The notes below the pieces were generated by a model. That model was not told the DNA's origin. It did not search any database and was given only the letters and a program-made list of their open reading frames with translations. A stretch of 64,000 nt of DNA. It comes from Coleofasciculus sp. FACHB-T130 (GTDB lineage Bacteria; Cyanobacteriota; Cyanobacteriia; Cyanobacteriales; FACHB-T130). Position numbers and translations under genes: made by a program. This document shows, piece after piece, positions 1-64,000 of the stretch (its first letter is position 1; every line of letters starts with the position of its first letter). The stretch lies in the NCBI RefSeq assembly GCF_014695375.1, contig NZ_JACJOG010000020.1:1-64000 (forward strand), read 5' to 3'.

Positions 1-2
1 AG

Positions 3-110
<108 letters not shown>

Positions 111-194
111 TGTCAGGAGTGAAATATTGAGTTAATTTTCTCTAACTCAGCATGGGCGGGGCGAGCCCGCTCCTACAGCACTCCTCATTGAACG

Positions 195-225
195 ATACCC
201 CGCCACTCGCGGGGTATTTTTTTTT
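195..225 (+). terminator. Rho-independent terminator of psbD
   Basis: Perfect 8-bp stem ATACCCCG (195-202) and CGGGGTAT (210-217) with a 7-base loop, followed by a run of T. It ends the psbD transcript and supports a monocistronic gene. Confidence 0.9.
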
Positions 226-345
226 CAAGCCACCCCACATCCGCTCTAGCCTGTGCTAATCTAAAGGAAGGGAATGAATCCTTAGCGATTTTTACCCTAC
301 TCCTTTTGAGAATTAGACCGTTCAGGCAACAAGGAGGTGATGCCC

Positions 346-417
346 ATGAGTGATAGTAGTAAATTTATGGGTCATCAAATTAGCGTTAACCGGCTGAGCG
401 TCGGAGCTGTTCTCTAA
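346..417 (+). CDS. small 23-residue ORF with full anti-16S Shine-Dalgarno
   Basis: ATG at 346, stop at 415-417, peptide MSDSSKFMGHQ... ending in SVGAVL. I do not recognise it. What makes it credible is the ribosome site: AAGGAGGTGAT at 331-341 is an 11-base complement of the 3' end of 16S rRNA, placed 4 bases before the ATG (8 from the GGAGG core), far stronger than most sites in this window. The 3' end of the ORF forms the left arm of a hairpin whose right arm lies just after the stop, and a second hairpin follows. It could be a leader peptide, a short regulatory or membrane peptide, or part of a small RNA. No clear target gene follows within 600 bases on the same strand. Confidence 0.45.
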   Translation: MSDSSKFMGHQISVNRLSVGAVL

Positions 418-447
418 AAGCCGGTTTTAATCCCCTAGTGGGATTAA
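388..447 (+). promoter_or_regulatory. two adjacent hairpins at end of small ORF
   Basis: Hairpin 1: AACCGGCT (388-395) pairs perfectly with AGCCGGTT (419-426), enclosing the stop codon of the small ORF. Hairpin 2: TTAATCCC (427-434) pairs with GGGATTAA (440-447) around a 5-base loop. There is no T-run, so this is not a standard terminator. A ribosome stopping at the ORF's end would open hairpin 1, an arrangement expected of translation-coupled regulation; this is inference. Confidence 0.45.
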
Positions 448-1058
448 CTAAAGGCTGAAAGAGCTAGGCTGGTATTTGGAGTTCCTTCCGACAGTCTGGT
501 GCTAATTTGAAGACCCGCTAGACCGCCCTCACATTGAGTGTAATGGTGATACCAAAACGCTTCCCGTGGGGGCGGATAGTTTTTTAGGGGCTTTTTTTCA
601 GGAAGGCGATGGCGTAGATACTCAGCGAGCTGGCAATTAACAAAGCATTCATCAGCTATCAAGTTAGCCAGGGAAGCAGTAGAAGAGAAAATGAAAAAAG
701 TTTGGAGAAGCGATCGCCCAGATTAACAAATTAGTTGCTGTTGCTGCATCTCAATAGAAACAAAGCATCATCTACGAGAAATTTTGTACAATAAGGTAAC
801 GCTAACACTGACAACAGATGATAGCGATGGGTTGACAACAAAAGACTTTGATAGGGCGCAAGTCATTTTTAAAGAGTGACTTAGGTCATCCGAAAAATAA
901 CACGAAAAATCTCAATAAGCGCTCTAGCAATCATTTCAGGCGCTGGTGAGGTGGTGGCACCGTCCAATCTGTGTTACGATGACTTGAAAAATCAAGAAGG
1001 ATTGTCACTCTTTCTGAAATATCTTTCTGAAAAAGTGTGTGTGAGGAAAAGAGGAAAG
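448..1058. other. intergenic stretch without supported gene
   Basis: About 600 bases between the small ORF and the first porin. A 72-codon open frame on the minus strand (444-662) overlaps hairpin 2, has no convincing ribosome site and no recognisable motif, so I do not call it. One HIP1 octamer lies near 711. The porin promoter presumably lies in the right-hand part, but I cannot point to a clear -35/-10 pair. Confidence 0.5.
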
Positions 1059-3170
1059 ATGGCTAAATTAATGTGGAAATCTCTGCTAGTAAGTCCAGCA
1101 GTTTTGGGAGCGGCACTCGTGCTTTCTTCAGCAGCGATCGCTGCTGAAAAGTCCGTAACCTCTGAAGTGATTCAGCCCCAAACGACTGAGGCAAACCTAT
1201 CGAAAGTGCAGCCAGTGGCTTTGGTTACTGCACCCCAAGCCCCGGAAGCTAACTCAGCCCCCGTGTTTTCAGCAACCGCTAAATCAGCCGAAGCGCTGAG
1301 TGCAGTTGAGGTTGAAACGCCAGAACAGTTGGCAGTAGCGCCGATACAAGATGCAGGAACCGCCAACTCGGCAGAAGCACTAAAGGTAGAGAAGCTCGAT
1401 AGCACGTCTGTACCTGTAATGCCAGTAGTAGAGACGCCAGCTAAGGTGGCTGCAACGCCCATCCAGGACGCAGCAACCGCCAACTCAGCCGAAGCTCTAG
1501 GCGTAGACAACAGCGTGTCGGTTCCGATGGCAGCACCGACGAACGCCAAGCTGGCTCAAAGCGCCCCAGCAGGAAATACAGTTGACAACAACAGCGTTTT
1601 AGAACAAATCAATCGCTACAGTCGGGAAGGAAATAACTCCCAAAGCCAAGTCACCAACGTCTCCCAACTGTCGGACGTGGAACCAACCGACTGGGCATAC
1701 GAAGCACTGCGAAGCTTGGTAGAGCGCTATGGCTGTATAGCAGGATATCCGGATGGCACCTATCGGGGCAACCGGGCAATGAGCCGGTATGAATTTGCGG
1801 CGGGTTTGAACGCTTGTTTGCTGCAAATCGAGAAATTAATTGCCGCGTCTACAGCAGATTTCGTTACCAAAGAAGATTTAGCCACACTTCAGCGGCTGAT
1901 CGATGAATTTGGGGCAGAACTGGCAACCCTCCGGACGCGGGTAGATAACCTGGAAGGACGGGTGACGTTCCTAGAAAACCATCAGTTCTCGACAACCACC
2001 AAATTGGTGGGTGAAGCGATCTTCGCAGTTACTGATGGATTTGGGGATAACGACGACAACACGAATCTCATTTTTGGCGACAGAGTCCGTTTAGACCTGC
2101 AAACTAGCTTCACAGGTCGAGATAAGTTGCACACCCGTTTGGCAGCAGGGAACCTCGCAGCTTTCGGCTTTGGTACCCCTATCGGCGATATCGATGGTGA
2201 TGGTATTAATGATGCAATTCCAACAGCTGAGGGAACCCAGACCTTTAACCTCGGCTTCGGCGACGAAAATAACAATAACATTGGCTTAGACTGGCTGGCG
2301 TATGAGTTCCCGTTTGGAGCTTCCCAAGTTTACATATCAGCCACTGGAGGACGCCATGCCGACTACACCCCTGTTCTGAATCCTTACTTCTATAACGGAG
2401 TCAGTGACAGTGGTGAGGGATCCCTCTCAACCTTTGCTCAGTACAGCCCCATTTATCGCATTGGGGGTGGAGCTGGTGCTGGTCTGAGACTGGGTGTGGG
2501 CAGAGCACCAATTCTCGGTCCCACTTCATTAACTGTTGGCTATTTAGCAGATAATGATTCCGCGAATAACCCAGGCAGCGATTTTGGTCTGTTCAACGGC
2601 GACTATTCGGCGTTGGCGCAGCTTAACTTTACCGTCAGCGATCGCTTCGGCTTGGCTGCAACCTACGTCCACGGCTACCATAACACTGGCAACCCGATAT
2701 TCGATATCGGTCGCGGAGAGGGTGTGGTTGGTAATTTGTTCGCTAATAATCCAGGAATCCTTACGGCGGCTCCAGTCGTAAGTAACTCCTACGGATTACA
2801 AGGTGCTTTCAGATTGGGTGACAGAGTTTCACTCAGTGGCTTTGTCTCTTATACCGACGTCAGAGTGATTGGTGACGGGGATGGTGAAATCTGGAGTTAT
2901 GGATTAGGGGTAGCCTTCCCTGACCTAGGTAAGCGGGGTAACGTTTTGGGTATCTTCGCAGGTGCCCAACCCTATCTTTCAAGCCTCGAACTTAACGGAA
3001 CCGAAATAGACGGTTTGGACGGGAGAGGATACCACGTAGAAGCTTTCTACAAGTACAAGCTGACTGAAAACATCTCAGTGACTCCTGGCGTCGTCTGGCT
3101 GACGGGTACCAACCAGCAGGAGGGCGACGACGCTTATATCGGTACGCTCAGAACTACGTTCAGCTTCTAA
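1059..3170 (+). CDS. SLH-domain outer-membrane porin (iron-uptake porin family), copy 1
   Basis: 703-residue outer-membrane beta-barrel of the cyanobacterial SLH/OprB porin type (SomA/Slr1841-like), proposed to pass small solutes and inorganic iron. Signal peptide about residues 1-29 (VLGAALVLSSAAIAA), then a long Ala/Val/Pro/Glu linker with an internally repeated segment (VETPAKVAATPIQDA-like), SLH domain about 205-254 (DWAYEALRSLVERYGCIAGY), coiled coil about 262-305, and a barrel ending in the porin-type terminal Phe (TTFSF). The frame opens at 951, but I choose the ATG at 1059: it has GAGGAAAG just upstream and matches the start of the downstream paralogue, whose leader is identical over about 35 bases. 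Tandem with copy 2; own terminator. Confidence 0.88.
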   Translation: MAKLMWKSLLVSPAVLGAALVLSSAAIAAEKSVTSEVIQPQTTEANLSKVQPVALVTAPQAPEANSAPVFSATAKSAEALSAVEVETPEQLAVAPIQDAGTANSAEALKVEKLDSTSVPVMPVVETPAKVAATPIQDAATANSAEALGVDNSVSVPMAAPTNAKLAQSAPAGNTVDNNSVLEQINRYSREGNNSQSQVTNVSQLSDVEPTDWAYEALRSLVERYGCIAGYPDGTYRGNRAMSRYEFAAGLNACLLQIEKLIAASTADFVTKEDLATLQRLIDEFGAELATLRTRVDNLEGRVTFLENHQFSTTTKLVGEAIFAVTDGFGDNDDNTNLIFGDRVRLDLQTSFTGRDKLHTRLAAGNLAAFGFGTPIGDIDGDGINDAIPTAEGTQTFNLGFGDENNNNIGLDWLAYEFPFGASQVYISATGGRHADYTPVLNPYFYNGVSDSGEGSLSTFAQYSPIYRIGGGAGAGLRLGVGRAPILGPTSLTVGYLADNDSANNPGSDFGLFNGDYSALAQLNFTVSDRFGLAATYVHGYHNTGNPIFDIGRGEGVVGNLFANNPGILTAAPVVSNSYGLQGAFRLGDRVSLSGFVSYTDVRVIGDGDGEIWSYGLGVAFPDLGKRGNVLGIFAGAQPYLSSLELNGTEIDGLDGRGYHVEAFYKYKLTENISVTPGVVWLTGTNQQEGDDAYIGTLRTTFSF

Positions 3171-3235
3171 TAACACAAAAGCTAGGCGGCTGGGTTAATC
3201 CAGCTCGCCCAATATTCTGACATGAAACCAATCAA

Positions 3236-3260
3236 GCCTCGCTCAATGCGGGGCTTTTTT
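3236..3260 (+). terminator. terminator after porin copy 1
   Basis: GCCTCGC (3236-3242) pairs with GCGGGGC (3248-3254), one G-T pair, loop TCAAT, then six T. Separates the two porin transcripts. Confidence 0.88.
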
Positions 3261-3369
3261 GTATGATTTATTACCTAATGCAATTTCTAGGCCGTGGTAG
3301 GATGACAGGAAAAATTAAGAAGGATGTAAATCTTTCTTAATTAAGGTGTGTGTGAGGAAAAGAGGAAAG

Positions 3370-5391
3370 ATGGCTAAATTTATCTGGAGATCGCTGGTAT
3401 TCAGCCCAGCAGTTTTGGGGGCAGCATTGGTAGTTTCATCGGCAGCGATCGCTGCACAAACGCCTGCCGCTAAAGAAATGATTCAGCCCCAAACGGTAGA
3501 GGCACTACCAGAGTTGCAGCCAGTAGCGATCGCTACTGCGCCAGAAACCCCAACAGTCAGCTCAATCCCTGTGTTTTCAGCTACCGCTGAGAAGTCAGAG
3601 TTAGAGCAGAAAGTGGCTGCGACAGAAGCGCCAGAACAGTTGGCAGTCGCACCCAGCCAGGAGCCAGCAACCGCCGACTCAGCTCAAGCGCTAGAGGTTA
3701 AAACGATTGAAGGCACATCTGTACCAGTGATGCCAGCAGCTGACTCAAAGCTGGCTCAAACAGCCCCAGCAGGAAATACAGTTGACAACAACAGCGTTTT
3801 AGAACAAATCAATCGCTACAGCCAGGAAGGAAATAACTCCCAAAGCCAAGTCACCAACGTCTCCCAACTGTCGGACGTGGAACCAACCGACTGGGCATAC
3901 GAAGCACTGCGAAGCTTGGTAGAGCGCTATGGCTGTATAGCAGGATATCCGGATGGCACCTATCGGGGCAACCGGGCAATGAGCCGTTATGAATTTGCGG
4001 CAGGTTTGAACGCTTGTTTGCTGCAAATCGAGAAATTGATTGCCGCTTCCACAGCAGATTTTGTCACCAAAGAAGATTTAGCCACACTTCAGCGGCTAAT
4101 TGATGAATTTGGGGCAGAACTGGCAACTCTCCGGACGCGGGTAGATAACCTGGAAGGACGGGTGACGTTCCTAGAAAACCATCAGTTCTCGACAACCACC
4201 AAACTGGTGGGTGAAGCGATCTTCGCTGTCACGGACGAGTTTAGCGATCGCGAGGACACCAATACCATTTTTGGCGATCGCGTTCGTTTAGACTTCCAAA
4301 CCAGCTTCACGGGTCGAGATGTATTGCACACCCGTCTTGCTGCGGGTAACACTACACCTTTTCAACCTAATGGTTCATTCGAGGGCAACCAGACCTTTGA
4401 CCTTAATCCCGGTAACAACAACGATATCGCTTTAGATTGGCTGGCGTATGAGTTTCCCTTTGGAGCTTCCAAAGTCTACATTGCCGCTGCGGGAGGAATT
4501 CATGCCGACTACGCTCCCGTCCTCAACCCTTACTTTTATGACGGAGACGGAGGTACCGCCGCACTTTCGTCATTTGCTCAGCAGAGTCCTATTTATCGAA
4601 TCGGTGGCGGTGCCGGTATCGGGATCAGGCTCGGTGTAGGTACAGCACCGATTCTCGGTCCTACTTCCTTGAGCCTGGGTTACTTGGCAGATAATGGCAA
4701 TAATCCTGGCTCATTTACCAGACCTGATGGCGGAACCAGTGATTTTGGTCTATTCAACGGAGACTATTCGGCGTTGGCGCAACTGAATTTTACAGTTAGC
4801 GATCGCTTGGGCTTAGCTGCCACCTACGTCCACGGCTACCATAACGCGGGTGACGGGATTTTCGACCTTGGTGGAAGTCCGCGATCGGCTGGCGGTAGGC
4901 CGGTAACAGGTACTCTCGGAGCTAACGATCCAACTCTTGCAACTGGAACAGGCGCTCGGTTTCCATTAGTACTGGCTAGGGATACCGCACTGATCACTAA
5001 CTCCTATGGTCTTGAGGCTGCCTTACGACTGAGCGACAGATTCTCCCTGAGCGGCTTCGTTGGTAAGACTGATATTAGCGCGGTTGAAAATAGTACCAGA
5101 GGCGAGGTCTGGTACTACGGATTAGGTGTGGCTTTCCCCGATTTAGGTAAGCGGGGGAATATCCTGGGAATTTTTGCAGGTGTAGAACCCTACTTGGCAG
5201 GTCTTGAAGTTCAAGGCAGCCCAGTCGGGATTAAGAACGATCTCTCTTATCACCTCGAAGGATTCTACAAGTACCAGCTGACGGATAACATCTCTGTGAC
5301 TCCCGGCATCATCTGGATTACCGCTCCCAACCAAAATGACGATAACGAAGATGCCGTTATTGGCACGCTCAGAACAACGTTCAGCTTCTAG
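3370..5391 (+). CDS. SLH-domain outer-membrane porin (iron-uptake porin family), copy 2
   Basis: 673 residues, paralogue of the preceding gene with the same order: signal peptide (to about residue 29), shorter Ala/Pro/Glu linker, SLH domain about 168-217, coiled coil, beta-barrel ending in Phe (TTFSF). ATG at 3370 chosen for the GAGGAAAG site and agreement with copy 1. The block from the end of the linker through the coiled coil (about 3768-4204) is almost base-for-base identical to 1567-2003 of copy 1, while linker and barrel loops differ clearly. Barrel loops are where substrate or phage contacts lie, so the two porins may differ in permeability or phage exposure (inference). Confidence 0.88.
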   Translation: MAKFIWRSLVFSPAVLGAALVVSSAAIAAQTPAAKEMIQPQTVEALPELQPVAIATAPETPTVSSIPVFSATAEKSELEQKVAATEAPEQLAVAPSQEPATADSAQALEVKTIEGTSVPVMPAADSKLAQTAPAGNTVDNNSVLEQINRYSQEGNNSQSQVTNVSQLSDVEPTDWAYEALRSLVERYGCIAGYPDGTYRGNRAMSRYEFAAGLNACLLQIEKLIAASTADFVTKEDLATLQRLIDEFGAELATLRTRVDNLEGRVTFLENHQFSTTTKLVGEAIFAVTDEFSDREDTNTIFGDRVRLDFQTSFTGRDVLHTRLAAGNTTPFQPNGSFEGNQTFDLNPGNNNDIALDWLAYEFPFGASKVYIAAAGGIHADYAPVLNPYFYDGDGGTAALSSFAQQSPIYRIGGGAGIGIRLGVGTAPILGPTSLSLGYLADNGNNPGSFTRPDGGTSDFGLFNGDYSALAQLNFTVSDRLGLAATYVHGYHNAGDGIFDLGGSPRSAGGRPVTGTLGANDPTLATGTGARFPLVLARDTALITNSYGLEAALRLSDRFSLSGFVGKTDISAVENSTRGEVWYYGLGVAFPDLGKRGNILGIFAGVEPYLAGLEVQGSPVGIKNDLSYHLEGFYKYQLTDNISVTPGIIWITAPNQNDDNEDAVIGTLRTTFSF

Positions 5392-5525
5392 GGAGACGGA
5401 AGTAGTAGCCCGCACATTGCTAGGACAGGTGGTAATGGGTAAGGGGTGATTACTCCCTCTGTCCCTCTTCTCCCTTGCTCCCCTGCTCCCAGCTTTTGTG
5501 TCGTAAATTTTGCGAACCCGGTTAT

Positions 5526-5550
5526 GCCCCGTATTAGCGGGGCTTTTTTA
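5526..5550 (+). terminator. terminator after porin copy 2
   Basis: GCCCCG (5526-5531) and CGGGGC (5538-5543), 6-base loop, then a T-run. Confidence 0.88.
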
Positions 5551-5634
5551 TTGGCGAATGCTTAAACCGACAAACTCCGGTGGAGAACCGGGGTATACTG
5601 GAATAGACGATCCCTCACACTCGATCTCAAGCTT

Positions 5635-6072
5635 GTGGAACTTTCCTGTAAAACAGAATATGCGCTGTTGGCTCTGTTAGAGCTAGCGTGTCACTACAAC
5701 GACAACGAACCGTTACAAATTCGGCAGATTGCGGCTCAACAAAATATCCCCGATCGATATTTAGAACAGCTGCTGGCGACATTGAGGCGTGGCGGTTTAG
5801 TGCGTAGCCAACGTGGAGCAAAGGGAGGCTATTTGCTGTCGCGGGAACCTTGGAAAATTACGCTCTTAGAAGTTGTGAGTTGCTTGGAAGGATTGGATGC
5901 CAAACCTTCTGAGAACAACAACACTTCCAAAACGGTAGAAAGTGCCGTGGTAGAGGAAATCTGGCAGGAAGTGCATCAAACAGCTAATTCGGTCTTACAA
6001 GGATACACGCTTCAAGATTTAGCAGAAAAACGGGATTCTAGGCGTCAGCTAGACATCATGTATTACATTTAA
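5635..6072 (+). CDS. Rrf2-family transcriptional regulator, cluster-less (CymR-like)
   Basis: 145 residues, GTG start. Winged-helix DNA-binding domain about residues 1-80 with the Rrf2 pattern YALLALLELA ... IPDRYLEQLLATLRRGGLVRS.RGAKGGYLL. The three-cysteine Fe-S cluster motif of IscR/NsrR is absent: the only cysteines I see are isolated ones near positions 5, 19 and 87. This is the pattern of CymR, the Bacillus repressor of cysteine metabolism, and the next gene is cysteine synthase, the known partner of CymR. I infer control of sulfur assimilation. Synechocystis Slr0846 is a related cyanobacterial Rrf2 protein. No Shine-Dalgarno is seen before the GTG; a possible -10 (TATACT, 5594-5599) lies upstream. 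Confidence 0.85.
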   Translation: MELSCKTEYALLALLELACHYNDNEPLQIRQIAAQQNIPDRYLEQLLATLRRGGLVRSQRGAKGGYLLSREPWKITLLEVVSCLEGLDAKPSENNNTSKTVESAVVEEIWQEVHQTANSVLQGYTLQDLAEKRDSRRQLDIMYYI

Positions 6073-6146
6073 AAATTAAAAATTGAAAACTAAAAATTAA
6101 ACATGAAGTATGCTTCTTTTAATTTTTAATTTTGCACTTTTTAATG
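6069..6146. repeat. AT-rich inverted repeat between rrf2 and cysK
   Basis: AAAAATTAAAAATTG-type runs are mirrored by TTTAATTTTTAATTTTG about 30 bases later, with an inner AGTATGCTTC loop region. The same AAAATTAAAAATT motif recurs in several gaps of the window and may act as a terminator-like hairpin. Confidence 0.55.
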
Positions 6147-6195
6147 ATTGATGTTGACTTCTGACTCCTCATAACCAAGAAAAAAACTAAAATCT

Positions 6196-7158
6196 ATGCG
6201 GATTGCTCAAAACATTACAGAATTAATCGGTCGGACGCCTTTAGTACAGTTGAACCGCATTCCCCAAGAGGAAGGCTGTTTGGCTCGGATTGTGGTGAAA
6301 TTGGAGGGGATGAACCCAGCTGCCTCGGTCAAAGACCGGATTGGGGTGAGTATGATTAATGCGGCAGAAGAGCAGGGGTTAATCCACCCAGGCAAAACAA
6401 TTTTAGTGGAACCGACTTCTGGGAATACTGGTATTGCTCTAGCGATGGCGGCAGCAGCCAGGGGCTATCGGCTGATCTTGACAATGCCAGACACGATGAG
6501 TACCGAACGACGGGCGATGCTGCGGGCTTATGGAGCAGAACTGGAACTGACCCCTGGCATTGAGGGGATGAGCCGCTGCATTCGTAGGGCGCAAGAAATT
6601 GTTGACAGCACGCCTAATGCTTATATGCTGCAACAGTTTAGCAATCCAGCCAACGTCCAGATTCACCGGGAAACCACTGCTGAGGAAATCTGGGAGGATA
6701 CAGACGGACAGGTGGATATCCTGGTCGCTGGAGTAGGCACTGGCGGCACGCTTACGGGTGTAGCAGAGGTGATTAAACCACGGAAACCGGGTTTTAAAGC
6801 GATCGCTGTTGAACCCATCAGTAGCTCAGTGTTGTCCGGCGGACGCCCTGGCCCCCACAAAATTCAGGGCATCGGTGCTGGGTTTATTCCCCAAGTGCTG
6901 AAAGTTGAGCTGATTGATGAGGTGATTGCAGTGACAGATGATGATGCGATCGCCTACGGTCGTCGTCTTGCTCGTGAAGAAGGACTGCTTTCCGGCATTT
7001 CCACGGGTGCTGCCCTCTATGCTGCCATCAAGGTCGCTCAGCGCCCCGAAAATGAGGGACGATTGATTGTCATGGTTCAGCCCAGCTTTGGAGAACGCTA
7101 CTTAAGTACACCCCTGTTCCAAGATCCAGAACCGCGAGTGCCAGCTGTGCTGGGTTGA
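6196..7158 (+). CDS. cysK: cysteine synthase (O-acetylserine sulfhydrylase)
   Basis: 320 residues, the usual length. Makes L-cysteine from O-acetylserine and sulfide with PLP. Seen: PLP lysine in ASVKDRIG (K46), substrate loop TSGNTG (74-79), phosphate-binding [10 protein letters not shown] near 178, and a CysK-like C-terminal half with [11 protein letters not shown] and [12 protein letters not shown]. The residue before SVKD is Ala rather than the common Cys. It follows the Rrf2 regulator on the same strand after an AT-rich hairpin, so separate or attenuated transcription is possible. Distinguishing CysK from CysM needs a tree; I favour CysK from the C-terminal half. Confidence 0.93.
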
Positions 7159-7203
7159 CGCTACAGTAACTGTTAGTGGTCATTAGTTAAAAGCTCATGA
7201 GCT

Positions 7204-7242
7204 ATGAGTCATTAGTCATACCTCTACCTACTAATGACTCAT
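7204..7242. repeat. intergenic hairpin repeat, AGTCATTAG family
   Basis: ATGAGTCATTAGT (7204-7216) and ACTAATGACTCAT (7230-7242), 13-bp perfect stem. One of several intergenic hairpins in this window sharing the AGTCATTAG core. Confidence 0.75.
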
Positions 7243-7265
7243 GCCTCTGACAGAAAGCTATTTCC

Positions 7266-8102
7266 ATGACAGATTCCACTCACTACGACACCCTTGATAT
7301 TAGTCCCGCAGCGACTCCGGTACAGATCAAGCAAGCTTACCGGCGTCTAGTGAAGCTGTTTCATCCAGATGGTAATCGCGAAACAGCGAACCACGAGCAA
7401 ATTGTCCGGATTAATGCTGCTTACGAAATACTGGGCGACCCTCAACAGCGGCAGTCTTATGACCAGATGCTGCTCAAAGATCGCCTGAGACACGAACAAT
7501 CTGTTAACAATCATCCGTCGCGACGAGCCGAATCATCAGCGACATATACTTCGGCGCGCTCGCAGCGATACCAGCAAGCCGATGCTTCGGCGCGATCGCA
7601 GCGGCAACCGCAAGCCGACACCGAAAACCGATACTACGCGCAGCGACAACAGCAAGCCAACGCTGAAAACCGATACTACGCGCATCGACAGACAGCAATA
7701 GATGCCGACGAACAACTGGAGCAATGGCTTCAGAAAGTCTATGTGCCGGTCAATCGCTTGATCTGTCGCATTCTCAATCCTCTGGCAGACCAACTAGACC
7801 AACTTTCAGCCGATCCTTTTGATGATGAACTGATGGAACAATTTCAGGCTTACCTGAAAGAGTGTCGTAACTATCTCAAACAAGCTCAGCTGGCTTTTCG
7901 TTCTTTGCCTAATCCAGCCAATGTTGCTGGCGCAGCAGTTCACCTTTACTACTGCCTCAATCAAGTAGCAGATGGCATTGAAGAGTTAGAACTTTTTACG
8001 CTCAACTATGATGAAGGCTACCTGCACACGGGTCAAGAACTTTTTAGAATTGCCACTGGTTTGCGCTGCGAAGCGCAATACGCAGTCAAAGACATTGCTT
8101 AA
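7266..8102 (+). CDS. J-domain protein with RYYAQRQ repeats
   Basis: 278 residues. Residues 5-70 are a J domain (HYDTLDISPAATPVQIKQAY, HPD at 33-35), which stimulates DnaK-type Hsp70 ATPases. There is no Gly/Phe region or zinc finger, so it is not DnaJ itself but a specialised co-chaperone. Residues about 90-145 hold Gln/Arg/Ala repeats (SARSQRYQQADA, ENRYYAQRQQQA), mirrored in imperfect tandem DNA repeats. The C-terminal 130 residues form a helical domain I do not recognise, probably the client- or localisation-specifying part. Preceded by a CysK gene and an intergenic hairpin; probably its own unit. Confidence 0.85.
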   Translation: MTDSTHYDTLDISPAATPVQIKQAYRRLVKLFHPDGNRETANHEQIVRINAAYEILGDPQQRQSYDQMLLKDRLRHEQSVNNHPSRRAESSATYTSARSQRYQQADASARSQRQPQADTENRYYAQRQQQANAENRYYAHRQTAIDADEQLEQWLQKVYVPVNRLICRILNPLADQLDQLSADPFDDELMEQFQAYLKECRNYLKQAQLAFRSLPNPANVAGAAVHLYYCLNQVADGIEELELFTLNYDEGYLHTGQELFRIATGLRCEAQYAVKDIA

Positions 8103-8250
8103 CCATTAAAAATTAGAAACTAGCTTTTTTTTCTCGTTACCAGTAAGGGCTTTTTCTGTCCCGTCCCCTACTGTGGTAACGGGGCTTGGATGAAAGTACA
8201 GCCTCCCCAGTGACCAAAACAAAAATAAAAATTTAAGAATTTCTCAATTT

Positions 8251-8916
8251 TTATTTTTTAGTTGTTTCTCTGGGATTCCAACGCATTACATCTGTCCAAG
8301 GAGCTTTTTTAACTGTAAAGTCACAAGACAAAATGTGAGTAACGGAATTGCCCGTCTCACTCGTAGACCTCAATAAATGCAGCACCAGCGTTAGAGAAAA
8401 GCGCAGCGTACTCTCAGGACTAGAGAGTTTTTTGAGCTTGGATGGATCAAAAAGGGGCGCTGAGATTTTCAAAACATCGGTTTGCAAGTCGCGCTGGAGA
8501 ACGTCTTCAACAGTTATTTTTTCTTTAAGAATTTTTCCAGATCCAATAAAGCTATAAACTTGACGCTGGGAGAGATCCAGAATCATGCTGGGCGTCAGGC
8601 GAATCACTCGCCGCGATCGCCCGTCAAAATCTGTTAGCGAACTGCGATCCCAATCTACGTCAATTGAATGCTCCGCAGATTTATTGTCAATCTGGATTGA
8701 TAGTTCGCGCAGTCGATCTAGTTGGTATCGCTTTTCCAGCTTAAATTGGATATCGACGCGATCTCTTAGATTTTGTGTTTCCAGTTGTCCATTTAAGGAT
8801 TCTCGATCGAGATGGACAATCACTTGATTTCTATCTACCGATTTAAAAACTCGGTATAAAACGTAAGTGACACAGATGATGTAGACAGTCAAGATGAATA
8901 AATTGCGATCATCCAA
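8251..8916 (-). CDS. membrane-anchored protein of unknown function
   Basis: 221 residues; I do not recognise a family. Residues about 5-23 (NLFILTVYIICVTYVLYRVF) form a single membrane helix near the N-terminus; the rest is charged, with predicted beta-strand alternation, and basic at the C-terminus (PRETTKK). This suggests an anchored soluble domain. It is transcribed toward the J-domain gene; a GTTACC..GGTAAC inverted repeat in the gap at about 8136-8200 may terminate both. Flanks are AT-rich. Confidence 0.6.
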   Translation of the reverse strand: MDDRNLFILTVYIICVTYVLYRVFKSVDRNQVIVHLDRESLNGQLETQNLRDRVDIQFKLEKRYQLDRLRELSIQIDNKSAEHSIDVDWDRSSLTDFDGRSRRVIRLTPSMILDLSQRQVYSFIGSGKILKEKITVEDVLQRDLQTDVLKISAPLFDPSKLKKLSSPESTLRFSLTLVLHLLRSTSETGNSVTHILSCDFTVKKAPWTDVMRWNPRETTKK

Positions 8917-9098
8917 AATTAGTAATTAGTAATTGGTAATTTTTAGTTGGGAAAAGTTTTTAATTAGAAGTTTCACTTTTGGACATAAAAAACTTATTAC
9001 AATTCAAAATTAAGTAATTAAAAACCAAAATTTTTGCCTCCCATTAATTTTTAGCAAAAAATTACAGTTTATAAGAAAAGCAATTTATGGACATGATA

Positions 9099-10268
9099 CT
9101 AGTCATCCTTAACTGTGGAAAAATTATCAAACCAGCCGCGCCGCCAGAAAAAGTAAATTAAACCAGATGCGATCGCTATCATCAATGCCCAGCAAAGCGG
9201 ATAGCCTAAATACCAGTTTAGTTCCGGCATATTGAATGGTGATTTTTCTGTATTAAAGTTCATGCCGTAGATTCCAGCAACAAAAGTGAGGGGAATAAAA
9301 ATACTAGAAATCACAGTCAAAAGCTTCATGACTTCATTCATTCTGTTGCCAACCGAAGACATATAAACATCCATTAACCCAGAGGATAGTTCTCGATATG
9401 TTTCCACCATGTCCATTACTTGAACCGCATGATCGTAACAGTCTCTTAGATAAATTCGGACTTCTTCACAAATAAGAGGACTCCCATCTCGAATTAAGGA
9501 ATTTATGGCATCTCGCTGGGGCCAAATAGCGCGACGGAGTGCCAACAATTCGCGCCTAACTTGATATATTTTGTCTAGAGTCTTGCGTGTAGGATTGGCG
9601 ATAACTTCTTCCTCTAAATCTTCAATTCGCTCACCATAAACTTCTAAAACCGGAAAAAATCCATCAATAATTGAATCCAACAGTGCGTAGGCTAAATAAT
9701 CGGCACCGCGCTTGCGGATAGTGCCCTTATTGTGACGAATGCGATCGCGCACAGGTGTAAAGCAATCCCGGAGTGGTTCCTCCTGCACAGTGAGCAAATA
9801 GTGTTTCCCCAAAATTAAACTCACTTGTTCGCTGTAGAAGCCAGTGCCTTTTTCTTTAGGCATCACCATCCGGCTAATAAGCACCAGATGGTCTCCCTGA
9901 TCATCCACTTTGGGTCGCTGGGGTACATTTACCACATCTTCCAAAACCAATGGATGTAAATGAAAAACCTGTCCCAATTCTCGCAAAATTTCTTCATCTC
10001 CTAAGCCCAACACATCCACCCAAGAAACCGACTCGGTATCCAAATAGCTAGCGCACGCTGCTGGGGTCTCAAGTGGCATGCAGATGCGGTTTGCCTCGTT
10101 GTAGTCAATTAAGATAATTTTGGGTGGCGGAGAATTTTTATTAATAAAAATTGTTCCTGGTAGACTACCGGGTTTATCGTAAAAGTCTTCAAACAAAGAA
10201 TTATCATCGTCTTCGTCTACATTGTATTGTGTAACTACTTCCGCAGGCTGGGGGCGTCTTTGTGTCAT
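9099..10268 (-). CDS. corA: CorA-type magnesium/cobalt transporter
   Basis: 389-residue inner-membrane channel of the CorA family. Large N-terminal cytoplasmic domain (about 1-315), then two C-terminal membrane helices: TM1 ends in the family signature GMN (FVAGIYGMNFN), TM2 is CWALMIAIASGLIYFFW. Moves Mg2+ inward as a pentamer gated by cytoplasmic Mg2+ sites. An ATG two codons earlier (10274) exists, but AGGAGT is only 3 bases from it and 9 from the ATG at 10268, so I take 10268. AT-rich flanking DNA on both sides. Confidence 0.93.
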   Translation of the reverse strand: MTQRRPQPAEVVTQYNVDEDDDNSLFEDFYDKPGSLPGTIFINKNSPPPKIILIDYNEANRICMPLETPAACASYLDTESVSWVDVLGLGDEEILRELGQVFHLHPLVLEDVVNVPQRPKVDDQGDHLVLISRMVMPKEKGTGFYSEQVSLILGKHYLLTVQEEPLRDCFTPVRDRIRHNKGTIRKRGADYLAYALLDSIIDGFFPVLEVYGERIEDLEEEVIANPTRKTLDKIYQVRRELLALRRAIWPQRDAINSLIRDGSPLICEEVRIYLRDCYDHAVQVMDMVETYRELSSGLMDVYMSSVGNRMNEVMKLLTVISSIFIPLTFVAGIYGMNFNTEKSPFNMPELNWYLGYPLCWALMIAIASGLIYFFWRRGWFDNFSTVKDD

Positions 10269-10319
10269 TTGCATTTACTCCTATTCAGTATTTATTTTAG
10301 AATTTTATCTATTCTTTAT

Positions 10320-11480
10320 TCAGCAAAATTCTCTTTTAATTAATTCAATTTCCTCCTGAAAACTATTAGCATAATTCCACCCAAAATATCCTGCAAATTT
10401 GCGATCTTCATTAGTATCGAATATATAAACATGGTGTATATTGGCAAAATTAACATACATTTGTATACTACCGCTACCATCTCTAAAATTTAGATGCAGT
10501 AATTTTTTATCAAAGATATAGTTTACTGGAGTTAAAACATTTTTAACTTCAGGTATTTTTTTTAAGCGAGATATAACATCATACATAATATTTTTACCAG
10601 ATAAAATATTATCAGTAATTAAATTAGCTGTTTTAGAACAATTCATATACCAGTGATGAGCATCAACAACTCCTAAAGCTAAGGCTGCATCCACTTGACC
10701 GACAGTATAGGCAGTATTTTCCGCCAGGTTAGCATGATCTAAAATATACTCATCTTGTAAAAATATGTTATCAGACGAATTAATGTTAAAGCTTGTCCGA
10801 AGCGGATAGGCAATAATATCAGAGGAATGAATTATATTAATCCATCTCAAACCTTGGTTTTTATAATTCTTAGCAAAACATTTAACTTTATTAGGATTAA
10901 TACCTAACATGGTGTTAGAGAATAAAATAGGAGAACCCATTGTGGTAATACTCCTTAGGTAAACTTGTCTTTTGGAGGTGGAATCACCTAGTCCTTTAAT
11001 CATTGTACGAATATGAAACGCCGCATCATCAGAATCAAATCTATCGGAGAACAAACTATCCCATAGGATGACGCTTCCCAAGGAATGGGCAACAATATGA
11101 AGGTCAGTTTCTTCAGGGTTACGTCTTATAAAGTCCTCTAGTTGATCTGCAATCAGTTCTCTAATTTTTACGCCCCGTTCTTGATTAAGGTAGGTGAAAG
11201 CATCTCCAACGAATTCAGATAGAAAGCCTTGTCTAAAGTGTTGATACCTCAAAATGGTTTGAATATCTAAATTTGGAGATTCCTTTTTAACTTCCTGTAA
11301 ATCTTGATGAATCCAGTTCCACATCCTCCCAACATCATTTAAAACATCGCCCCAAAAACTATAATAAAAGTGAGGGAGTAATTCACCTCTTTTGGTAAAC
11401 TCTTCTGTAATAAAACCTTTCAATTTATCTCCATATTTAACATCCCGTGTAGCAACCCCGTGAAGAAAAAAGACTAGCAT
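10320..11480 (-). CDS. alpha/beta-hydrolase (lipase/esterase-like), AT-rich
   Basis: 386 residues. FFLHGVATRD at the N-terminus resembles the oxyanion-hole HG motif; VAHSLGSVILWDSL near residue 130 carries the G/AxSxG nucleophile elbow of lipases. A GSP motif follows near 177, and His/Asp candidates lie at IIHSSDI and DAHHWY. I see no signal peptide, so it is probably cytoplasmic. Base composition is clearly more AT-rich than the neighbouring corA and groEL, and no HIP1 octamer is visible inside it, both consistent with recent acquisition. The substrate cannot be told; lipase, esterase or an effector-like hydrolase are all possible. Confidence 0.7.
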   Translation of the reverse strand: MLVFFLHGVATRDVKYGDKLKGFITEEFTKRGELLPHFYYSFWGDVLNDVGRMWNWIHQDLQEVKKESPNLDIQTILRYQHFRQGFLSEFVGDAFTYLNQERGVKIRELIADQLEDFIRRNPEETDLHIVAHSLGSVILWDSLFSDRFDSDDAAFHIRTMIKGLGDSTSKRQVYLRSITTMGSPILFSNTMLGINPNKVKCFAKNYKNQGLRWINIIHSSDIIAYPLRTSFNINSSDNIFLQDEYILDHANLAENTAYTVGQVDAALALGVVDAHHWYMNCSKTANLITDNILSGKNIMYDVISRLKKIPEVKNVLTPVNYIFDKKLLHLNFRDGSGSIQMYVNFANIHHVYIFDTNEDRKFAGYFGWNYANSFQEEIELIKREFC

Positions 11481-11803
11481 TGTTAAAGTTAATCCTCTAT
11501 CTGAAAGAAAAATATCTAAGGAACTACCTTCATATAAGATTCCCGATGATTTACCTAAAGTAACAGTATTTACTGAAAATTTTCCTAAAATGCTGATTAA
11601 ACAGAAGTTTGAGGAATTATCCCAGTTAAGTAGGTTTGAACCCTATAATTTTTCAATACTGTAACACTCTTACAATGAGCGATCGCTACAAAAAAGCAGC
11701 TTGCCGTTTGAGACAAGCTGCTTTTCTTTCAGTCCACAAAGGTGGGCTTTGTTTTTTTAGCTTCAGGTTTCAACCTGTGGGCGCTGGGGACGCGAACAAT
11801 GGA
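11481..11803. other. gap between lipase-like gene and groEL
   Basis: About 320 AT-rich bases. Contains the groEL terminator hairpin and one HIP1 octamer (11680s). No credible gene; open frames here are shadows of the groEL tail. Confidence 0.6.
11690..11725 (-). terminator. terminator of groEL
   Basis: AAAAGCAGCTTG (11692-11703) pairs with CAAGCTGCTTTT (11714-11725), a 12-bp perfect stem. Read on the minus strand it ends in a T-run, so it terminates groEL; the T-run on the plus side makes it potentially bidirectional. Confidence 0.85.
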
Positions 11804-13498
<1,695 letters not shown>

Positions 13499-13532
13499 GT
13501 TTTAGGTTTTCAGAGCGCTTCCATTAGTCAAT

Positions 13533-13559
13533 TTAGCACTCACTGGCACAGAGTGCTAA
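13533..13559 (-). promoter_or_regulatory. CIRCE operator (HrcA site)
   Basis: TTAGCACTC (13533-13541), nine-base spacer, GAGTGCTAA (13551-13559): an exact match to the CIRCE consensus. HrcA repressor binds it and releases on heat shock, so groEL here should be heat-induced. Confidence 0.95.
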
Positions 13560-13750
13560 TCCGAGAGGATGAGAGTCCTCACCTCGACTGATATCGGGGA
13601 GGTACATAATAAACAGCTAGAGCAATCAATCGCACGTTTGAGTTACTTTTTGTAACGAAATTGCCGAATTCTCGATAACTAGAGCGGATTGGATTGAATG
13701 CGTTTATCATCCACTTTTTGATGCTCTATAGTTGACAAAGGAAATCATTT

Positions 13751-14824
13751 ATGCGTTCACCAAAAAAAAGAGCGGTAGGGCTGCAACCTTGCTGCGATAG
13801 ACTTCATCCCATTTGTTGTATCGTTCCTCCTCATATGCTCAAGGAGGTTCTCCAGAATGGCAACCCTGAGCAGCGGGCATGGGCTTTTCAAACCTTAACC
13901 ATGTCAGAACAGTTTCGCGGACGACGCTTGACGGTGGGAAATATCTCGTTTGCAGCATCAGCGGGTGAGAAGCGTCGTACCATCTTTGATGCCAAAAATG
14001 GCAACGATCTACCAGGCACGTTGGTGCGGAGTGAAGGCGATCCTCCCAGCGAAGATGCCGCGATCAACGAAGCCTACGACGGATCGGGTGCGACTTATGA
14101 CTTGTACGAGGAGGTATTTGAGCGGAATTCCATCGACAATCGAGGGTTGCGTTTGGACTCGACGGTTCATTTTGGCGTGAAGTATGACAACGCTTTTTGG
14201 AACGGCGACCAAATGGTCTACGGTGATGGGGATGGAGAGATTTTTGAACGCTTTACCAAGGCGATTGATGTGATTGGGCACGAGCTAACCCACGGCGTCA
14301 CCCAATATGAAGCCAATCTAATCTATTACGGCGAATCTGGCGCACTGAATGAATCTTTTTCCGATGTCTTTGGTTCCCTGGTGAAACAGCGGGTTCTCAA
14401 TCAGACAGCCGAAGAAGCTGACTGGATTATTGGGGAAGGGTTGTTTACCGCCAATGTTAAGGGCGTTGGGATTCGCTCAATGAAGGCACCGGGGACAGCA
14501 TACGACGACCCAGTGCTAGGCAAAGACCCTCAGCCTGCAACTTATAAAGACCGCTACAAAGGGCTGGAAGATAACGGGGGCGTACATATCAACTCAGGAA
14601 TTGCCAACCGTGCCTTTTATTTAGCAGCGGTGGAAATTGGCGGCTACGCCTGGGAAAAGGCTGGAAAAATCTGGTATATCGCTTTACGCGATCGCCTGCG
14701 CTCTAGAGCGAATTTTAAACGGGCTGCGAATACTCTGATCGCCGTCGCTGGAGAACTCTACGGCGAAGGCTCTCAGGAGCAGAATGCAGTCCGCAAAGGT
14801 TGGCAAGAAGTAGGAGTGATTTAA
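13751..14824 (+). CDS. protealysin-like M4 metalloprotease
   Basis: 357-residue thermolysin-family zinc protease. Zn motif HELTH at 177-181 (IGHELTHGVTQ), third ligand Glu in GALNESFSDVFG near 201, active-site DNGGVHINSGI near 276. There is no signal peptide; the short N-terminal propeptide contains PPHML (26-30), the PPL-type motif of protealysin precursors, which act inside or leave the cell without a Sec signal. AAAGGA before the ATG supports the start. A gene for an emfourin-type protein, the known inhibitor of protealysins, lies immediately downstream in the opposite direction, sharing the terminator. Confidence 0.9.
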   Translation: MRSPKKRAVGLQPCCDRLHPICCIVPPHMLKEVLQNGNPEQRAWAFQTLTMSEQFRGRRLTVGNISFAASAGEKRRTIFDAKNGNDLPGTLVRSEGDPPSEDAAINEAYDGSGATYDLYEEVFERNSIDNRGLRLDSTVHFGVKYDNAFWNGDQMVYGDGDGEIFERFTKAIDVIGHELTHGVTQYEANLIYYGESGALNESFSDVFGSLVKQRVLNQTAEEADWIIGEGLFTANVKGVGIRSMKAPGTAYDDPVLGKDPQPATYKDRYKGLEDNGGVHINSGIANRAFYLAAVEIGGYAWEKAGKIWYIALRDRLRSRANFKRAANTLIAVAGELYGEGSQEQNAVRKGWQEVGVI

Positions 14825-14861
14825 ATTAAAAAAGGAAGAAGCAATTCTTCCTTTTTAATTT
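14823..14861. terminator. bidirectional terminator between protease and inhibitor
   Basis: AAAAAGGAAGAA (14829-14840) pairs with TTCTTCCTTTTT (14845-14856), extended by A/T pairs on both sides; T-runs face both ways. It overlaps the stop codon of the minus-strand emfourin gene, so both convergent genes end in the same hairpin. Confidence 0.85.
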
Positions 14862-15154
14862 CTGCGTGCGGCTGCCATCAGCCATTCCAGCAGCGGTCTT
14901 AAGTTTCCAGGTACGGCGGATTCACTCACTAAAACAGTATGTTGCTGAGTGTTTTCTTCCACCGTTAGCTTGTACTGAAAGCGGTCGGGTTGGGGAGTGT
15001 TGGAAGCGATCGCGGCAGGCAAATCAAAGAAATCAGCTGCGTCAACCAGGAGGCGCAGCTGATTTGCTTCATTTGCAGGCAGAGTGGTAGTGTCAAGGAC
15101 TTTTGTCAGGCGCATCCCAGCAAAGCCGCCAGTCCGTTCAAAAGAAATTCGCAT
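14855..15154 (-). CDS. emfourin-type protealysin inhibitor
   Basis: 99 residues beginning MRISFERTGGFAGMRL, the hallmark of emfourin (M4in), a small protein that inhibits protealysin-like M4 proteases. I set the start at the ATG at 15154: GAGGG lies 6 bases upstream, while the longer frame to 15187 has no ribosome site. Family knowledge: the inhibitor gene usually lies in the same operon as the protease; here it is convergent with it. No signal peptide, matching a cytoplasmic inhibitor of an unsecreted precursor. The FERTGGFAG loop is the interacting region in the known family. Confidence 0.8.
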   Translation of the reverse strand: MRISFERTGGFAGMRLTKVLDTTTLPANEANQLRLLVDAADFFDLPAAIASNTPQPDRFQYKLTVEENTQQHTVLVSESAVPGNLRPLLEWLMAAARRN

Positions 15155-15288
15155 AGTTTCCCTCGCAGGCAGCAAGACTAACTCCATAGTAAGCAGAGAT
15201 GGATGTTCCTCTTTGTCTGCCTGTGTCTTTCCTACTCAGACCGAGAGGAGAGCACCACTACGCTCACAGTCCTCTGCCGCTATGGTCG

Positions 15289-16074
<786 letters not shown>

Positions 16075-16194
16075 TTATGAACGCGGTTATTTAACCGCGC
16101 TAACGATCTTAGGTCGATTCGTACCTCGGACTGAACGAATCAATACTCCAAAAGATTACGATTGTCGTGAAAGAGCAGAAAACACTTTGATCGC

Positions 16195-16512
16195 ATGGCA
16201 ACTAAAAAGCAGTTCAACAATTTCCAAGAGTTACTGTCTGGGTCTGAAAAGCCAGTGTTGGTGGATTTTTACGCGACTTGGTGCGGTCCCTGTCAGATGA
16301 TGGTTCCGATTCTGGAGCAGGTGAGTGCCCAGATGAACGAACGGTTACAGGTTGTAAAAGTTGATACGGATAAATATCCAAATTTGGCGAGTCAATATCA
16401 AATTCACGCCCTGCCAACGTTGGTTTTATTTAAAAATAGTCAGGTAGTGGAGCGCATTGAGGGTGTGCTGACAGCCCCACAACTTATCCAGCGCCTAGAA
16501 GCGTTGGTTTAA
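16195..16512 (+). CDS. thioredoxin (TrxQ-like)
   Basis: 105 residues with the redox centre WCGPC (about 31-35) and cis-proline in ALPTLVLF. Reduces disulfides in target proteins, fed by ferredoxin- or NADPH-thioredoxin reductase. The start KKQFNNFQELLSGSEKPVLVDFYATW and the YQIHALPTL segment resemble Synechocystis Slr0233 (TrxQ) more than the main TrxM-type protein; this is from memory. Divergent from fabG across 138 bases. Confidence 0.92.
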   Translation: MATKKQFNNFQELLSGSEKPVLVDFYATWCGPCQMMVPILEQVSAQMNERLQVVKVDTDKYPNLASQYQIHALPTLVLFKNSQVVERIEGVLTAPQLIQRLEALV

Positions 16513-16963
16513 GGCTACATCGGCAGTATCTGGGTGTAACCAATAGCTCTCTTTGGCGAAAGCATCCACAGATGCTGACGATCGCAGACGCGGATATGTA
16601 CGGGAGCTCCTATCTTACCGCCTTCTGAGTCAGCTGCCAAACCAGCCCGGAACTTGACTTCCGGGCTAATCTTTCAACTTGGTGCATATCTCGGAAAGCT
16701 GGGAGAAGTGCTGCGAAGGGAGGCTGCATTTTTACCGCCGAGATGCCAAACCGAAATTCATTTCTGGAGAGCAGTTGGTAATCTACAAAGCTAAAGAAAG
16801 CGAACCCTTAAATCAGTTGCCAATAGTCATTAGTTTGTTGCTAATGACTATTGGCAAATGACTAAAGACCCATTACCACTTACTGATGTTTAGCCCATCA
16901 AAAGGGAATCGGATGAGCGATCGCTATCATACGGAAGGCTTTCTCAGCTTCAACACAAGTTGC
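16513..16963. other. gap after thioredoxin with two hairpins
   Basis: About 450 bases. AGCCCGGAA (16644-16652) pairs with TTCCGGGCT (16659-16667), a possible trx terminator with a weak T-run. A 60-codon plus-strand frame (16679-16861) ends inside the hairpin repeat at 16817-16857, has no ribosome site and is not called. No tRNA-like fold seen. Confidence 0.5.
16817..16857. repeat. intergenic hairpin repeat, AGTCATTAG family
   Basis: TTGCCAATAGTCATTAG (16817-16833) and CTAATGACTATTGGCAA (16841-16857): a perfect 17-bp inverted repeat with a 7-base loop. Confidence 0.85.
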
Positions 16964-17701
16964 CTAATCTTGAGAAGTGCCTGGAGCAACGCTTGATTCT
17001 GGAGAACTATTGGGAGGAGCCACCACAACCCCTTTATCCCCACGTTGCTCGCGTTTTTTTCGATCTGCTTTTAGCATATCTTCCATAGCCAGCTGCATTT
17101 GAGCCATTTTCTCCAAATTGCTGCGATACAGCTCTAGGTCTTTGAGTAATTTATCTTCTGGCAGGTTTAAGGCATTACAGATTTGCTTGAGCGCCTCAAT
17201 CCGCTGCTTTTCGTCTTTTACCAAATCGGAATCTGCTACTTCCAGCAGCGTAAATAAACCAATCGCAAACAAACGGCTGTACTTAAACGGAGAATTGTTA
17301 GCGATCGCCTGCACAGCAGCGTGCAAGTCATCAGCGCCGTGACTAGGAGCCGTTGGGTTTAACCAGGCAACGATATCCTTCCCACCCAGACGCATGGCTA
17401 ATTCTTCCAGCCGCTGGGCATCCTGCTTGTACTGTTGCGGCTCGTTCTCGACTGCTCGACAGAGGGCTTCAAAAATCGGTTCTTTATCTCGTTCTGGTCG
17501 ATAGCCTTGCATGAAGCGGTTAAAGGATGTCACCACGCCCAATGCATAAATGGGGTCGTAGCGAAAGTCCACATTGACCGAAAGCAAGTGCATTTCCACC
17601 ATCAACTCTTCTACCACCCGCCGGTAGATGGAGTTAATGGGGCGGGTGTGTAGGGTATAGAAAGTTCTTTTGGTGTCTGATACAGTGCGGACGTTATTCA
17701 C
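16964..17701 (-). CDS. thf1: thylakoid biogenesis / photosystem II factor Thf1 (Psb29)
   Basis: 245 residues, matching the family: RTVSDTKRTFYTLHTRPINS start, YRRVVEELMVEMHLLSVN, FRYDPIYALGVVTSFNRFMQGY, and a coiled-coil C-terminus (about 180-220) with a charged, low-complexity tail. Thf1/Psb29 is a peripheral thylakoid protein needed for PSII assembly/repair and FtsH protease accumulation, and for vesicle-derived thylakoid formation in plants. It stands opposite the CpcT-family gene across about 215 bases. Confidence 0.93.
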   Translation of the reverse strand: MNNVRTVSDTKRTFYTLHTRPINSIYRRVVEELMVEMHLLSVNVDFRYDPIYALGVVTSFNRFMQGYRPERDKEPIFEALCRAVENEPQQYKQDAQRLEELAMRLGGKDIVAWLNPTAPSHGADDLHAAVQAIANNSPFKYSRLFAIGLFTLLEVADSDLVKDEKQRIEALKQICNALNLPEDKLLKDLELYRSNLEKMAQMQLAMEDMLKADRKKREQRGDKGVVVAPPNSSPESSVAPGTSQD

Positions 17702-17918
17702 CGGAAAATTTTAAGTTTGAGGGCGATGTAAACTCATTGTCACAGCTTTTGGACACCTTTGCCAAGGCAATGTCTTGTAGAGACTCCCGGCGATACAATG
17801 CCGGGGATCGCAGAAATTAGTCATTGGTAATTGGGAAAAGGGTCTTAGAAGTTAGAGATACGCCTTCCTTATCCTAAATTCCGATTGCTGATTACTCATT
17901 ATCGATTAGCCATTCCCA

Positions 17919-18533
17919 ATGACTTTTTCTCCTGAACTAACGCTCCTGGCTCAATATATAGCTGGAGAATTTGAGAATTCAGAACAAGCGACAAGAGAAC
18001 CCGCTTGGTACGTAAACCTCCGCCTTTGGCTGCGACCCGTACCGCTGTTTGCAGAAGATAGCCTCACCCTGTTTGCAGAGCAAGCGAACATCCTGCAACT
18101 GGATCGTCCCTATCGTCCTCGGATTCTGCGCCTGCGCCACAGCGACACCTCTCAAGCCTCGCTGATGGTGCAATACTATATGCTGAAAGATCCCGATCGG
18201 GTCAGAGGTGCCGGTCAAAATCCAGCCTTGCTGAAGACGCTTACACCAGAACAGATGGAACTTCTCCCCGGCTGTACCCTCGCCGTCATTCAGCAACCCT
18301 TAGCTCAAAATACCTATAACTTTTCTACCGCACCCGCGACTGATGCCCCCTGCTGTTTTACCTATCAAGGAGAAACTTACCAGGTTTCTTTAGGGTTTGA
18401 GGCGCGGCATCAAGAATTTAGAAGCTATGACAAGGGAATTGACCCCCAAACAGGCAGAGCCATCTGGGGGGCACTGCTTGGCCCCTATATTTTCACTAAG
18501 CGCGAAGATTTTTCCGCTGAGCTAGCAATTTGA
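17919..18533 (+). CDS. CpcT/CpeT-family phycobiliprotein lyase
   Basis: 204 residues. The pattern ELTLLAQYIAGEFENSEQ, PAWYVNLRLWLRPVP, and FTYQGETYQVSLGFE is that of the CpcT/CpeT chromophore lyase family, beta-barrel proteins that attach phycocyanobilin to a beta-subunit cysteine (Cys-153 of CpcB for CpcT). No phycobilisome structural gene is nearby, as is usual for cpcT. CpcT itself is the most likely; CpeT (phycoerythrin) cannot be excluded. Upstream is an AT-rich repeat stretch (ATTGGTAATTGGG, 17823-17910). Confidence 0.85.
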   Translation: MTFSPELTLLAQYIAGEFENSEQATREPAWYVNLRLWLRPVPLFAEDSLTLFAEQANILQLDRPYRPRILRLRHSDTSQASLMVQYYMLKDPDRVRGAGQNPALLKTLTPEQMELLPGCTLAVIQQPLAQNTYNFSTAPATDAPCCFTYQGETYQVSLGFEARHQEFRSYDKGIDPQTGRAIWGALLGPYIFTKREDFSAELAI

Positions 18534-18583
18534 AATCTTTTGTCCTTAGTTAAGGACGATTGACTGCATAACTCATGAATAAT

Positions 18584-18952
18584 TTAGCTGACCATGCTGC
18601 GAGGCACTCCTTCAAGAGCCTCTTCCTCGGTTTCAAAAATTTCAAACACCGAATCCATCATGGTGACTTCAAAAACGAGTTTTGCCTCTGGATGGACGTT
18701 ACATATGCGGAAACTGCCTTTTACTTTGTCAGCATCTCGCATTCCTGCCACCAAGGATGTTAGACCAGAGCTGTCAATAAAATTAACTTGACCGAGATTC
18801 ACAACTACGTGGCGACTGAGTTTGGAAATACATTCCTGCAACTTCAGACGAAACTGCCATGCGGTTGTAATATCCAGGCGTCCAGTGGGGGCTAAGACGA
18901 TGACTGTCGTCCCGTCTTGAGTCGTATGTGTTCTCTGATCGATATGAATCAC
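18584..18952 (-). CDS. STAS-domain anti-sigma factor antagonist, copy 1
   Basis: 122 residues. Single STAS domain: VIHIDQRTHTTQDGTTVIVL, GRLDITTAWQFR, and the phosphorylation-site motif VNFIDSSGLTSLVAG (acceptor Ser in DSSGL). Such proteins bind anti-sigma factors or serine kinases and switch partner by phosphorylation. The frame is open to 19030, but AAGGAGG sits 5 bases before a GTG at 18952, and this start matches the start of the neighbouring paralogue, so I use it. A second copy follows on the same strand upstream; about 260 bases separate them. Confidence 0.88.
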   Translation of the reverse strand: MIHIDQRTHTTQDGTTVIVLAPTGRLDITTAWQFRLKLQECISKLSRHVVVNLGQVNFIDSSGLTSLVAGMRDADKVKGSFRICNVHPEAKLVFEVTMMDSVFEIFETEEEALEGVPRSMVS

Positions 18953-19214
18953 CAAGACCTCCTTGCTCCGGAAGCTCCGTCTATATTTAATATCTAGATA
19001 GGAGCCGCATTTTACTACGATTGCTCCCATGATTTGAGCTTTCAGTAGTCTAACTCTAACTTAGAGATTAGAGCTACCAAAAATTCAGCTCGCCTAATCT
19101 TAAAGCAAAGCTTGAAAAAAATTACATTAAATTCGGCTTCTAACAGACTAGATTTGAGCGATCGCCCACTAAGATAGCACTCAGAATCATACAGGTAGAA
19201 GATTCCAGTGTTAC

Positions 19215-19637
19215 TCACAACTCTGCTTCAATATCCGGAAAAAAGGGATCGCCTCCTCTTCTAGGGGAGAGGATGCTTCCAGGGGCATCCGGAGGGTTGA
19301 AGCAGTCGTTGCAGTTCTCGTAGATTTCTAATACCGAATCCATCATGGTGATTTCCAGCACCACCTTGGCGGCTGGAAGCAGATTGCAAAGGCGGAAACT
19401 CCCGTTTACCTTGTCCGCATCTCGCATCCCTGCCACCAATGAGGTGAGACCAGAACTATCAATGAAATTCACTCTCCCAAGATTTACGACCACATGACGA
19501 CTGAGTGTATAAAGACTCTCTTGTAATTTCACGCGAAATTGCAAAGCTGTGGTGATATCCAGCCGTCCTGTTGGTGTCAAAACGATAATCTTCGTGCCGT
19601 TTTGGGTCGTGTATGTTTTCTGGTCGATGTGAAGCAC
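19215..19637 (-). CDS. STAS-domain anti-sigma factor antagonist, copy 2
   Basis: About 140 residues; roughly two-thirds identical by eye to the previous protein over the STAS core, including FIDSSGLTSLVAGMRDADKV. It carries an extra 30-residue C-terminal tail with a CNDC pair and acidic end (FFPDIEAEL) lacking in copy 1. GTG starts occur at 19643 and 19637; AGAGGT is 8 bases from the latter, which also aligns with copy 1. The tail with its two cysteines is the main difference and may change the partner or redox response (inference). Confidence 0.86.
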   Translation of the reverse strand: MLHIDQKTYTTQNGTKIIVLTPTGRLDITTALQFRVKLQESLYTLSRHVVVNLGRVNFIDSSGLTSLVAGMRDADKVNGSFRLCNLLPAAKVVLEITMMDSVLEIYENCNDCFNPPDAPGSILSPRRGGDPFFPDIEAEL

Positions 19638-19711
19638 GGACACTCACCTCTAAAGATGGGCAAGTATATCAACCGGGTGCGATGAGAGCGGGATTTTTCC
19701 CGTAGTCTAAC

Positions 19712-20758
19712 TCAGACCGGCGATTCCGAGGGAAGTGTCCAGTTTGCCCAATCTTGTGGCTTTAAGAAAGTTTCATAAAGCTCGGCTTCTGGGGTGTTCG
19801 GTTCGGGTTGATAACCATATTCCCAGCGAACTAGAGGCGGTAAAGACATCAAAATTGACTCGGTGCGCCCGTTCGTCTGAAGACCAAAAATGGTGCCTCG
19901 GTCGTAGACGAGGTTAAATTCCACATAGCGACCGCGACGATAAAGCTGGAAATTCCGCTGGCGATCGCTATATTCCATTTTTTGCCGCCGCTCGGCAATG
20001 GGAACGTAAGCCGGTAAAAATGTCTGACCGCAATGCTGCACAAAAGCGAACAAATCTTCCCAGTTGCGAGGTTCTGGCGTACCCACTTGGTTGCTGTAAA
20101 CAGCTGCTGGTCCATCGGCGTGCGGGCCGCGATACAAAGCTCCTTGACCATCTTGATAGTCAAAGAAGAGTCCTCCAACGCCCCGCGTTTCTTGGCGGTG
20201 CTTCAGATAAAAATATTCATCGCACCAAAGTTTAAACGTGGGGTAGTACTCTGGGTGGTGGGCATCACAGGCTTGCTTTAAAGTGCGGTGAAATTGGGCG
20301 ACATCTTCCGCAAATGGGTAGTAAGGGGTTAAATCGATCCCACCGCCAAACCACCAAACTGGCCCTGCCTCAAAGTAGCGATAATTGAGGTGAACCGTCG
20401 GGACGTAGGGATTGCGCGGATGCAAGACCATTGAGGTGCCAGTCGCATAAAAGCCGTGCCCAGCCGCCTCCGGGCGTTGCGCCAGAATCGACGGAGGTAA
20501 CTGTTGACCCCAGACTTCAGAAAAATTAACGCCACCCTGTTCAAAAACTGCGCCCTCGCGGAGGACGCGGGAACGACCGCCGCCGCCTTCTTCTCGTTCC
20601 CAGGCATCTTGTTGAAATTTCCCAACTCCATCCAGTTGTTCCAAACCTTCGCAGATTTGGTCTTGCAGCTGCTGCATAAACTGGCTGACCCTAGCTTTCG
20701 AGTCATCTGGGGGCAAAACCTTAGCAGAAGTAGTTACGTCCGTCTGAAAAGCTGTCAT
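19712..20758 (-). CDS. hemF: oxygen-dependent coproporphyrinogen III oxidase
   Basis: 348 residues. Converts coproporphyrinogen III to protoporphyrinogen IX using O2 in heme/chlorophyll synthesis. Typical segments: [100 protein letters not shown]. Full length. The start codon overlaps, as ATGA, the stop of a short upstream frame of doubtful reality. Confidence 0.97.
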
Positions 20759-21123
20759 AATCTCAAGTCAATATTGTTCACAAAAGCGATTGGGAAAGGA
20801 AAAAGGTATTGAATTGAATAAATCGGGATGGGAGTTCGCCTGAGTTCACCCAGGATACCGGCTTGTACGGGCGCGATCGCTTGTACCACGTCAGCTTGCT
20901 TTTCGGGGTGAGGGTGAGCCGCTTTGATCGGGTCAAAGCACTCAACTCTATGCGATCGCAGGGGAACTTACAGCCTATCTTAAATCGGGTCTGCTGAACC
21001 CAAGCAGCAAGTTGAATAAAGCGTCTACAGGCTATCGAAATATCCTACAGGGGGATGCTACCTAATGATCCCAGGGATTAAAGTAATAAGTTCCCTTGAA
21101 GACTTGGTGCGAGGAGGAGTGTT
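20759..21123. other. gap upstream of hemF
   Basis: About 365 bases holding two HIP1 octamers (20873 and 20952 region). A 44-codon minus-strand GTG frame (20755-20889) would end by ATGA overlap with hemF but has no ribosome site; noted separately. Otherwise nothing clear. Confidence 0.4.
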
Positions 21124-21615
21124 GTGATTCTCAATTTTTCCTTAAAGTTTATCGCTGGTCGAGAGGGTTTTTCCTTTAAGTTTTCCCTGGTTCGGACTTA
21201 CCGCGCCGTTAGTTCTGCTTCGGTGGATGTCCTCTGGCAAAAATTAATCAATATTGGCGATGTATCCTGGCATCCTCTACTTGCCAGCACCAATGTCCCC
21301 AGCGGGTTGATTGCCAAACCGGGATTGATTTACAAGGTAGTCACGCGCTGGCTACCTATTCCCATCCGGGTTTTTGTTGAGCGTGTCCGTCCCTGTGAGT
21401 TACTCAGTGTGAGAATGCTGGCAATCCCAGGAGTTGAGAAACGGGTGACGTACCAGGTAGAATCGACGGTCTGCGGCACGTATGTATCTTATTCAGTGAC
21501 GTTGCGCGGTTGGTTGTCACCTTTAATTTGGTGGATGATTGGGTCTTACTCAGCTCGTGTTGCCACTGAATTAGCCCAAGCTGCCGAACAGGTGGGTTTA
21601 CAAGCTCAAGGCTAG
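21124..21615 (+). CDS. SRPBCC-fold (polyketide cyclase-like) protein
   Basis: 163 residues, GTG start with GAGGAGGAG about 5-9 bases upstream. The layout RTYRAVSSASVDVLWQKLINIGDVSWHPLL ... GLIYKVVTRWLPIPIRVFVERV ... WLSPLIWWMIGSYSARVATELAQAAEQ is that of an SRPBCC/START-like lipid-binding fold with a long C-terminal helix. Such proteins bind or transform hydrophobic ligands; no specific substrate can be named. A heptamer tandem repeat begins directly after the stop codon. Confidence 0.72.
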   Translation: MILNFSLKFIAGREGFSFKFSLVRTYRAVSSASVDVLWQKLINIGDVSWHPLLASTNVPSGLIAKPGLIYKVVTRWLPIPIRVFVERVRPCELLSVRMLAIPGVEKRVTYQVESTVCGTYVSYSVTLRGWLSPLIWWMIGSYSARVATELAQAAEQVGLQAQG

Positions 21616-21623
21616 AAACTAGA

Positions 21624-21700
21624 GAGGACTGAGGACTGAGGACTGAGGACTGAGGGCTGAGGGCTGAGGGCTGAGGGCTGAGGGCTGAGGGCTGAGAACT
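21624..21700. repeat. heptamer tandem repeat (STRR type)
   Basis: Eleven consecutive 7-base units: four GAGGACT (21624-21651), six GAGGGCT (21652-21693) and one GAGAACT (21694-21700). This matches the short tandemly repeated repetitive sequences known from filamentous cyanobacteria. Copy number is expected to vary between strains. Confidence 0.93.
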
Positions 21701-21902
21701 GAGAATACAGGTTTCAGGAGAGGGGGAGAGGCAAATAGAGGGAGTTATCAATTAGTAATTAGTAATTAACAATCTAAATTTAGACCCTGAACTGCATAGC
21801 GCGATCGCGTCAAACAAACCGTTAAGATACTTGAAGAGAGAGAACCCCGATCGTTTTGTCCCAGGTGCAATATCTGGGATAAGGAATGCAAGTAACCTAG
21901 TT

Positions 21903-22967
21903 ATGCTCGATGCCAGCTCAGTTTTAGAAGTATTGCGACCCGTGCAAGATCCCGAACTCCGCAAGAGTTTGGTCGAGTTGAACATGATTCGCAATGTGCA
22001 AATTGACTCCGGAAAAGTCAGCTTCACTCTGGTGCTGACGACACCTGCCTGTCCACTACGCCAGTTCATCGTGGAAGAGTGCGAACAGGCACTCAAGAAA
22101 AATTTGCCAGAAGTGACAGATGTCGTGGTAGATGTCACCGCTGAGACACCCCAACAAAAGTCGCTTCCGGATCGCGCCGGAATTGCTGGTGTAAAGAATA
22201 TCATCGCGATTTCTAGTGGCAAGGGCGGTGTGGGCAAAAGTACTGTAGCGGTGAATGTGGCAGTGGCTTTAGCACATTTAGGAGCTAAAGTCGGTCTGAT
22301 TGATGCGGATATTTACGGGCCTAATGACCCGACAATGCTGGGATTGTCAGACGCCAAGATAAGCGTGCGGCAAGGTGCCAATGGTGAAGAGTTGGAACCG
22401 GCTTTTAACTACGGCGTCAAATTAGTTTCAATGGGGTTTTTGATTGACAAGGATCAGCCGGTGATCTGGCGGGGTCCGATGCTGAATGGAATTATTCGCC
22501 AGTTTCTCTACCAAGTACAGTGGGGGGAACTGGATTATTTGATTGTAGATATGCCCCCCGGCACTGGAGATGCCCAGTTAACGCTAGCGCAAGCGGTGCC
22601 AATGGCTGGGGTAGTCATTGTAACGACGCCGCAGACGGTGGCTTTGTTGGATTCGCGTAAGGGCTTGAAGATGTTCCAGCAGTTGGGAGTATCCGTGTTG
22701 GGAATGGTGGAAAATATGAGTTATTTTATTCCGCCGGATATGCCCGACAAGCAGTATGACATTTTTGGCTCTGGAGGCGGTGAAAAGATGGCGCAAGAAC
22801 TCGGCGTATCGTTGCTGGGCTGCGTACCACTAGAAATGCCCGTGCGAGAGGGGGGCGATGCAGGAGTGCCGATTGTGGTTGCCGATCCAGAGTCGGCTTC
22901 TGCGAAAGCGCTGATGGCGATCGCTCAAGCGATCGCGGGCAAAGTTTCTGTCGCTGCCTTAACTTAA
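21903..22967 (+). CDS. mrp: Mrp/NBP35-family iron-sulfur cluster carrier ATPase
   Basis: 354 residues. N-terminal MIP18/DUF59 domain (about 1-90, VLEVLRPVQDPELRKSLVELNMI), then a deviant Walker A GKGGVGKST near 110 and the ParA/MinD-type ATPase fold with DYLIVDMPPGTGDAQLT. Known role: assembly and transfer of Fe-S clusters. The CxxC pair that binds the bridging cluster in bacterial Mrp is missing; that region reads NMSYFIPPDMPDKQYDIFGSG. The longer frame starts at 21831, but the ATG at 21903 begins the conserved domain and I prefer it. Its terminator follows. Confidence 0.9.
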   Translation: MLDASSVLEVLRPVQDPELRKSLVELNMIRNVQIDSGKVSFTLVLTTPACPLRQFIVEECEQALKKNLPEVTDVVVDVTAETPQQKSLPDRAGIAGVKNIIAISSGKGGVGKSTVAVNVAVALAHLGAKVGLIDADIYGPNDPTMLGLSDAKISVRQGANGEELEPAFNYGVKLVSMGFLIDKDQPVIWRGPMLNGIIRQFLYQVQWGELDYLIVDMPPGTGDAQLTLAQAVPMAGVVIVTTPQTVALLDSRKGLKMFQQLGVSVLGMVENMSYFIPPDMPDKQYDIFGSGGGEKMAQELGVSLLGCVPLEMPVREGGDAGVPIVVADPESASAKALMAIAQAIAGKVSVAALT

Positions 22968-22968
22968 G

Positions 22969-23012
22969 AAAAATTAAAAAGGTAAAGTAAAAAATTTGCC
23001 TTTTTAATTTTT
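22969..23012 (+). terminator. AT-rich hairpin terminator after mrp
   Basis: AAAAATTAAAAAGG (22969-22982) pairs with CCTTTTTAATTTTT (22999-23012), a 14-bp perfect stem ending in T-rich sequence. Confidence 0.85.
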
Positions 23013-23038
23013 AACTTTTAATTTTTAATTGTTTAGCA

Positions 23039-24292
23039 ATGTTGCATAAGTCACTAACTGGTTTTCGCTGGCGATCGCTGCTTTCCCCTTGGCAAGAGGT
23101 AGATTGGCTGCTATTGGGACTGATTGTTGGACTCACCATTTTTGGAGGTGTGATGATCCGCAGTGCCGAACTTAACCAGGGATTGACCGACTGGTGGTGG
23201 CACTGGCTGGTGGGCCTCATTGGGCTGATATTGGCGATGTTTATCGCGCGATCGCGTTACGAGAACCTGCTCCAGTGGCACTGGATTCTTTATGGCATTA
23301 CCAACTTGTCCCTGATCGCGGTGATGATTATTGGTACCAGCGCCAAAGGTGCCCAAAGATGGATTACTATCGGCGACTTTAACATTCAACCCTCTGAATT
23401 TGCCAAATTAGGCGTAATTATCACCCTAGCTGCTATTCTCCATGCTCGGCCCGCCTCCACGATTCCCGCTGTTTTGAGAGCTTTGGGCGTGACTGGGGTT
23501 CCCTGGATTTTAGTATTTGTGCAGCCCGACCTAGGAACCTCCTTGGTGTTTGGAGCGATTGTGTTAGGTATGCTCTACTGGGGGAATGCCAATCCCGGCT
23601 GGCTAATCCTGCTAGCTTCTCCGGTGATTTCGGCTATCTTGTTTAACGTATTTATGCCCGGATGGTTCATCTGGACGGCAATCATGGGCATTATTGGTTG
23701 GCGCACCTTACCGTGGCCGTTGTCGGGTGCCATTGGAGCGATCGTCGTCAACTTGGTGGGAGGCGAGTTAGGGCAAATCTTCTGGGGAGTTTTGAAAGAC
23801 TATCAAAAAGACAGATTGATTTTGTTCCTTAACCCGGATCTAGATCCCCTCGGCGGCGGATACCACCTGATCCAATCTCGTATTGCCATTGGTGCAGGCG
23901 AACTGTGGGGACGAGGGCTTCACAAGGGAACCCAAACCCAACTTAACTTTATTCCGGAACAGCACACTGACTTCATTTTCTCTGCCATTGGTGAAGAATT
24001 CGGACTTGCAGGCAGTTTCTTTCTGCTATTTATCTTTTGGTTGATCTGCCTGCGCTTGGTGATTATTGCCCAAAATGCCAAAGACAACTTTGGATCTTTA
24101 TTAGCAATTGGCGTCTTATCGATGATTGTGTTTCAGGTGGTCGTTAACCTAGGCATGACGATGGGACTTGCACCCGTAACCGGCATTCCCCTTCCCTGGG
24201 TTAGTTATGGTCGTTCGGCGATGTTGAAGAATTTTTTGGCGCTGGGGATTGTAGAGTCTGTGGCAAATTATCGACACCGATTGAAGTTTTAG
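23039..24292 (+). CDS. rodA: rod-shape / peptidoglycan polymerase RodA (SEDS family)
   Basis: 417 residues, about ten membrane helices. SEDS glycosyltransferase that polymerises lipid II during side-wall growth, working with a class B PBP. Family signatures: GAQRWITIGDFNIQPSEFAKLG, QPDLGTSLVFG, GGGYHLIQSRIAIGAGELWGRGL, FIPEQHTDFIFSAIGEEFG, and TGIPLPWVSYGRSAML. The last is RodA-like; FtsW usually reads PLPFISYGGSS. A SEDS protein here suggests active elongation control. Same strand as mrp but a terminator lies between. Confidence 0.93.
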   Translation: MLHKSLTGFRWRSLLSPWQEVDWLLLGLIVGLTIFGGVMIRSAELNQGLTDWWWHWLVGLIGLILAMFIARSRYENLLQWHWILYGITNLSLIAVMIIGTSAKGAQRWITIGDFNIQPSEFAKLGVIITLAAILHARPASTIPAVLRALGVTGVPWILVFVQPDLGTSLVFGAIVLGMLYWGNANPGWLILLASPVISAILFNVFMPGWFIWTAIMGIIGWRTLPWPLSGAIGAIVVNLVGGELGQIFWGVLKDYQKDRLILFLNPDLDPLGGGYHLIQSRIAIGAGELWGRGLHKGTQTQLNFIPEQHTDFIFSAIGEEFGLAGSFFLLFIFWLICLRLVIIAQNAKDNFGSLLAIGVLSMIVFQVVVNLGMTMGLAPVTGIPLPWVSYGRSAMLKNFLALGIVESVANYRHRLKF

Positions 24293-24297
24293 CTTTT

Positions 24298-24341
24298 TGT
24301 CATTCGTTATAGGTCGCTGGTTTGACCTATGACGAATGACA
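24298..24341. terminator. hairpin between rodA and ndhS
   Basis: TGTCATTCGTTATAGGTC (24298-24315) and GACCTATGACGAATGACA (24324-24341) pair with one mismatch. No T-run on the plus side, so it may be a repeat element acting as an mRNA end. Confidence 0.6.
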
Positions 24342-24389
24342 GCTAACTGCTATTAAGCTAATAAATGAAAACTTAACCGAGAAAAAATC

Positions 24390-24587
24390 ATGATTCTGCC
24401 TGGAGCGGTCGTTCAAGTAAAGAACACTAACGATATCTACTACGGCTATAAAGGGCTAGTCCAACGGGTTGGCGAGGGAAAGGCAGCAGTCCTATTTGAA
24501 GGGGGAAATTGGGATAAACTCGTCACCTTCCAACTATCAGAATTAGAACTTGCAGAGACAACAGCAGGTCGCAAAAAAGCAAAATAA
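24390..24587 (+). CDS. ndhS: NAD(P)H dehydrogenase-like complex subunit NdhS
   Basis: 65 residues, SH3-like fold. [20 protein letters not shown] ... [32 protein letters not shown] closely resembles Synechocystis Ssl0352 (NdhS, DUF3252), the subunit that forms the ferredoxin-binding site of photosynthetic NDH-1, used for cyclic electron flow and CO2 uptake. The length matches the family, with a Lys-rich tail (GRKKAK). It is separate from other ndh genes, as in other cyanobacteria. Confidence 0.9.
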
Positions 24588-24605
24588 GATTGGAAAAAAG
24601 TAATT

Positions 24606-24668
24606 GGTAATTAGTCATGCTTCAAAGTTCATGGTTTTTACCTAAAGAAACATGAACGACTAATTACC
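24606..24668. repeat. hairpin and ATTACC tandem repeat upstream of HAS-barrel gene
   Basis: GGTAATTAGTC (24606-24616) pairs with GACTAATTACC (24658-24668), continuing inward with GTTCATG (24627-24633) and CATGAAC (24651-24657). Short ATTACC-type direct repeats (CGATTACCCATTACCGATT) follow to 24700. Confidence 0.75.
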
Positions 24669-24702
24669 GATTACCCATTACCGATTATCCATTACCAAAA
24701 AT

Positions 24703-25371
24703 ATGCGACTTCCCCTGCCACAGTTTGCCACAGGCGATCGCCCCGCCAACCATATTGCTGAGGTGATTGAGACGGCAACGACTGAATTCCTGGCACAGTG
24801 TCTCGATCCAGAAGACTTGAGCTTCCCTGTCATGCCAGCCTTTGGCAGTTGGGTCAAAGCTACGGATGAAGAGTCGGGAAATCTCGTCTTTGCTGTTGTT
24901 TATCATGCGGCGACCAGTCCCATTGATTCCATTCACCGCGCAAGAGCCTTGGGGCTATCATTGCAGGAACTGCGAGAGCAGCAACCCCAAATATTTGCCA
25001 TGCTGAAAACCGAGTTCCGCGCCGCTATTGTTGGTTTTGAAGCTACCCATCAAGGGGTCAATGGTTCTAAGCGCCTGGGTGGAACGATTTATCAGTACCT
25101 GCCGCCTCGTCCGCCGCAAATTCATCAAGCGGTTTACCAGTGCGAACCGGAGGAAATTGTTCACTTCAGCGAACAGATGGATTTCTTAAGAACCTTATTG
25201 CAGGTCATGGGTGCGCCGGTGGAGGCGCTGATTGCAGCAGCGATTCGAGAAATTTATCAACTACGCAAGGCTGACCGTGACTGGTTGGTGCAGGCAGGAC
25301 GGACCCTCAGCGTCCTTCTCAAGGACGACTACGACCGCTTGAGGTATATTTTGAGCCAAATCCGTTTATAG
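24703..25371 (+). CDS. conserved cyanobacterial protein, HAS-barrel-like
   Basis: 222 residues. N-terminal half (MRLPLPQFATGDRPANHIAEVIET ... FGSWVKATDEESGNLVFAVVYHA) resembles the HAS-barrel domain found at the N-terminus of HerA-type ATPases and in free-standing cyanobacterial proteins; the C-terminal half is helical (AIREIYQLRKADRDWLVQAGRTLSVLLKDDYDRLRYILSQI). No ATPase domain is present. Highly conserved in cyanobacteria by my recollection, function unknown. Preceded by an intergenic repeat hairpin. Confidence 0.7.
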   Translation: MRLPLPQFATGDRPANHIAEVIETATTEFLAQCLDPEDLSFPVMPAFGSWVKATDEESGNLVFAVVYHAATSPIDSIHRARALGLSLQELREQQPQIFAMLKTEFRAAIVGFEATHQGVNGSKRLGGTIYQYLPPRPPQIHQAVYQCEPEEIVHFSEQMDFLRTLLQVMGAPVEALIAAAIREIYQLRKADRDWLVQAGRTLSVLLKDDYDRLRYILSQIRL

Positions 25372-25422
25372 GCAGCGGATGCCCTAGAAACTTAACGCCT
25401 AAAAATTAAAGGTGTCTTGTCC

Positions 25423-25527
25423 TCAAAATATCCGTCCTTCGCGCTTAGGGCGCAAAAACTTCTGTAACTCTACTTCCATTGGGGCACCCCGTAGATCCAA
25501 AATATATTCATCTACTGCACCCAGCAC
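25423..25527 (-). CDS. possible small minus-strand gene or gene remnant
   Basis: In the gap before the antiporter a minus-strand frame is open from 25599 to the stop at 25423. Its product reads convincingly as protein (DEYILDLRGAPMEVELQKFL, ending REGRIF). The first usable start is GTG at 25527 (34 residues) but the upstream 24 codons (WWYHWRHPTEKPFFAPYPKEIG) also look protein-like and lack a start, which suggests either a truncated older gene or chance. I do not recognise the family. Confidence 0.35.
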   Translation of the reverse strand: MLGAVDEYILDLRGAPMEVELQKFLRPKREGRIF

Positions 25528-25592
25528 CCCTATTTCTTTAGGGTAGGGCGCAAAAAACGGTTTTTCTGTAGGATGTCTCCAGTGATACCACC

Positions 25593-27779
25593 ATGTTTTC
25601 AAAAGTCAGCATCGCTGACTTTTGCAAGCATCGCTTCAAACTCATCTCCAAGCCGCTGTTTATGGAACCGATTTTGCATGTGTTCCGAGAGGAACCAATT
25701 GTTCCCTTCGCTCTTTTGCTAGTAGTCATCTTGACCGTGCCCATCCTTTTTGAGCGGCTGCGACTGCCAGGACTGGTTGGTTTGCTGGTAGCGGGAGTGG
25801 TTCTTGGGCCTAATGGGTTGCAGCTGCTTCAGAAAGAATCAGAGACGATGAAGCTGCTATCAGATATCGGGTTAGTTTACCTGATGTTTGTGGCAGGGCT
25901 AGAAGTTGACATTGAGCAGTTCCGCAAAACGAAGCATCGCTCTGCCGGTTTTGGCACGTTTACCTTTTTAGTGCCCCTAATTATGGGAACAATCGTGGGG
26001 CGTGTATTCAACTTTGACTGGAACGCTTCAATTTTGATTGGCTCTCTGTTTGCCTCCCATACCCTCTTGGCTTACCCGATTGTGAGCCGTCTTGGCGTAG
26101 TAGGGAACGAAGCCGTCACGGTGACAATTGGAGCGACCATCTTCACTGACGTTGGCGCTCTACTGGTATTGGCTGTTTGTGTGGGAATTCATGGGGGTGA
26201 CTTCACGGTTGTGAAGCTACTCACCCTTTTTGGTTCTTTGATTGTCTACTCTGCCGTCATTTTGTTTGGCTTTGACTGGGCGGGTCGAGAGTTTTTCCGG
26301 CGCACTGGGCAAGAAGAAGGCAATCAATTTTTATTTGTACTCTTGGCACTATTTCTCGCATCGTTGGGTGCCCAGCTAATCGGTGTGGAAAAAATTGTCG
26401 GAGCTTTCCTTGCCGGTCTGGCGGTGAATGATGTTGTGGGGGAAGGGCAAGTAAAAGAAAAGGTGGTTTTTGTCGGAAGCGTCCTGTTTATCCCCATTTT
26501 CTTTGTGGATATGGGGCTACTGATTGATATCCCAGCATTTATTAAAACGCTCAGCTCTATCTGGCTGACCCTAGCGATTGTAGTGGGTTTGATTGGTAGT
26601 AAGTTTTTAGCGGCTCTGTTGGCTAAATTTGTCTACCGCTACAACTGGCGCGAGATGCTCGTGATGTGGTCGCTGTCGCTGCCCCAGGTTGCGGCAACGC
26701 TGGCTGCTACTCTCGTCGGCTACCGGGTTGGACTACTAACGGAAGAGGTTTTAAACAGCGTTATTGTCTTAATGCTGGTGACGGCAACGCTAGGACCGTT
26801 GATTACCAGTCAGTTCGCACCCGGATTAATCGTAACGGAAGCTGAGCCACTAGAGAGCGATAAAACTCGACTGGATGGGGAAAAGGCATCGGCAAGCCAT
26901 CCTTTTACAGTAGTTGTACCCGTCTACAATCCGCAAACTGAGAAGTATTTGATGGAAATGGCAGCGCTATTGGCGCGGCATGAAGCTGGACGAATTGTGC
27001 CTTTAGCGATTACGACAACCAATGCTCAGATGGACGCACCGCAGATGGAAGCTGCGTTCCAACGCAGTGAGATGCTACTTGAGCGAGCCACGGAACTGGC
27101 TGGGGAACTGGGTGTGAAAACCGAGCCGTTGCTGCGCCTAGATGACGACATTGCTCGCGGAATTAGCCGCGCTAGCCGCGAACAAAAAGCGAGTTTAATT
27201 GTGATGGGCTGGGGCAAACGGACGGGCTTCAGGGCGCGTTTGTTTGGCAATGTGATTGATAGCGTGCTGTGGGCGTCCCATTGTCCAGTTGTGGTGACAC
27301 GCCTCTTGGATTCGCCTATGAATTTTCACCGCATTTTGGTGCCGGTGGAAAACTTGACGGGGCAAGGGACGCAACCGTTACGGTTTGCGAAAATTCTAGC
27401 CGATTCCAATCAAGCTCAGGTAACGTTGTTACACGTCTGCAATGCTAGAACTTCGGCTGCTAAGGTAGCGTGGACGCGATCGCAACTGTCTCTTTTAGCC
27501 TCGAAGTGGGCACCGGAGACGAACTTTGAGATTGAAGTGATTAAGCATGAGAATGTGGCGCAAGCGATTCTCAATACAGCTCGTTCGTTTGATTTGATTG
27601 TCTTGCGATCGCTACGATACCGCACTGCGGGCGGTCTGGAAGTTAGCGATATCACGACCCAGCTGGTTCAACATCTCGCTTGCTCTGTGGTGCTGTTAGG
27701 GGAGCCGCAACGAACCACCACCGGCGTGCTTCTCCCCAAGCCGTCGCCAAGGGTTGCCAACGATAATGTCTTAACGTGA
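25593..27779 (+). CDS. CPA2-type cation:proton antiporter with two C-terminal USP domains
   Basis: 728 residues. About 12 membrane helices (residues ~30-410) with the CPA2/Kef-NhaS pattern: ERLRLPGLVGLLVAGVVLGPNGL, VYLMFVAGLEVDIEQFRKT, GSLFASHTLLAYPIVSRLG, FLAGLAVNDVV. The cytoplasmic C-terminus has two universal-stress-protein domains (HPFTVVVPVYNP from ~440; MNFHRILVPVENLTGQG from ~575), likely nucleotide-binding regulators. Exchanges Na+ or K+ for H+. A second start, ATG at 25662 (MEPILHVF), is plausible; translation from 25593 adds 23 hydrophilic residues of doubtful value and overlaps the minus-strand frame at 25423-25599. Confidence 0.88.
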   Translation: MFSKVSIADFCKHRFKLISKPLFMEPILHVFREEPIVPFALLLVVILTVPILFERLRLPGLVGLLVAGVVLGPNGLQLLQKESETMKLLSDIGLVYLMFVAGLEVDIEQFRKTKHRSAGFGTFTFLVPLIMGTIVGRVFNFDWNASILIGSLFASHTLLAYPIVSRLGVVGNEAVTVTIGATIFTDVGALLVLAVCVGIHGGDFTVVKLLTLFGSLIVYSAVILFGFDWAGREFFRRTGQEEGNQFLFVLLALFLASLGAQLIGVEKIVGAFLAGLAVNDVVGEGQVKEKVVFVGSVLFIPIFFVDMGLLIDIPAFIKTLSSIWLTLAIVVGLIGSKFLAALLAKFVYRYNWREMLVMWSLSLPQVAATLAATLVGYRVGLLTEEVLNSVIVLMLVTATLGPLITSQFAPGLIVTEAEPLESDKTRLDGEKASASHPFTVVVPVYNPQTEKYLMEMAALLARHEAGRIVPLAITTTNAQMDAPQMEAAFQRSEMLLERATELAGELGVKTEPLLRLDDDIARGISRASREQKASLIVMGWGKRTGFRARLFGNVIDSVLWASHCPVVVTRLLDSPMNFHRILVPVENLTGQGTQPLRFAKILADSNQAQVTLLHVCNARTSAAKVAWTRSQLSLLASKWAPETNFEIEVIKHENVAQAILNTARSFDLIVLRSLRYRTAGGLEVSDITTQLVQHLACSVVLLGEPQRTTTGVLLPKPSPRVANDNVLT

Positions 27780-27906
27780 GTAATTCGTTTCTCACCTCTA
27801 CCCCACCCTTTCCTTGTAAGGGGTGGGGTTTGGGGTTTAGAGTTCTTATCTCAGATCCCAGAAGTATTGCCAAGGGTTGCAAACGTCCCCTGATGCGGCG
27901 TTCCCT

Positions 27907-28365
27907 CTAGTTACTGCCTCTCTTTTTTAGGTCTGCTTCTAAGGCTTCTAGTTGCTTCTTCTTCTGTTCGAGTTCTTGTTCTAAAGTTTGAATTTGTTCG
28001 CGACGCGCTTCCATTTCCAAATTTTTGCGAGCTAATTCCTGACTTTGTAAAGTAAGGTCTTGCCGCCAGTGTTCAGCACGTTCGGCTTCCTGCTGCAAAA
28101 AAGCGGGAGTAATACTACTTGTCAGGTACTGCTGCACTAAATCCAAAACCCAGTTTTTGGCTTCGTGAATACTTAGAATCTGCTGATTCTCGCCAAGGTC
28201 TGCCAGAACCAACAAACCTTCGCTTAAGGATGGAATCTCAGCGGCGGGAACGACAGATTCCTTCTCCACCACTGCCCAGATATTGTCAGAGGTTTGCTCA
28301 GCTAGGATTCGCAATTCCAGACTGCCCGATGATTCATTTTTTTGCACTTCGGCAAAATATCGCAT
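27907..28365 (-). CDS. coiled-coil conserved cyanobacterial protein
   Basis: 152 residues. N-terminal ~75 residues form a small beta-rich domain (MRYFAEVQKNESSGSLELRILAEQ...); residues ~88-150 are a continuous Glu/Gln/Lys/Leu coiled coil (IQTLEQELEQKKKQLEALEADLKKRG). I do not know the function; the domain shape recalls small scaffolds or adaptor proteins. Transcribed in the same direction as valS, which lies upstream with a gap of about 170 bases. Confidence 0.68.
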   Translation of the reverse strand: MRYFAEVQKNESSGSLELRILAEQTSDNIWAVVEKESVVPAAEIPSLSEGLLVLADLGENQQILSIHEAKNWVLDLVQQYLTSSITPAFLQQEAERAEHWRQDLTLQSQELARKNLEMEARREQIQTLEQELEQKKKQLEALEADLKKRGSN

Positions 28366-28483
28366 TGGTATTTTGTCTTTAAATTAATAAAACTGGGCAC
28401 CCTAACTTTACGGGCGTATTCTACTTTAAACAACCCTTTTCTTCTTCCCTCCCAAGAAGGAGTGTGTAACCCAGAGTGGGATT

Positions 28484-28512
28484 CGTAGGGGCGAGATATC
28501 TTTGCCCCTACG
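28484..28512. repeat. GTAGGGGC palindromic repeat, copy 1
   Basis: CGTAGGGGC (28484-28492) and GCCCCTACG (28504-28512). The same arms recur at 37873-37902 and 61244-61270, each in an intergenic position; loops differ. Confidence 0.8.
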
Positions 28513-28533
28513 CGATCGCTTCTACAGTCTCTT

Positions 28534-31500
28534 CTACAGTTGCGCGAGTCGTTCGCGCAGCATTTCTGCCTGTGTCTCGGCTTCGGCAAGGGCATCCCGC
28601 GCTCCCTTGACGACATCAGCGGGTGCTTTATCAACAAATTTGGCATTGCTCAAACGTCCCGAAAGGGCTTTTGCTTCTGCTTCAACTTTGTTCAAATTTT
28701 TCTCTAACTTGGCACGCAGAGCATCCACATCGACGACACCAGCGAGGGGAATCGAAACTTGCACCGTACCCACGACACCAGCGATCGCTTGTGGCGTATC
28801 CGCTTGTGCGGTACTCGCCGGTTCTGGGGGAGAAACGGTGGATGGAGGATTCGTCGCACCAACTTGTTTGGCTTCTGAGACACGGGTTCCGAGAATTTGT
28901 TTTGCCACTGTTGCCACCGCAATTACACCAGTGCCCACTAAAAAGAGCAAGGGCAGCAACAGTAAAAATGGTAAGAAAATTGGGCTAATTTTAAAGTTGC
29001 CTTTTTCGTTGGCAGATACCGCCTGATTGGGTGTTTCGGCAGATGAAGGCGGCTGTTGTGTTTCGGCTGTCCCTGGGATGGTTAATTCTTCCACCTTCGC
29101 CAAGTCTTGAATATAAGACTGCCCAGCCAAGAGGATATGCCGTTCGCGATCGCTTTCAGTTTGCAAGATTGCTGACACCTTCACCCCAGGCTTAATATCT
29201 GCTTCTGCCCGTAAGTTGCGAATCGTCCGAATTGTGCCAATCAGCAGCTCAAATTGTTGCTCTAAATCCGGGTTAATGAGTGCTGGATCGGATTTGGGAT
29301 AAGATTGCAACGCTAAGCTTTTGCCTTCATTCGCTTGAGTCAGCGTATGCCAAATTTCCTCGGTAATGTGCGGCATGAAAGGATGGAGTAATTTTAGAAT
29401 TCCTTCCAGCACATAAGCGAGAGTTTGCTGAGCAACCAACCGCGAGGAAGCGGGGGCGTCTGGGCGCAGGCGAGGTTTGACCAGTTCAATGTACCAGTCG
29501 CAGAAATCGCCCCAAAAGAATTCATACAGTCCCTTAGCGGCTTCACCAAGACCATAGTTGTTGATGTAGTCGCCGGTTTGCTGCACTACTTGATGGTAGC
29601 GGGAGAGAATCCAGCGATCGCAGAGTTCGAGATCCCCGCCGTTAGTTTTTGTTTCGCCCTCCCCATCAACGGGGAGGATTGGGGTGGGGTTCCCCAATTG
29701 TTGCGGCGTCTTGCCATCCAGATTCATCATCACAAACCGGGCAGCATTCCACAATTTGTTCGTGAAATTGCGGCTAGCTTCAACCGAAGCCGATTCATCG
29801 GTCTTGCGGTTGTACTCCATCCGGATATCTTGACCCGCCCCAGCCACTTCTTTAATTAAGGTGTAGCGCAGGGCATCGGTGCCGTATTTGTCAATCAGCA
29901 ACAGCGGATCGATGCCATTGTTGGCAGATTTAGACATTTTCTTGCCATTCTCATCCAGCACTAAGCCGTGGATGTAAACGTCCTGGAAAGGCATCTGTCC
30001 CGTAAAATGTCCCGCCATCATCGTCATTCTGGCAACCCAGAAGAAGATGATGTCAAAGCCTGTCACGAGGGTTGTGGTGGGGTAGTAGGTTGTGAAATCC
30101 GACGTCTGTTCGGGCCAACCCAAAGTAGAAAAAGGCCACAGACCAGAAGAGAACCAGGTATCGAGAACATCTGGATCTTGTTCCAGCTTGACATTTTCCC
30201 CAAATTCTGAGATTGCTTTTTCTCGTGCCTCTGCCTCGGTACGTGCGACAACAAACGGCGTTTCGTCAGTAATTGCGTCGCCTGTTTCACTCACTGCATA
30301 CCAAGCCGGGATTTGATGTCCCCACCACAGTTGGCGAGAAATGCACCAATCTTTTAATTTCACTAGCCAGTCGCGATAAACCTTCGTCCATCGTTCTGGC
30401 ACAAACTCCGGTGAATTCCGATCGTCTAGAAACCCTAGCGCCCGGTCAGCGAGAGGGCGAATTTTAACAAACCACTGAGTAGAGAGGAGGGGTTCAACGG
30501 GGACTTTCCCGCGATCGCTATAAGGAACCTTATGCTTATACTCCTCCACTTTCACCAGAACGCCGTCTGCTTCCAGTCGCTGCACCACATTCTTCCGAGC
30601 AACAAAGCGGTCTTGCCCCTGAAATTCTCCAGCGTTTTCGTTTAAAGAGCCGTCCTTATTCATAATGTTGATAAACGGCAAAGAGTGACGCTGACCCATC
30701 TCAAAGTCATTGGGGTCATGAGCGGGTGTCACCTTCACGCAACCCGTCCCGAAAGCCGGATCGACTAATTCATCGCCAATAATCGGAATTTCCCTCCCCA
30801 TAATGGGCAGCGTCAGCGTCTTCCCAATCAAATGCTTATAGCGGTCATCGTTGGGATTCACCGCCACCGCTGTATCGCCCAGCATGGTTTCGGGGCGAGT
30901 CGTCGCTACTTCAACATAGCCGTTGCCATCGGTGAGGGGATAGCGGAAGTGCCACAGATGCCCGTTGACTTCTTGATTATCCACCTCCAAGTCAGACACG
31001 GCAGATTGACTCGCGGGACACCAGTTCACCAGGTAATTGCCGCGATAAATCAGTCCTTCCTCATACATTTGGATAAAAGCTTCCAACACTGCTTTGGATA
31101 AGCCTTCATCCATCGTGAAGCGTTCCCGCGTCCAATCTACCGAGACGCCCAAACGCCGCAGCTGATTCACAATGGTTCCCTCAGATTCGGTTTTCCACTG
31201 CCAAGCCCGTTCTAAAAACTTCTCGCGTCCCACCTCATGGCGAGTTTTTCCTTCTGCTTTCAGTTGTTTTTCCAGTACGGCGTTCACCGCGATACTGGCG
31301 TGGTCGGTTCCCGGTACCCACAGCGTGTTGCGTCCTTTCATCCGGTGGTAGCGTACGAGGGTGTCAATCAGGGAACTCTCGAAGGCGTGTCCCATGTGCA
31401 AGCTACCCGTGACGTTAGGCGGCGGAATCACGATGCAGTAAGGAACGCCTGGATGATTGGGGTCGGCTTTGAAGACTTGGTTTTCTTCCCAGAACTTCTG

Positions 31501-31563
31501 CCACTTGGTTTCTGTCGTAGTGGGGTCGTATTGGCTGGTGAGGGCGGGGATTGTTGCGGTCAT
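28534..31563 (-). CDS. valS: valyl-tRNA synthetase with hydrophobic C-terminal insertion
   Basis: 1009 residues, longer than the ~900-950 usual. Class I signatures HMGH (56-59) and KMSKS (near 543), editing domain, anticodon-binding domain, and the C-terminal coiled coil (~920-1009). Between the anticodon domain and the coiled coil is an insertion of about 90 residues (~825-915): a Pro/Gln/Thr linker, about 30 strongly hydrophobic residues ([20 protein letters not shown], ~858-887), and a second Pro/Ala linker. This is where cyanobacterial aaRSs may carry the membrane-targeting CAAD domain. A further ~15-residue insertion near 620-635 is encoded by an intergenic-type repeat. Attaches valine to tRNA-Val; may be membrane-bound. 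Confidence 0.96.
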
Positions 31564-31629
31564 GCTGGGAAGACTAAATGAAGACGGCTTTACATAAATT
31601 TTGCCATACGGTAGGGGAGGGATAGAGAG

Positions 31630-31667
31630 AATAAACCGCGAAGACGCTCTAGCATTCGCGGTTTATT
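31630..31667. repeat. inverted repeat between valS and mcrB
   Basis: AATAAACCGCGAA (31630-31642) and TTCGCGGTTTATT (31655-31667), 13-bp perfect stem with a 12-base loop. It lies between two divergent genes, so it is not a terminator for either; it may be an operator or a mobile palindrome. Confidence 0.65.
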
Positions 31668-31740
31668 AATTTAAAAAGCGATCGCACTTCCACACCAACA
31701 AGCCAACATTCGAGCCAGCAGCATTGAGAGCAGAGTCAAT

Positions 31741-34032
31741 ATGAGTGATAGGAATATTCTTGCTTGGGGCAATGTATATTACGCCGCCAGAAAGATCTGT
31801 ACTTCAGTTGAGCAGGACTTGGGAGCCTTGGAATGGATTTTGCAGGCATGGCAAATACTAATTCAAAGCGGACTTGCGACATATTCAAGCGAGACGGAAT
31901 ACTGCGAAGTAGTCATACGCTTTATGGCTCTTATTGGCTTCTACCTTGAATCTTGTGAAGATTATGGTTTCGATTGGGAGGAGTACGTCGAAGCTAATTG
32001 CCTAAAGTGGGTGGAGAATTTTAAACTCAGCAATTCTGACATTAAACAAATCATTGAGCCTACCTTTAATAGGAACTTTGATAAATATGATGATGAAGAG
32101 AAATTCAAAACAAGCGAACTTTTGTACTTAGTAAAGAATGCCCACAAGAAAGTATACTCCGTGCTGATAGAGGGCTTTGGGAGTAAGTCAATGCTCTTTG
32201 ACTCTATCTGGCAAAGCCAGCAACCAGAAACTCAACCACTAGAAATTGACGAAGAGTATGATTTTTACGAAACTGATGCTGAACTTCTGAGTGACGCAAT
32301 CTTAGGGCAAGAGATGGATGTTTTGGCGAAAATATATGAACAGGCGAACGTTACAGCTATTAAGGAAGATATAGATCAAGTTGCGTTTTCAGCTAAGCAA
32401 ATCGCTCATCAAATAGCTGCTTGGACGAAGATGTATAAACAGGCGAACGTTACAGCTATTAAGGAAGATATAGATCAAGTTACGTTTTCAGCTAAGCAAA
32501 TCGCTCATTTTTTTAATGGGAAAATTATTACAGTTATTAATGATAAGGTCACTATGGAATTTAAGGGATCTAGAAAAATGATAGAGAATGAAAATTCAGA
32601 ATGCCTTTTTTCCTACTATAGTTTTGATTTACTACTGAAATGGCATAAAAAATATCATCAAAATCCTCTTGAAATTATTAGTTCAGATGATTATGACGAT
32701 TTTATGGAATATGTAGAGCAACCGTTTATTGAATTGTGCCAGCTAGTATCCGCTCAACTACCAGTCCATCTTGCTGCTAAAACAGTAAATTATGGTTCTA
32801 TTTATGATTGTATTGTGAAAGAGCTTACGATTCGTTTAAATGGGGATTGTGAGACTGAATTACTAGGTCTAGAGGAGTATTTTAGCCCATTCCCATTGCT
32901 ATACATCCGAATTAACCCTTACTCTTTAGCTTTTGGTTATGTAATTGAAACATATTCTAAGCTATTCTTACAAAGTCAGCAGAAGAATCCAAAAGCTCTG
33001 TTAGAGATTATATCAAATAATCCTACGCTGTTAATCAAAGATACAAATGAAATTGTAATTCCCAAGATAGATATTCTACAACAGTCAAGAAAGGAGTTAA
33101 GCAATAAAATTGCACAATATTTTAGGAATTATTTACCCTTACTTTTACTGGCTATCTGTGATGAGCCAATACCTGCTATATATCAATATTTAAATGGTGT
33201 TAATAATGAATATTTATTAAATCAGTTTACTGAAGATACAGCTATTGAAGAAGTAGAAATAAAAAGATGGATACGCGCCATTGAACGCAAGAAGCAAGCC
33301 ATTTTCTATGGTTCACCTGGAACTGGAAAAACTTTCATAACTCAAAAAATTGCCCAATACTTAATCGGCGGAGGTTATGGTTTCTCGGAACTTGTACAAT
33401 TTCATCCTGCGTATACCTATGAAGACTTCATTCAAGGTATCCGTCCACAAAGTCAAGATGGGCAATTGAAATATTCGCTAGTTCCAGGTCGCTTTCTGGA
33501 ATTTTGTAAAAAGGCAGAGTCTTGTCAAGGTCTCTGTGTTCTTATTATCGATGAAATTAACCGTGCGAACCTGGCTCAAGTTTTTGGAGAATTAATGTAT
33601 TTGCTAGAATATCGTGACAAAGAAATTCCCCTTGCTGGTGGTAATACCTTTCGCATTCCCCTTAATGTCCGTATCATTGGCACAATGAACACCGCAGATC
33701 GTTCTATTGCTTTAGTAGATCATGCACTACGCCGCCGATTTGCATTCATCGAACTCCGCCCAAATTATGAGGTACTACGGCGATATCACGAAAAGAAAAC
33801 GAGTTTTAATGTGGATAAATTAATTGACGTGCTGAAGCGATTGAATAACGCGATCGCAGACAAACACTACGAAATCGGGATATCTTTCTTTTTGACAGAA
33901 AAGCTGCCTGAAGATATAGAAAGTATTTGGCTTATGGAAATAGAGCCGTATCTTGAAGAGTATTTCTTTGACAACCTGAAAAAAGTGGATGAGTTTCGCT
34001 GGGATAAACTTAAGCAAGAGTTATCACTATGA
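31741..34032 (+). CDS. mcrB: McrB-type AAA+ GTPase of a McrBC restriction system
   Basis: 763 residues. C-terminal McrB AAA+ motor: Walker A GSPGTGKT (near 524), Walker B VLIIDEINRANLAQVFGEL (near 600), the signature MNTADRS (near 650), then HALRRRF. In McrBC systems this GTP-driven ring recognises modified DNA and translocates to activate the McrC nuclease. The N-terminal ~500 residues do not look like the known methylcytosine-binding domain; they are acidic and helical and contain a nearly exact 33-residue tandem duplication (32326-32508, QANVTAIKEDIDQV unit). AT-rich relative to neighbours. Overlaps the next gene by 4 bases. Confidence 0.88.
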   Translation: MSDRNILAWGNVYYAARKICTSVEQDLGALEWILQAWQILIQSGLATYSSETEYCEVVIRFMALIGFYLESCEDYGFDWEEYVEANCLKWVENFKLSNSDIKQIIEPTFNRNFDKYDDEEKFKTSELLYLVKNAHKKVYSVLIEGFGSKSMLFDSIWQSQQPETQPLEIDEEYDFYETDAELLSDAILGQEMDVLAKIYEQANVTAIKEDIDQVAFSAKQIAHQIAAWTKMYKQANVTAIKEDIDQVTFSAKQIAHFFNGKIITVINDKVTMEFKGSRKMIENENSECLFSYYSFDLLLKWHKKYHQNPLEIISSDDYDDFMEYVEQPFIELCQLVSAQLPVHLAAKTVNYGSIYDCIVKELTIRLNGDCETELLGLEEYFSPFPLLYIRINPYSLAFGYVIETYSKLFLQSQQKNPKALLEIISNNPTLLIKDTNEIVIPKIDILQQSRKELSNKIAQYFRNYLPLLLLAICDEPIPAIYQYLNGVNNEYLLNQFTEDTAIEEVEIKRWIRAIERKKQAIFYGSPGTGKTFITQKIAQYLIGGGYGFSELVQFHPAYTYEDFIQGIRPQSQDGQLKYSLVPGRFLEFCKKAESCQGLCVLIIDEINRANLAQVFGELMYLLEYRDKEIPLAGGNTFRIPLNVRIIGTMNTADRSIALVDHALRRRFAFIELRPNYEVLRRYHEKKTSFNVDKLIDVLKRLNNAIADKHYEIGISFFLTEKLPEDIESIWLMEIEPYLEEYFFDNLKKVDEFRWDKLKQELSL
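32326..32508 (+). repeat. 99-bp tandem duplication inside mcrB
   Basis: Copy 1 about 32326-32424, copy 2 from 32425; CAGGCGAACG recurs at 32341 and 32440. Over the shared core there are only a few base differences (e.g. GTTGCG/GTTACG), so the duplication is recent and in frame. It repeats 33 residues of the N-terminal domain. Confidence 0.92.
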
Positions 34033-35228
34033 ACCCAGCACAACCAAGAATTATCGAACTGACTGAATACGAAGTGAAGCCGTTAGCGTCTGAAGAGATG
34101 CCTCATTCAGTAGCAGTGGAATTGTGCCAGAAGTATGAAAAACAAGTAGATGTAAACTTTCCCAACTTTAAAACAGCTCACAAATGGCAACTCAAAGCTA
34201 AAGGATGGGTGGGATACATTCCTTTAACCACTGACCTTGGCATTAAGCTACAGCCAAAGGTGACAATAAAAAATCTCTTTGGTATGTTGGAATATGCCTA
34301 CCAGTTAAAGAGTTTTCGCTTTATTGATGGGCTGATTGATTGCGAATTTATAGAGGATTTTTTTAGTCAATTTGCTCATGTTTTAGCACAGAAAATTTTA
34401 GATCGTGGACGAAAAGGTTTTTACCGCACATACTTACCAAAAACCGGAAATCTGACGTATGTTCGGGGACGATTGGATGTGCGGCAAACTATCCAGAAAC
34501 CTTGGGATGTCAAACTTAAATGTCACTACGAAGAACACACCGCTGATATCGAAGAAAATCAGATTCTTGCTTGGACACTTTTTATTATTGGTCGCAGTGG
34601 GTTGTGTTCAGAAAGAGTGTTGCCAAAGGTACGACAAGCTTATCATGCACTCCAGGGAAGTGTAACGCTTAAATCCTATAGCGCAGAAGATTGTATTGGG
34701 CGACGTTACAACCGTTTGAATGAAGATTATCGGTTATTACACGCCCTATGTCGGTTCTTTCTAGACAACTCTGGGGCAACCCATGAAAGGGGCGATCGCA
34801 CGATGTTACCCTTTTTAGTTGATATGGCGAAACTGTATGAACTGTTCGTTGCTGAATGGCTCAAGGAAAACACGCCATTAGGTTTTGTCCTCAAGCAGCA
34901 ATATCCAGTAACAATTGGCCAAAATCAGCGGTGTCCTATTGACCTGATACTATGCGATCGCTCGACTGGTGCAATACGTTATGTGCTGGATACAAAATAT
35001 AAAGCGCCTGACAAAGTGGCGATCGCTGATATTCACCAGATGAGAAGCTATGCGATGGCGACCAAGTGTAACGAAGCGGTTTTGATCTACCCGAAACGCT
35101 TGAATGAAGTGCTGGACTCCCAAAATGATGAATTTCGGCTCCGCAGCCTAACCTTCTCCTTAGATGGCGATCTCGATCAAGCAGGTCAGAAATTCTTACA
35201 AGATTTATTTGCTGACAACCTCTCCTGA
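34029..35228 (+). CDS. mcrC: McrC-type nuclease subunit
   Basis: 399 residues; ATG overlaps the mcrB stop (ATGA), so translation is coupled. N-terminal domain WVGYIPLTTDLGIKLQPKV, family segments NLTYVRGRLDVRQTI and CHYEEHTADIEENQILAWTL, and a PD-(D/E)xK-type nuclease core PIDLILCD ... YVLDTKYKAP (about 302-324; candidate catalytic D, D and K). McrC supplies the DNA-cutting activity recruited by McrB. Together the two genes make a complete two-component restriction unit without any methyltransferase in the window, as expected for a modification-dependent system. Confidence 0.9.
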   Translation: MNPAQPRIIELTEYEVKPLASEEMPHSVAVELCQKYEKQVDVNFPNFKTAHKWQLKAKGWVGYIPLTTDLGIKLQPKVTIKNLFGMLEYAYQLKSFRFIDGLIDCEFIEDFFSQFAHVLAQKILDRGRKGFYRTYLPKTGNLTYVRGRLDVRQTIQKPWDVKLKCHYEEHTADIEENQILAWTLFIIGRSGLCSERVLPKVRQAYHALQGSVTLKSYSAEDCIGRRYNRLNEDYRLLHALCRFFLDNSGATHERGDRTMLPFLVDMAKLYELFVAEWLKENTPLGFVLKQQYPVTIGQNQRCPIDLILCDRSTGAIRYVLDTKYKAPDKVAIADIHQMRSYAMATKCNEAVLIYPKRLNEVLDSQNDEFRLRSLTFSLDGDLDQAGQKFLQDLFADNLS

Positions 35229-35336
35229 TTCCTCTTAAGACTTCCTTCGGGCTATACAGCGTCTTCGCAGTTTGTTTTTTGAGCGATCGCAAAGCGTATG
35301 CCGTTTCTTAGCAGCTTTTTGACCAATATCTTCGAT

Positions 35337-35540
35337 TCATTCCCCTAGTTTCAGCAAACCATGACGGACACCATAAAATAGCCGATTGAGCATGGTTTGT
35401 TCTTCTTCATCCAACCAATCTTTAGTGAGCAGAACAGTTTGCAGCTGGTACTGATTCACGGGAGTAATCCGGCGGGAGACGAATATCTGAGCAACTAGAT
35501 CCTCGATAGTCACTTGGGTCGGAAAAAACTCAGCTGTCAT
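35337..35540 (-). CDS. small cyanobacterial protein with VSRxIT motif, copy 1
   Basis: 67 residues: TIEDLVAQIFVSRRITPVNQ ... EEEQTMLNRLFYGVRHGLLKL. This matches a family of 60-70 residue cyanobacterial proteins of unknown function with an (F/I)xSRxITxxxQ motif followed by EE.xxIxRLxxGxRxGLL, which I know only from pattern memory. A diverged relative lies 1.4 kb away (36942-37112). The family is helical and may be an adaptor; no catalytic residues are seen. Confidence 0.68.
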   Translation of the reverse strand: MTAEFFPTQVTIEDLVAQIFVSRRITPVNQYQLQTVLLTKDWLDEEEQTMLNRLFYGVRHGLLKLGE

Positions 35541-35678
35541 GGTCAGATCAAGAATTTGATATCTCTACTCTCAGCTTTTTCCGAACCATCCCCAGTGATG
35601 CAAGCTAGAAAAAATTGTGACAACACCTTAAAAACTAAGTGATCCCGGTCATTTCTGGAGTCATGAGGAAGTGCTGTC

Positions 35679-36791
35679 TCAGATTTTCAAAAACCACTTT
35701 TGGCGATACATTGCGTACAGAATCGCCCACCAGAACAACAATGTCATGATGGCGAACAATAAAGAGGCGTTCATCGCTCCCGCCCAAGACACAAAGGCAT
35801 TCTCATAGATCCAGTTATAAGTAGTTGGGGCGGTTTCGCCGGTTCCGACGTGGGTTTTAGCTAGGATTTTAATCAGCACAACTGAGGCGACGAACGCGAA
35901 GATAGCGTTTAACCCCATAACTTCAAACGGCTTTCCCCATCGACGGAACTTCCGCACTTCCATCAATTCATAACAAGCTGCCAGCAACAGCAACGCCCAA
36001 CCAGTTGTGAAAAGCACAAAAGAACTCGTCCACAGTTTCTTGTTGATGGGAAACGTTAACCCCCACGCCCATCCAGCGACTAGGCAAGCAATGCCAAACA
36101 AGACCAAGCCGATACTGGTGCGTGACTGTACTGGTTGGGTGCGTATCCAGTCAACCGTAAAGTAGCCGGTGAGGACGGTGACAACTGCTGGAAGAGTGCT
36201 GAAAAGACCTTCAGGATCTCCCATTGAGTTGAAATTATCTCCCTTATACAGATGCGCTGTGCCAATAATCAGGCGGTCAATATAAGCGCCAAAATTCCCT
36301 TCCCTCGTTAAGACACCAGCTCCATAATCGGGAACCGGGATCAAAGACATCGCCATCCAGTACCCAATGAGTAGCAGTGCTGCGAGTACCCACTGTCCTT
36401 TGCGTGGCACGTTAAGAACTATCAGAGCAGCCACCAGGTAGGCAAGGCTAATCCGCTGCAAGACGCCCATGATGCGGATGGAGCTGAAGTCATAATTCCA
36501 GAAGCCGTTCAGCAGCAAACCAAGAATAAAAAGAATCGCCGCTCGGCGTAAAATTTGTCTATAAACATCGGCAGTAGGGCGGTTCCCTTCCGCGTATTTG
36601 GAAAGGGAAAAGGTCATTGCCCCGCCGACAATAAATAGAAAGAAGGGAAATACCAAGTCTGCCAAGGTGCAGCCGTGCCATTCTGCGTGTTCCAGGAAAG
36701 GATAAACTTGGTCGGCAACTCCCGCCTGATTAACTAAAATCATTCCCGCAATGGCAATACCTCGAAACACATCGAGCGAAGTCAAGCGCAT
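35679..36791 (-). CDS. HGSNAT-like membrane acyltransferase (COG4299/DUF5009)
   Basis: 370 residues, about ten membrane helices. The N-terminal block RLTSLDVFRGIAIAGMILVN and the conserved HAEWHGCTLADLVFPFFLF (catalytic-type His in WHGC) define the COG4299 family related to heparan-alpha-glucosaminide N-acetyltransferase (NagX-like in bacteria). It would acetylate a sugar amino group on the outer face using cytosolic acetyl-CoA. The substrate is unknown; envelope glycan modification is plausible. No partner genes nearby. Confidence 0.8.
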   Translation of the reverse strand: MRLTSLDVFRGIAIAGMILVNQAGVADQVYPFLEHAEWHGCTLADLVFPFFLFIVGGAMTFSLSKYAEGNRPTADVYRQILRRAAILFILGLLLNGFWNYDFSSIRIMGVLQRISLAYLVAALIVLNVPRKGQWVLAALLLIGYWMAMSLIPVPDYGAGVLTREGNFGAYIDRLIIGTAHLYKGDNFNSMGDPEGLFSTLPAVVTVLTGYFTVDWIRTQPVQSRTSIGLVLFGIACLVAGWAWGLTFPINKKLWTSSFVLFTTGWALLLLAACYELMEVRKFRRWGKPFEVMGLNAIFAFVASVVLIKILAKTHVGTGETAPTTYNWIYENAFVSWAGAMNASLLFAIMTLLFWWAILYAMYRQKWFLKI

Positions 36792-36941
36792 AGTAGAGTT
36801 TCCAGAAGCAAGACATTAATAAATAACAGGGTGATAGGCATCACTCTATCGAACGAAGACGTTCATCTTGTCGCTTAGGGTAACATCACGGGGAAGGAAA
36901 TCAAAATAATTCCCGATTAATTAAAGAGTTGTAGGAGCGTG
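36792..36941. other. gap between acyltransferase and small protein gene
   Basis: About 150 bases between divergent genes; no features beyond AT-rich stretches that could hold both promoters. Confidence 0.35.
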
Positions 36942-37112
36942 ATGCTAGCTCTAGCCGTTCAAGCTTATACTAGGGTCACGAAACTGCTCGATAAAATTTT
37001 GGTATCGCGAATTACTCGTACTGACCCGCAACAACTAAGCGCGGCGTTGTTGCAGGCTTTCTTGAAGGAAGTCGAACATATTCTGATGGACGGAATACTT
37101 TCCTGTGGTTGA
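36942..37112 (+). CDS. small protein with VSRxIT motif, diverged copy 2
   Basis: 56 residues, ATG at 36942 (GTG at 36939 is an alternative) with GTAGGAGC immediately before. Middle portion KILVSRITRTDPQQLSAALL ... EVEHILMDGIL aligns with the 35337-35540 protein (QIFVSRRITPVNQYQLQTVLL ... EEEQTMLNRLFYGV), so the two are paralogues. It lacks the RHGLLKL tail and has an unrelated start (MLALAVQAYTRVT). It may be a shortened functional member or a degrading copy. Too short for a standard gene caller. Confidence 0.5.
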   Translation: MLALAVQAYTRVTKLLDKILVSRITRTDPQQLSAALLQAFLKEVEHILMDGILSCG

Positions 37113-37254
37113 TATAGATTGCTAATGTTCAAAAATTAAGCAATTGTTTTTTAGCATTTTATTCAGTTGATTTAAGGATGATAATTTATAGCCTTACCTT
37201 AAAATAGGATAAGATAAGTCTTATCCAGAAAGATTTTTTTGTCGCAGGAGTTGG

Positions 37255-37692
37255 ATGAAAATAGAAAAGTTTATGAAGATAGCCCTGGAAGAAGCAAAGC
37301 TAGGAGATGCTCCTTACGGTGCAGTAATTGTTAAAGACAATCAAGTAATTATTAAAGCGCACAATACTGTCGAAACGGATAATGACCCAACCGCCCATGC
37401 AGAACTTAACGCGATTCGTTGTTTAACAAAAGAAATGAAAAATCCTTCTTTAGAAGGTTATACCTTGTACACAACTTGCGAACCGTGCCCAATGTGTACA
37501 ACAGCTTGTATATGGGCAGGGATATCTGAAATTATATTTGGAGCTTCCATTCAAGACTTAATTGAGGCTGGTGTTCCCCAGCTTGACTTATCTAGTGAAG
37601 AAATTATTAGAAAAGGGTTTAAGAAAATAAAAGTGACCAAAGGAATTCTAAAAGAAGAAGCTTTACAATTATTCAATCATTCATGCGGCTAG
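37255..37692 (+). CDS. nucleoside/guanine deaminase-type enzyme (cytidine-deaminase fold)
   Basis: 145 residues with the zinc-site motifs of the CDA superfamily: HAE (48-50; Glu is the proton shuttle) and TTCEPCPMC (C78 and C81 ligands). The EPCPMC...WAG and HAELNAI context is closest to guanine deaminase and related nucleoside deaminases; tRNA adenosine deaminase (TadA) is less likely from the C-terminal half. Removes an amino group from a purine base or nucleoside in salvage. AT-rich, Lys-rich composition unlike the neighbours suggests transfer. Confidence 0.8.
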   Translation: MKIEKFMKIALEEAKLGDAPYGAVIVKDNQVIIKAHNTVETDNDPTAHAELNAIRCLTKEMKNPSLEGYTLYTTCEPCPMCTTACIWAGISEIIFGASIQDLIEAGVPQLDLSSEEIIRKGFKKIKVTKGILKEEALQLFNHSCG

Positions 37693-37817
37693 GTTAATTG
37701 GGTAAAGGCAGCTTAGCGGAGGTGTGAAAATTATTGTGACACGCTTACCCACTGATGATACCCCTTAAAAAGGGGACTTTGAGTGGTTCGGGTCCTTCCT
37801 CTTTAAGCTTCTCTAAG

Positions 37818-37954
37818 GCAGGGTGGTTTCATTTATTAAAAGAAAATTATGTAGCGTTGATTTTGGTTGGCGGTAGGGGCTTTTTGATTGCCATGCCCCT
37901 ACAAAATGTCGCAATGCCTCGATATTTTCTAAGGGTTGTATGAAACCACCCTGC
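37818..37954. mobile_element. MITE-like palindromic element with inner GTAGGGGC repeat
   Basis: Perfect 15-bp terminal inverted repeats GCAGGGTGGTTTCAT (37818-37832) and ATGAAACCACCCTGC (37940-37954) enclose 107 bases with no coding content. Inside lies GTAGGGGC (37873-37880) / GCCCCTAC (37895-37902). I see no clear target duplication, so mobility is inferred only from the structure. Confidence 0.6.
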
Positions 37955-38118
37955 TTTTTAAACTTCCTTAGGGGGAGCGGATACTCTCGGATATTAGGAG
38001 GGACATCCTCTTCCGCAGGATTTCGTTAACGTGCCACTTCAGCAGCAATTAAAGGTAAAATTTCCAGTTTTCTAAATAAACCTTAATTCAGCTCATTTAG
38101 AAAGCATATCAATTGGCA

Positions 38119-38157
38119 AACCCTCTTCTGTACTGGCGAAGGTAACAGAAGAGGGTT
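38119..38157. repeat. strong 13-bp hairpin upstream of PEP-CTERM gene
   Basis: AACCCTCTTCTGT (38119-38131) pairs with ACAGAAGAGGGTT (38145-38157). No T-run. Lies 220 bases before the PEP-CTERM gene. Confidence 0.65.
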
Positions 38158-38376
38158 CGCTGTGGAAAATCAAGAAAAATTAAATGGGGTGATTCCGTCT
38201 AGGAGGAAGCGTTTCAGAAGAACTAATATTTACTTTAAAGTCAATTCGTATTTTTCCTGAAATAAAGATGTAGTAATTATTAAATTTACAATTTTATTAA
38301 TTTGACTTTATTCTAACTTTATTTAAATAAACGTATTCTGGTTTTAGTAAGCAGAGCATCTACAAAATAACAAGTC

Positions 38377-39093
38377 ATGAAAAAGCTTTTGATGTTGGTA
38401 GCGATCGCGCTGTTTGTTCCATTCTTTGCCCAGCGCTCCGAAGCCGCCACGATGCTTAAGGTGTCGCAAGAATCTAAACCAGGTTTGGGTGATTTTGATA
38501 GTAATATCTTGGGGTTTGTTGACGCTTTCAGTACAAATAAAACAGCAGCCAATTACTACCAGTATAGCAAAGGTTATAATTCATCCTTTAGTAACCCAGT
38601 CCTGAGTTTAACGGCTAAGCAATCTCACCTTTTTTTTGTAGATGCTATTGATGGGCTGTCACTGTTCATCGTTCATTCTAAGCCGGGTAATCTAACAGGT
38701 GGAGCAGCTAAAATGAGCTTTAACTTGTTGGGAGATACGGCGGAATTAAAAATTGTAGACGATTTAGGTGAGGCAACTGCAAATTCCACTGGCACCGTCT
38801 TTACTTCAAATCAGAGTTGGGGAGCTTGTTGCACTGATGGTTTAGCCATTGGTTCGCTTGACAGCAATTGGGAAATGTTGGTGCAATTCACTGCGCCGCC
38901 TAGAGAGTTGAACAGATGGCAAGTGTATTCTTCATCAACCTCGGCAAATATTTCACTCTCGATGCAAACAGGGCGTCGAGTAAAATTAAACGTTGCACCC
39001 GTATCTACACCTGAGCCTTCAAGTATGACTTCCTTAGTTTTTGCCGGGTTAGCACTGGCTGTACGTCGTCGCACTCAGGGCGGTATTTTGTAA
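38377..39093 (+). CDS. secreted PEP-CTERM-anchored protein
   Basis: 238 residues. Sec signal peptide (about 1-23, LLMLVAIALFVPFFAQRSEAA) and a C-terminal sorting signal: STPEPSSMTSLVFAGLALAVRRR, i.e. PEP motif, hydrophobic helix, Arg cluster. Such proteins are processed by an exosortase and usually go to the extracellular matrix or cell surface. The middle is beta-rich with a CC pair (SWGACCTDG, near 150). No exosortase gene is in the window. Cargo role unknown. Confidence 0.83.
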   Translation: MKKLLMLVAIALFVPFFAQRSEAATMLKVSQESKPGLGDFDSNILGFVDAFSTNKTAANYYQYSKGYNSSFSNPVLSLTAKQSHLFFVDAIDGLSLFIVHSKPGNLTGGAAKMSFNLLGDTAELKIVDDLGEATANSTGTVFTSNQSWGACCTDGLAIGSLDSNWEMLVQFTAPPRELNRWQVYSSSTSANISLSMQTGRRVKLNVAPVSTPEPSSMTSLVFAGLALAVRRRTQGGIL

Positions 39094-39394
39094 TGGAGAA
39101 TTTGTATTTTTTATCAGACTTCTATGTATGGGGTTAGCTTTATACAGTCAGCAATGGTTTGGATTGATAAGGTTCTATAAGCTACAAAAAATGGGAGCAT
39201 CCCGCTTTTGTAAAAAAGCCACAAACGGTCAATCAATTCTAGAGTTGCTCGAGCGAGCGTCAAACTTGCGAATGATACTCGATAAAGTTGGAAAAATTTT
39301 CCTTCAGTTTTGATGGGGCATCAAAAACTGGCATCTGGAGAGTCTTGGGAATACCCCCTCCCCCTGGATTTTGAGCTGCGACCGGATCGGCTAA
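39094..39394. other. gap before the cobalamin riboswitch
   Basis: About 300 bases with no supported gene; a 61-codon frame (39128-39313) lacks a ribosome site and any recognisable motif. Confidence 0.45.
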
Positions 39395-39530
39395 GATATC
39401 AAGGCACACGTAAAGGGTAACAACGTGGGGAAACGCCGGTGCAAATCCGGGGCTGTGCGGCAGCTGTAAACGAGATGACTCTCGGAAGCCAGAATGCCTA
39501 CTTAGTACTACCTTCATACAGTCTAACTTC
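39395..39530 (+). promoter_or_regulatory. cobalamin (B12) riboswitch
   Basis: The block has the family's conserved core: GGGAAACGCCGGTGCAAATC-type (near 39429-39450), CGGGGCTGTGCGGCAGCTGT, and the B12 box GAAGCCAGAATGCCTACT (39484-39501). Adenosylcobalamin binding represses downstream expression. It lies directly before a cobaltochelatase gene, so cobalamin should feed back on its own synthesis. Boundaries are approximate. Confidence 0.92.
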
Positions 39531-39562
39531 CTGCCTTGCACGGGAAAGGAGCAATCAAATTG

Positions 39563-40615
<1,053 letters not shown>

Positions 40616-40625
40616 ATATTTGATA

Positions 40626-40693
40626 AGTAGTCATTAGTCAGTTGTTATTAGTCATTGGTGTCACTCGCAAAGAACTTAGAACTAATGACTACT
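40626..40693. repeat. intergenic hairpin repeat, AGTCATTAG family
   Basis: AGTAGTCATTAGT (40626-40638) pairs with ACTAATGACTACT (40681-40693); in between lies a second ATTAGTCATTGG copy. Confidence 0.8.
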
Positions 40694-40724
40694 GACACCC
40701 AACTACTTCATTACCTAAAAACTG

Positions 40725-41033
40725 ATGTCTAAAGAATTTGTAATTGGTGAGCGAGTCCGTGTGGTAACGTTGCCGCCTTACGTTAAAACAGCGGAACCGA
40801 TGCCGATGCTGCGTCCTCCTGATGTGATTCAGCTTGGGGAAGAGGGGGTCGTTGTTGACCGGCGTCCAGGGGGATATTGGAGCGTCCGCTTTGCCAGAGG
40901 AGTTTTTTTGCTGGATAGCCAGTTTATAGAGTCCGTGCAGGCGATCGCTGATACCGAATCAGGGACAGAGGCAACTGATGTGCGATCGCACAATGTACTA
41001 CCGGAGCAAAAATATATCGTTGACCCCAGCTGA
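40725..41033 (+). CDS. sipA: SipA-type regulatory protein (NblS interactor, DUF3148)
   Basis: 102 residues. MSKEFVIGERVRVVTLPPYV ... AEPMPMLRPPDVIQLGEEG ... VDRRPGGYWSVRFARGVFLLDSQFI is the DUF3148/SipA pattern, an SH3-like small protein that binds the ATP-binding domain of the NblS (Hik33) histidine kinase and modulates light and stress signalling. Usual members have about 80 residues; the 25-residue C-terminal tail here is extra. NblS is not in the window. Preceded by an intergenic repeat hairpin. Confidence 0.87.
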   Translation: MSKEFVIGERVRVVTLPPYVKTAEPMPMLRPPDVIQLGEEGVVVDRRPGGYWSVRFARGVFLLDSQFIESVQAIADTESGTEATDVRSHNVLPEQKYIVDPS

Positions 41034-41123
41034 GTCAGAGGCGAGCGCGTGTCCTCAAAGCAAGGCGTTCGCCTAGCGCTGACTTGTCAGTTCGCACCTC
41101 AACAATCGCTAACCCCGATTAAA

Positions 41124-41972
41124 TTACTTCCGCTTTTTCTGGTTTTTCTTGCGTGACTCCTTGGACATCTTTTTTTTAGACTTGGCTTTGGGATCGCTCT
41201 TGCCAGGGCGAAAGCCTTTTGCTTCCTGAGAAATTGATGAACCCGTGAAGCCAGGATCGCTGACCCCCTTTCTTTGAAAGCTCTGGTTAAATTCTTTCTT
41301 CGGTAATTCTTCAGGCGACTTCAAGCCCAATCCCACCTGCACATCATCCCAGTCTCCTACCAAGAAACGATCCACGGTATCAGCAGCAAAGACACGCTCT
41401 ATCAGCGGCGCGGACTCTACCGCCTTCAGATCGACCAGGGAACCTATGAGAAAGCTATTCAATTCTGAGCCGTTTTCTGCAAACGATTCCAGTTGATGGG
41501 TGAGAATCGCAACACACTCAGGACGAGCCTCAGGATGATCGATTGCAATGTCTTCCAGACAGTTAAGAGCCGTTGTGCGGGGGAATATCGCCTGAGAGGT
41601 ATCCGCTAGATAAGCCGCCAGAGCCGGAATCGCGGCTTGCCCGATCATGCTATAGACTAATGGCAGTTCTTCGGCAATCCATTCCCAATAGTTGCTTTCC
41701 TCTTTCTCAAACAAGCCCATGAGCGGCTCAATGCCAGCCTCAGCGCGGAGTTGGCCCAATGCTCTCCAGGCATGAATGGGTGCCCAGGATTCGAGCGTGT
41801 CTTCATCATCCCGGTATAACTCGTTGTCTGTTGCCATGCGGATCAAGTTAGGAATGTCCGTGGGGGCAATACCGAGTTCCAGATAGTCAGGCCAATTGTC
41901 AAAGTCCATCTCGGCGCAATTGCCATAGGTGAGCAGCTGGTTTACTGGTGGTGGATAACTCTCTATGCTCAT
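41124..41972 (-). CDS. HEAT-like repeat protein with basic SEC-C-like tail
   Basis: 282 residues. Helical middle (~35-195; WRALGQLRAEAGIEPLMGLF, AIPALAAYLADTS) resembling DUF1186/HEAT-type repeats; the C-terminus is strongly basic (SKKKMSKESRKKNQKKRK), likely for nucleic-acid or acidic-surface binding. I use ATG 41972 because AAGGGG lies 5 bases upstream; the frame is open to 42017. Function unknown. Confidence 0.65.
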   Translation of the reverse strand: MSIESYPPPVNQLLTYGNCAEMDFDNWPDYLELGIAPTDIPNLIRMATDNELYRDDEDTLESWAPIHAWRALGQLRAEAGIEPLMGLFEKEESNYWEWIAEELPLVYSMIGQAAIPALAAYLADTSQAIFPRTTALNCLEDIAIDHPEARPECVAILTHQLESFAENGSELNSFLIGSLVDLKAVESAPLIERVFAADTVDRFLVGDWDDVQVGLGLKSPEELPKKEFNQSFQRKGVSDPGFTGSSISQEAKGFRPGKSDPKAKSKKKMSKESRKKNQKKRK

Positions 41973-42249
41973 CTCAACCCCTTTGTTTTCATCTCGATTG
42001 CTTCTCCCTAGATTCACTTGAGCTTTGGCACCCTCAAGTCCTCATCTCTATCACGATACCGAGGATGAATCAATATAGATAATTAGTCGCGGGATAGCGA
42101 AGCAACGTTACTCTCAAGCGTGCTTCGCCTTCATTAATTCACCGCTACTAGGTGAAAAAGTGAGTTGGGAGGGGAAGATCCCCGGTGCGATCGCCCTCTT
42201 GTATTCTTTTCTCTGGCTTCTTCGCAGTTGGTTTAGTTCCTGTGCCTTT

Positions 42250-43146
42250 TTAGGGTGCGGATGATTGCCTCGCGCTAACTTCTAGAACTAAACGGTCTAG
42301 TGCAAGTTGCATCTGGGTACAAACTTTTTCATAGCAAGCATTCACATAAGCGCGATCGCTAGCTGCTGCACGACCATAGCGTTCAAACACAATTGGGGCG
42401 AGGACGCGGGTATGAATTTGCACTGGTAGCGGAAAATTCGGGATCGGGCCAATTGCCACTCCCCAAGGCAACCCTAAATAAAGTGGAAATACACCCGTTT
42501 CAGCATCTAACTTCCAGGGAAAGCCCCATTCATGCAGTTGTCGCACTTGCTGGTAGAAATCTGCTAGAACAATCAGCGTCTCGTGGGCACCATGAGAAAT
42601 AATCGGTACAATTGGCGCTTCTTCCCGCAGTGCCAGTTTGATAAATCCCTTACGCCCTGCTAGATGAATTTGATAACGCTGGTTGTAAGGACGAAACATA
42701 TCTTCAGCCCCGCCAGGATAGACGAGTACGGATGCACCCTTCTGGAGGGCAGCGATCGCTACTTTCGGATGCGCGATCAGCGCCCCTACCTGGGCAGCTG
42801 GCACCGCGAAGATAGGAGTTTTCCAAGCTGACGGATGCATGAGTCCATAAGCTAAGCGTTCGTAGCCAAACCGGCGGAACCAGTCATACAAAAACATCGA
42901 AGTATCGGGCGAAGCCAAACCTCCATTATGGGAACCGACAACCAGCACCTTCCCTTCGGGGGGCATATGATGCCAGCCATCCGTTTGAACCCGAAAATAG
43001 TGGCGGTAGAACCATTCCCATACCGGCATCCAAGCTTTAATCACATCGGGATTTCGCTCTTCTAGCGACCAACCATCAAACTGATGACCGGCGGTTTTGC
43101 CGTCACTGCCTCTGCTACCCGTAGAAACATTAATATTGTCAAACAA
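42250..43146 (-). CDS. LPLAT-family acyltransferase (PES/DGAT-like)
   Basis: 298 residues. VVGSHNGGLASPDTS is the histidine-containing motif I equivalent, VLVYPGGAEDMFRPYN the glycerolipid-binding GGxEDM(F/x)RP motif, and KGFIKLALREEAPIVPIISHGAHETL the later block. This set resembles plant phytyl ester synthase and cyanobacterial Slr2103-type acyltransferases more than PlsC (no HxxxxD). Likely transfers acyl groups to make acyl-plastoquinol, TAG or wax-like esters. Assignment to a substrate is inference. Confidence 0.75.
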   Translation of the reverse strand: MFDNINVSTGSRGSDGKTAGHQFDGWSLEERNPDVIKAWMPVWEWFYRHYFRVQTDGWHHMPPEGKVLVVGSHNGGLASPDTSMFLYDWFRRFGYERLAYGLMHPSAWKTPIFAVPAAQVGALIAHPKVAIAALQKGASVLVYPGGAEDMFRPYNQRYQIHLAGRKGFIKLALREEAPIVPIISHGAHETLIVLADFYQQVRQLHEWGFPWKLDAETGVFPLYLGLPWGVAIGPIPNFPLPVQIHTRVLAPIVFERYGRAAASDRAYVNACYEKVCTQMQLALDRLVLEVSARQSSAP

Positions 43147-43439
43147 TGGTTCTTAACCACCCGAAACTCATAAATTGCGTTCTTTAGGATAATCTGCTGC
43201 CGAGTCTATTGGCAAACATTTTCCCTTTTTCTAGCGATCGTTTCCCAATCTTTTTCGGTTAAGGCTCGATCCCCAAACCCTGATTAACAAAAGGGGCAAA
43301 TTTCCTCCCTTTTAAGGGGCTAGGGAAGGGATTTCTAAGGAGCGAACACCACTAAGGGGACATATTGCATTGCTTTTGCTCTCAGTTTACCTATCTTGCC
43401 CTCATTTCTACCTTTTGTGTTGTCTGCGCCTGGAGTGGT
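43147..43439. other. intergenic gap
   Basis: About 290 bases; no gene, only GGGGCAAATTTCCTCCCTTT-type repeats and one HIP1-like site. Confidence 0.4.
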
Positions 43440-44459
43440 TCATTTCTTTTCTGGAATTACCAAGTCTGCAATTAAAGGTCGGTGGTCTGAACCAACATTC
43501 GGCCCAGTGCGAATATTCTTGACTTTAATTTCTGGACTGATTAAACAATGATCGATAGGAATGGATAAAGCAAAAGAGAAAGGTGGGAGAGTTTGAGAAT
43601 AAGAAGCTTTCATAGGCCAACTCGGTAGAATCCCAAATCCTTTCTGGGCATTATGCAGCCCAGTTTTATTGATAAATCTTTTGTAATAAGGAGACCACAT
43701 AGTTATATTTAAATCCCCAACCATTACAACTGGGGTTTTCAATTTTTGTATATATTGGCTGATTTTGTCTAGCTGTTGATTCCGAGAATGAAAGAAGGTA
43801 GGTTTGACGGGCGGTAGCGGATGAGTGGCAATCAGGGAAATCAATTGTCCGTTCATCGTAAAGTTGCCAACAATACTATTATTTTTATCTGTCCCAAAAA
43901 GATTGATAGAAGCGTTGGTGAGAGGCTGCTTACTATAAACGGCGATACCTAGATTATAAGGATTAGGTTTTTTAATGGAGTAGGGAAGAATATCAAGAAG
44001 AGAATCTAATTGTTTTATCCAAGCGTCGTTAACTTCTAAAAAGACAGTAATTTCTGGTTTTTCTTTTCTAACGACAGATAATATTTTTGAATAGCTTTTA
44101 TTTTGCGTATTCAGATTTGAGCTTAAAATTCGGATAGATTCAATATTATTCCCCGGTTTTGGCGATAGAGAAATATACCAAGGGAGTATCTCTGCTAAGA
44201 GTAGAGAAATACAAAATAGGCTAATCAAGATTAAGAGTTTTTTGCGAGTCAGTAAGAGTAAGGCAAATAACACTAACCCTACAATGAGATATTGCAGTTT
44301 AAAGTGAGAAAGCTGTTCTAAAAAGATATTCCAGCCAACTAAGCTAAGCAAAGAAAGCAGCGTTATCCCCAAAATCCCCAAGAATAATAAATAGGGAATT
44401 AGCTTGATGAAGAGATGGTTGTGGGAATTTTTATTCAGCGATCGCATACACGGTATCAC
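43440..44459 (-). CDS. membrane-anchored endonuclease/exonuclease/phosphatase-family protein
   Basis: 339 residues. Three N-terminal membrane helices (about 15-35, 45-63, 68-90), then an EEP-fold domain: LSSNLNTQN, FLEVND, ATHPLPP, VMVGDLNITMW, IPIDHCLIS, GSDHRPLIADLVI (catalytic Asp-Asn and final SDH). The family includes secreted or membrane phosphatases and nucleases. Orientation of the domain (probably periplasmic) cannot be fixed here. ATG 44459 is used; an internal Met lies at residue 5. Confidence 0.82.
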   Translation of the reverse strand: MIPCMRSLNKNSHNHLFIKLIPYLLFLGILGITLLSLLSLVGWNIFLEQLSHFKLQYLIVGLVLFALLLLTRKKLLILISLFCISLLLAEILPWYISLSPKPGNNIESIRILSSNLNTQNKSYSKILSVVRKEKPEITVFLEVNDAWIKQLDSLLDILPYSIKKPNPYNLGIAVYSKQPLTNASINLFGTDKNNSIVGNFTMNGQLISLIATHPLPPVKPTFFHSRNQQLDKISQYIQKLKTPVVMVGDLNITMWSPYYKRFINKTGLHNAQKGFGILPSWPMKASYSQTLPPFSFALSIPIDHCLISPEIKVKNIRTGPNVGSDHRPLIADLVIPEKK

Positions 44460-44529
44460 CAGCGCCTCCCTTGAGCGTACCAGGTTGAACGCGGGTGGGG
44501 CTAGAGCTGTCTCATCTACATAGACAACT

Positions 44530-46299
44530 CTATTTTTGCGGAAGATGGGGCCAAATGAGCACGATCGCTAACCGGAGTGACTCCCCCACCATTGAAAAAC
44601 GCACCGTTTCATCCGCCGTCTTCTCCCACTGCAACAACTGCTTTTGGAACGTCTGGTCTTGCTTTGCTCGCTTTACCAGCGCCTGACTAATCATTGTCTT
44701 TTGGATTTCTTCGGTCGAGATCCCCTCGTTCTTCAGGAAATTCAACAACCGCTGCACGCTTTCGACCAACTGCTCTGGCGCTTGGGAGAGGATAATCAGT
44801 TGGATCTGTTTCACCACCTCTTGATAAATCCGCAGCCGATAATCGGGTGGAGGCGACGGTAGTAACGGTGGCGGTGGTGGTGGCGGTACCTTCAGCGTTA
44901 CAGGTGGATTTTCTGGGCGAACCTTGATTTCCAGCAGATCCAAGATCGCTTGTCGCTTAGACTCCACCAACTGGAGCATCTCCGGGTAGATCTGCAAAAC
45001 TCGTTGAGACAGAGTTTTCGCATTCACAAAATGACTCGACGCCAGTTTTAGCAGATACTGCTCCTCCTGGGGTTGGTAAGACTTAATACTGAGTTGCAAG
45101 TCAGGAGAATCGAGTTGCACCTGAGCCAAAGTAAACACTAGCGCTTCCCAATTCGGAGCTTCTTTCAAAAAAACTTCTATGGTAGTGGCACCCTCCGCAC
45201 CCTCCGCGTCCCCGGTGCTATCGTCCTTGCCAAATTCCCCCGGCTCAAAATCCCGACCGATTGGAAAGCGCTCAGTCGGTTTTTTAGTCGCGTAATTAAA
45301 CCGGGTAAAAACATAACGGCACTCCACCTTAGAAAGATCGACATCCTCAAGATGCCAGTTGCTGATGCAACAGCCGGTCAGTTGCGCTTGGTCCAGATTG
45401 GTGCGAATCAGATGACTTTCTAGAAGATAGGCGTCGCCCAAATTTGCCTCGGACATCGTGCAGTCGCCCAGGTATGCCCCGCTCAAATCAGCTTTCCGCA
45501 GATCCGCCCCGCGTAAATTTGCCTCGCTCAAGTCGGCACGTAACAAATACACATCCTGCAAGATCGCTCGCAGTAAATAAGCTTTTCGCAAACTGGCTTT
45601 GAGTAAATACGCTCCCGTTAAATTTACCCGACTCAAGTCAGCACTATTGAGAATCGCCTCGCTCAAATCGGCACCGATGAGAATTGACCGATGCAAGTCT
45701 GCCTCAGTCAAATTTGCCGCCCGCAAGTAGGCTGAACTGAGGTCGGCTTCCGTCAAGTTGGTGCCGACTAAAATTGCATCTCGTAAATTCGCAGCTTCTA
45801 GATGCGCTTCCCGAAGATTTGCACTGCTGAGGTTTGCGCCAACCAAGCTAGCGCGACGGAGATTTGCCTCCATCAACTCGGCTTCGATTAACTGAGTGCC
45901 GTTGAGTTTGGCATTTTCGAGATTGATTTGATCCAGCTTCGCCCTACGCAAGTCAGCACCGCTCAAGTCGGCTTCTTGAAGCACCGCCCAGTTGAGGTCG
46001 GCGTCTTGGAGAGTGGCTAAACGCAAGTCCACTTTCACCATCCGAGCGCGACTCAAAATTGCCTGGTTAAGATTGGCACCTGTGAGGTTGACACTCCGCA
46101 TATCGGCTTGGCGCAGACAAGCACCAATCAGCTTGGATTGGTTCAGAGAAGCCCAACTGAGGTTGGCACCGCTCAAGTTCGCTCCGGTTAAGTTTATATC
46201 GCGGAGATTGACCCCGCCGAGGCTGGCTCCACTGAGGTCTACATAGGAAAAATCGCGTTCTCCTTGTCGGTACCGATCGAGGAAGTTATGTATTTGCAC
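44530..46299 (-). CDS. pentapeptide-repeat protein with Pro-rich C-terminal domain
   Basis: 589 residues. About 60 pentapeptide repeats (A(D/N)LXX) in residues ~20-325, forming a right-handed quadrilateral beta-helix; then a linker, a helical domain (~370-465), a PPPPPPLLPSPP stretch (~470-482) and a helical C-terminus. Large pentapeptide proteins of this kind are abundant in cyanobacteria, with unknown function. No transmembrane segment or signal peptide is apparent. Confidence 0.8.
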   Translation of the reverse strand: MQIHNFLDRYRQGERDFSYVDLSGASLGGVNLRDINLTGANLSGANLSWASLNQSKLIGACLRQADMRSVNLTGANLNQAILSRARMVKVDLRLATLQDADLNWAVLQEADLSGADLRRAKLDQINLENAKLNGTQLIEAELMEANLRRASLVGANLSSANLREAHLEAANLRDAILVGTNLTEADLSSAYLRAANLTEADLHRSILIGADLSEAILNSADLSRVNLTGAYLLKASLRKAYLLRAILQDVYLLRADLSEANLRGADLRKADLSGAYLGDCTMSEANLGDAYLLESHLIRTNLDQAQLTGCCISNWHLEDVDLSKVECRYVFTRFNYATKKPTERFPIGRDFEPGEFGKDDSTGDAEGAEGATTIEVFLKEAPNWEALVFTLAQVQLDSPDLQLSIKSYQPQEEQYLLKLASSHFVNAKTLSQRVLQIYPEMLQLVESKRQAILDLLEIKVRPENPPVTLKVPPPPPPPLLPSPPPDYRLRIYQEVVKQIQLIILSQAPEQLVESVQRLLNFLKNEGISTEEIQKTMISQALVKRAKQDQTFQKQLLQWEKTADETVRFSMVGESLRLAIVLIWPHLPQK

Positions 46300-46410
46300 A
46301 CCCTTGAAGGATAAAAATTATTAAATTTTAAAAATAAAAAATTTAAAAGGCAAAATTTTTAGGGATTTCCTTCTTTATTTTGCCTTTTAAATGAGTAAAA
46401 CTTGGCTCTT

Positions 46411-47976
46411 TTATGGTACCCAGCGCGGATGAAATCCAGCGAAAGGCAGCGCCTCTGGTTGGATCTGGGCTTGGGGTTGTGCAGCTTCTGGCTGGCTCAG
46501 GGGAAGCAGCCAAAGGCGACTGGTCGCGATCGCTTGTCCTTCACTGGTTCTCAAACTGTCTGCCGCGGTTGCCGTCTCGTTGGTCACAACTTGGTCAAAC
46601 AGCAGCGCTAACCCATCCGGTGCCAGACTCATCTGAATATCCCGCTGGGTGGGCAGGAGCAACAGCGGCTCGATCGCCTTTGCATCCAGAGTCCCTTTCT
46701 CTGTCTGGAGGTCAATTTCCGCAATGTAAGGCTGTTCTTGGTACTCTTCTCCTGGCAGTAACTGAGTCAGCAGGCAGTAGAGCGTTTCCTTATAAGGAGC
46801 AAACTGACAGTTGAGGATTGAGCCATTTGTTCGCAGCAGTTCTTTCTGTGCGCCTTGGTTGGTGACTAAAAAGAGCGATCGCGTGTAATCTGTATTAAAT
46901 TTCACCATCGCTGCTGCCGAGCCATCTCTGGCAAAATCCAGCGCCATCCCAAACTTGGGCAGAAAATCTAGCGGTTTGGCTCCTGGTGTCAGCGGCAGAA
47001 TCGCGATGCCCTCTCCCTGAGCGCTTGCCACCGAGGCACTATCCGGCGCAATCAAAAAATCCCCGCCCGGTTGGTTATTCAGCGGTTGCGGCGGTGCATT
47101 CGGTCGGACTACCCACAAGCCAAATTCGGCTGGATTTTGGCTGTTCACCCGCTGAACAACAATCGTTTGCCCATCCGCCGCTAAGTCAAATTTGAGATTC
47201 TGGTAATTTTTATTATCTAAAACCAGATTCATTCTGCCTGGGGGATCGAGATCCTTTTCAGATTTTCCTTTGGTTTTGTAATGGAGTCCGGTACTGACGG
47301 TGTACAGTTGTTGCGCCAATACACCGGGTTGGTTATTCGTCGCGTCGGTGGCAGAAAACAAAACCTTGTCACCATCTGGATACACCTTAAAGTCCATCAC
47401 CACGAGGTCTTTAGGCGTCAGAACGGTTTTTTTGTTTTGGGTGAGGTTGTAGAGGATTAACTGTCCCTGTTCTTCTTTCTCAACGCCCAGGTAGATAAAA
47501 GCGCGATCGCGGGTGCGAAACTGACTCGTAAACGGCTGAATTGCCCTTCCTGTTTTTCCTTGAGTCCCCAAGCGCTCTCGCGCCCCCTGTAATTCCACTT
47601 TATAGTCGGTGTCATAGGATGCTGGGGAAGTGAGGGTATAAGACATCTTCCGCCCCGCCCAACTGAATTTACCCCCCAAAGGTGGAGCGATTCGCAGATT
47701 TGCTTCCACGCTGCTGTGTTCCATCGGGCGGCTAAAGGTGAGGATAAAGGAAGTATCCTCAACACCTATTTTTTCTCCCTGCCAGTTGAAATCCCGCACG
47801 CGAGGTCCGGTGACTAAAAAACAGTTCGTGCCGCAGGCATCGCCACCCCACACGACTAGCCCAATCACCACGCTTAGCACCAGCATCAGCGCTAGCGCCA
47901 GACGGTCAACAGGTTGCCCCCATTTTCGATTTTCGATTTTTGATTTTCGATTTATCACTGCCTTCGTCCTCGCCAA
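46411..47976 (-). CDS. membrane-anchored Ig-like/beta-propeller protein
   Basis: 521 residues. One N-terminal membrane helix (~28-45, ALMLVLSVVIGLVVWG), an Ig-like Big_5 domain (~75-145; TFSRPMEHSSVEANL), then repeated blades of a WD40/TolB-like beta-propeller (DLVVMDFKVYPDGDKVLFSATDA, KFDLAADGQTIVVQ). Probably a periplasmic-face sensor or scaffold. The first ~20 codons are written by AAAATCGAAAATC repeats, so the TTG start at 47976 is doubtful; a start nearer the helix is likely. Follows the TIGR03943 gene by 18 bases. Confidence 0.75.
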   Translation of the reverse strand: MARTKAVINRKSKIENRKWGQPVDRLALALMLVLSVVIGLVVWGGDACGTNCFLVTGPRVRDFNWQGEKIGVEDTSFILTFSRPMEHSSVEANLRIAPPLGGKFSWAGRKMSYTLTSPASYDTDYKVELQGARERLGTQGKTGRAIQPFTSQFRTRDRAFIYLGVEKEEQGQLILYNLTQNKKTVLTPKDLVVMDFKVYPDGDKVLFSATDATNNQPGVLAQQLYTVSTGLHYKTKGKSEKDLDPPGRMNLVLDNKNYQNLKFDLAADGQTIVVQRVNSQNPAEFGLWVVRPNAPPQPLNNQPGGDFLIAPDSASVASAQGEGIAILPLTPGAKPLDFLPKFGMALDFARDGSAAAMVKFNTDYTRSLFLVTNQGAQKELLRTNGSILNCQFAPYKETLYCLLTQLLPGEEYQEQPYIAEIDLQTEKGTLDAKAIEPLLLLPTQRDIQMSLAPDGLALLFDQVVTNETATAADSLRTSEGQAIATSRLWLLPLSQPEAAQPQAQIQPEALPFAGFHPRWVP

Positions 47977-47994
47977 TCTAAAATCTAAAATCGT

Positions 47995-48777
47995 CTAATA
48001 ATCATACGGGTTCTTCGGTGCTTCTATTTTTTTGAGGGAGTTTGCCTTGATGGTGAGTTGGCGTTTGTTTTCTAGAGTTTCAGTGATCATCTCACCTTCA
48101 ACTTCTAACCAAGTATCAGGGGCATAAGCTGTCCGGTTTTCAGTGAGTTTCACTGGCAGTCCCACGGGATAAGCATCTGCGGCACAGCAGGTAATCACAA
48201 ATTGCGAAATTAACAGATATTGCTCAGAGAGTTTTGGTGGATGGACAACAAATCCCTTTACTTTAACTTTTTGACCCGTGTAGGTATCGGGTTCTGGATT
48301 GAAGTTGAGCGTCCGCACCCAGTCCATGAGCGATCGCTCTTCCGGTCTTGTTGAAGAGCGAAATGATTGGGGTTGCACTCGTGTCAAGGTCAAAGAATCG
48401 GTAATTCCCCGAGCGAGCGCTGTGCTTGAGTTAAAGGCGCGGGGGGCAACCAATAAACCAGCGATTGCCGTCAACAGTAACAATACACTGCTCCAACCAG
48501 GAGGAAATAGGGTGATGTGCTGAAGAACTGCCACCGACCGCTTTTCCTTCCGGTTATTTAATATTTTCCCAATCAGTTGCATGGCGCTCAATGCCGCCAT
48601 AATTAACAAGCAGATGGCAGTGACAACAACATATTTAAAGTAATCTTTGTGAATCAGCAGGTATAACTGACCCGTGAACCAATATTTCAGGAGCAAGGCT
48701 CCCCAAGCCGTTAGTGCTAGGACATCCAAGCCGGGAATTATAAATTTTTGAGAAATAATTTTTGGTTGATTGGTCAT
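47995..48777 (-). CDS. TIGR03943-family membrane protein (YcgQ-like)
   Basis: 260 residues. Four N-terminal membrane helices (~20-115), then a soluble OB-like region with VKVKGFVVHPPKLSEQY and CCAADAYPVG, the family's CCxADA motif. Almost always encoded beside a DUF318-type permease (Bacillus ycgR/ycgQ), where the pair is zinc-repressor regulated; I could not find a convincing Zur box here. Function presumed ion- or metabolite-related. The permease gene is 94 bases upstream on the same strand. Confidence 0.85.
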   Translation of the reverse strand: MTNQPKIISQKFIIPGLDVLALTAWGALLLKYWFTGQLYLLIHKDYFKYVVVTAICLLIMAALSAMQLIGKILNNRKEKRSVAVLQHITLFPPGWSSVLLLLTAIAGLLVAPRAFNSSTALARGITDSLTLTRVQPQSFRSSTRPEERSLMDWVRTLNFNPEPDTYTGQKVKVKGFVVHPPKLSEQYLLISQFVITCCAADAYPVGLPVKLTENRTAYAPDTWLEVEGEMITETLENKRQLTIKANSLKKIEAPKNPYDY

Positions 48778-48871
48778 TGGTAAGGGTACGAATCGCTAAT
48801 TTAAGACGGGTTGATTGTGAATCGTTCTAGGAATCTGTTTTCCCTGAGCCAATTGCAACTCACCACTCATC

Positions 48872-49885
48872 TTAGAAAAAGTACGTATACAGGAGAGTCA
48901 TTATAAAAGTCAGCTGAGCTGCAAGACCAAATAGGTAAAACACAGCTCTGGGTTTGAAAATGGATAACATCAAACCGATGCCTTTGAGGTCAATCATGGG
49001 GCCAAATACCAGAAAGGCTAACAAGGAGCCGCTGGTAAATGTTGTGGCAAAGGAAAGGGCAAAAAAGGAATCGACCGTTGAACAAATGGACACGAGAGCC
49101 GCTAATCCCATCATCGCAAGGATGGAGGTGATTGGTCCCTGACCCAAGCTGAGGATCAGTTCGCGGGGAGCGAGTACCTGAATCGCCGCTGCGATCGCGC
49201 TTCCCAAAATTAACACGCCTCCCAATTCCCGCAGCTCTTGCACTGTATTATCAAGGAACATCCGCAGCTTGAAAGGCAGGGGTTTTGACGTAATCGATTG
49301 ACCCATCATCCCACCGCCGGAGACGCCAACGGCGCTCATTATCGGTTGCGGTTGTCCCAGCCAAAACGTGCCGGATTTTAACAAGGTGGGAGTATCGTCT
49401 TCCCGTGCCCCTTGAGTTTGCATCTGAGGTATGGCGCAAGCGATCGCGGGTTGCAGTAACGGCTTCAGATTAGATTGAACGCTGAAAACCGAGGCAATAA
49501 TCGTCGCGATCGATAAAGAAAATACCACCCGCAAAACGACAATTTCTGGCTGATCTCGAAACGCTACCCAGGTTGACCAGATGACGATCGGATTAATGGT
49601 CGGTGCCGCTAGCAAAAACCCAACTGCCACAGGTGCAGGCACTCCCTGCATCAGCAACCGTCGCGCCACCGGCACGTTGCCGCACTCACACACCGGAAAC
49701 AAAAAGCCCGCACAACTGCCTACAAATGCCCCCAATATGGGGTTCTTCGGCATAGCAGAAATCAGCTTGCCCTCATCAATCCACAACAGGAGCAAACCGG
49801 AGAGCAATACCCCCAGTAGTAAGAAAGGCATTGCCTCTACCAGCAAACTCAAAAACAAGGTGAAAGCGTTGTGCAGTTGATTCAT
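48872..49885 (-). CDS. permease of the DUF318/ArsP_1 family (YcgR-like)
   Basis: 337 residues, about eight membrane helices. Conserved FPVCECGNVPVARRLLMQGVPAPVAVGFLLAAPTINPIV is the family signature (CECG, GxP, APTxNP). Exports or imports an unknown substrate; relatives extrude organoarsenicals. Paired with the downstream TIGR03943 protein, and possibly the propeller protein, as a three-gene unit. Confidence 0.85.
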   Translation of the reverse strand: MNQLHNAFTLFLSLLVEAMPFLLLGVLLSGLLLLWIDEGKLISAMPKNPILGAFVGSCAGFLFPVCECGNVPVARRLLMQGVPAPVAVGFLLAAPTINPIVIWSTWVAFRDQPEIVVLRVVFSLSIATIIASVFSVQSNLKPLLQPAIACAIPQMQTQGAREDDTPTLLKSGTFWLGQPQPIMSAVGVSGGGMMGQSITSKPLPFKLRMFLDNTVQELRELGGVLILGSAIAAAIQVLAPRELILSLGQGPITSILAMMGLAALVSICSTVDSFFALSFATTFTSGSLLAFLVFGPMIDLKGIGLMLSIFKPRAVFYLFGLAAQLTFIMTLLYTYFF

Positions 49886-49968
49886 GCTTTGGATCGTGAG
49901 AAGCCTTTTTTAGCTTTATGAGGTTGCCAAGACATTTTAGCGGTTATTACTACTCATCACTAGGGCTG

Positions 49969-50073
49969 ATGAATGTGCTAGTGGACGAACCCGATTACCA
50001 AAAGTTGCTCGCTTTCTCCCTTATCTATCGGTTGCTTTACCGTAAATTTACGGAGTTTACCGAACCTTTGTAG
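49969..50073 (+). CDS. possible 34-residue ORF upstream of the sensor array
   Basis: ATG 49969 to TAG 50071-50073, product MNVLVDEPDYQKLLAFSLIY... ending FTEFTEPL. A weak AGGG lies before the ATG. It sits in the 250-base gap between divergent genes. Only amino-acid balance supports it, so I give low confidence. Confidence 0.2.
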   Translation: MNVLVDEPDYQKLLAFSLIYRLLYRKFTEFTEPL

Positions 50074-50137
50074 TTTGTAACACGGACGATTGCTAGTGAA
50101 AATGCTATCCTAAGCTTGAAGTATACTCAAGCTTCCA

Positions 50138-51262
50138 TTGCTGCGTTTTCATGCAGCGGGGTACCCTGTGCTGAACGCATTTTTATCACTTCCTTTGTCA
50201 TCCAATCGAAGCCAGCAAGACTTGTGTTTAGAGTCCACGCTGCGATCGCTATCGCTTCACGATTGTCAGATTGAAGATCATCAACTTGGTTGGGAAGTAA
50301 CTCAGACTCTTAAAGCCAATCCGCTACTCCCAGGCGTCATCTTGATGAAGCAGGGTCAATTCGCTGGGATGATTTCGCGGCGGCGATTTTTGGAATACAT
50401 GAGCCGTCCCTACGGATTAGAACTCTTTTCCAAACGTCCCATTGAATGTTTATATCGTTCTGCCGAAACGGAAACTTTGATTCTGAACGGCGATACATTA
50501 ATTGTGGCGGCGGCGCGTCACTCTTTGCAACGAGCGGCTGAGTTACTTTATGAACCGATTGTGGTGGAGGTCGCGCCGCAAGTTTATCGATTATTAGATG
50601 TACATGAATTACTGATTGCTCAGTCGCAAATTCACGAATTAGCAACTGAACTGCTCACTCAACTTTATACTCATCTGGAAGCAGCAAACCAACAATTGCT
50701 GCGCCTTGCCACTTCTGATGGTTTGACTGGGGTTGCTAACCGACACCGTTTTGATAGCTATCTCGATTCCTGTTGGCACCAGATGCAGGCGAGTAATTCA
50801 GCATTATCGCTGATCTTGTGCGATGTTGATTTCTTCAAAAAGTACAACGATACCTACGGTCATCAAGCGGGTGATGACACTTTGCGACAGGTAGCGGGTG
50901 CCATCCAGCAAGCAGTGCAGCGACCGGAAGATTTAGTGGCACGCTATGGGGGCGAAGAATTTGCCGTGATTTTGCCGCACACATCGCTAGAGGGTGCCCT
51001 TCAGGTCGCAGAACGCATCAGATTGACTGTGAAAGCCTTGAAGATAGCCCATGTTTGCTCAGAAGTAAGCGAGTGCATCACCCTGAGTTTAGGCGTTGCC
51101 ACGATCTTTCCTAGCTCAAATTTTTTACCTGCAATGCTGATTGCAGCGGCGGACGAAAAGCTTTATCAAGCAAAACAGACTGGACGAGATCGGTCTCAAG
51201 GTCATTTGCTTCGCATTCCGCGCGATCGCTCATCCGTTTTTGAGCCATCTGCAACTTCTTGA
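50138..51262 (+). CDS. diguanylate cyclase with N-terminal CBS-like sensor
   Basis: 374 residues. C-terminal GGDEF domain (~185-355): SDGLTGVANRHRFD, DVDFFKKYNDTYGH, active site GGEEF (near 270), and RPED five residues before it, the RxxD inhibitory site. It makes cyclic di-GMP from GTP and should be feedback-inhibited. Residues ~25-165 form a paired CBS-like module (PGVILMKQGQFAGMISRRRF ... RPYGLELFSKRP ... YEPIVVEV...YRLLDVHELL) that is shared with the next two genes. The start is TTG 50138 or GTG 50168; the frame is open upstream. Confidence 0.9.
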   Translation: MLRFHAAGYPVLNAFLSLPLSSNRSQQDLCLESTLRSLSLHDCQIEDHQLGWEVTQTLKANPLLPGVILMKQGQFAGMISRRRFLEYMSRPYGLELFSKRPIECLYRSAETETLILNGDTLIVAAARHSLQRAAELLYEPIVVEVAPQVYRLLDVHELLIAQSQIHELATELLTQLYTHLEAANQQLLRLATSDGLTGVANRHRFDSYLDSCWHQMQASNSALSLILCDVDFFKKYNDTYGHQAGDDTLRQVAGAIQQAVQRPEDLVARYGGEEFAVILPHTSLEGALQVAERIRLTVKALKIAHVCSEVSECITLSLGVATIFPSSNFLPAMLIAAADEKLYQAKQTGRDRSQGHLLRIPRDRSSVFEPSATS

Positions 51263-51521
51263 ATACAAATTATTCCGCTTTAGATAAATATATAGAGTTG
51301 TTTTAGTTTAGTAAAAAGTGTAAATTATTGTATTTTTATAACAATTAAAAAACCTCTTGAGTCGTCATTTTTTAACCAAAGGTTAATCAAATCTTTAAAT
51401 CATATTTAAAGTTAAACTAAGGTTTTAGCTGTAAAATTTATAACTTAAATCAGTAGAATGTGGGGATAAAGTAAATTTTGCATCTCCCTATACAGCGAAT
51501 AAGAACTGATTGAGGTAATTT
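51263..51521. other. AT-rich gap between sensor genes 1 and 2
   Basis: About 260 strongly AT-rich bases with no gene and no clear terminator; it could hold a promoter for the second sensor gene. Confidence 0.35.
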
Positions 51522-53063
51522 ATGATGGCTTGGCAAGAATCTCCGCCGGAATTATCAGTTCTTCCTCTGTCCCAGATAAAGAACCTCAATTTAGAGTCAA
51601 CCCTTCAAGAGCTTCCGCTATACGATTTTCAGATAGAAGCCTCTGGTCTGGGGCAGGAAGTTAACAAAGAATTTGAAGGAAATGCGCTGCTACCAGGGGT
51701 CATTTTAACGATAGAAAGTCAGTTTGCGGGAATGATTTCGCGGCGACGATTTTTAGAACAAATGAGCCGTCCTTATGGACTAGAATTATTTTTAAAACGA
51801 CCCTTACAATCTTTATATCAATTCGCCAGTACCCATGTTTTGAAACTTTCTGGCAATACGTTAATTGTAGCGGCGGCAAAGCAGTCTTTGCAACGACCTC
51901 CTGAGCTACTCTATGAACCGATTGTGGTAGAGTTAGCGCCAGGAATTTACCGATTACTAGATGTACATCAATTATTGGTGGCACAGTCAAAAATTCATGA
52001 ACTCACAACCGAGTTGCTCAACGAGCAAACCAAAGCTCAGATGCTGCAAACCGAAAAAATGGCGAGTTTGGGACGGACGGTTGCTGAGGTTGCCCATGAG
52101 ATTAGAAACCCCATTAACTGCATTAATGGGAATTTTGGTTTTGTAGAAACTTATTACAAAAATTTAATCGGTTTATTGGCAGCTTATGAAAAAGCTGAAA
52201 CTTTGAATACAATCGAAGAATTGAAAGAGGAAATTGAATATGATTTTCTTCTAGAAGATTTGCCTAAGTTGATAGGAAGTATGAAGCTGAGTGCGGAACG
52301 ATTAACAAAAATCGTTGGCAGTCTGCGAAACTTTTCTCATATGGATGAAACCAAGAGACAGCCTGCTGACTTACACGAATGTATTGAAAGTACCTTATTA
52401 ATTTTAAATAATCCCATCAAGCAGGGGATTCAATTAATTAAAAAATATGGCGATTTACCACTGGTGAATTGCTACTCAGGTCAACTGAGTCAGGTATTTA
52501 TGAATATCATTAGTAATGCGATTGATGCACTCAAAGATCGAGTCACTGACGGGTCGGATTGGCAACCCCAGATAGAGATTACGACGGAAGTTTTAGAAAT
52601 CCAAGATTCTGAATGGGTTGTAATCCGGATTGCGGATAATGGGCCGGGAATTCCACCAGAAATTCAGGATCGGATTTTTGAGACGTTCTTTACTACAAAG
52701 CCGGTGGGCAAGGGAACGGGATTGGGATTGGCAATTAGTTATCAAATTGTTACTGAGAAACACGGGGGTCATTTATCGGTGCGATCGCGTAGTGTATGTC
52801 CAGAGGATTGCTCGCCTTTGGCGTATCCTCCTCCTAGCACCGCCTCCCATAATGGTTCCGTAGTTGAAGCGTTGTCGGTGCCCGTAGCTTCCGCCGTAGG
52901 AATAGGAATCGCAGATTCGTATCCCCGGCAAGACAGAATCTATAGTGCGGCTAGCGGATGCGAGGCACCAGCAGCGGCACAGTTGCTAGCTAATTCCAGG
53001 GAGATAGAAGATTCACAACCAAGGATGGGCACAGAATTCGAGATCCGATTGCCACTCGGTTAA
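51522..53063 (+). CDS. histidine kinase with CBS-like sensor (gene 2 of the array)
   Basis: 513 residues. Same N-terminal sensor as the preceding cyclase (~30-165), a short helical linker, HisKA-type H-box VAHEIRNPINCINGN (H191), N-box NIISNAIDAL (~328), G1 DNGPGIPPE (~372) and G2 GKGTGLGLAIS (~396). So it has a complete phosphotransfer and ATP-binding core, in the long-loop hybrid of the HAMP-less Synechocystis type. Between G2 and the final MGTEFEIRLPLG is an ~80-residue low-complexity insertion encoded by repeat DNA. No membrane helix; cytoplasmic. No response regulator gene nearby. Confidence 0.9.
   Translation: MMAWQESPPELSVLPLSQIKNLNLESTLQELPLYDFQIEASGLGQEVNKEFEGNALLPGVILTIESQFAGMISRRRFLEQMSRPYGLELFLKRPLQSLYQFASTHVLKLSGNTLIVAAAKQSLQRPPELLYEPIVVELAPGIYRLLDVHQLLVAQSKIHELTTELLNEQTKAQMLQTEKMASLGRTVAEVAHEIRNPINCINGNFGFVETYYKNLIGLLAAYEKAETLNTIEELKEEIEYDFLLEDLPKLIGSMKLSAERLTKIVGSLRNFSHMDETKRQPADLHECIESTLLILNNPIKQGIQLIKKYGDLPLVNCYSGQLSQVFMNIISNAIDALKDRVTDGSDWQPQIEITTEVLEIQDSEWVVIRIADNGPGIPPEIQDRIFETFFTTKPVGKGTGLGLAISYQIVTEKHGGHLSVRSRSVCPEDCSPLAYPPPSTASHNGSVVEALSVPVASAVGIGIADSYPRQDRIYSAASGCEAPAAAQLLANSREIEDSQPRMGTEFEIRLPLG
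52781..52995 (+). repeat. repeat-derived insertion within histidine kinase
   Basis: The CA domain is interrupted after HGGHLSVRSRSV by DNA beginning GCGATCGCGTAGTGTATG (52781-52798), continuing into low-complexity codons (CPED, PPPSTAS, SVPVASAVGIG). The same starter sequence opens the insertion of the next kinase at the same protein position. Confidence 0.8.
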
Positions 53064-53193
53064 GGCGCTTGTTCACAATTTTTCTGGAAAATAGTAGCAG
53101 AAATTAACCTCAAGGGCAGGTGGAAAACTGCTGAAAATGGTAGTCTATGGTCATAGCTGATTCCAGCTTCACTGCTGCATTTGTGGGCGTTGT

Positions 53194-54687
53194 GTGTCGG
53201 TACCAAACGGATTTATATCACTTCCGTCCTTGTCCCAAGGGAGCGATCGCGACCTCTCTATAGAGTCAACTCTTGGGGAATTGCCGCTGTACAACTTTCT
53301 GGTAAAACCCATCTGTCTGGGTGTGGATATTGCCCGAATTTTTGAGAAGCATCCTCTACTGCCAGGAGCCATCTTAGTCGAACAGGGTCAGTTTGCTGGG
53401 ATGATTTCGCGGCGGCGGCTTTTGGAGTACCTGATCCGTCCTCATCGACTAGAGCTGTTTTTGCACAAACCGCTGCACATCCTCTACAAGTACGCCCACT
53501 CTGAGGTTTTAATCCTTCCCGATAGTACGCCGATTTTGACAGCAACCCACCAGGCGCTGCGGCGATCGCCTGAATTTTTGGCAGAACCTGTCGTAGTGCA
53601 AGTGGGAGAATCTGATTATCGGCTGTTAGATGTTCAGGATTTGAATGTTGTTTCTTGGCAAATCCGGGGAATCGAAGCTCAGGTGCGATATGAACGCACC
53701 CAAGCTCAGATGATTCAAAGTGAGAAAATGGCAAGCTTAGGGCGCTTAGTAGATGGAGTTGCTCACGAAATTTTAGACCCGGTTGGCTTTATTTGGGGGA
53801 ACTTAACGTATGTCTCAACTTATACTGAAAACTTGATAGAATTGCTGTCTGCTTATGAGACACATCTGCCGCAGATTCCTGAAGAAATTGCGGCTCTGAA
53901 AGAAGACATAGAATTTGATTTTGTACAACAGGACTTACCCCGCTCAATTGCCAGCATCCGAGCCGGAGCAGAACGATTGAAAAAGCTCGTGATGAGTCTG
54001 CAAAACTTCTGCCATATTGATGATGTTTATCCTAAGCCTGCCGATTTACACGCTTGTTTAGATAGTATTGTTTTGCTTTTAAAAAGTCGTGTAAACAACG
54101 AAATTGAAATTATCAGAAATTATGGTCATTTGCCGCCGGTACAATGCTACGCGGGTCAATTGAATCAGGTTTTCATGAATATCCTGACGAATGCGATTGA
54201 TGCATTGATTAATCAAGCAGTCGTTCAGCAGTTTACTCAAGATTTTCAAGGAACATCGCCCCCGAATATTCAAGAGAAACCTCGGATCGAAATCACGACT
54301 GAGGTTTGTTCGCACAAGGCAAGTCAGACAGGAGTTTCTGATTCGCGCTGGGTTTCCATTCGCATTGCCGATAATGGCCCTGGGATGTCTCCGGAAGTAC
54401 AGCAGCAAATTCTTGAGTCTTTTTCTGTAGAGAAACGCTCTGCTAAAGAGACGAGTTTATCGGTAAGTTATCAGATTGTGACGGCGAAGCACGGTGGAAA
54501 ATTAAGAATGCGATCGCGTAGTGTATGCCGTTTGGGCGACTCGCTTAGTGTATGTCCTGAGGATTACTCGCGCAGTGGATGCCCAGAGAGCGGATCTCCT
54601 CAGGGGTATGCCACTCCTAGCAATTCCAGCGGAGAACCTAAACCAGGCATTGCCACCGAATTTGAGATTTTGTTGCCTTTGGTTTAA
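53194..54687 (+). CDS. histidine kinase-like protein with decayed ATP-lid (gene 3 of the array)
   Basis: 497 residues, GTG start. Third copy of the sensor module (~20-160), then the H-box VAHEILDPVGF (H191; the usual N after HEIxx is replaced by D), N-box NILTNAIDAL (~328) and G1 DNGPGMSPE (~392). The G2 lid, GTGLGL in gene 2, reads SAKETSLSVSYQIV, so the glycine-rich loop is lost and ATP binding is probably impaired. Its insertion (~437-485) carries three variants of the GCGTAGTGTATG repeat. It may be an inactive partner that heterodimerises with gene 2 (inference). Confidence 0.85.
   Translation: MSVPNGFISLPSLSQGSDRDLSIESTLGELPLYNFLVKPICLGVDIARIFEKHPLLPGAILVEQGQFAGMISRRRLLEYLIRPHRLELFLHKPLHILYKYAHSEVLILPDSTPILTATHQALRRSPEFLAEPVVVQVGESDYRLLDVQDLNVVSWQIRGIEAQVRYERTQAQMIQSEKMASLGRLVDGVAHEILDPVGFIWGNLTYVSTYTENLIELLSAYETHLPQIPEEIAALKEDIEFDFVQQDLPRSIASIRAGAERLKKLVMSLQNFCHIDDVYPKPADLHACLDSIVLLLKSRVNNEIEIIRNYGHLPPVQCYAGQLNQVFMNILTNAIDALINQAVVQQFTQDFQGTSPPNIQEKPRIEITTEVCSHKASQTGVSDSRWVSIRIADNGPGMSPEVQQQILESFSVEKRSAKETSLSVSYQIVTAKHGGKLRMRSRSVCRLGDSLSVCPEDYSRSGCPESGSPQGYATPSNSSGEPKPGIATEFEILLPLV
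54511..54635 (+). repeat. repeat-derived insertion within kinase-like protein
   Basis: CGATCGCGTAGTGTATG at 54511 is followed by related units GCTTAGTGTATG (54543) and GCGCAGTGGATG (54570), translated as RSRSVCRLGDSLSVCPEDY. The insertion site equals that in the preceding kinase. Confidence 0.75.
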
Positions 54688-54736
54688 TTAAAAATTAACA
54701 AGCCGCTGTATTTTTAATTGGGCAACTTTCAGGACT

Positions 54737-55408
54737 CTAAGGCTCTACTTTTACAGGAGTTCCGATGTTGACCTGTGCATACAAAGCCAAAATATCCTGA
54801 TTACGCATCCGGACGCAGCCGTGAGAAACTGCCTGTCCCACCAGTTTTTCCTGGGGGGTGCCATGAAACCCGATAAAATTGCGTCCGTCTGTCCAAAAAG
54901 CAATCCACCTGGCTCCTAAAGGATTATCTGCACCTGGAGGAACGACTTTTCCATTCCAAGGATGCTGCCAAGCTGGATTGCGTAGCATTTGCGTCACCTT
55001 AAACGTGCCTGTAGGCGTCTCCCAGCCCTTTTTACCGACTGCGATAGGATAACTTGCTTTCACCTGATTGTCTCGGTAGACATAGACGCGGCGATCGCTT
55101 AATTTAATCACTAAATGAGTATCGGGCGTGGTACTCGCTGGGGAGAGTTCCTCTAAAGGCAGATACAGAGAGGGTGCCCCCAGCGGAGGCAATTGGGGTT
55201 CCGAAGGCAATTCGATCGTCGCCTCTCTGGTAGTTGCCAAAGCTTGTGTTGGAACTGAGGCAGCCGTCTGCTGCCGAACGCCCAGCAATAGAATGGCTGT
55301 ACTGAAGCACAGCAGCTTGAAGCTTCCAGATGGTAATTTACCTCCCAGCATTCCTGTCCTCTCTTTTCCCTGGTCAACGACTCTTATCGAATTATTATCT
55401 GAGATCAA
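54737..55408 (-). CDS. L,D-transpeptidase (YkuD domain)
   Basis: 223 residues. Hydrophobic N-terminal segment (~32-50, LLCFSTAILLLGVRQ) for export, a Pro-rich linker, then the YkuD domain (~100-223): VIKLSDRRVYVYRDNQ, GWETPTGTFKV, GARWIAFWTDGRNFIGFHGT, and the catalytic SHGCVRM (Cys about residue 200). It forms 3-3 crosslinks in peptidoglycan or attaches proteins to it. Complements the RodA gene elsewhere in the window as cell-wall machinery; convergent with the histidine-kinase array. Confidence 0.92.
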   Translation of the reverse strand: MISDNNSIRVVDQGKERTGMLGGKLPSGSFKLLCFSTAILLLGVRQQTAASVPTQALATTREATIELPSEPQLPPLGAPSLYLPLEELSPASTTPDTHLVIKLSDRRVYVYRDNQVKASYPIAVGKKGWETPTGTFKVTQMLRNPAWQHPWNGKVVPPGADNPLGARWIAFWTDGRNFIGFHGTPQEKLVGQAVSHGCVRMRNQDILALYAQVNIGTPVKVEP

Positions 55409-55652
55409 AACTGTAAATCACACTGAGCTGACTGACTTGTTTAAAATTGGATTTTCCTAGTCTTGTCAAGTCTCACAAAGTCAGATTTTATTCCCAGCTC
55501 TACTCCTAAGGGCTTATATAGTCCGGTAGATTGAATCTTCAGTAGAGCTAGATAGGATTTGGGCAATAATCCAGGCATTTTCATCCGTTGTTGACTACAA
55601 CTGTTGCCGATAGTCAAGTTTATTACCCAAATATTTTAAAAGTGAGGGTGTA

Positions 55653-56228
55653 ATGCGTTTACAAAAAACCAAAGTATTGACAGGTACGATGCTAACACTG
55701 TTACTCTCGGCAGTATCAGTGTTGCCAGCGATCGCTCGCCCAGTAGAAGGTGAATCCAGGCAGCTCATTAGCCAAACAAACACCGACACACCTACTGCCA
55801 ATCCAACCAACACCAACACAACTACTCCTAACTCAACCGATACGAATCAAGTAGTTAGAGGCACCGTCAGCAGCGTTAGAGGCAATGTAGTCACGCTAAG
55901 ACTGCCAGACGGTACAACCAGAAGTATGATGCTCTCACCAGAGGATCTAACTCGGTTGAACCTCATGCCAGGAATGGAGATTAGCGCCACATTGGATGAC
56001 CAGAATATGGCTAGCAATGTGAGTATGGTTGAAGCAGCCGATGCGACAGATACTACTCGCCTCAACAGAACCCGTCGAGTGGAAGAGACAACGATTCAGC
56101 GAAGAACGGTGCAGACAACACCGTCTCCTGGTCCGACAACAACCACTGGAGAGACCACAAGCACTCCAGATACAGCTCAAACCGAACCGCAGACGACTGA
56201 GGCAGCGCCAGTGCCAGCGCTTTGGTAA
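55653..56228 (+). CDS. secreted protein with OB-like domain and Thr/Pro tail
   Basis: 191 residues. Signal peptide (~1-29, MLTLLLSAVSVLPAIA), Thr/Asn-rich spacer, a small beta domain (VVRGTVSSVRGNVVTLRLPDGTTRSM...ISATLDDQNMASNVSMVEA, ~68-130) and a Thr/Pro/Glu low-complexity tail. The domain resembles DUF5666/OB-like periplasmic modules. Probably periplasmic or cell-surface; function unknown. Divergent from the L,D-transpeptidase; strong terminator downstream. Confidence 0.72.
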   Translation: MRLQKTKVLTGTMLTLLLSAVSVLPAIARPVEGESRQLISQTNTDTPTANPTNTNTTTPNSTDTNQVVRGTVSSVRGNVVTLRLPDGTTRSMMLSPEDLTRLNLMPGMEISATLDDQNMASNVSMVEAADATDTTRLNRTRRVEETTIQRRTVQTTPSPGPTTTTGETTSTPDTAQTEPQTTEAAPVPALW

Positions 56229-56274
56229 TGACTTAACCAGCATTCTTGAGCAATTAACAAAGAATCGTTAATGT

Positions 56275-56311
56275 AACCATGCCGTCCTTTTGGGGACGGC
56301 ATGGTTATTTT
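56275..56311 (+). terminator. terminator after secreted protein gene
   Basis: AACCATGCCGTCC (56275-56287) pairs with GGACGGCATGGTT (56294-56306), 13-bp perfect stem followed by ATTTTGGG. Convergent rimM may share it. Confidence 0.85.
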
Positions 56312-56382
56312 GGGAAATAATTTTCCGAGATAGATTCCGAGATAGATGCTTGGTTGCGATCGCGCTGGGATTCTGAACAAAT

Positions 56383-57030
56383 TCAAACGTCCTGATTCAT
56401 TTCTAGCAATCCAGGCGGTGGCGTAATTTCAATTCGTCGATTCTCCAGGTCTACCACAGGCGCGATCGCTTTCACAAAAGGAATCAAAATGGTAGACGGC
56501 TTCGGTGGTTTGGGTCTAAGAACTTTCCGTTTTTTACTGGTTCGATTGACTTCCCCTTTCTGGGGTGTTTCCGGCTCATCCTCTGGCGCTACAGCTACAG
56601 GTTGCTGGTGCAACTGCACTTCCAGTAAATCGTTGCCAGCCGGAATTACATTCACCACCACGCCCAAGTTTTCTCCCGATTCTTGAACGAAAACTTCCAT
56701 CCCAATCAAGTCTAGAACGTGGTATTCATCTTCTGCCAAGATAGGGCGATCGGAAGCTTTTACCATTAACTTGGTTCCCGCTAGCGCCTCCGCTCGATCC
56801 CGATTTTCTACCTCAGCAAGCTGTACAACGTATAGATTTTTACCATCTATATACCGCCCTTTCACCAATTTCACTGGCTGCGGTTCTGTCTCGCCCGGTC
56901 GCAACATCCAACGCTCTCCCGGTTCCTCAAAGCGTTCTGGGAATTGGGATTCCGGATACACCCGCAACTCCCCTTTCATCCCTTGAGCGGCAACAATTGT
57001 GCCAATTTCTAACCACTGGTCATTGGTCAT
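56383..57030 (-). CDS. rimM: ribosome maturation factor RimM with internal basic insertion
   Basis: 215 residues versus ~170-180 usual. Acts in 30S subunit assembly by binding S19. N-terminal RimM domain starts [22 protein letters not shown] barrel (~95-200) with [11 protein letters not shown] and [11 protein letters not shown]. Between DLLEVQLH and ILIPF lies an extra ~40-residue Pro/Lys/Glu-rich insert ([11 protein letters not shown]...[13 protein letters not shown]), common in cyanobacterial RimM. Convergent with the secreted-protein gene. Confidence 0.93.
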
Positions 57031-57070
57031 CAGCTTTCTGTATTCCGTATTCCGTATTCTTTTTCATGCC

Positions 57071-57191
57071 CTACCGTGTACGCACAAATCTTCTTGTACT
57101 TGCCAGTCCGGTTTTGATCCCCCTAACCCCCGATAAATTGGGGGAGCAATCAACGTTTTGCCACTTAATCAAAGATATGTGTACACGGTAG
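57071..57191. mobile_element. MITE-like element with CTACCGTGTAC terminal repeats
   Basis: CTACCGTGTAC (57071-57081) is exactly mirrored by GTACACGGTAG (57181-57191), and the pairing continues inward with two mismatches (~22 bp imperfect TIR). The 121-bp unit contains a CCCCCTAACCCCC...GGGGG palindrome and no gene. Confidence 0.6.
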
Positions 57192-57295
57192 TGAATGCTT
57201 TGATAACTGGAAGGGGCGGCGACACAGAGACTTCTAAAAGTTCGCGCTTTTCTGACTTAGTTCGCATCGCCGCGAATTCTGTCCGGCAGGGCTTT

Positions 57296-58573
57296 CTAAC
57301 ATTTAACAACTGAATATACTTGCTCTACCACCTTCCCTAAGCGCTGTATCCCGATTTCAATCTCCTGGTCTGTAGCAGTCAGGCTAATCCGAATACATTG
57401 TTGCTTGTGCGCCCATTCTTCGCGCAATCCGGGGAAGAAAGAGCTACCTGGTACGACAATGACACCGACTTGCTTTAACTGCTGGTACAGTTCCCAGTCT
57501 GTAATGGGTAAATCTTGTAACCACAGCCATGCAAAGATTGCTCCTTCGCCGCGATGCAGGAACCAAGGCAAATCTTTGGGCATTGCCTGTTCGATACTGC
57601 TTTCCACAACATCAAACTTTTTCTGGTAGTAGGGGCGAATCACCGTGGTAGCGATTTCTGCTAGCGTTCCCGTTTCAATCGCACGGGCAGCGATCGCTTG
57701 TCCATACCGAGATGAATGAATACACATATTCGTCTGGAAACACTCCAGCGCCTGAATCCACTTTTCCTCCCCAATCGCAATCCCAATCCTTTCTCCGGGT
57801 AGCCCCGCTTTCGATAAGCTCATGCAGTGCAGGATGTTCTCTCCAAATACCGGCGTCATCTCGGTAAAATTTAACGCCGGAAACGGAGGTGCATACGCAG
57901 AATCGATTAAGACTGGCACATCATAAGGCGCAGCCAAATCGGCAATTTTTTTCACCTCGTCATCCGTGAGGACGTTGCCGGTTGGGTTACAAGGACGCGA
58001 GAATAACACGCAGCCCGTATCTTCTGTAATCTTCAGTTTGCTGAAGTCCGGACGATATTTGAAACTGTGGGCAGCGGCATCAATGTCCAAAGCGGGTTTA
58101 TAGGCAAATAAGGCTTCTGGGGTTAAAGTCAGACCCCCATAACCCGTGTAATCTGGACTCAGCGGCAGGATAATTTGCTTTAATTTACCGCTTGTGGTGT
58201 AGCCCCCAAAGGCATTCGCGGCAAAGAAATAAAGCGTTTGACTGCCGGGGGTAATCAAAATATTGCGATGAGTCAGATTTAGCCCGTAGCGGCGATTAAA
58301 ATCATTTTTTACCGCTTCGATTAACGGCTCATAGCCTTGAGAGTCACCATAGCGACAAACTACATTCCCGTAATTTGAGTTAGCGAGCAATTCTTCGGTG
58401 TAATCCCGCCATAACTGCTCTACTTCTGGCAAAATCACTGGATTCCCAGGACTTAAATTAATATATTCCTGTCCAATACCTGCTTGCAGAGTTTCCTTAA
58501 TATCCTTCATAATTGCCCGCACCCCAGTGAGGTGGGACATACAATCGCCAAATTGAGTCAGGGCAGGATTCAT
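57296..58573 (-). CDS. avtA: valine--pyruvate aminotransferase (AvtA-type)
   Basis: 425 residues, class I/II PLP aminotransferase. Converts 2-ketoisovalerate/valine with alanine/pyruvate. Seen: NLSPGNPVILPEVEQLW, substrate and PLP motifs NPTGNVLTDDEV, LIDSAYAPPFP, and PLP lysine in SLSKAGLPGER (near 260), consistent with AvtA and unlike typical AspC. Length and motif order fit the family. No operon partner nearby. Confidence 0.92.
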   Translation of the reverse strand: MNPALTQFGDCMSHLTGVRAIMKDIKETLQAGIGQEYINLSPGNPVILPEVEQLWRDYTEELLANSNYGNVVCRYGDSQGYEPLIEAVKNDFNRRYGLNLTHRNILITPGSQTLYFFAANAFGGYTTSGKLKQIILPLSPDYTGYGGLTLTPEALFAYKPALDIDAAAHSFKYRPDFSKLKITEDTGCVLFSRPCNPTGNVLTDDEVKKIADLAAPYDVPVLIDSAYAPPFPALNFTEMTPVFGENILHCMSLSKAGLPGERIGIAIGEEKWIQALECFQTNMCIHSSRYGQAIAARAIETGTLAEIATTVIRPYYQKKFDVVESSIEQAMPKDLPWFLHRGEGAIFAWLWLQDLPITDWELYQQLKQVGVIVVPGSSFFPGLREEWAHKQQCIRISLTATDQEIEIGIQRLGKVVEQVYSVVKC

Positions 58574-59041
58574 AAGCTAAAGCGACTTTGAAAATTGAGA
58601 GTTTAACAACCGGGGTGCCGAGTCAGTTGAGGCTTTTTCCCCCTTAGTTAATTTAATGAATCGTTGGTACTCTAACCAATTTAACTGTAATTTTCATGAC
58701 TAATTGGCACAACTACAGCCAGTCTAGGGTTGAGAAAGTCGCAAAACCGGCTGTTTAGATTAGGCACGGTTTGGGCGTTGTCTGATAAAACTTAACAAAA
58801 CCATAATCTTCCTTAGATTACTTGACTAATTTTTGGGGGAAAAATGTAAAGAGTGTAAAAAAACACAGTTTATATAGGAAATCCTGTAAAGCTATAAATC
58901 GGGCTGGATAGCAGGATGTTTTTAGGCTCTTAGCGCCTCTACTTTTTTTAGCTAAAAGCCAAACAACCCGTAGAAGATAACACGCTCCCTATCCAGACGA
59001 ACGTCAAGAGCAAGCCTGTCAAGTGTAGTGCAACGGAATTT
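58574..59041. other. upstream region of the phosphorylase
   Basis: About 470 bases; the promoter of the phosphorylase must lie in the right half, where TATATA and TATAAA-type sequences occur (58872-58895), but I cannot fix -35/-10. No gene found. Confidence 0.35.
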
Positions 59042-61237
59042 ATGACAACAATTGAAACGCTGCGTGCGAAGCTACCGTTTCCTCTCAAGCGATTGGCAGA
59101 CCTGGCATATAACTATTGGTGGAGTTGGACGAGCGATCGCACTTCTCTATTTCAGAACATTAATCCTGATGAATGGCACCGCTGCGGACATAACGCTGTC
59201 GCCATCTTAGAATCAGCTTCTTTAGTGCGCCTCACCCAGCTCGCTCAAGACCCCGCTTATATCAAACGGGTGAATTCACTTGTCGAGCAATTTGACAAGT
59301 ACATGAACGAAAAAAATGCTTGGGCGTCTCGCGTCGCGCCGCAAATTTCCCCACAGCGACCTGTCGCCTATTTTTGTGCGGAATTTGGCATCCACGAATC
59401 CCTCCCTATCTACTCCGGCGGTTTGGGAATTTTAGCCGGAGATCACCTGAAGTCCGCCTCTGATTTAGGCGTGCCGATGGTCGCGGTAGGGCTTTGTTAT
59501 CGCCAAGGTTATTTCCGTCAACGGTTGAATAGTGGCGGTTGGCAGGAAGAAAACTACGTTAACAATCCCTTTGACCAGATGCCCCTGGAGTTGCTCAAAA
59601 ACCAGCAAGGGGAACCCATCACCATTGAGATGGAAATCCGGCAACGGATTGTCAAAGCCCAAATTTGGCTGGCGCGAGTCGGTCGCGTCAATCTTTACCT
59701 ACTAGATACCGACCGACACGACAACGATCCGATTGACCGCTGGCTGACAGGGCACCTGTACGGCGGCAACCAAGAAACACGCATCGCCCAGGAAGTCGTG
59801 CTGGGAATTGGCGGCGTTCGGGCGCTGACAGCATTGGGGATTACTCCGTCGGTGTGTCATCTGAACGAAGGTCATGCGGCATTCTGCACCCTAGAGATTG
59901 CGCGACAAGAAATTCAGCGTACCGGCAAGTCTTTCTATGATATCGAGGGATTGGTGCGCGATCGCTGCGTTTTCACCACCCACACCCCCGTTCCCGCAGG
60001 TCACGATGTCTTCTCCTCAGACCTGATGGATTCCTACTTCGCCCACTACTGGCCTACATTGGGTCTGTCGCGCGAACAGTTCCTCTCCTTAGGGGCACGC
60101 CGACTGGGCGACCCTTGGGAACCCTTCGGCATGACCGTCTTAGCTTTGCGGATGTGTCGCACTGCCAACGGCGTCAGCGAACTGCACGGTCAGGTTTCCC
60201 GCAAGATGTGGAACATTCTCTATCCCGACCGTAGCGAAGAGAAAGTACCCATTGGTCACATTACCAATGGTGTCCATGCGCGTACCTGGACAGCACCCCT
60301 CATGGGCGACCTATATTCCAAGTACCTGGGTGAAGATTGGTCAACCCGCATGGCTGACAAACAGATGTGGGCAAAGGTGGACGGAATTCCTGACGAGGAA
60401 ATCTGGTGGCGGCACCAAGTTCTCAAAGAGTGCCTGATTGCTCATACCCGTTCTAAAGTGAAATTGGCACGGATTAGTCGCGGTGAAGAGCAATTCCGCA
60501 TTGATGCCGCCGACAAGCTGCTAGACCCCAACGTGCTGACGATCGGATTTGCACGACGCTTCAGCCCTTACAAGCGGGGTGATTTGCTGCTGCGGGAAGC
60601 CGAACGCGCCTTGAGGATATTTGGAAATTCCCAACGACCCGTGCAAATTGTCTTTGCCGGAAAAGCGCACCCCCACGACGAAGAAGGCAAGCGGATTATC
60701 CAGCGGTTAATGGAGTGGTGCAAGCACCCAGACATTCTCAACCGAGTTGCCTTAGTTGAAGATTACGACATCTACACGGGTCAACATTTGGTGCAAGGTG
60801 TTGATGTTTGGTTGAACAACCCGCGTCGCCCTCTAGAAGCCTCCGGTACGAGTGGGCAAAAAGTCTGCTTCAACGGCGGCATTAATTGCAGTGTCCTCGA
60901 TGGCTGGTGGTGCGAAGGCTATCAAGAAGGACAAGATGGTAAGGGAAGCAATGGCTGGGCAATCGGTGAAGATGCCCACACCAGCGACCAAGAGTTGCAA
61001 GACCGGATTGATTCGGAATCTCTCTACCACCTACTAGAAGAGGAAATCGTTCCTCTCTACTATGACCAAGATGAGAAGGGAGTTCCTCATCGCTGGATTC
61101 AAATGATGAAGGCGTCGATTAAGACAAATTCGCCGCTATTCAACACTGACCGAATGATTGCCGACTACGTGACTCAGGTGTACGCGCCGGGAACTTCCGT
61201 AGGCACTGAACCAATTCTGGCGAGTGCGCTGGCGTAG
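59042..61237 (+). CDS. glgP: alpha-glucan (glycogen) phosphorylase, TIGR02094 type
   Basis: 731 residues. N-terminal DUF3417 domain (~1-120, LAYNYWWSWTSD), then the GT35 domain: CAEFGIHESLPIYSGGLGIL, HLNEGHAAF, HITNGVHARTW, FARRFSPYKRGDL, QIVFAGKAHPHDEEGK and EASGTSGQKVCFNGG (PLP-region). It removes glucose as glucose-1-phosphate from glycogen or other alpha-1,4-glucans. The shorter TIGR02094 type has a different allosteric region from classic GlgP. Important in nocturnal glycogen use. Ends before a palindrome at 61244. Confidence 0.94.
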   Translation: MTTIETLRAKLPFPLKRLADLAYNYWWSWTSDRTSLFQNINPDEWHRCGHNAVAILESASLVRLTQLAQDPAYIKRVNSLVEQFDKYMNEKNAWASRVAPQISPQRPVAYFCAEFGIHESLPIYSGGLGILAGDHLKSASDLGVPMVAVGLCYRQGYFRQRLNSGGWQEENYVNNPFDQMPLELLKNQQGEPITIEMEIRQRIVKAQIWLARVGRVNLYLLDTDRHDNDPIDRWLTGHLYGGNQETRIAQEVVLGIGGVRALTALGITPSVCHLNEGHAAFCTLEIARQEIQRTGKSFYDIEGLVRDRCVFTTHTPVPAGHDVFSSDLMDSYFAHYWPTLGLSREQFLSLGARRLGDPWEPFGMTVLALRMCRTANGVSELHGQVSRKMWNILYPDRSEEKVPIGHITNGVHARTWTAPLMGDLYSKYLGEDWSTRMADKQMWAKVDGIPDEEIWWRHQVLKECLIAHTRSKVKLARISRGEEQFRIDAADKLLDPNVLTIGFARRFSPYKRGDLLLREAERALRIFGNSQRPVQIVFAGKAHPHDEEGKRIIQRLMEWCKHPDILNRVALVEDYDIYTGQHLVQGVDVWLNNPRRPLEASGTSGQKVCFNGGINCSVLDGWWCEGYQEGQDGKGSNGWAIGEDAHTSDQELQDRIDSESLYHLLEEEIVPLYYDQDEKGVPHRWIQMMKASIKTNSPLFNTDRMIADYVTQVYAPGTSVGTEPILASALA

Positions 61238-61243
61238 CAAATT

Positions 61244-61270
61244 TGTAGGGGCAAACGGCGCGCCCCTACA
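61244..61270. repeat. GTAGGGGC palindromic repeat, copy 3
   Basis: TGTAGGGGC (61244-61252) and GCCCCTACA (61262-61270), as in 28484-28512 and 37873-37902. Directly after the phosphorylase stop codon; may function as mRNA 3' end. Confidence 0.8.
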
Positions 61271-61333
61271 TTAGGTATGAATTGACTCGATTTTGAGCTA
61301 AAAGTAGGGTGGGCAGTGCCCACCTGCTTTTTT

Positions 61334-61385
61334 TTGAACCGCAAAGAAGCAAACCGCAAAGAAGCAAAGGACGCAAAGGAACAGA
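61334..61385. repeat. GCAAAGAAGCAAA short tandem repeat
   Basis: Two copies of AACCGCAAAGAAGCA, then a related GGACGCAAAGGA; a common cyanobacterial intergenic pattern. Confidence 0.7.
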
Positions 61386-61391
61386 GAACAG

Positions 61392-62228
61392 ATGAATCGG
61401 GTTTGGCAAGCTGATTTTTATCGGCGTCCTCTCAAAGATGAAAAAGGGCAGGTGTTGTGGGAATTGTTGCTTTGCGACGCCACACGCAGCTTTAGTTATG
61501 ACGCTTTTTGTCCTCAATCTGAAGCGAATGCTAGCTGGCTGGTTTCTCAGTTGCAGCAAGCAGCGGGTGGAAATCTGCCGCATCTCATCCAAGTGTTTCG
61601 TCCCCAGTCCTTGAGTTTGATTCAGGCAGCGGCGCAACAACTGGGTATTCAGGTGGAAGCGACTCGACGCACTGGGGCGCTGAAGGAATATTTGCAACAG
61701 AAGGCGAAACTATATCCCAATCTCGATAACTATACCTACACTGGCGAACTCCCATCGCTGGACAAACCGCCGCCAGTCCCATTGCCAGAAAACCTTTGGG
61801 GAGAACAATGGCGATTTGCCACGCTTCCGGCGGTTGCTGTGGTGGAGGCTTTTGCAGAACGCCCGATTCCGATTCTGGAGATGCCAGAATTTCTCTTGCC
61901 GATTAATCTGGGTTTAGCGTCTACGGTGCCAGTCCCCGGTGTGGTTATTTACGGTGGGCGGCAATCGATGCGTTTGGCGCGTTGGCTACAAGAAGCGCGT
62001 CCCGTGTCTCTTAATTACATTGCGGGTGCGCCGGATGGGTTGATATTAGAAGCGGGATTGGTTGACCGCTGGATTGTTGCCACTTTTGAGGATAAAGAAG
62101 TTACGGCAGCAGCTAAAGCTTATCAACAGCGCCAGCAGCAGAGTCGCGGATTGCACTTTTTGCTGGTGCAACCGGATGAGTCGGGGATGACGTATAGCGG
62201 CTTTTGGCTGTTACGAGGAGAGGATTGA
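61392..62228 (+). CDS. Tab2/Atab2-family photosystem translation factor
   Basis: 278 residues of the DUF1092/Tab2 family. WQADFYRRPLKDEKGQVLWELLLCD, VFRPQSLSLIQAAAQQLGI, and a C-terminus with LLVQPDESGMTYSGFWLLRGE are family marks. Tab2/Atab2 proteins bind RNA and promote translation of psaB and photosystem assembly. Cyanobacterial members are conserved, role less studied. A decayed copy of its last ~120 bases lies at 63310-63435. Confidence 0.88.
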   Translation: MNRVWQADFYRRPLKDEKGQVLWELLLCDATRSFSYDAFCPQSEANASWLVSQLQQAAGGNLPHLIQVFRPQSLSLIQAAAQQLGIQVEATRRTGALKEYLQQKAKLYPNLDNYTYTGELPSLDKPPPVPLPENLWGEQWRFATLPAVAVVEAFAERPIPILEMPEFLLPINLGLASTVPVPGVVIYGGRQSMRLARWLQEARPVSLNYIAGAPDGLILEAGLVDRWIVATFEDKEVTAAAKAYQQRQQQSRGLHFLLVQPDESGMTYSGFWLLRGED

Positions 62229-62517
62229 GGTTCTTTCTCTACCAAAAGATAGATTAAAAGCAGATTGATGCGATTTAATGCGATCGCGCCTTGCACCCGG
62301 TACACTCAACCCAGATTGAAGATGCAAGAGCGGTAGAAATTCATCGCATCTTATCCCAATTAAGCACTATCGCAATCCTGCTAACGAGTGATTAAATCCT
62401 ATGTTCTCTATCACAAGTTATATGTGGCATCAATCAATGTCTACCACAGAATCTTAGTGAGATAATAAAGGTGTGAGGAAGAAAACGGAACAACCTTTTT
62501 GATAAAGGGGGAGTATT

Positions 62518-62973
62518 ATGAAACTCAAGCTATTCGCGACACTAACATTACTCGCTCCACTATTTTTAACTATGCCAGTGAAAGCGGAGAATCCGCTACA
62601 CGTAAAACAGCTATTGTCAACGAGGGAATGTGTTCGGTGCGATTTATCAGGAGCCAATCTCAGCGGCGCACATTTGATTGGTGCGGACTTGAGAGAAGCC
62701 AATTTGCAAGGCGCTAACCTGACGAATGCAAACCTCGAAGGTGCCGATCTGACGAAGGCAAACTTGACAGCAGCTAATTTAACATCAGCTTTTGTAACGA
62801 ATGCCAATTTTCAGCAAGCCAATCTCAACGCCGTGAATTTTACGAACGCTAAAATTTATGACGCTAATGTGTATGGGGCATCAATGGATGACCTGATTCT
62901 CACGGATGCTGAAATATTTAACACCGGAATCGGTATTGGTGGGGAAGATGCCGATATTCCTCGTTGGGACTAG
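62518..62973 (+). CDS. secreted pentapeptide-repeat protein
   Basis: 151 residues. Signal peptide (~1-22, TLTLLAPLFLTMPVKA), a CxxC (ECVRCDLSGANLSG, ~37-40) and about 15 pentapeptide repeats (~42-135) forming a beta-helix. A DNA frame with AAAGGGGG before the ATG supports the start. The CxxC next to the helix is characteristic of small cyanobacterial lumenal pentapeptide proteins. Likely periplasmic or thylakoid-lumenal; function unknown. Confidence 0.82.
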   Translation: MKLKLFATLTLLAPLFLTMPVKAENPLHVKQLLSTRECVRCDLSGANLSGAHLIGADLREANLQGANLTNANLEGADLTKANLTAANLTSAFVTNANFQQANLNAVNFTNAKIYDANVYGASMDDLILTDAEIFNTGIGIGGEDADIPRWD

Positions 62974-63309
62974 ATGGTGCTGATTAGCGCTTAGGATTTT
63001 ACGGAGAATTGGGGAAGTCCAATAGATTTAAAACGAGCGGCTTCCCTATTTTCGCCATCAATTAAATTTATCTTCTGAGTATCTATTAATATCAGTATTT
63101 GAGTACCCAACCCTTGAGAGGTTTAACCACCTCCGGTGTCGCTCCAGGTTGTGATTTTACGCTTTCAGAGATTTGAACCTAGTTACCTTGTCTTCGCACC
63201 GCCTGAACAATATCGCTTCTATTGAGTTTGGCGATCGCTTGCGATGTAGTGCTGGGTCTTTTTCGGATATTGAGATTATTGTCGTTAATACAATGAACAG
63301 ATGCCTTTG

Positions 63310-63435
63310 TTTTGTGCAAAGGCTCAAGCTTATATAAACAGCATCAGCAGGGTCGGGATTACATTTTTTACTTGTGCAACCTAATTGATGGTGGGATGAC
63401 TTAGAGCAGCTTTTGGCTATTGGCAAGGGAAGATG
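63310..63435 (+). pseudogene. decayed 3' fragment of a Tab2-family gene
   Basis: The sequence aligns with the 3' end of the Tab2 gene 1.2 kb upstream: AAGCTTAT...AACAGCATCAGCAG, GGATTACATTTTTTACTTGT, GTGCAACC, GGGATGAC, and AGCAGCTTTTGGCTATTGGC correspond to AAGCTTATCAACAGCGCCAG, GGATTGCACTTTTTGCTGGT, GTGCAACC, GGGATGAC, AGCGGCTTTTGGCTGTTACG. Translation gives SFWLLARED, versus GFWLLRGED, but with an internal stop and frame changes. It is a remnant of a duplication; the rest of the gene is not recognisable. Confidence 0.8.
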
Positions 63436-63666
63436 GAAACTCCGAAGCCTTCAAAAACTAAGATTTTAAGCAGCTTTCAAGAAATTCTGCAATTTCTGGT
63501 TAAAGTTTTTGTTCGCCTATGGCTCATCTCATCAGTGCGCTCATCAGGGCGATCGCAAAATCCATAAAAAACTAATTCTCTCGCGAAAAAGTAGTGTGCA
63601 TCACACTTTAGATAGATGTGCAAACTGTATATTAGTGCAGGTTTAGTTCTAAATTTAGGTGCATCA
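63436..63666. other. upstream region of the last gene
   Basis: Contains a HIP1 octamer (63549) and a short palindrome AGTGTG-CAT-CACACT (63593-63607), about 60 bases before the GTG. CRP-like operator is possible. Confidence 0.35.
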
Positions 63667-64000
63667 GTGATTGATATTCTGCGCGGTCATCGAGTGTTAG
63701 TAACCGGAGCTTCCGGTTTTATGGGTTCTTGGTTGACTGAGTGCTTATTAGAGCAGGGCGCGATGGTGACGACTATACTGGCTGACTGGAACCCGGACAG
63801 TCATTTTGTGCGTAGCGGAATCGTTCATCGTGTCAAAAACGTTGTCGGGTCAATCGAAGATTACGATTTACTTGAAAAGGTGATTGGCGACCACGGCATT
63901 GATACAGTGTTTCACTTAGCAGCAGTGTCGGTAGAAGGTTTGGCGTTTGAGAAACCTCGACTGGCATTTGAGATAAACATTCGTGGCACATACAACATAT
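63667..64000 (+). CDS. NAD-dependent epimerase/dehydratase, 5' part only
   Basis: Open from GTG 63667 to the window edge (111 codons). VLVTGASGFMGSWLTECLL is the extended-SDR GxxGxxG nucleotide-binding loop; ADW.PDSHF, EDYDLLEKVI and DTVFHLAAVSVEG are family patterns; the closest are nucleotide-sugar dehydratases or epimerases such as CDP-glucose 4,6-dehydratase. The active-site YxxxK lies beyond the edge. Probably part of an envelope polysaccharide cluster that continues to the right. Confidence 0.85.
   Translation, partial: MIDILRGHRVLVTGASGFMGSWLTECLLEQGAMVTTILADWNPDSHFVRSGIVHRVKNVVGSIEDYDLLEKVIGDHGIDTVFHLAAVSVEGLAFEKPRLAFEINIRGTYNI

Follow-up and report, generated by a model that had tools for sequence, protein, structure and literature searches.

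Three genes and their common N-terminal module

The window, by which we mean the whole stretch of 64,000 nucleotides of Coleofasciculus sp. FACHB-T130 DNA that was analysed, contains three consecutive genes, all on the same strand, which share an N-terminal module and differ in what follows it. The features of the locus are these.

47995..48777, - strand: DUF1980 protein, the usual partner of the permease
48872..49885, - strand: ArsP_1-type permease, divergently oriented; its place beside gene 3 is conserved across orders
50138..51262, + strand: gene 1, predicted CBS-pair module with a GGDEF diguanylate cyclase, 374 aa, TTG start
50207..50662, + strand: predicted CBS-pair module of gene 1
50708..51193, + strand: GGDEF domain of gene 1
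50921..50932, + strand: RPED, a product-inhibition I-site of the RxxD type, five residues ahead of the active site (read from the sequence)
50948..50962, + strand: GGEEF active-site motif of gene 1, intact (read from the sequence)
51522..53063, + strand: gene 2, predicted CBS-pair module with an intact histidine kinase, 513 aa
51570..52037, + strand: predicted CBS-pair module of gene 2
52095..52097, + strand: phosphoacceptor His192 of gene 2, in HEIRNP, with Asn at +4
52713..52730, + strand: G2 box GTGLGL of gene 2, intact
53194..54687, + strand: gene 3, predicted CBS-pair module with an apparently non-catalytic histidine-kinase-like protein, 497 aa
53242..53706, + strand: predicted CBS-pair module of gene 3
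53764..53766, + strand: conserved His191 of gene 3, in HEILDP
54445..54459, + strand: KETSL of gene 3 where KGTGLGL would stand; a deletion of two residues has removed the G2 box

An earlier note on this DNA had described three adjacent genes with a common N-terminus and, as outputs, a GGDEF domain, a full histidine kinase and a kinase-like protein. This description was right. The limits it gave for the genes are exact, the module of about 150 residues is 64% identical to that of gene 1 in gene 2 and 44% in gene 3, and FAGMISRRR, (Y/H)xLELF and YRLLDV are present in all three modules. The Pfam domains agree with the three outputs, "kinase-like" standing for a lost G2 box and an altered H-box. 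The array, a small group of signalling genes found in filamentous cyanobacteria, has one shared predicted CBS-pair sensor and three different outputs. The note had also held that the array has no response regulator or receiver gene, and Pfam finds no receiver domain in the three genes.

The GGDEF domain of gene 1 scores 170 bits in Pfam, and the gene product is apparently a competent diguanylate cyclase. Gene 2 matches HisKA (30 bits) and HATPase_c (84 bits), all its boxes are intact (HEIRNP, MNIISNAIDAL, DNGPG, FETFF and GTGLGL), and it is apparently a competent histidine kinase. Compared with a sister genome, dN/dS is 0.238 for gene 1, 0.178 for gene 2 and 0.144 for gene 3.

The genes are separated by 259 bp (genes 1 and 2) and 130 bp (genes 2 and 3). 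Promoter and terminator scans of the array gave scores not above those of shuffled sequences, and an Rfam scan of the window from 48 to 56 kb gave no match. In genes 2 and 3 the CA domain contains, close to its end, a low-complexity insert (52785-52990 and 54510-54640), with GCGATCGCGTAGTGTATGYC in common; in gene 2 its dN/dS is 0.69, against 0.18 for the gene overall. The inserts bearing GCGATCGCGTAGTGTATGYC have exact matches nowhere else in the genome. A dispersed repeat as their origin is out, GCGATCGCNTAGTGTATGYC occurring exactly only twice genome-wide, both times in these genes.

In a profile search the 6.2-Mb genome has exactly five strong matches to the module: genes 1-3, with E-values of 1e-84 or better, and two elsewhere at 1e-49 to 1e-55, both of them kinases (loci L062 and L063). 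At L062 a further module kinase (4618-6222) is followed by a same-strand protein with receiver and kinase domains (3314-4405). A search for the module on plasmids gave no match.

That the module is CBS-like, as the earlier note suggested, agrees with its predicted structure. An AF2 model made from an alignment of 87 modules (the window and GTDB loci) has a pLDDT of 88 and a pTM of 0.81, with two beta-alpha-beta-beta-alpha repeats packed as a pair. The Foldseek matches listed are all CBS-pair-containing entries or complexes, with E down to 1e-5, and include CNNM Bateman domains, AcuB and AMPK gamma. With VIA-align, the best match is MJ0922 (Z 12.6, rmsd 2.4, 125 aligned), followed by AcuB (Z 12.5) and the cyanobacterial CBS-CP12 (Z 12.0). 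A model of the full gene 3 protein has the same pattern of elements at its N-terminus. The shared module is, by these models, a CBS-pair fold. Routine annotation misses it, because the Pfam CBS score stays below the cut-off: PF00571 gives 15.6 bits on gene 3 against a cut-off of 24, no match at E 1 on genes 1 and 2, and 20-21 in related module proteins. A sequence search of the PDB with the module returned only weak CBS matches (best E 0.005).

The earlier note also had an adenine nucleotide in mind as ligand. This is unsupported. The canonical adenosine-binding CBS motif, taken as G-h-x-[ST]-x-x-[DN] in at least one repeat, is absent from the 87 modules. Repeat 1 has the S, but in 87/87 its acidic position is taken by R, Q, L or Y; in repeat 2 that position is Asp in only 9/87 and the S/T position is D, N, E or R. 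With the motif missing, an adenine nucleotide is a guess. In repeat 1 a G, an S and an R are invariant or nearly so and may mark a conserved site, perhaps one that binds an anion.

In an even sample of the phylum, 40 of 146 genomes have the module, and the search for other fusions that the note had advised found many of them in cyanobacteria: GGDEF, GGDEF-EAL, PAS-GGDEF-EAL, kinase, kinase-REC, altered kinase, MCP signalling domain and SpoIIE phosphatase (L180:2972-4348), as well as some C-termini that have no assigned domain. The fusions to an MCP-type signalling domain (L156:2300-3631, L189:3319-4536, L192:2822-4048) are possible chemoreceptor-like proteins of cyanobacteria that would work without an extracellular sensor.

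A tree was built from the module alone, with the kinase columns left out. For several output classes its starred branches require three changes or more; the swapping of outputs that the earlier note had proposed has thus taken place repeatedly. A recent duplication and shuffling as the origin of the three window genes does not stand: each window gene groups with its own counterpart from other genomes, so the array is old.

Gene 3 and its distribution

The main surprise of the array is gene 3, an ancient and apparently non-catalytic kinase which bears the histidine and has a CBS sensor. It matches HATPase_c only (46 bits, above the Pfam cut-off), and HisKA is not matched. Where gene 2 reads HEIRNP, gene 3 reads HEILDP, and KGTGLGL has become KET--SL, two residues shorter and without the G2 glycines; the F-box is altered too. 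Orthologues were searched for with 15 of their number, and the best 80 GTDB loci of 375 candidates encoding some relative were listed. The same G2 loss (KET--SL, with minor variants) is present in 80/80 of these loci and in every array genome. Their genera include Nostoc, Calothrix, Fischerella, Microcoleus, Oscillatoria, Lyngbya and Leptolyngbya-like ones, among others. In about 100 genomes, then, the catalytic site is lost in the same way and the phosphoacceptor His is kept.

In a partly redundant set of 109 orthologous sequences, of which thinning at 80% identity leaves 56, the His is present in 109/109, Asp at +4 in 109/109 and Glu at +1 in 106/109; active relatives have Asn at +4 in 57/57 alignable sequences. 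The Asn of the N-box and the Asp of G1 are mostly kept, for which reason some nucleotide binding may remain, but G1 is also lost in some orthologues (L129, IMHNGSSL; L113, IVDNSKEL). Identity among gene 3 orthologues is 82% in the signalling (linker) helix and 80% in the His helix, against 56% and 54% in active relatives; in the ATP lid and F-box it is 51% against 63%. Versus the sister genome, dN/dS in the linker plus DHp is 0.075.

Judged by these patterns, gene 3 is a maintained protein under purifying selection that is predicted to have no normal catalytic site. It has probably ceased to autophosphorylate with ATP. HisKA kinases need the residue at His+4 (the Asn/Thr phosphatase motif) for phosphatase activity, and since Asp replaces it in gene 3, this function is predicted to be lost as well. 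The picture of three equivalent outputs in the earlier note is thus wrong, because gene 3 is predicted to be without kinase activity.

On the module-only tree all gene 3 proteins fall into a single starred clade (63 rows), in which the six rows labelled HK (L131, L133, L136, L139, L174, L182) are, by their alignments, orthologues with variant motifs. One orthologue (G317:C1:2519495-2520445) has a frame that stops at 328 aa, at about the start of the CA domain; this short copy may be decaying, or it may indicate that the protein can do without the CA domain.

The array is not a stable unit, and the range of gene 3 is wider than that of the array. We compared the window genome with 59 relatives of its order, a set which overlaps the GTDB loci. 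Cyclase, kinase and gene 3 are contiguous in nine genomes (G000, G001, G002, G004, G005, G009, G036, G050 and G058; the array of G004 has one extra kinase), and other relatives of the order have kinase-gene 3 or split versions. The earlier note had suggested a look at the array in other strains. Among the 80 listed GTDB loci, a few of which end at contig boundaries, 6 have all three genes; 11 have kinase and gene 3, and 63 have gene 3 with no neighbouring module gene. Related genomes are not independent, and these counts are descriptive. The presence of partners was judged by module search, because the phylum search with full gene 3 scored four candidates per genome. Gene 3 is the only full module protein in at least eight genomes (G413, G204, G338, G164, G145, G221, G322 and G067). 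Often an intact module kinase lies directly 5' of gene 3, with a gap of 30-520 bp. Such pairs occur in the heterocystous genera Cyanomargarita (L084) and Scytonematopsis (L114) and also in Oscillatoriales, which suggests that kinase plus gene 3 is an old pair, often broken.

The neighbourhood has some constant elements. An ArsP_1-type permease lies divergently upstream of gene 3 in 34 of the 80 listed loci, as it does in the window, so the permease locus is tied to gene 3 rather than to the array; it is placed likewise beside lone gene 3 in 27 further loci, mostly of Nostocales. We found no function for the DUF1980/permease pair in the literature. The same divergent block of the window (46411-49885, - strand) includes a 521-aa protein with a weak Ig-like match. 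A GGDEF gene lies less than 1 kb downstream of gene 3 in 9 of the 80 listed loci, which represent about three lineages and are not independent; it is a PAS/GAF-GGDEF gene in the two relatives checked. Large GGDEF genes after gene 3 were noticed at L045:12465-16895, L049:11751-14654, L064, L067-L069, L135, L137, L140, L141 and L143. Large HEAT-repeat proteins with a match to the NACHT C-terminal helical domain are found 3' of the array in two genomes, at L046:13931-17206 and L051:14382-17399.

Possible roles of gene 3

Several suggestions can be made regarding what gene 3 does. The one we tentatively prefer, putting its chances somewhat short of even, is that gene 3 is a CBS-regulated phosphoacceptor or phosphotransfer subunit resembling ChpT, Spo0B, PhyT or FasC, and that the cyclase of the array adds c-di-GMP. 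Gene 3 would not phosphorylate itself with ATP. Phosphorylation of its DHp helix would occur in trans; the donor would be the kinase of gene 2, if the genome has one, and otherwise another kinase or the receiver of a hybrid kinase. Gene 3 would then hand the phosphoryl group to a response regulator encoded elsewhere. The transfer would be gated by the ligand of the CBS pair. In array genomes only, the gene 1 cyclase would respond to this ligand or to one related to it, with c-di-GMP as a further output. Donors other than gene 2 have to be allowed for, because gene 3 often occurs without a module kinase; with at least eight gene 3 genomes lacking such a kinase, gene 2 cannot be an obligatory partner. 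In favour of this reading are the fixed His, Asp(+4) and G2 deletion, the single clade, the well-conserved signalling and His helices beside a less conserved ATP lid, the low dN/dS and the frequent position directly 3' of an intact module kinase, and also the precedents of FasB/FasC and of Spo0B, ChpT and PhyT. In keeping its DHp His next to a degenerate CA domain, gene 3 has the feature typical of ChpT, Spo0B and PhyT, and the strict conservation of the His favours phosphotransferases or the trans-phosphorylated group over the group that only binds. On the other side, no Pfam family of the ChpT type came up for any of 15 gene 3 members, with E allowed up to 10; docking might also require a strictly conserved His that is never phosphorylated; and the nucleotide binding that may remain also speaks against phosphotransfer. 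There is, moreover, no candidate response regulator linked to gene 3: a receiver lies within three genes of it in 1 of the 80 listed loci and in none of the other 79.

Docking of this kind is the substance of a somewhat less likely alternative, in which gene 3 never carries phosphate and acts, depending on the CBS ligand, on an active kinase, as RetS acts on the active kinase GacS, or on a regulator in the manner of DivL and DivK~P. Kinases usually contact one another, or their regulators, through the signalling helix and the His helix, and these are the most conserved parts of gene 3, while conservation is looser in the ATP-lid region. In DivL a pseudokinase has been turned into a regulator sensor (PMC4211667), and heterodimers of a CA-dead kinase with its paralogue are documented for ChrS/HrrS (PMC9491836). 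Pure docking, however, would not need the His, which is replaced in DivL and present in 109/109 gene 3 sequences. It is improbable that gene 3 has remained an active kinase whose G2 box merely has an unusual form. The His and Glu(+1), the mostly intact N-box and G1, and a HATPase_c score above the cut-off would fit activity, but every orthologue lacks the G2 glycines and two residues, the F-box is altered and even G1 is gone in some. A decaying pseudogene is hardly credible: a catalytic motif is lost and the G317 copy is cut off before the CA domain, but dN/dS is 0.14, the frames are full-length in the 80 listed loci and the same altered motif recurs across orders.

A suggestion of another kind, made in the earlier note and compatible with either role of gene 3, is that one ligand switches cyclase, kinase and gene 3 together, so that c-di-GMP and phosphotransfer are driven in parallel. 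We regard this as possible but lean against it. All three genes have the same core motifs in the module, the array is kept together in the nine genomes of the order (the window's included) and in 6 of the 80 listed loci, and GGDEF genes also recur directly 3' of gene 3. The modules have diverged, however, to about 44-65% identity, so that a common ligand is not assured; most genomes keep gene 3 without an adjacent cyclase; and with gaps of 259 and 130 bp the genes need not be co-transcribed, the promoter and terminator scans giving no signal above shuffles.

If phosphotransfer is correct, a broader picture may be drawn, although taken as a whole we find it doubtful: an ancient family of CBS-gated histidine phosphotransferases, derived from a dead kinase and shared by filamentous cyanobacteria, would form a ligand-controlled junction of phosphorelays, to which some lineages have added a kinase and a cyclase reading the same ligand. 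Whatever its role, the conservation of the altered kinase speaks for a conserved, uncharacterised component of signalling and against gene decay.

To our knowledge, degenerate histidine kinases have usually been noticed singly. Here Nostocales, Oscillatoriales and Leptolyngbya-like lineages have all kept one such form with fixed signatures. Its sensor is part of the same polypeptide, and some lineages have an intact twin alongside as a natural control. This makes testable both the use of a kinase without its own catalysis and the coupling of phosphotransfer to c-di-GMP through a CBS ligand. In Anabaena, the level of c-di-GMP controls cell survival (PMC13075795).

Comparison with known systems

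The reuse of degenerate kinases in signalling is already known, and we found no earlier description of the gene 3 family in the literature searched. These searches returned no described cyanobacterial degenerate histidine kinase and no CBS kinase/cyclase array; an account that tallies the CBS-bearing histidine kinases of cyanobacteria makes no mention of degenerate kinases (PMC9953108). As a sensor, the module resembles the CBS-pair (Bateman) domains of AcuB, CBS-CP12 and AMPK gamma in fold, but its sequence identity to them is only 6-16%.

One close likeness in layout is FasB/FasC/FasA of Streptococcus, where, as in the array, the gene of an active kinase adjoins that of a putative pseudokinase which has kept its His; the active CA domain is proposed to phosphorylate this His in trans, within a heterodimer (PMC12675982). 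FasB and FasC sit in the membrane and have a response regulator linked to them, whereas the array proteins have CBS sensors, no extracellular sensor and no linked regulator. The array also has a cyclase alongside, and its pseudokinase is often found alone.

Spo0B, ChpT and PhyT are phosphotransferases that come from degenerate kinases (PMC5898713). Like gene 3, they keep the His, have a degenerate catalytic domain and can occur without a linked kinase (PMC5898713, PMC3433190). Gene 3 differs in not matching their Pfam models, in having its own CBS sensor and in a CA domain that HATPase_c still sees; a role in transfer would be by analogy with them. DivL (PMC4211667) and RetS are cases of a kinase fold reused as a regulator, as has been proposed above for gene 3. 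In DivL the His is replaced by Tyr and the other boxes are retained (PMC4211667), whereas gene 3 has retained its His but not its G2 box.
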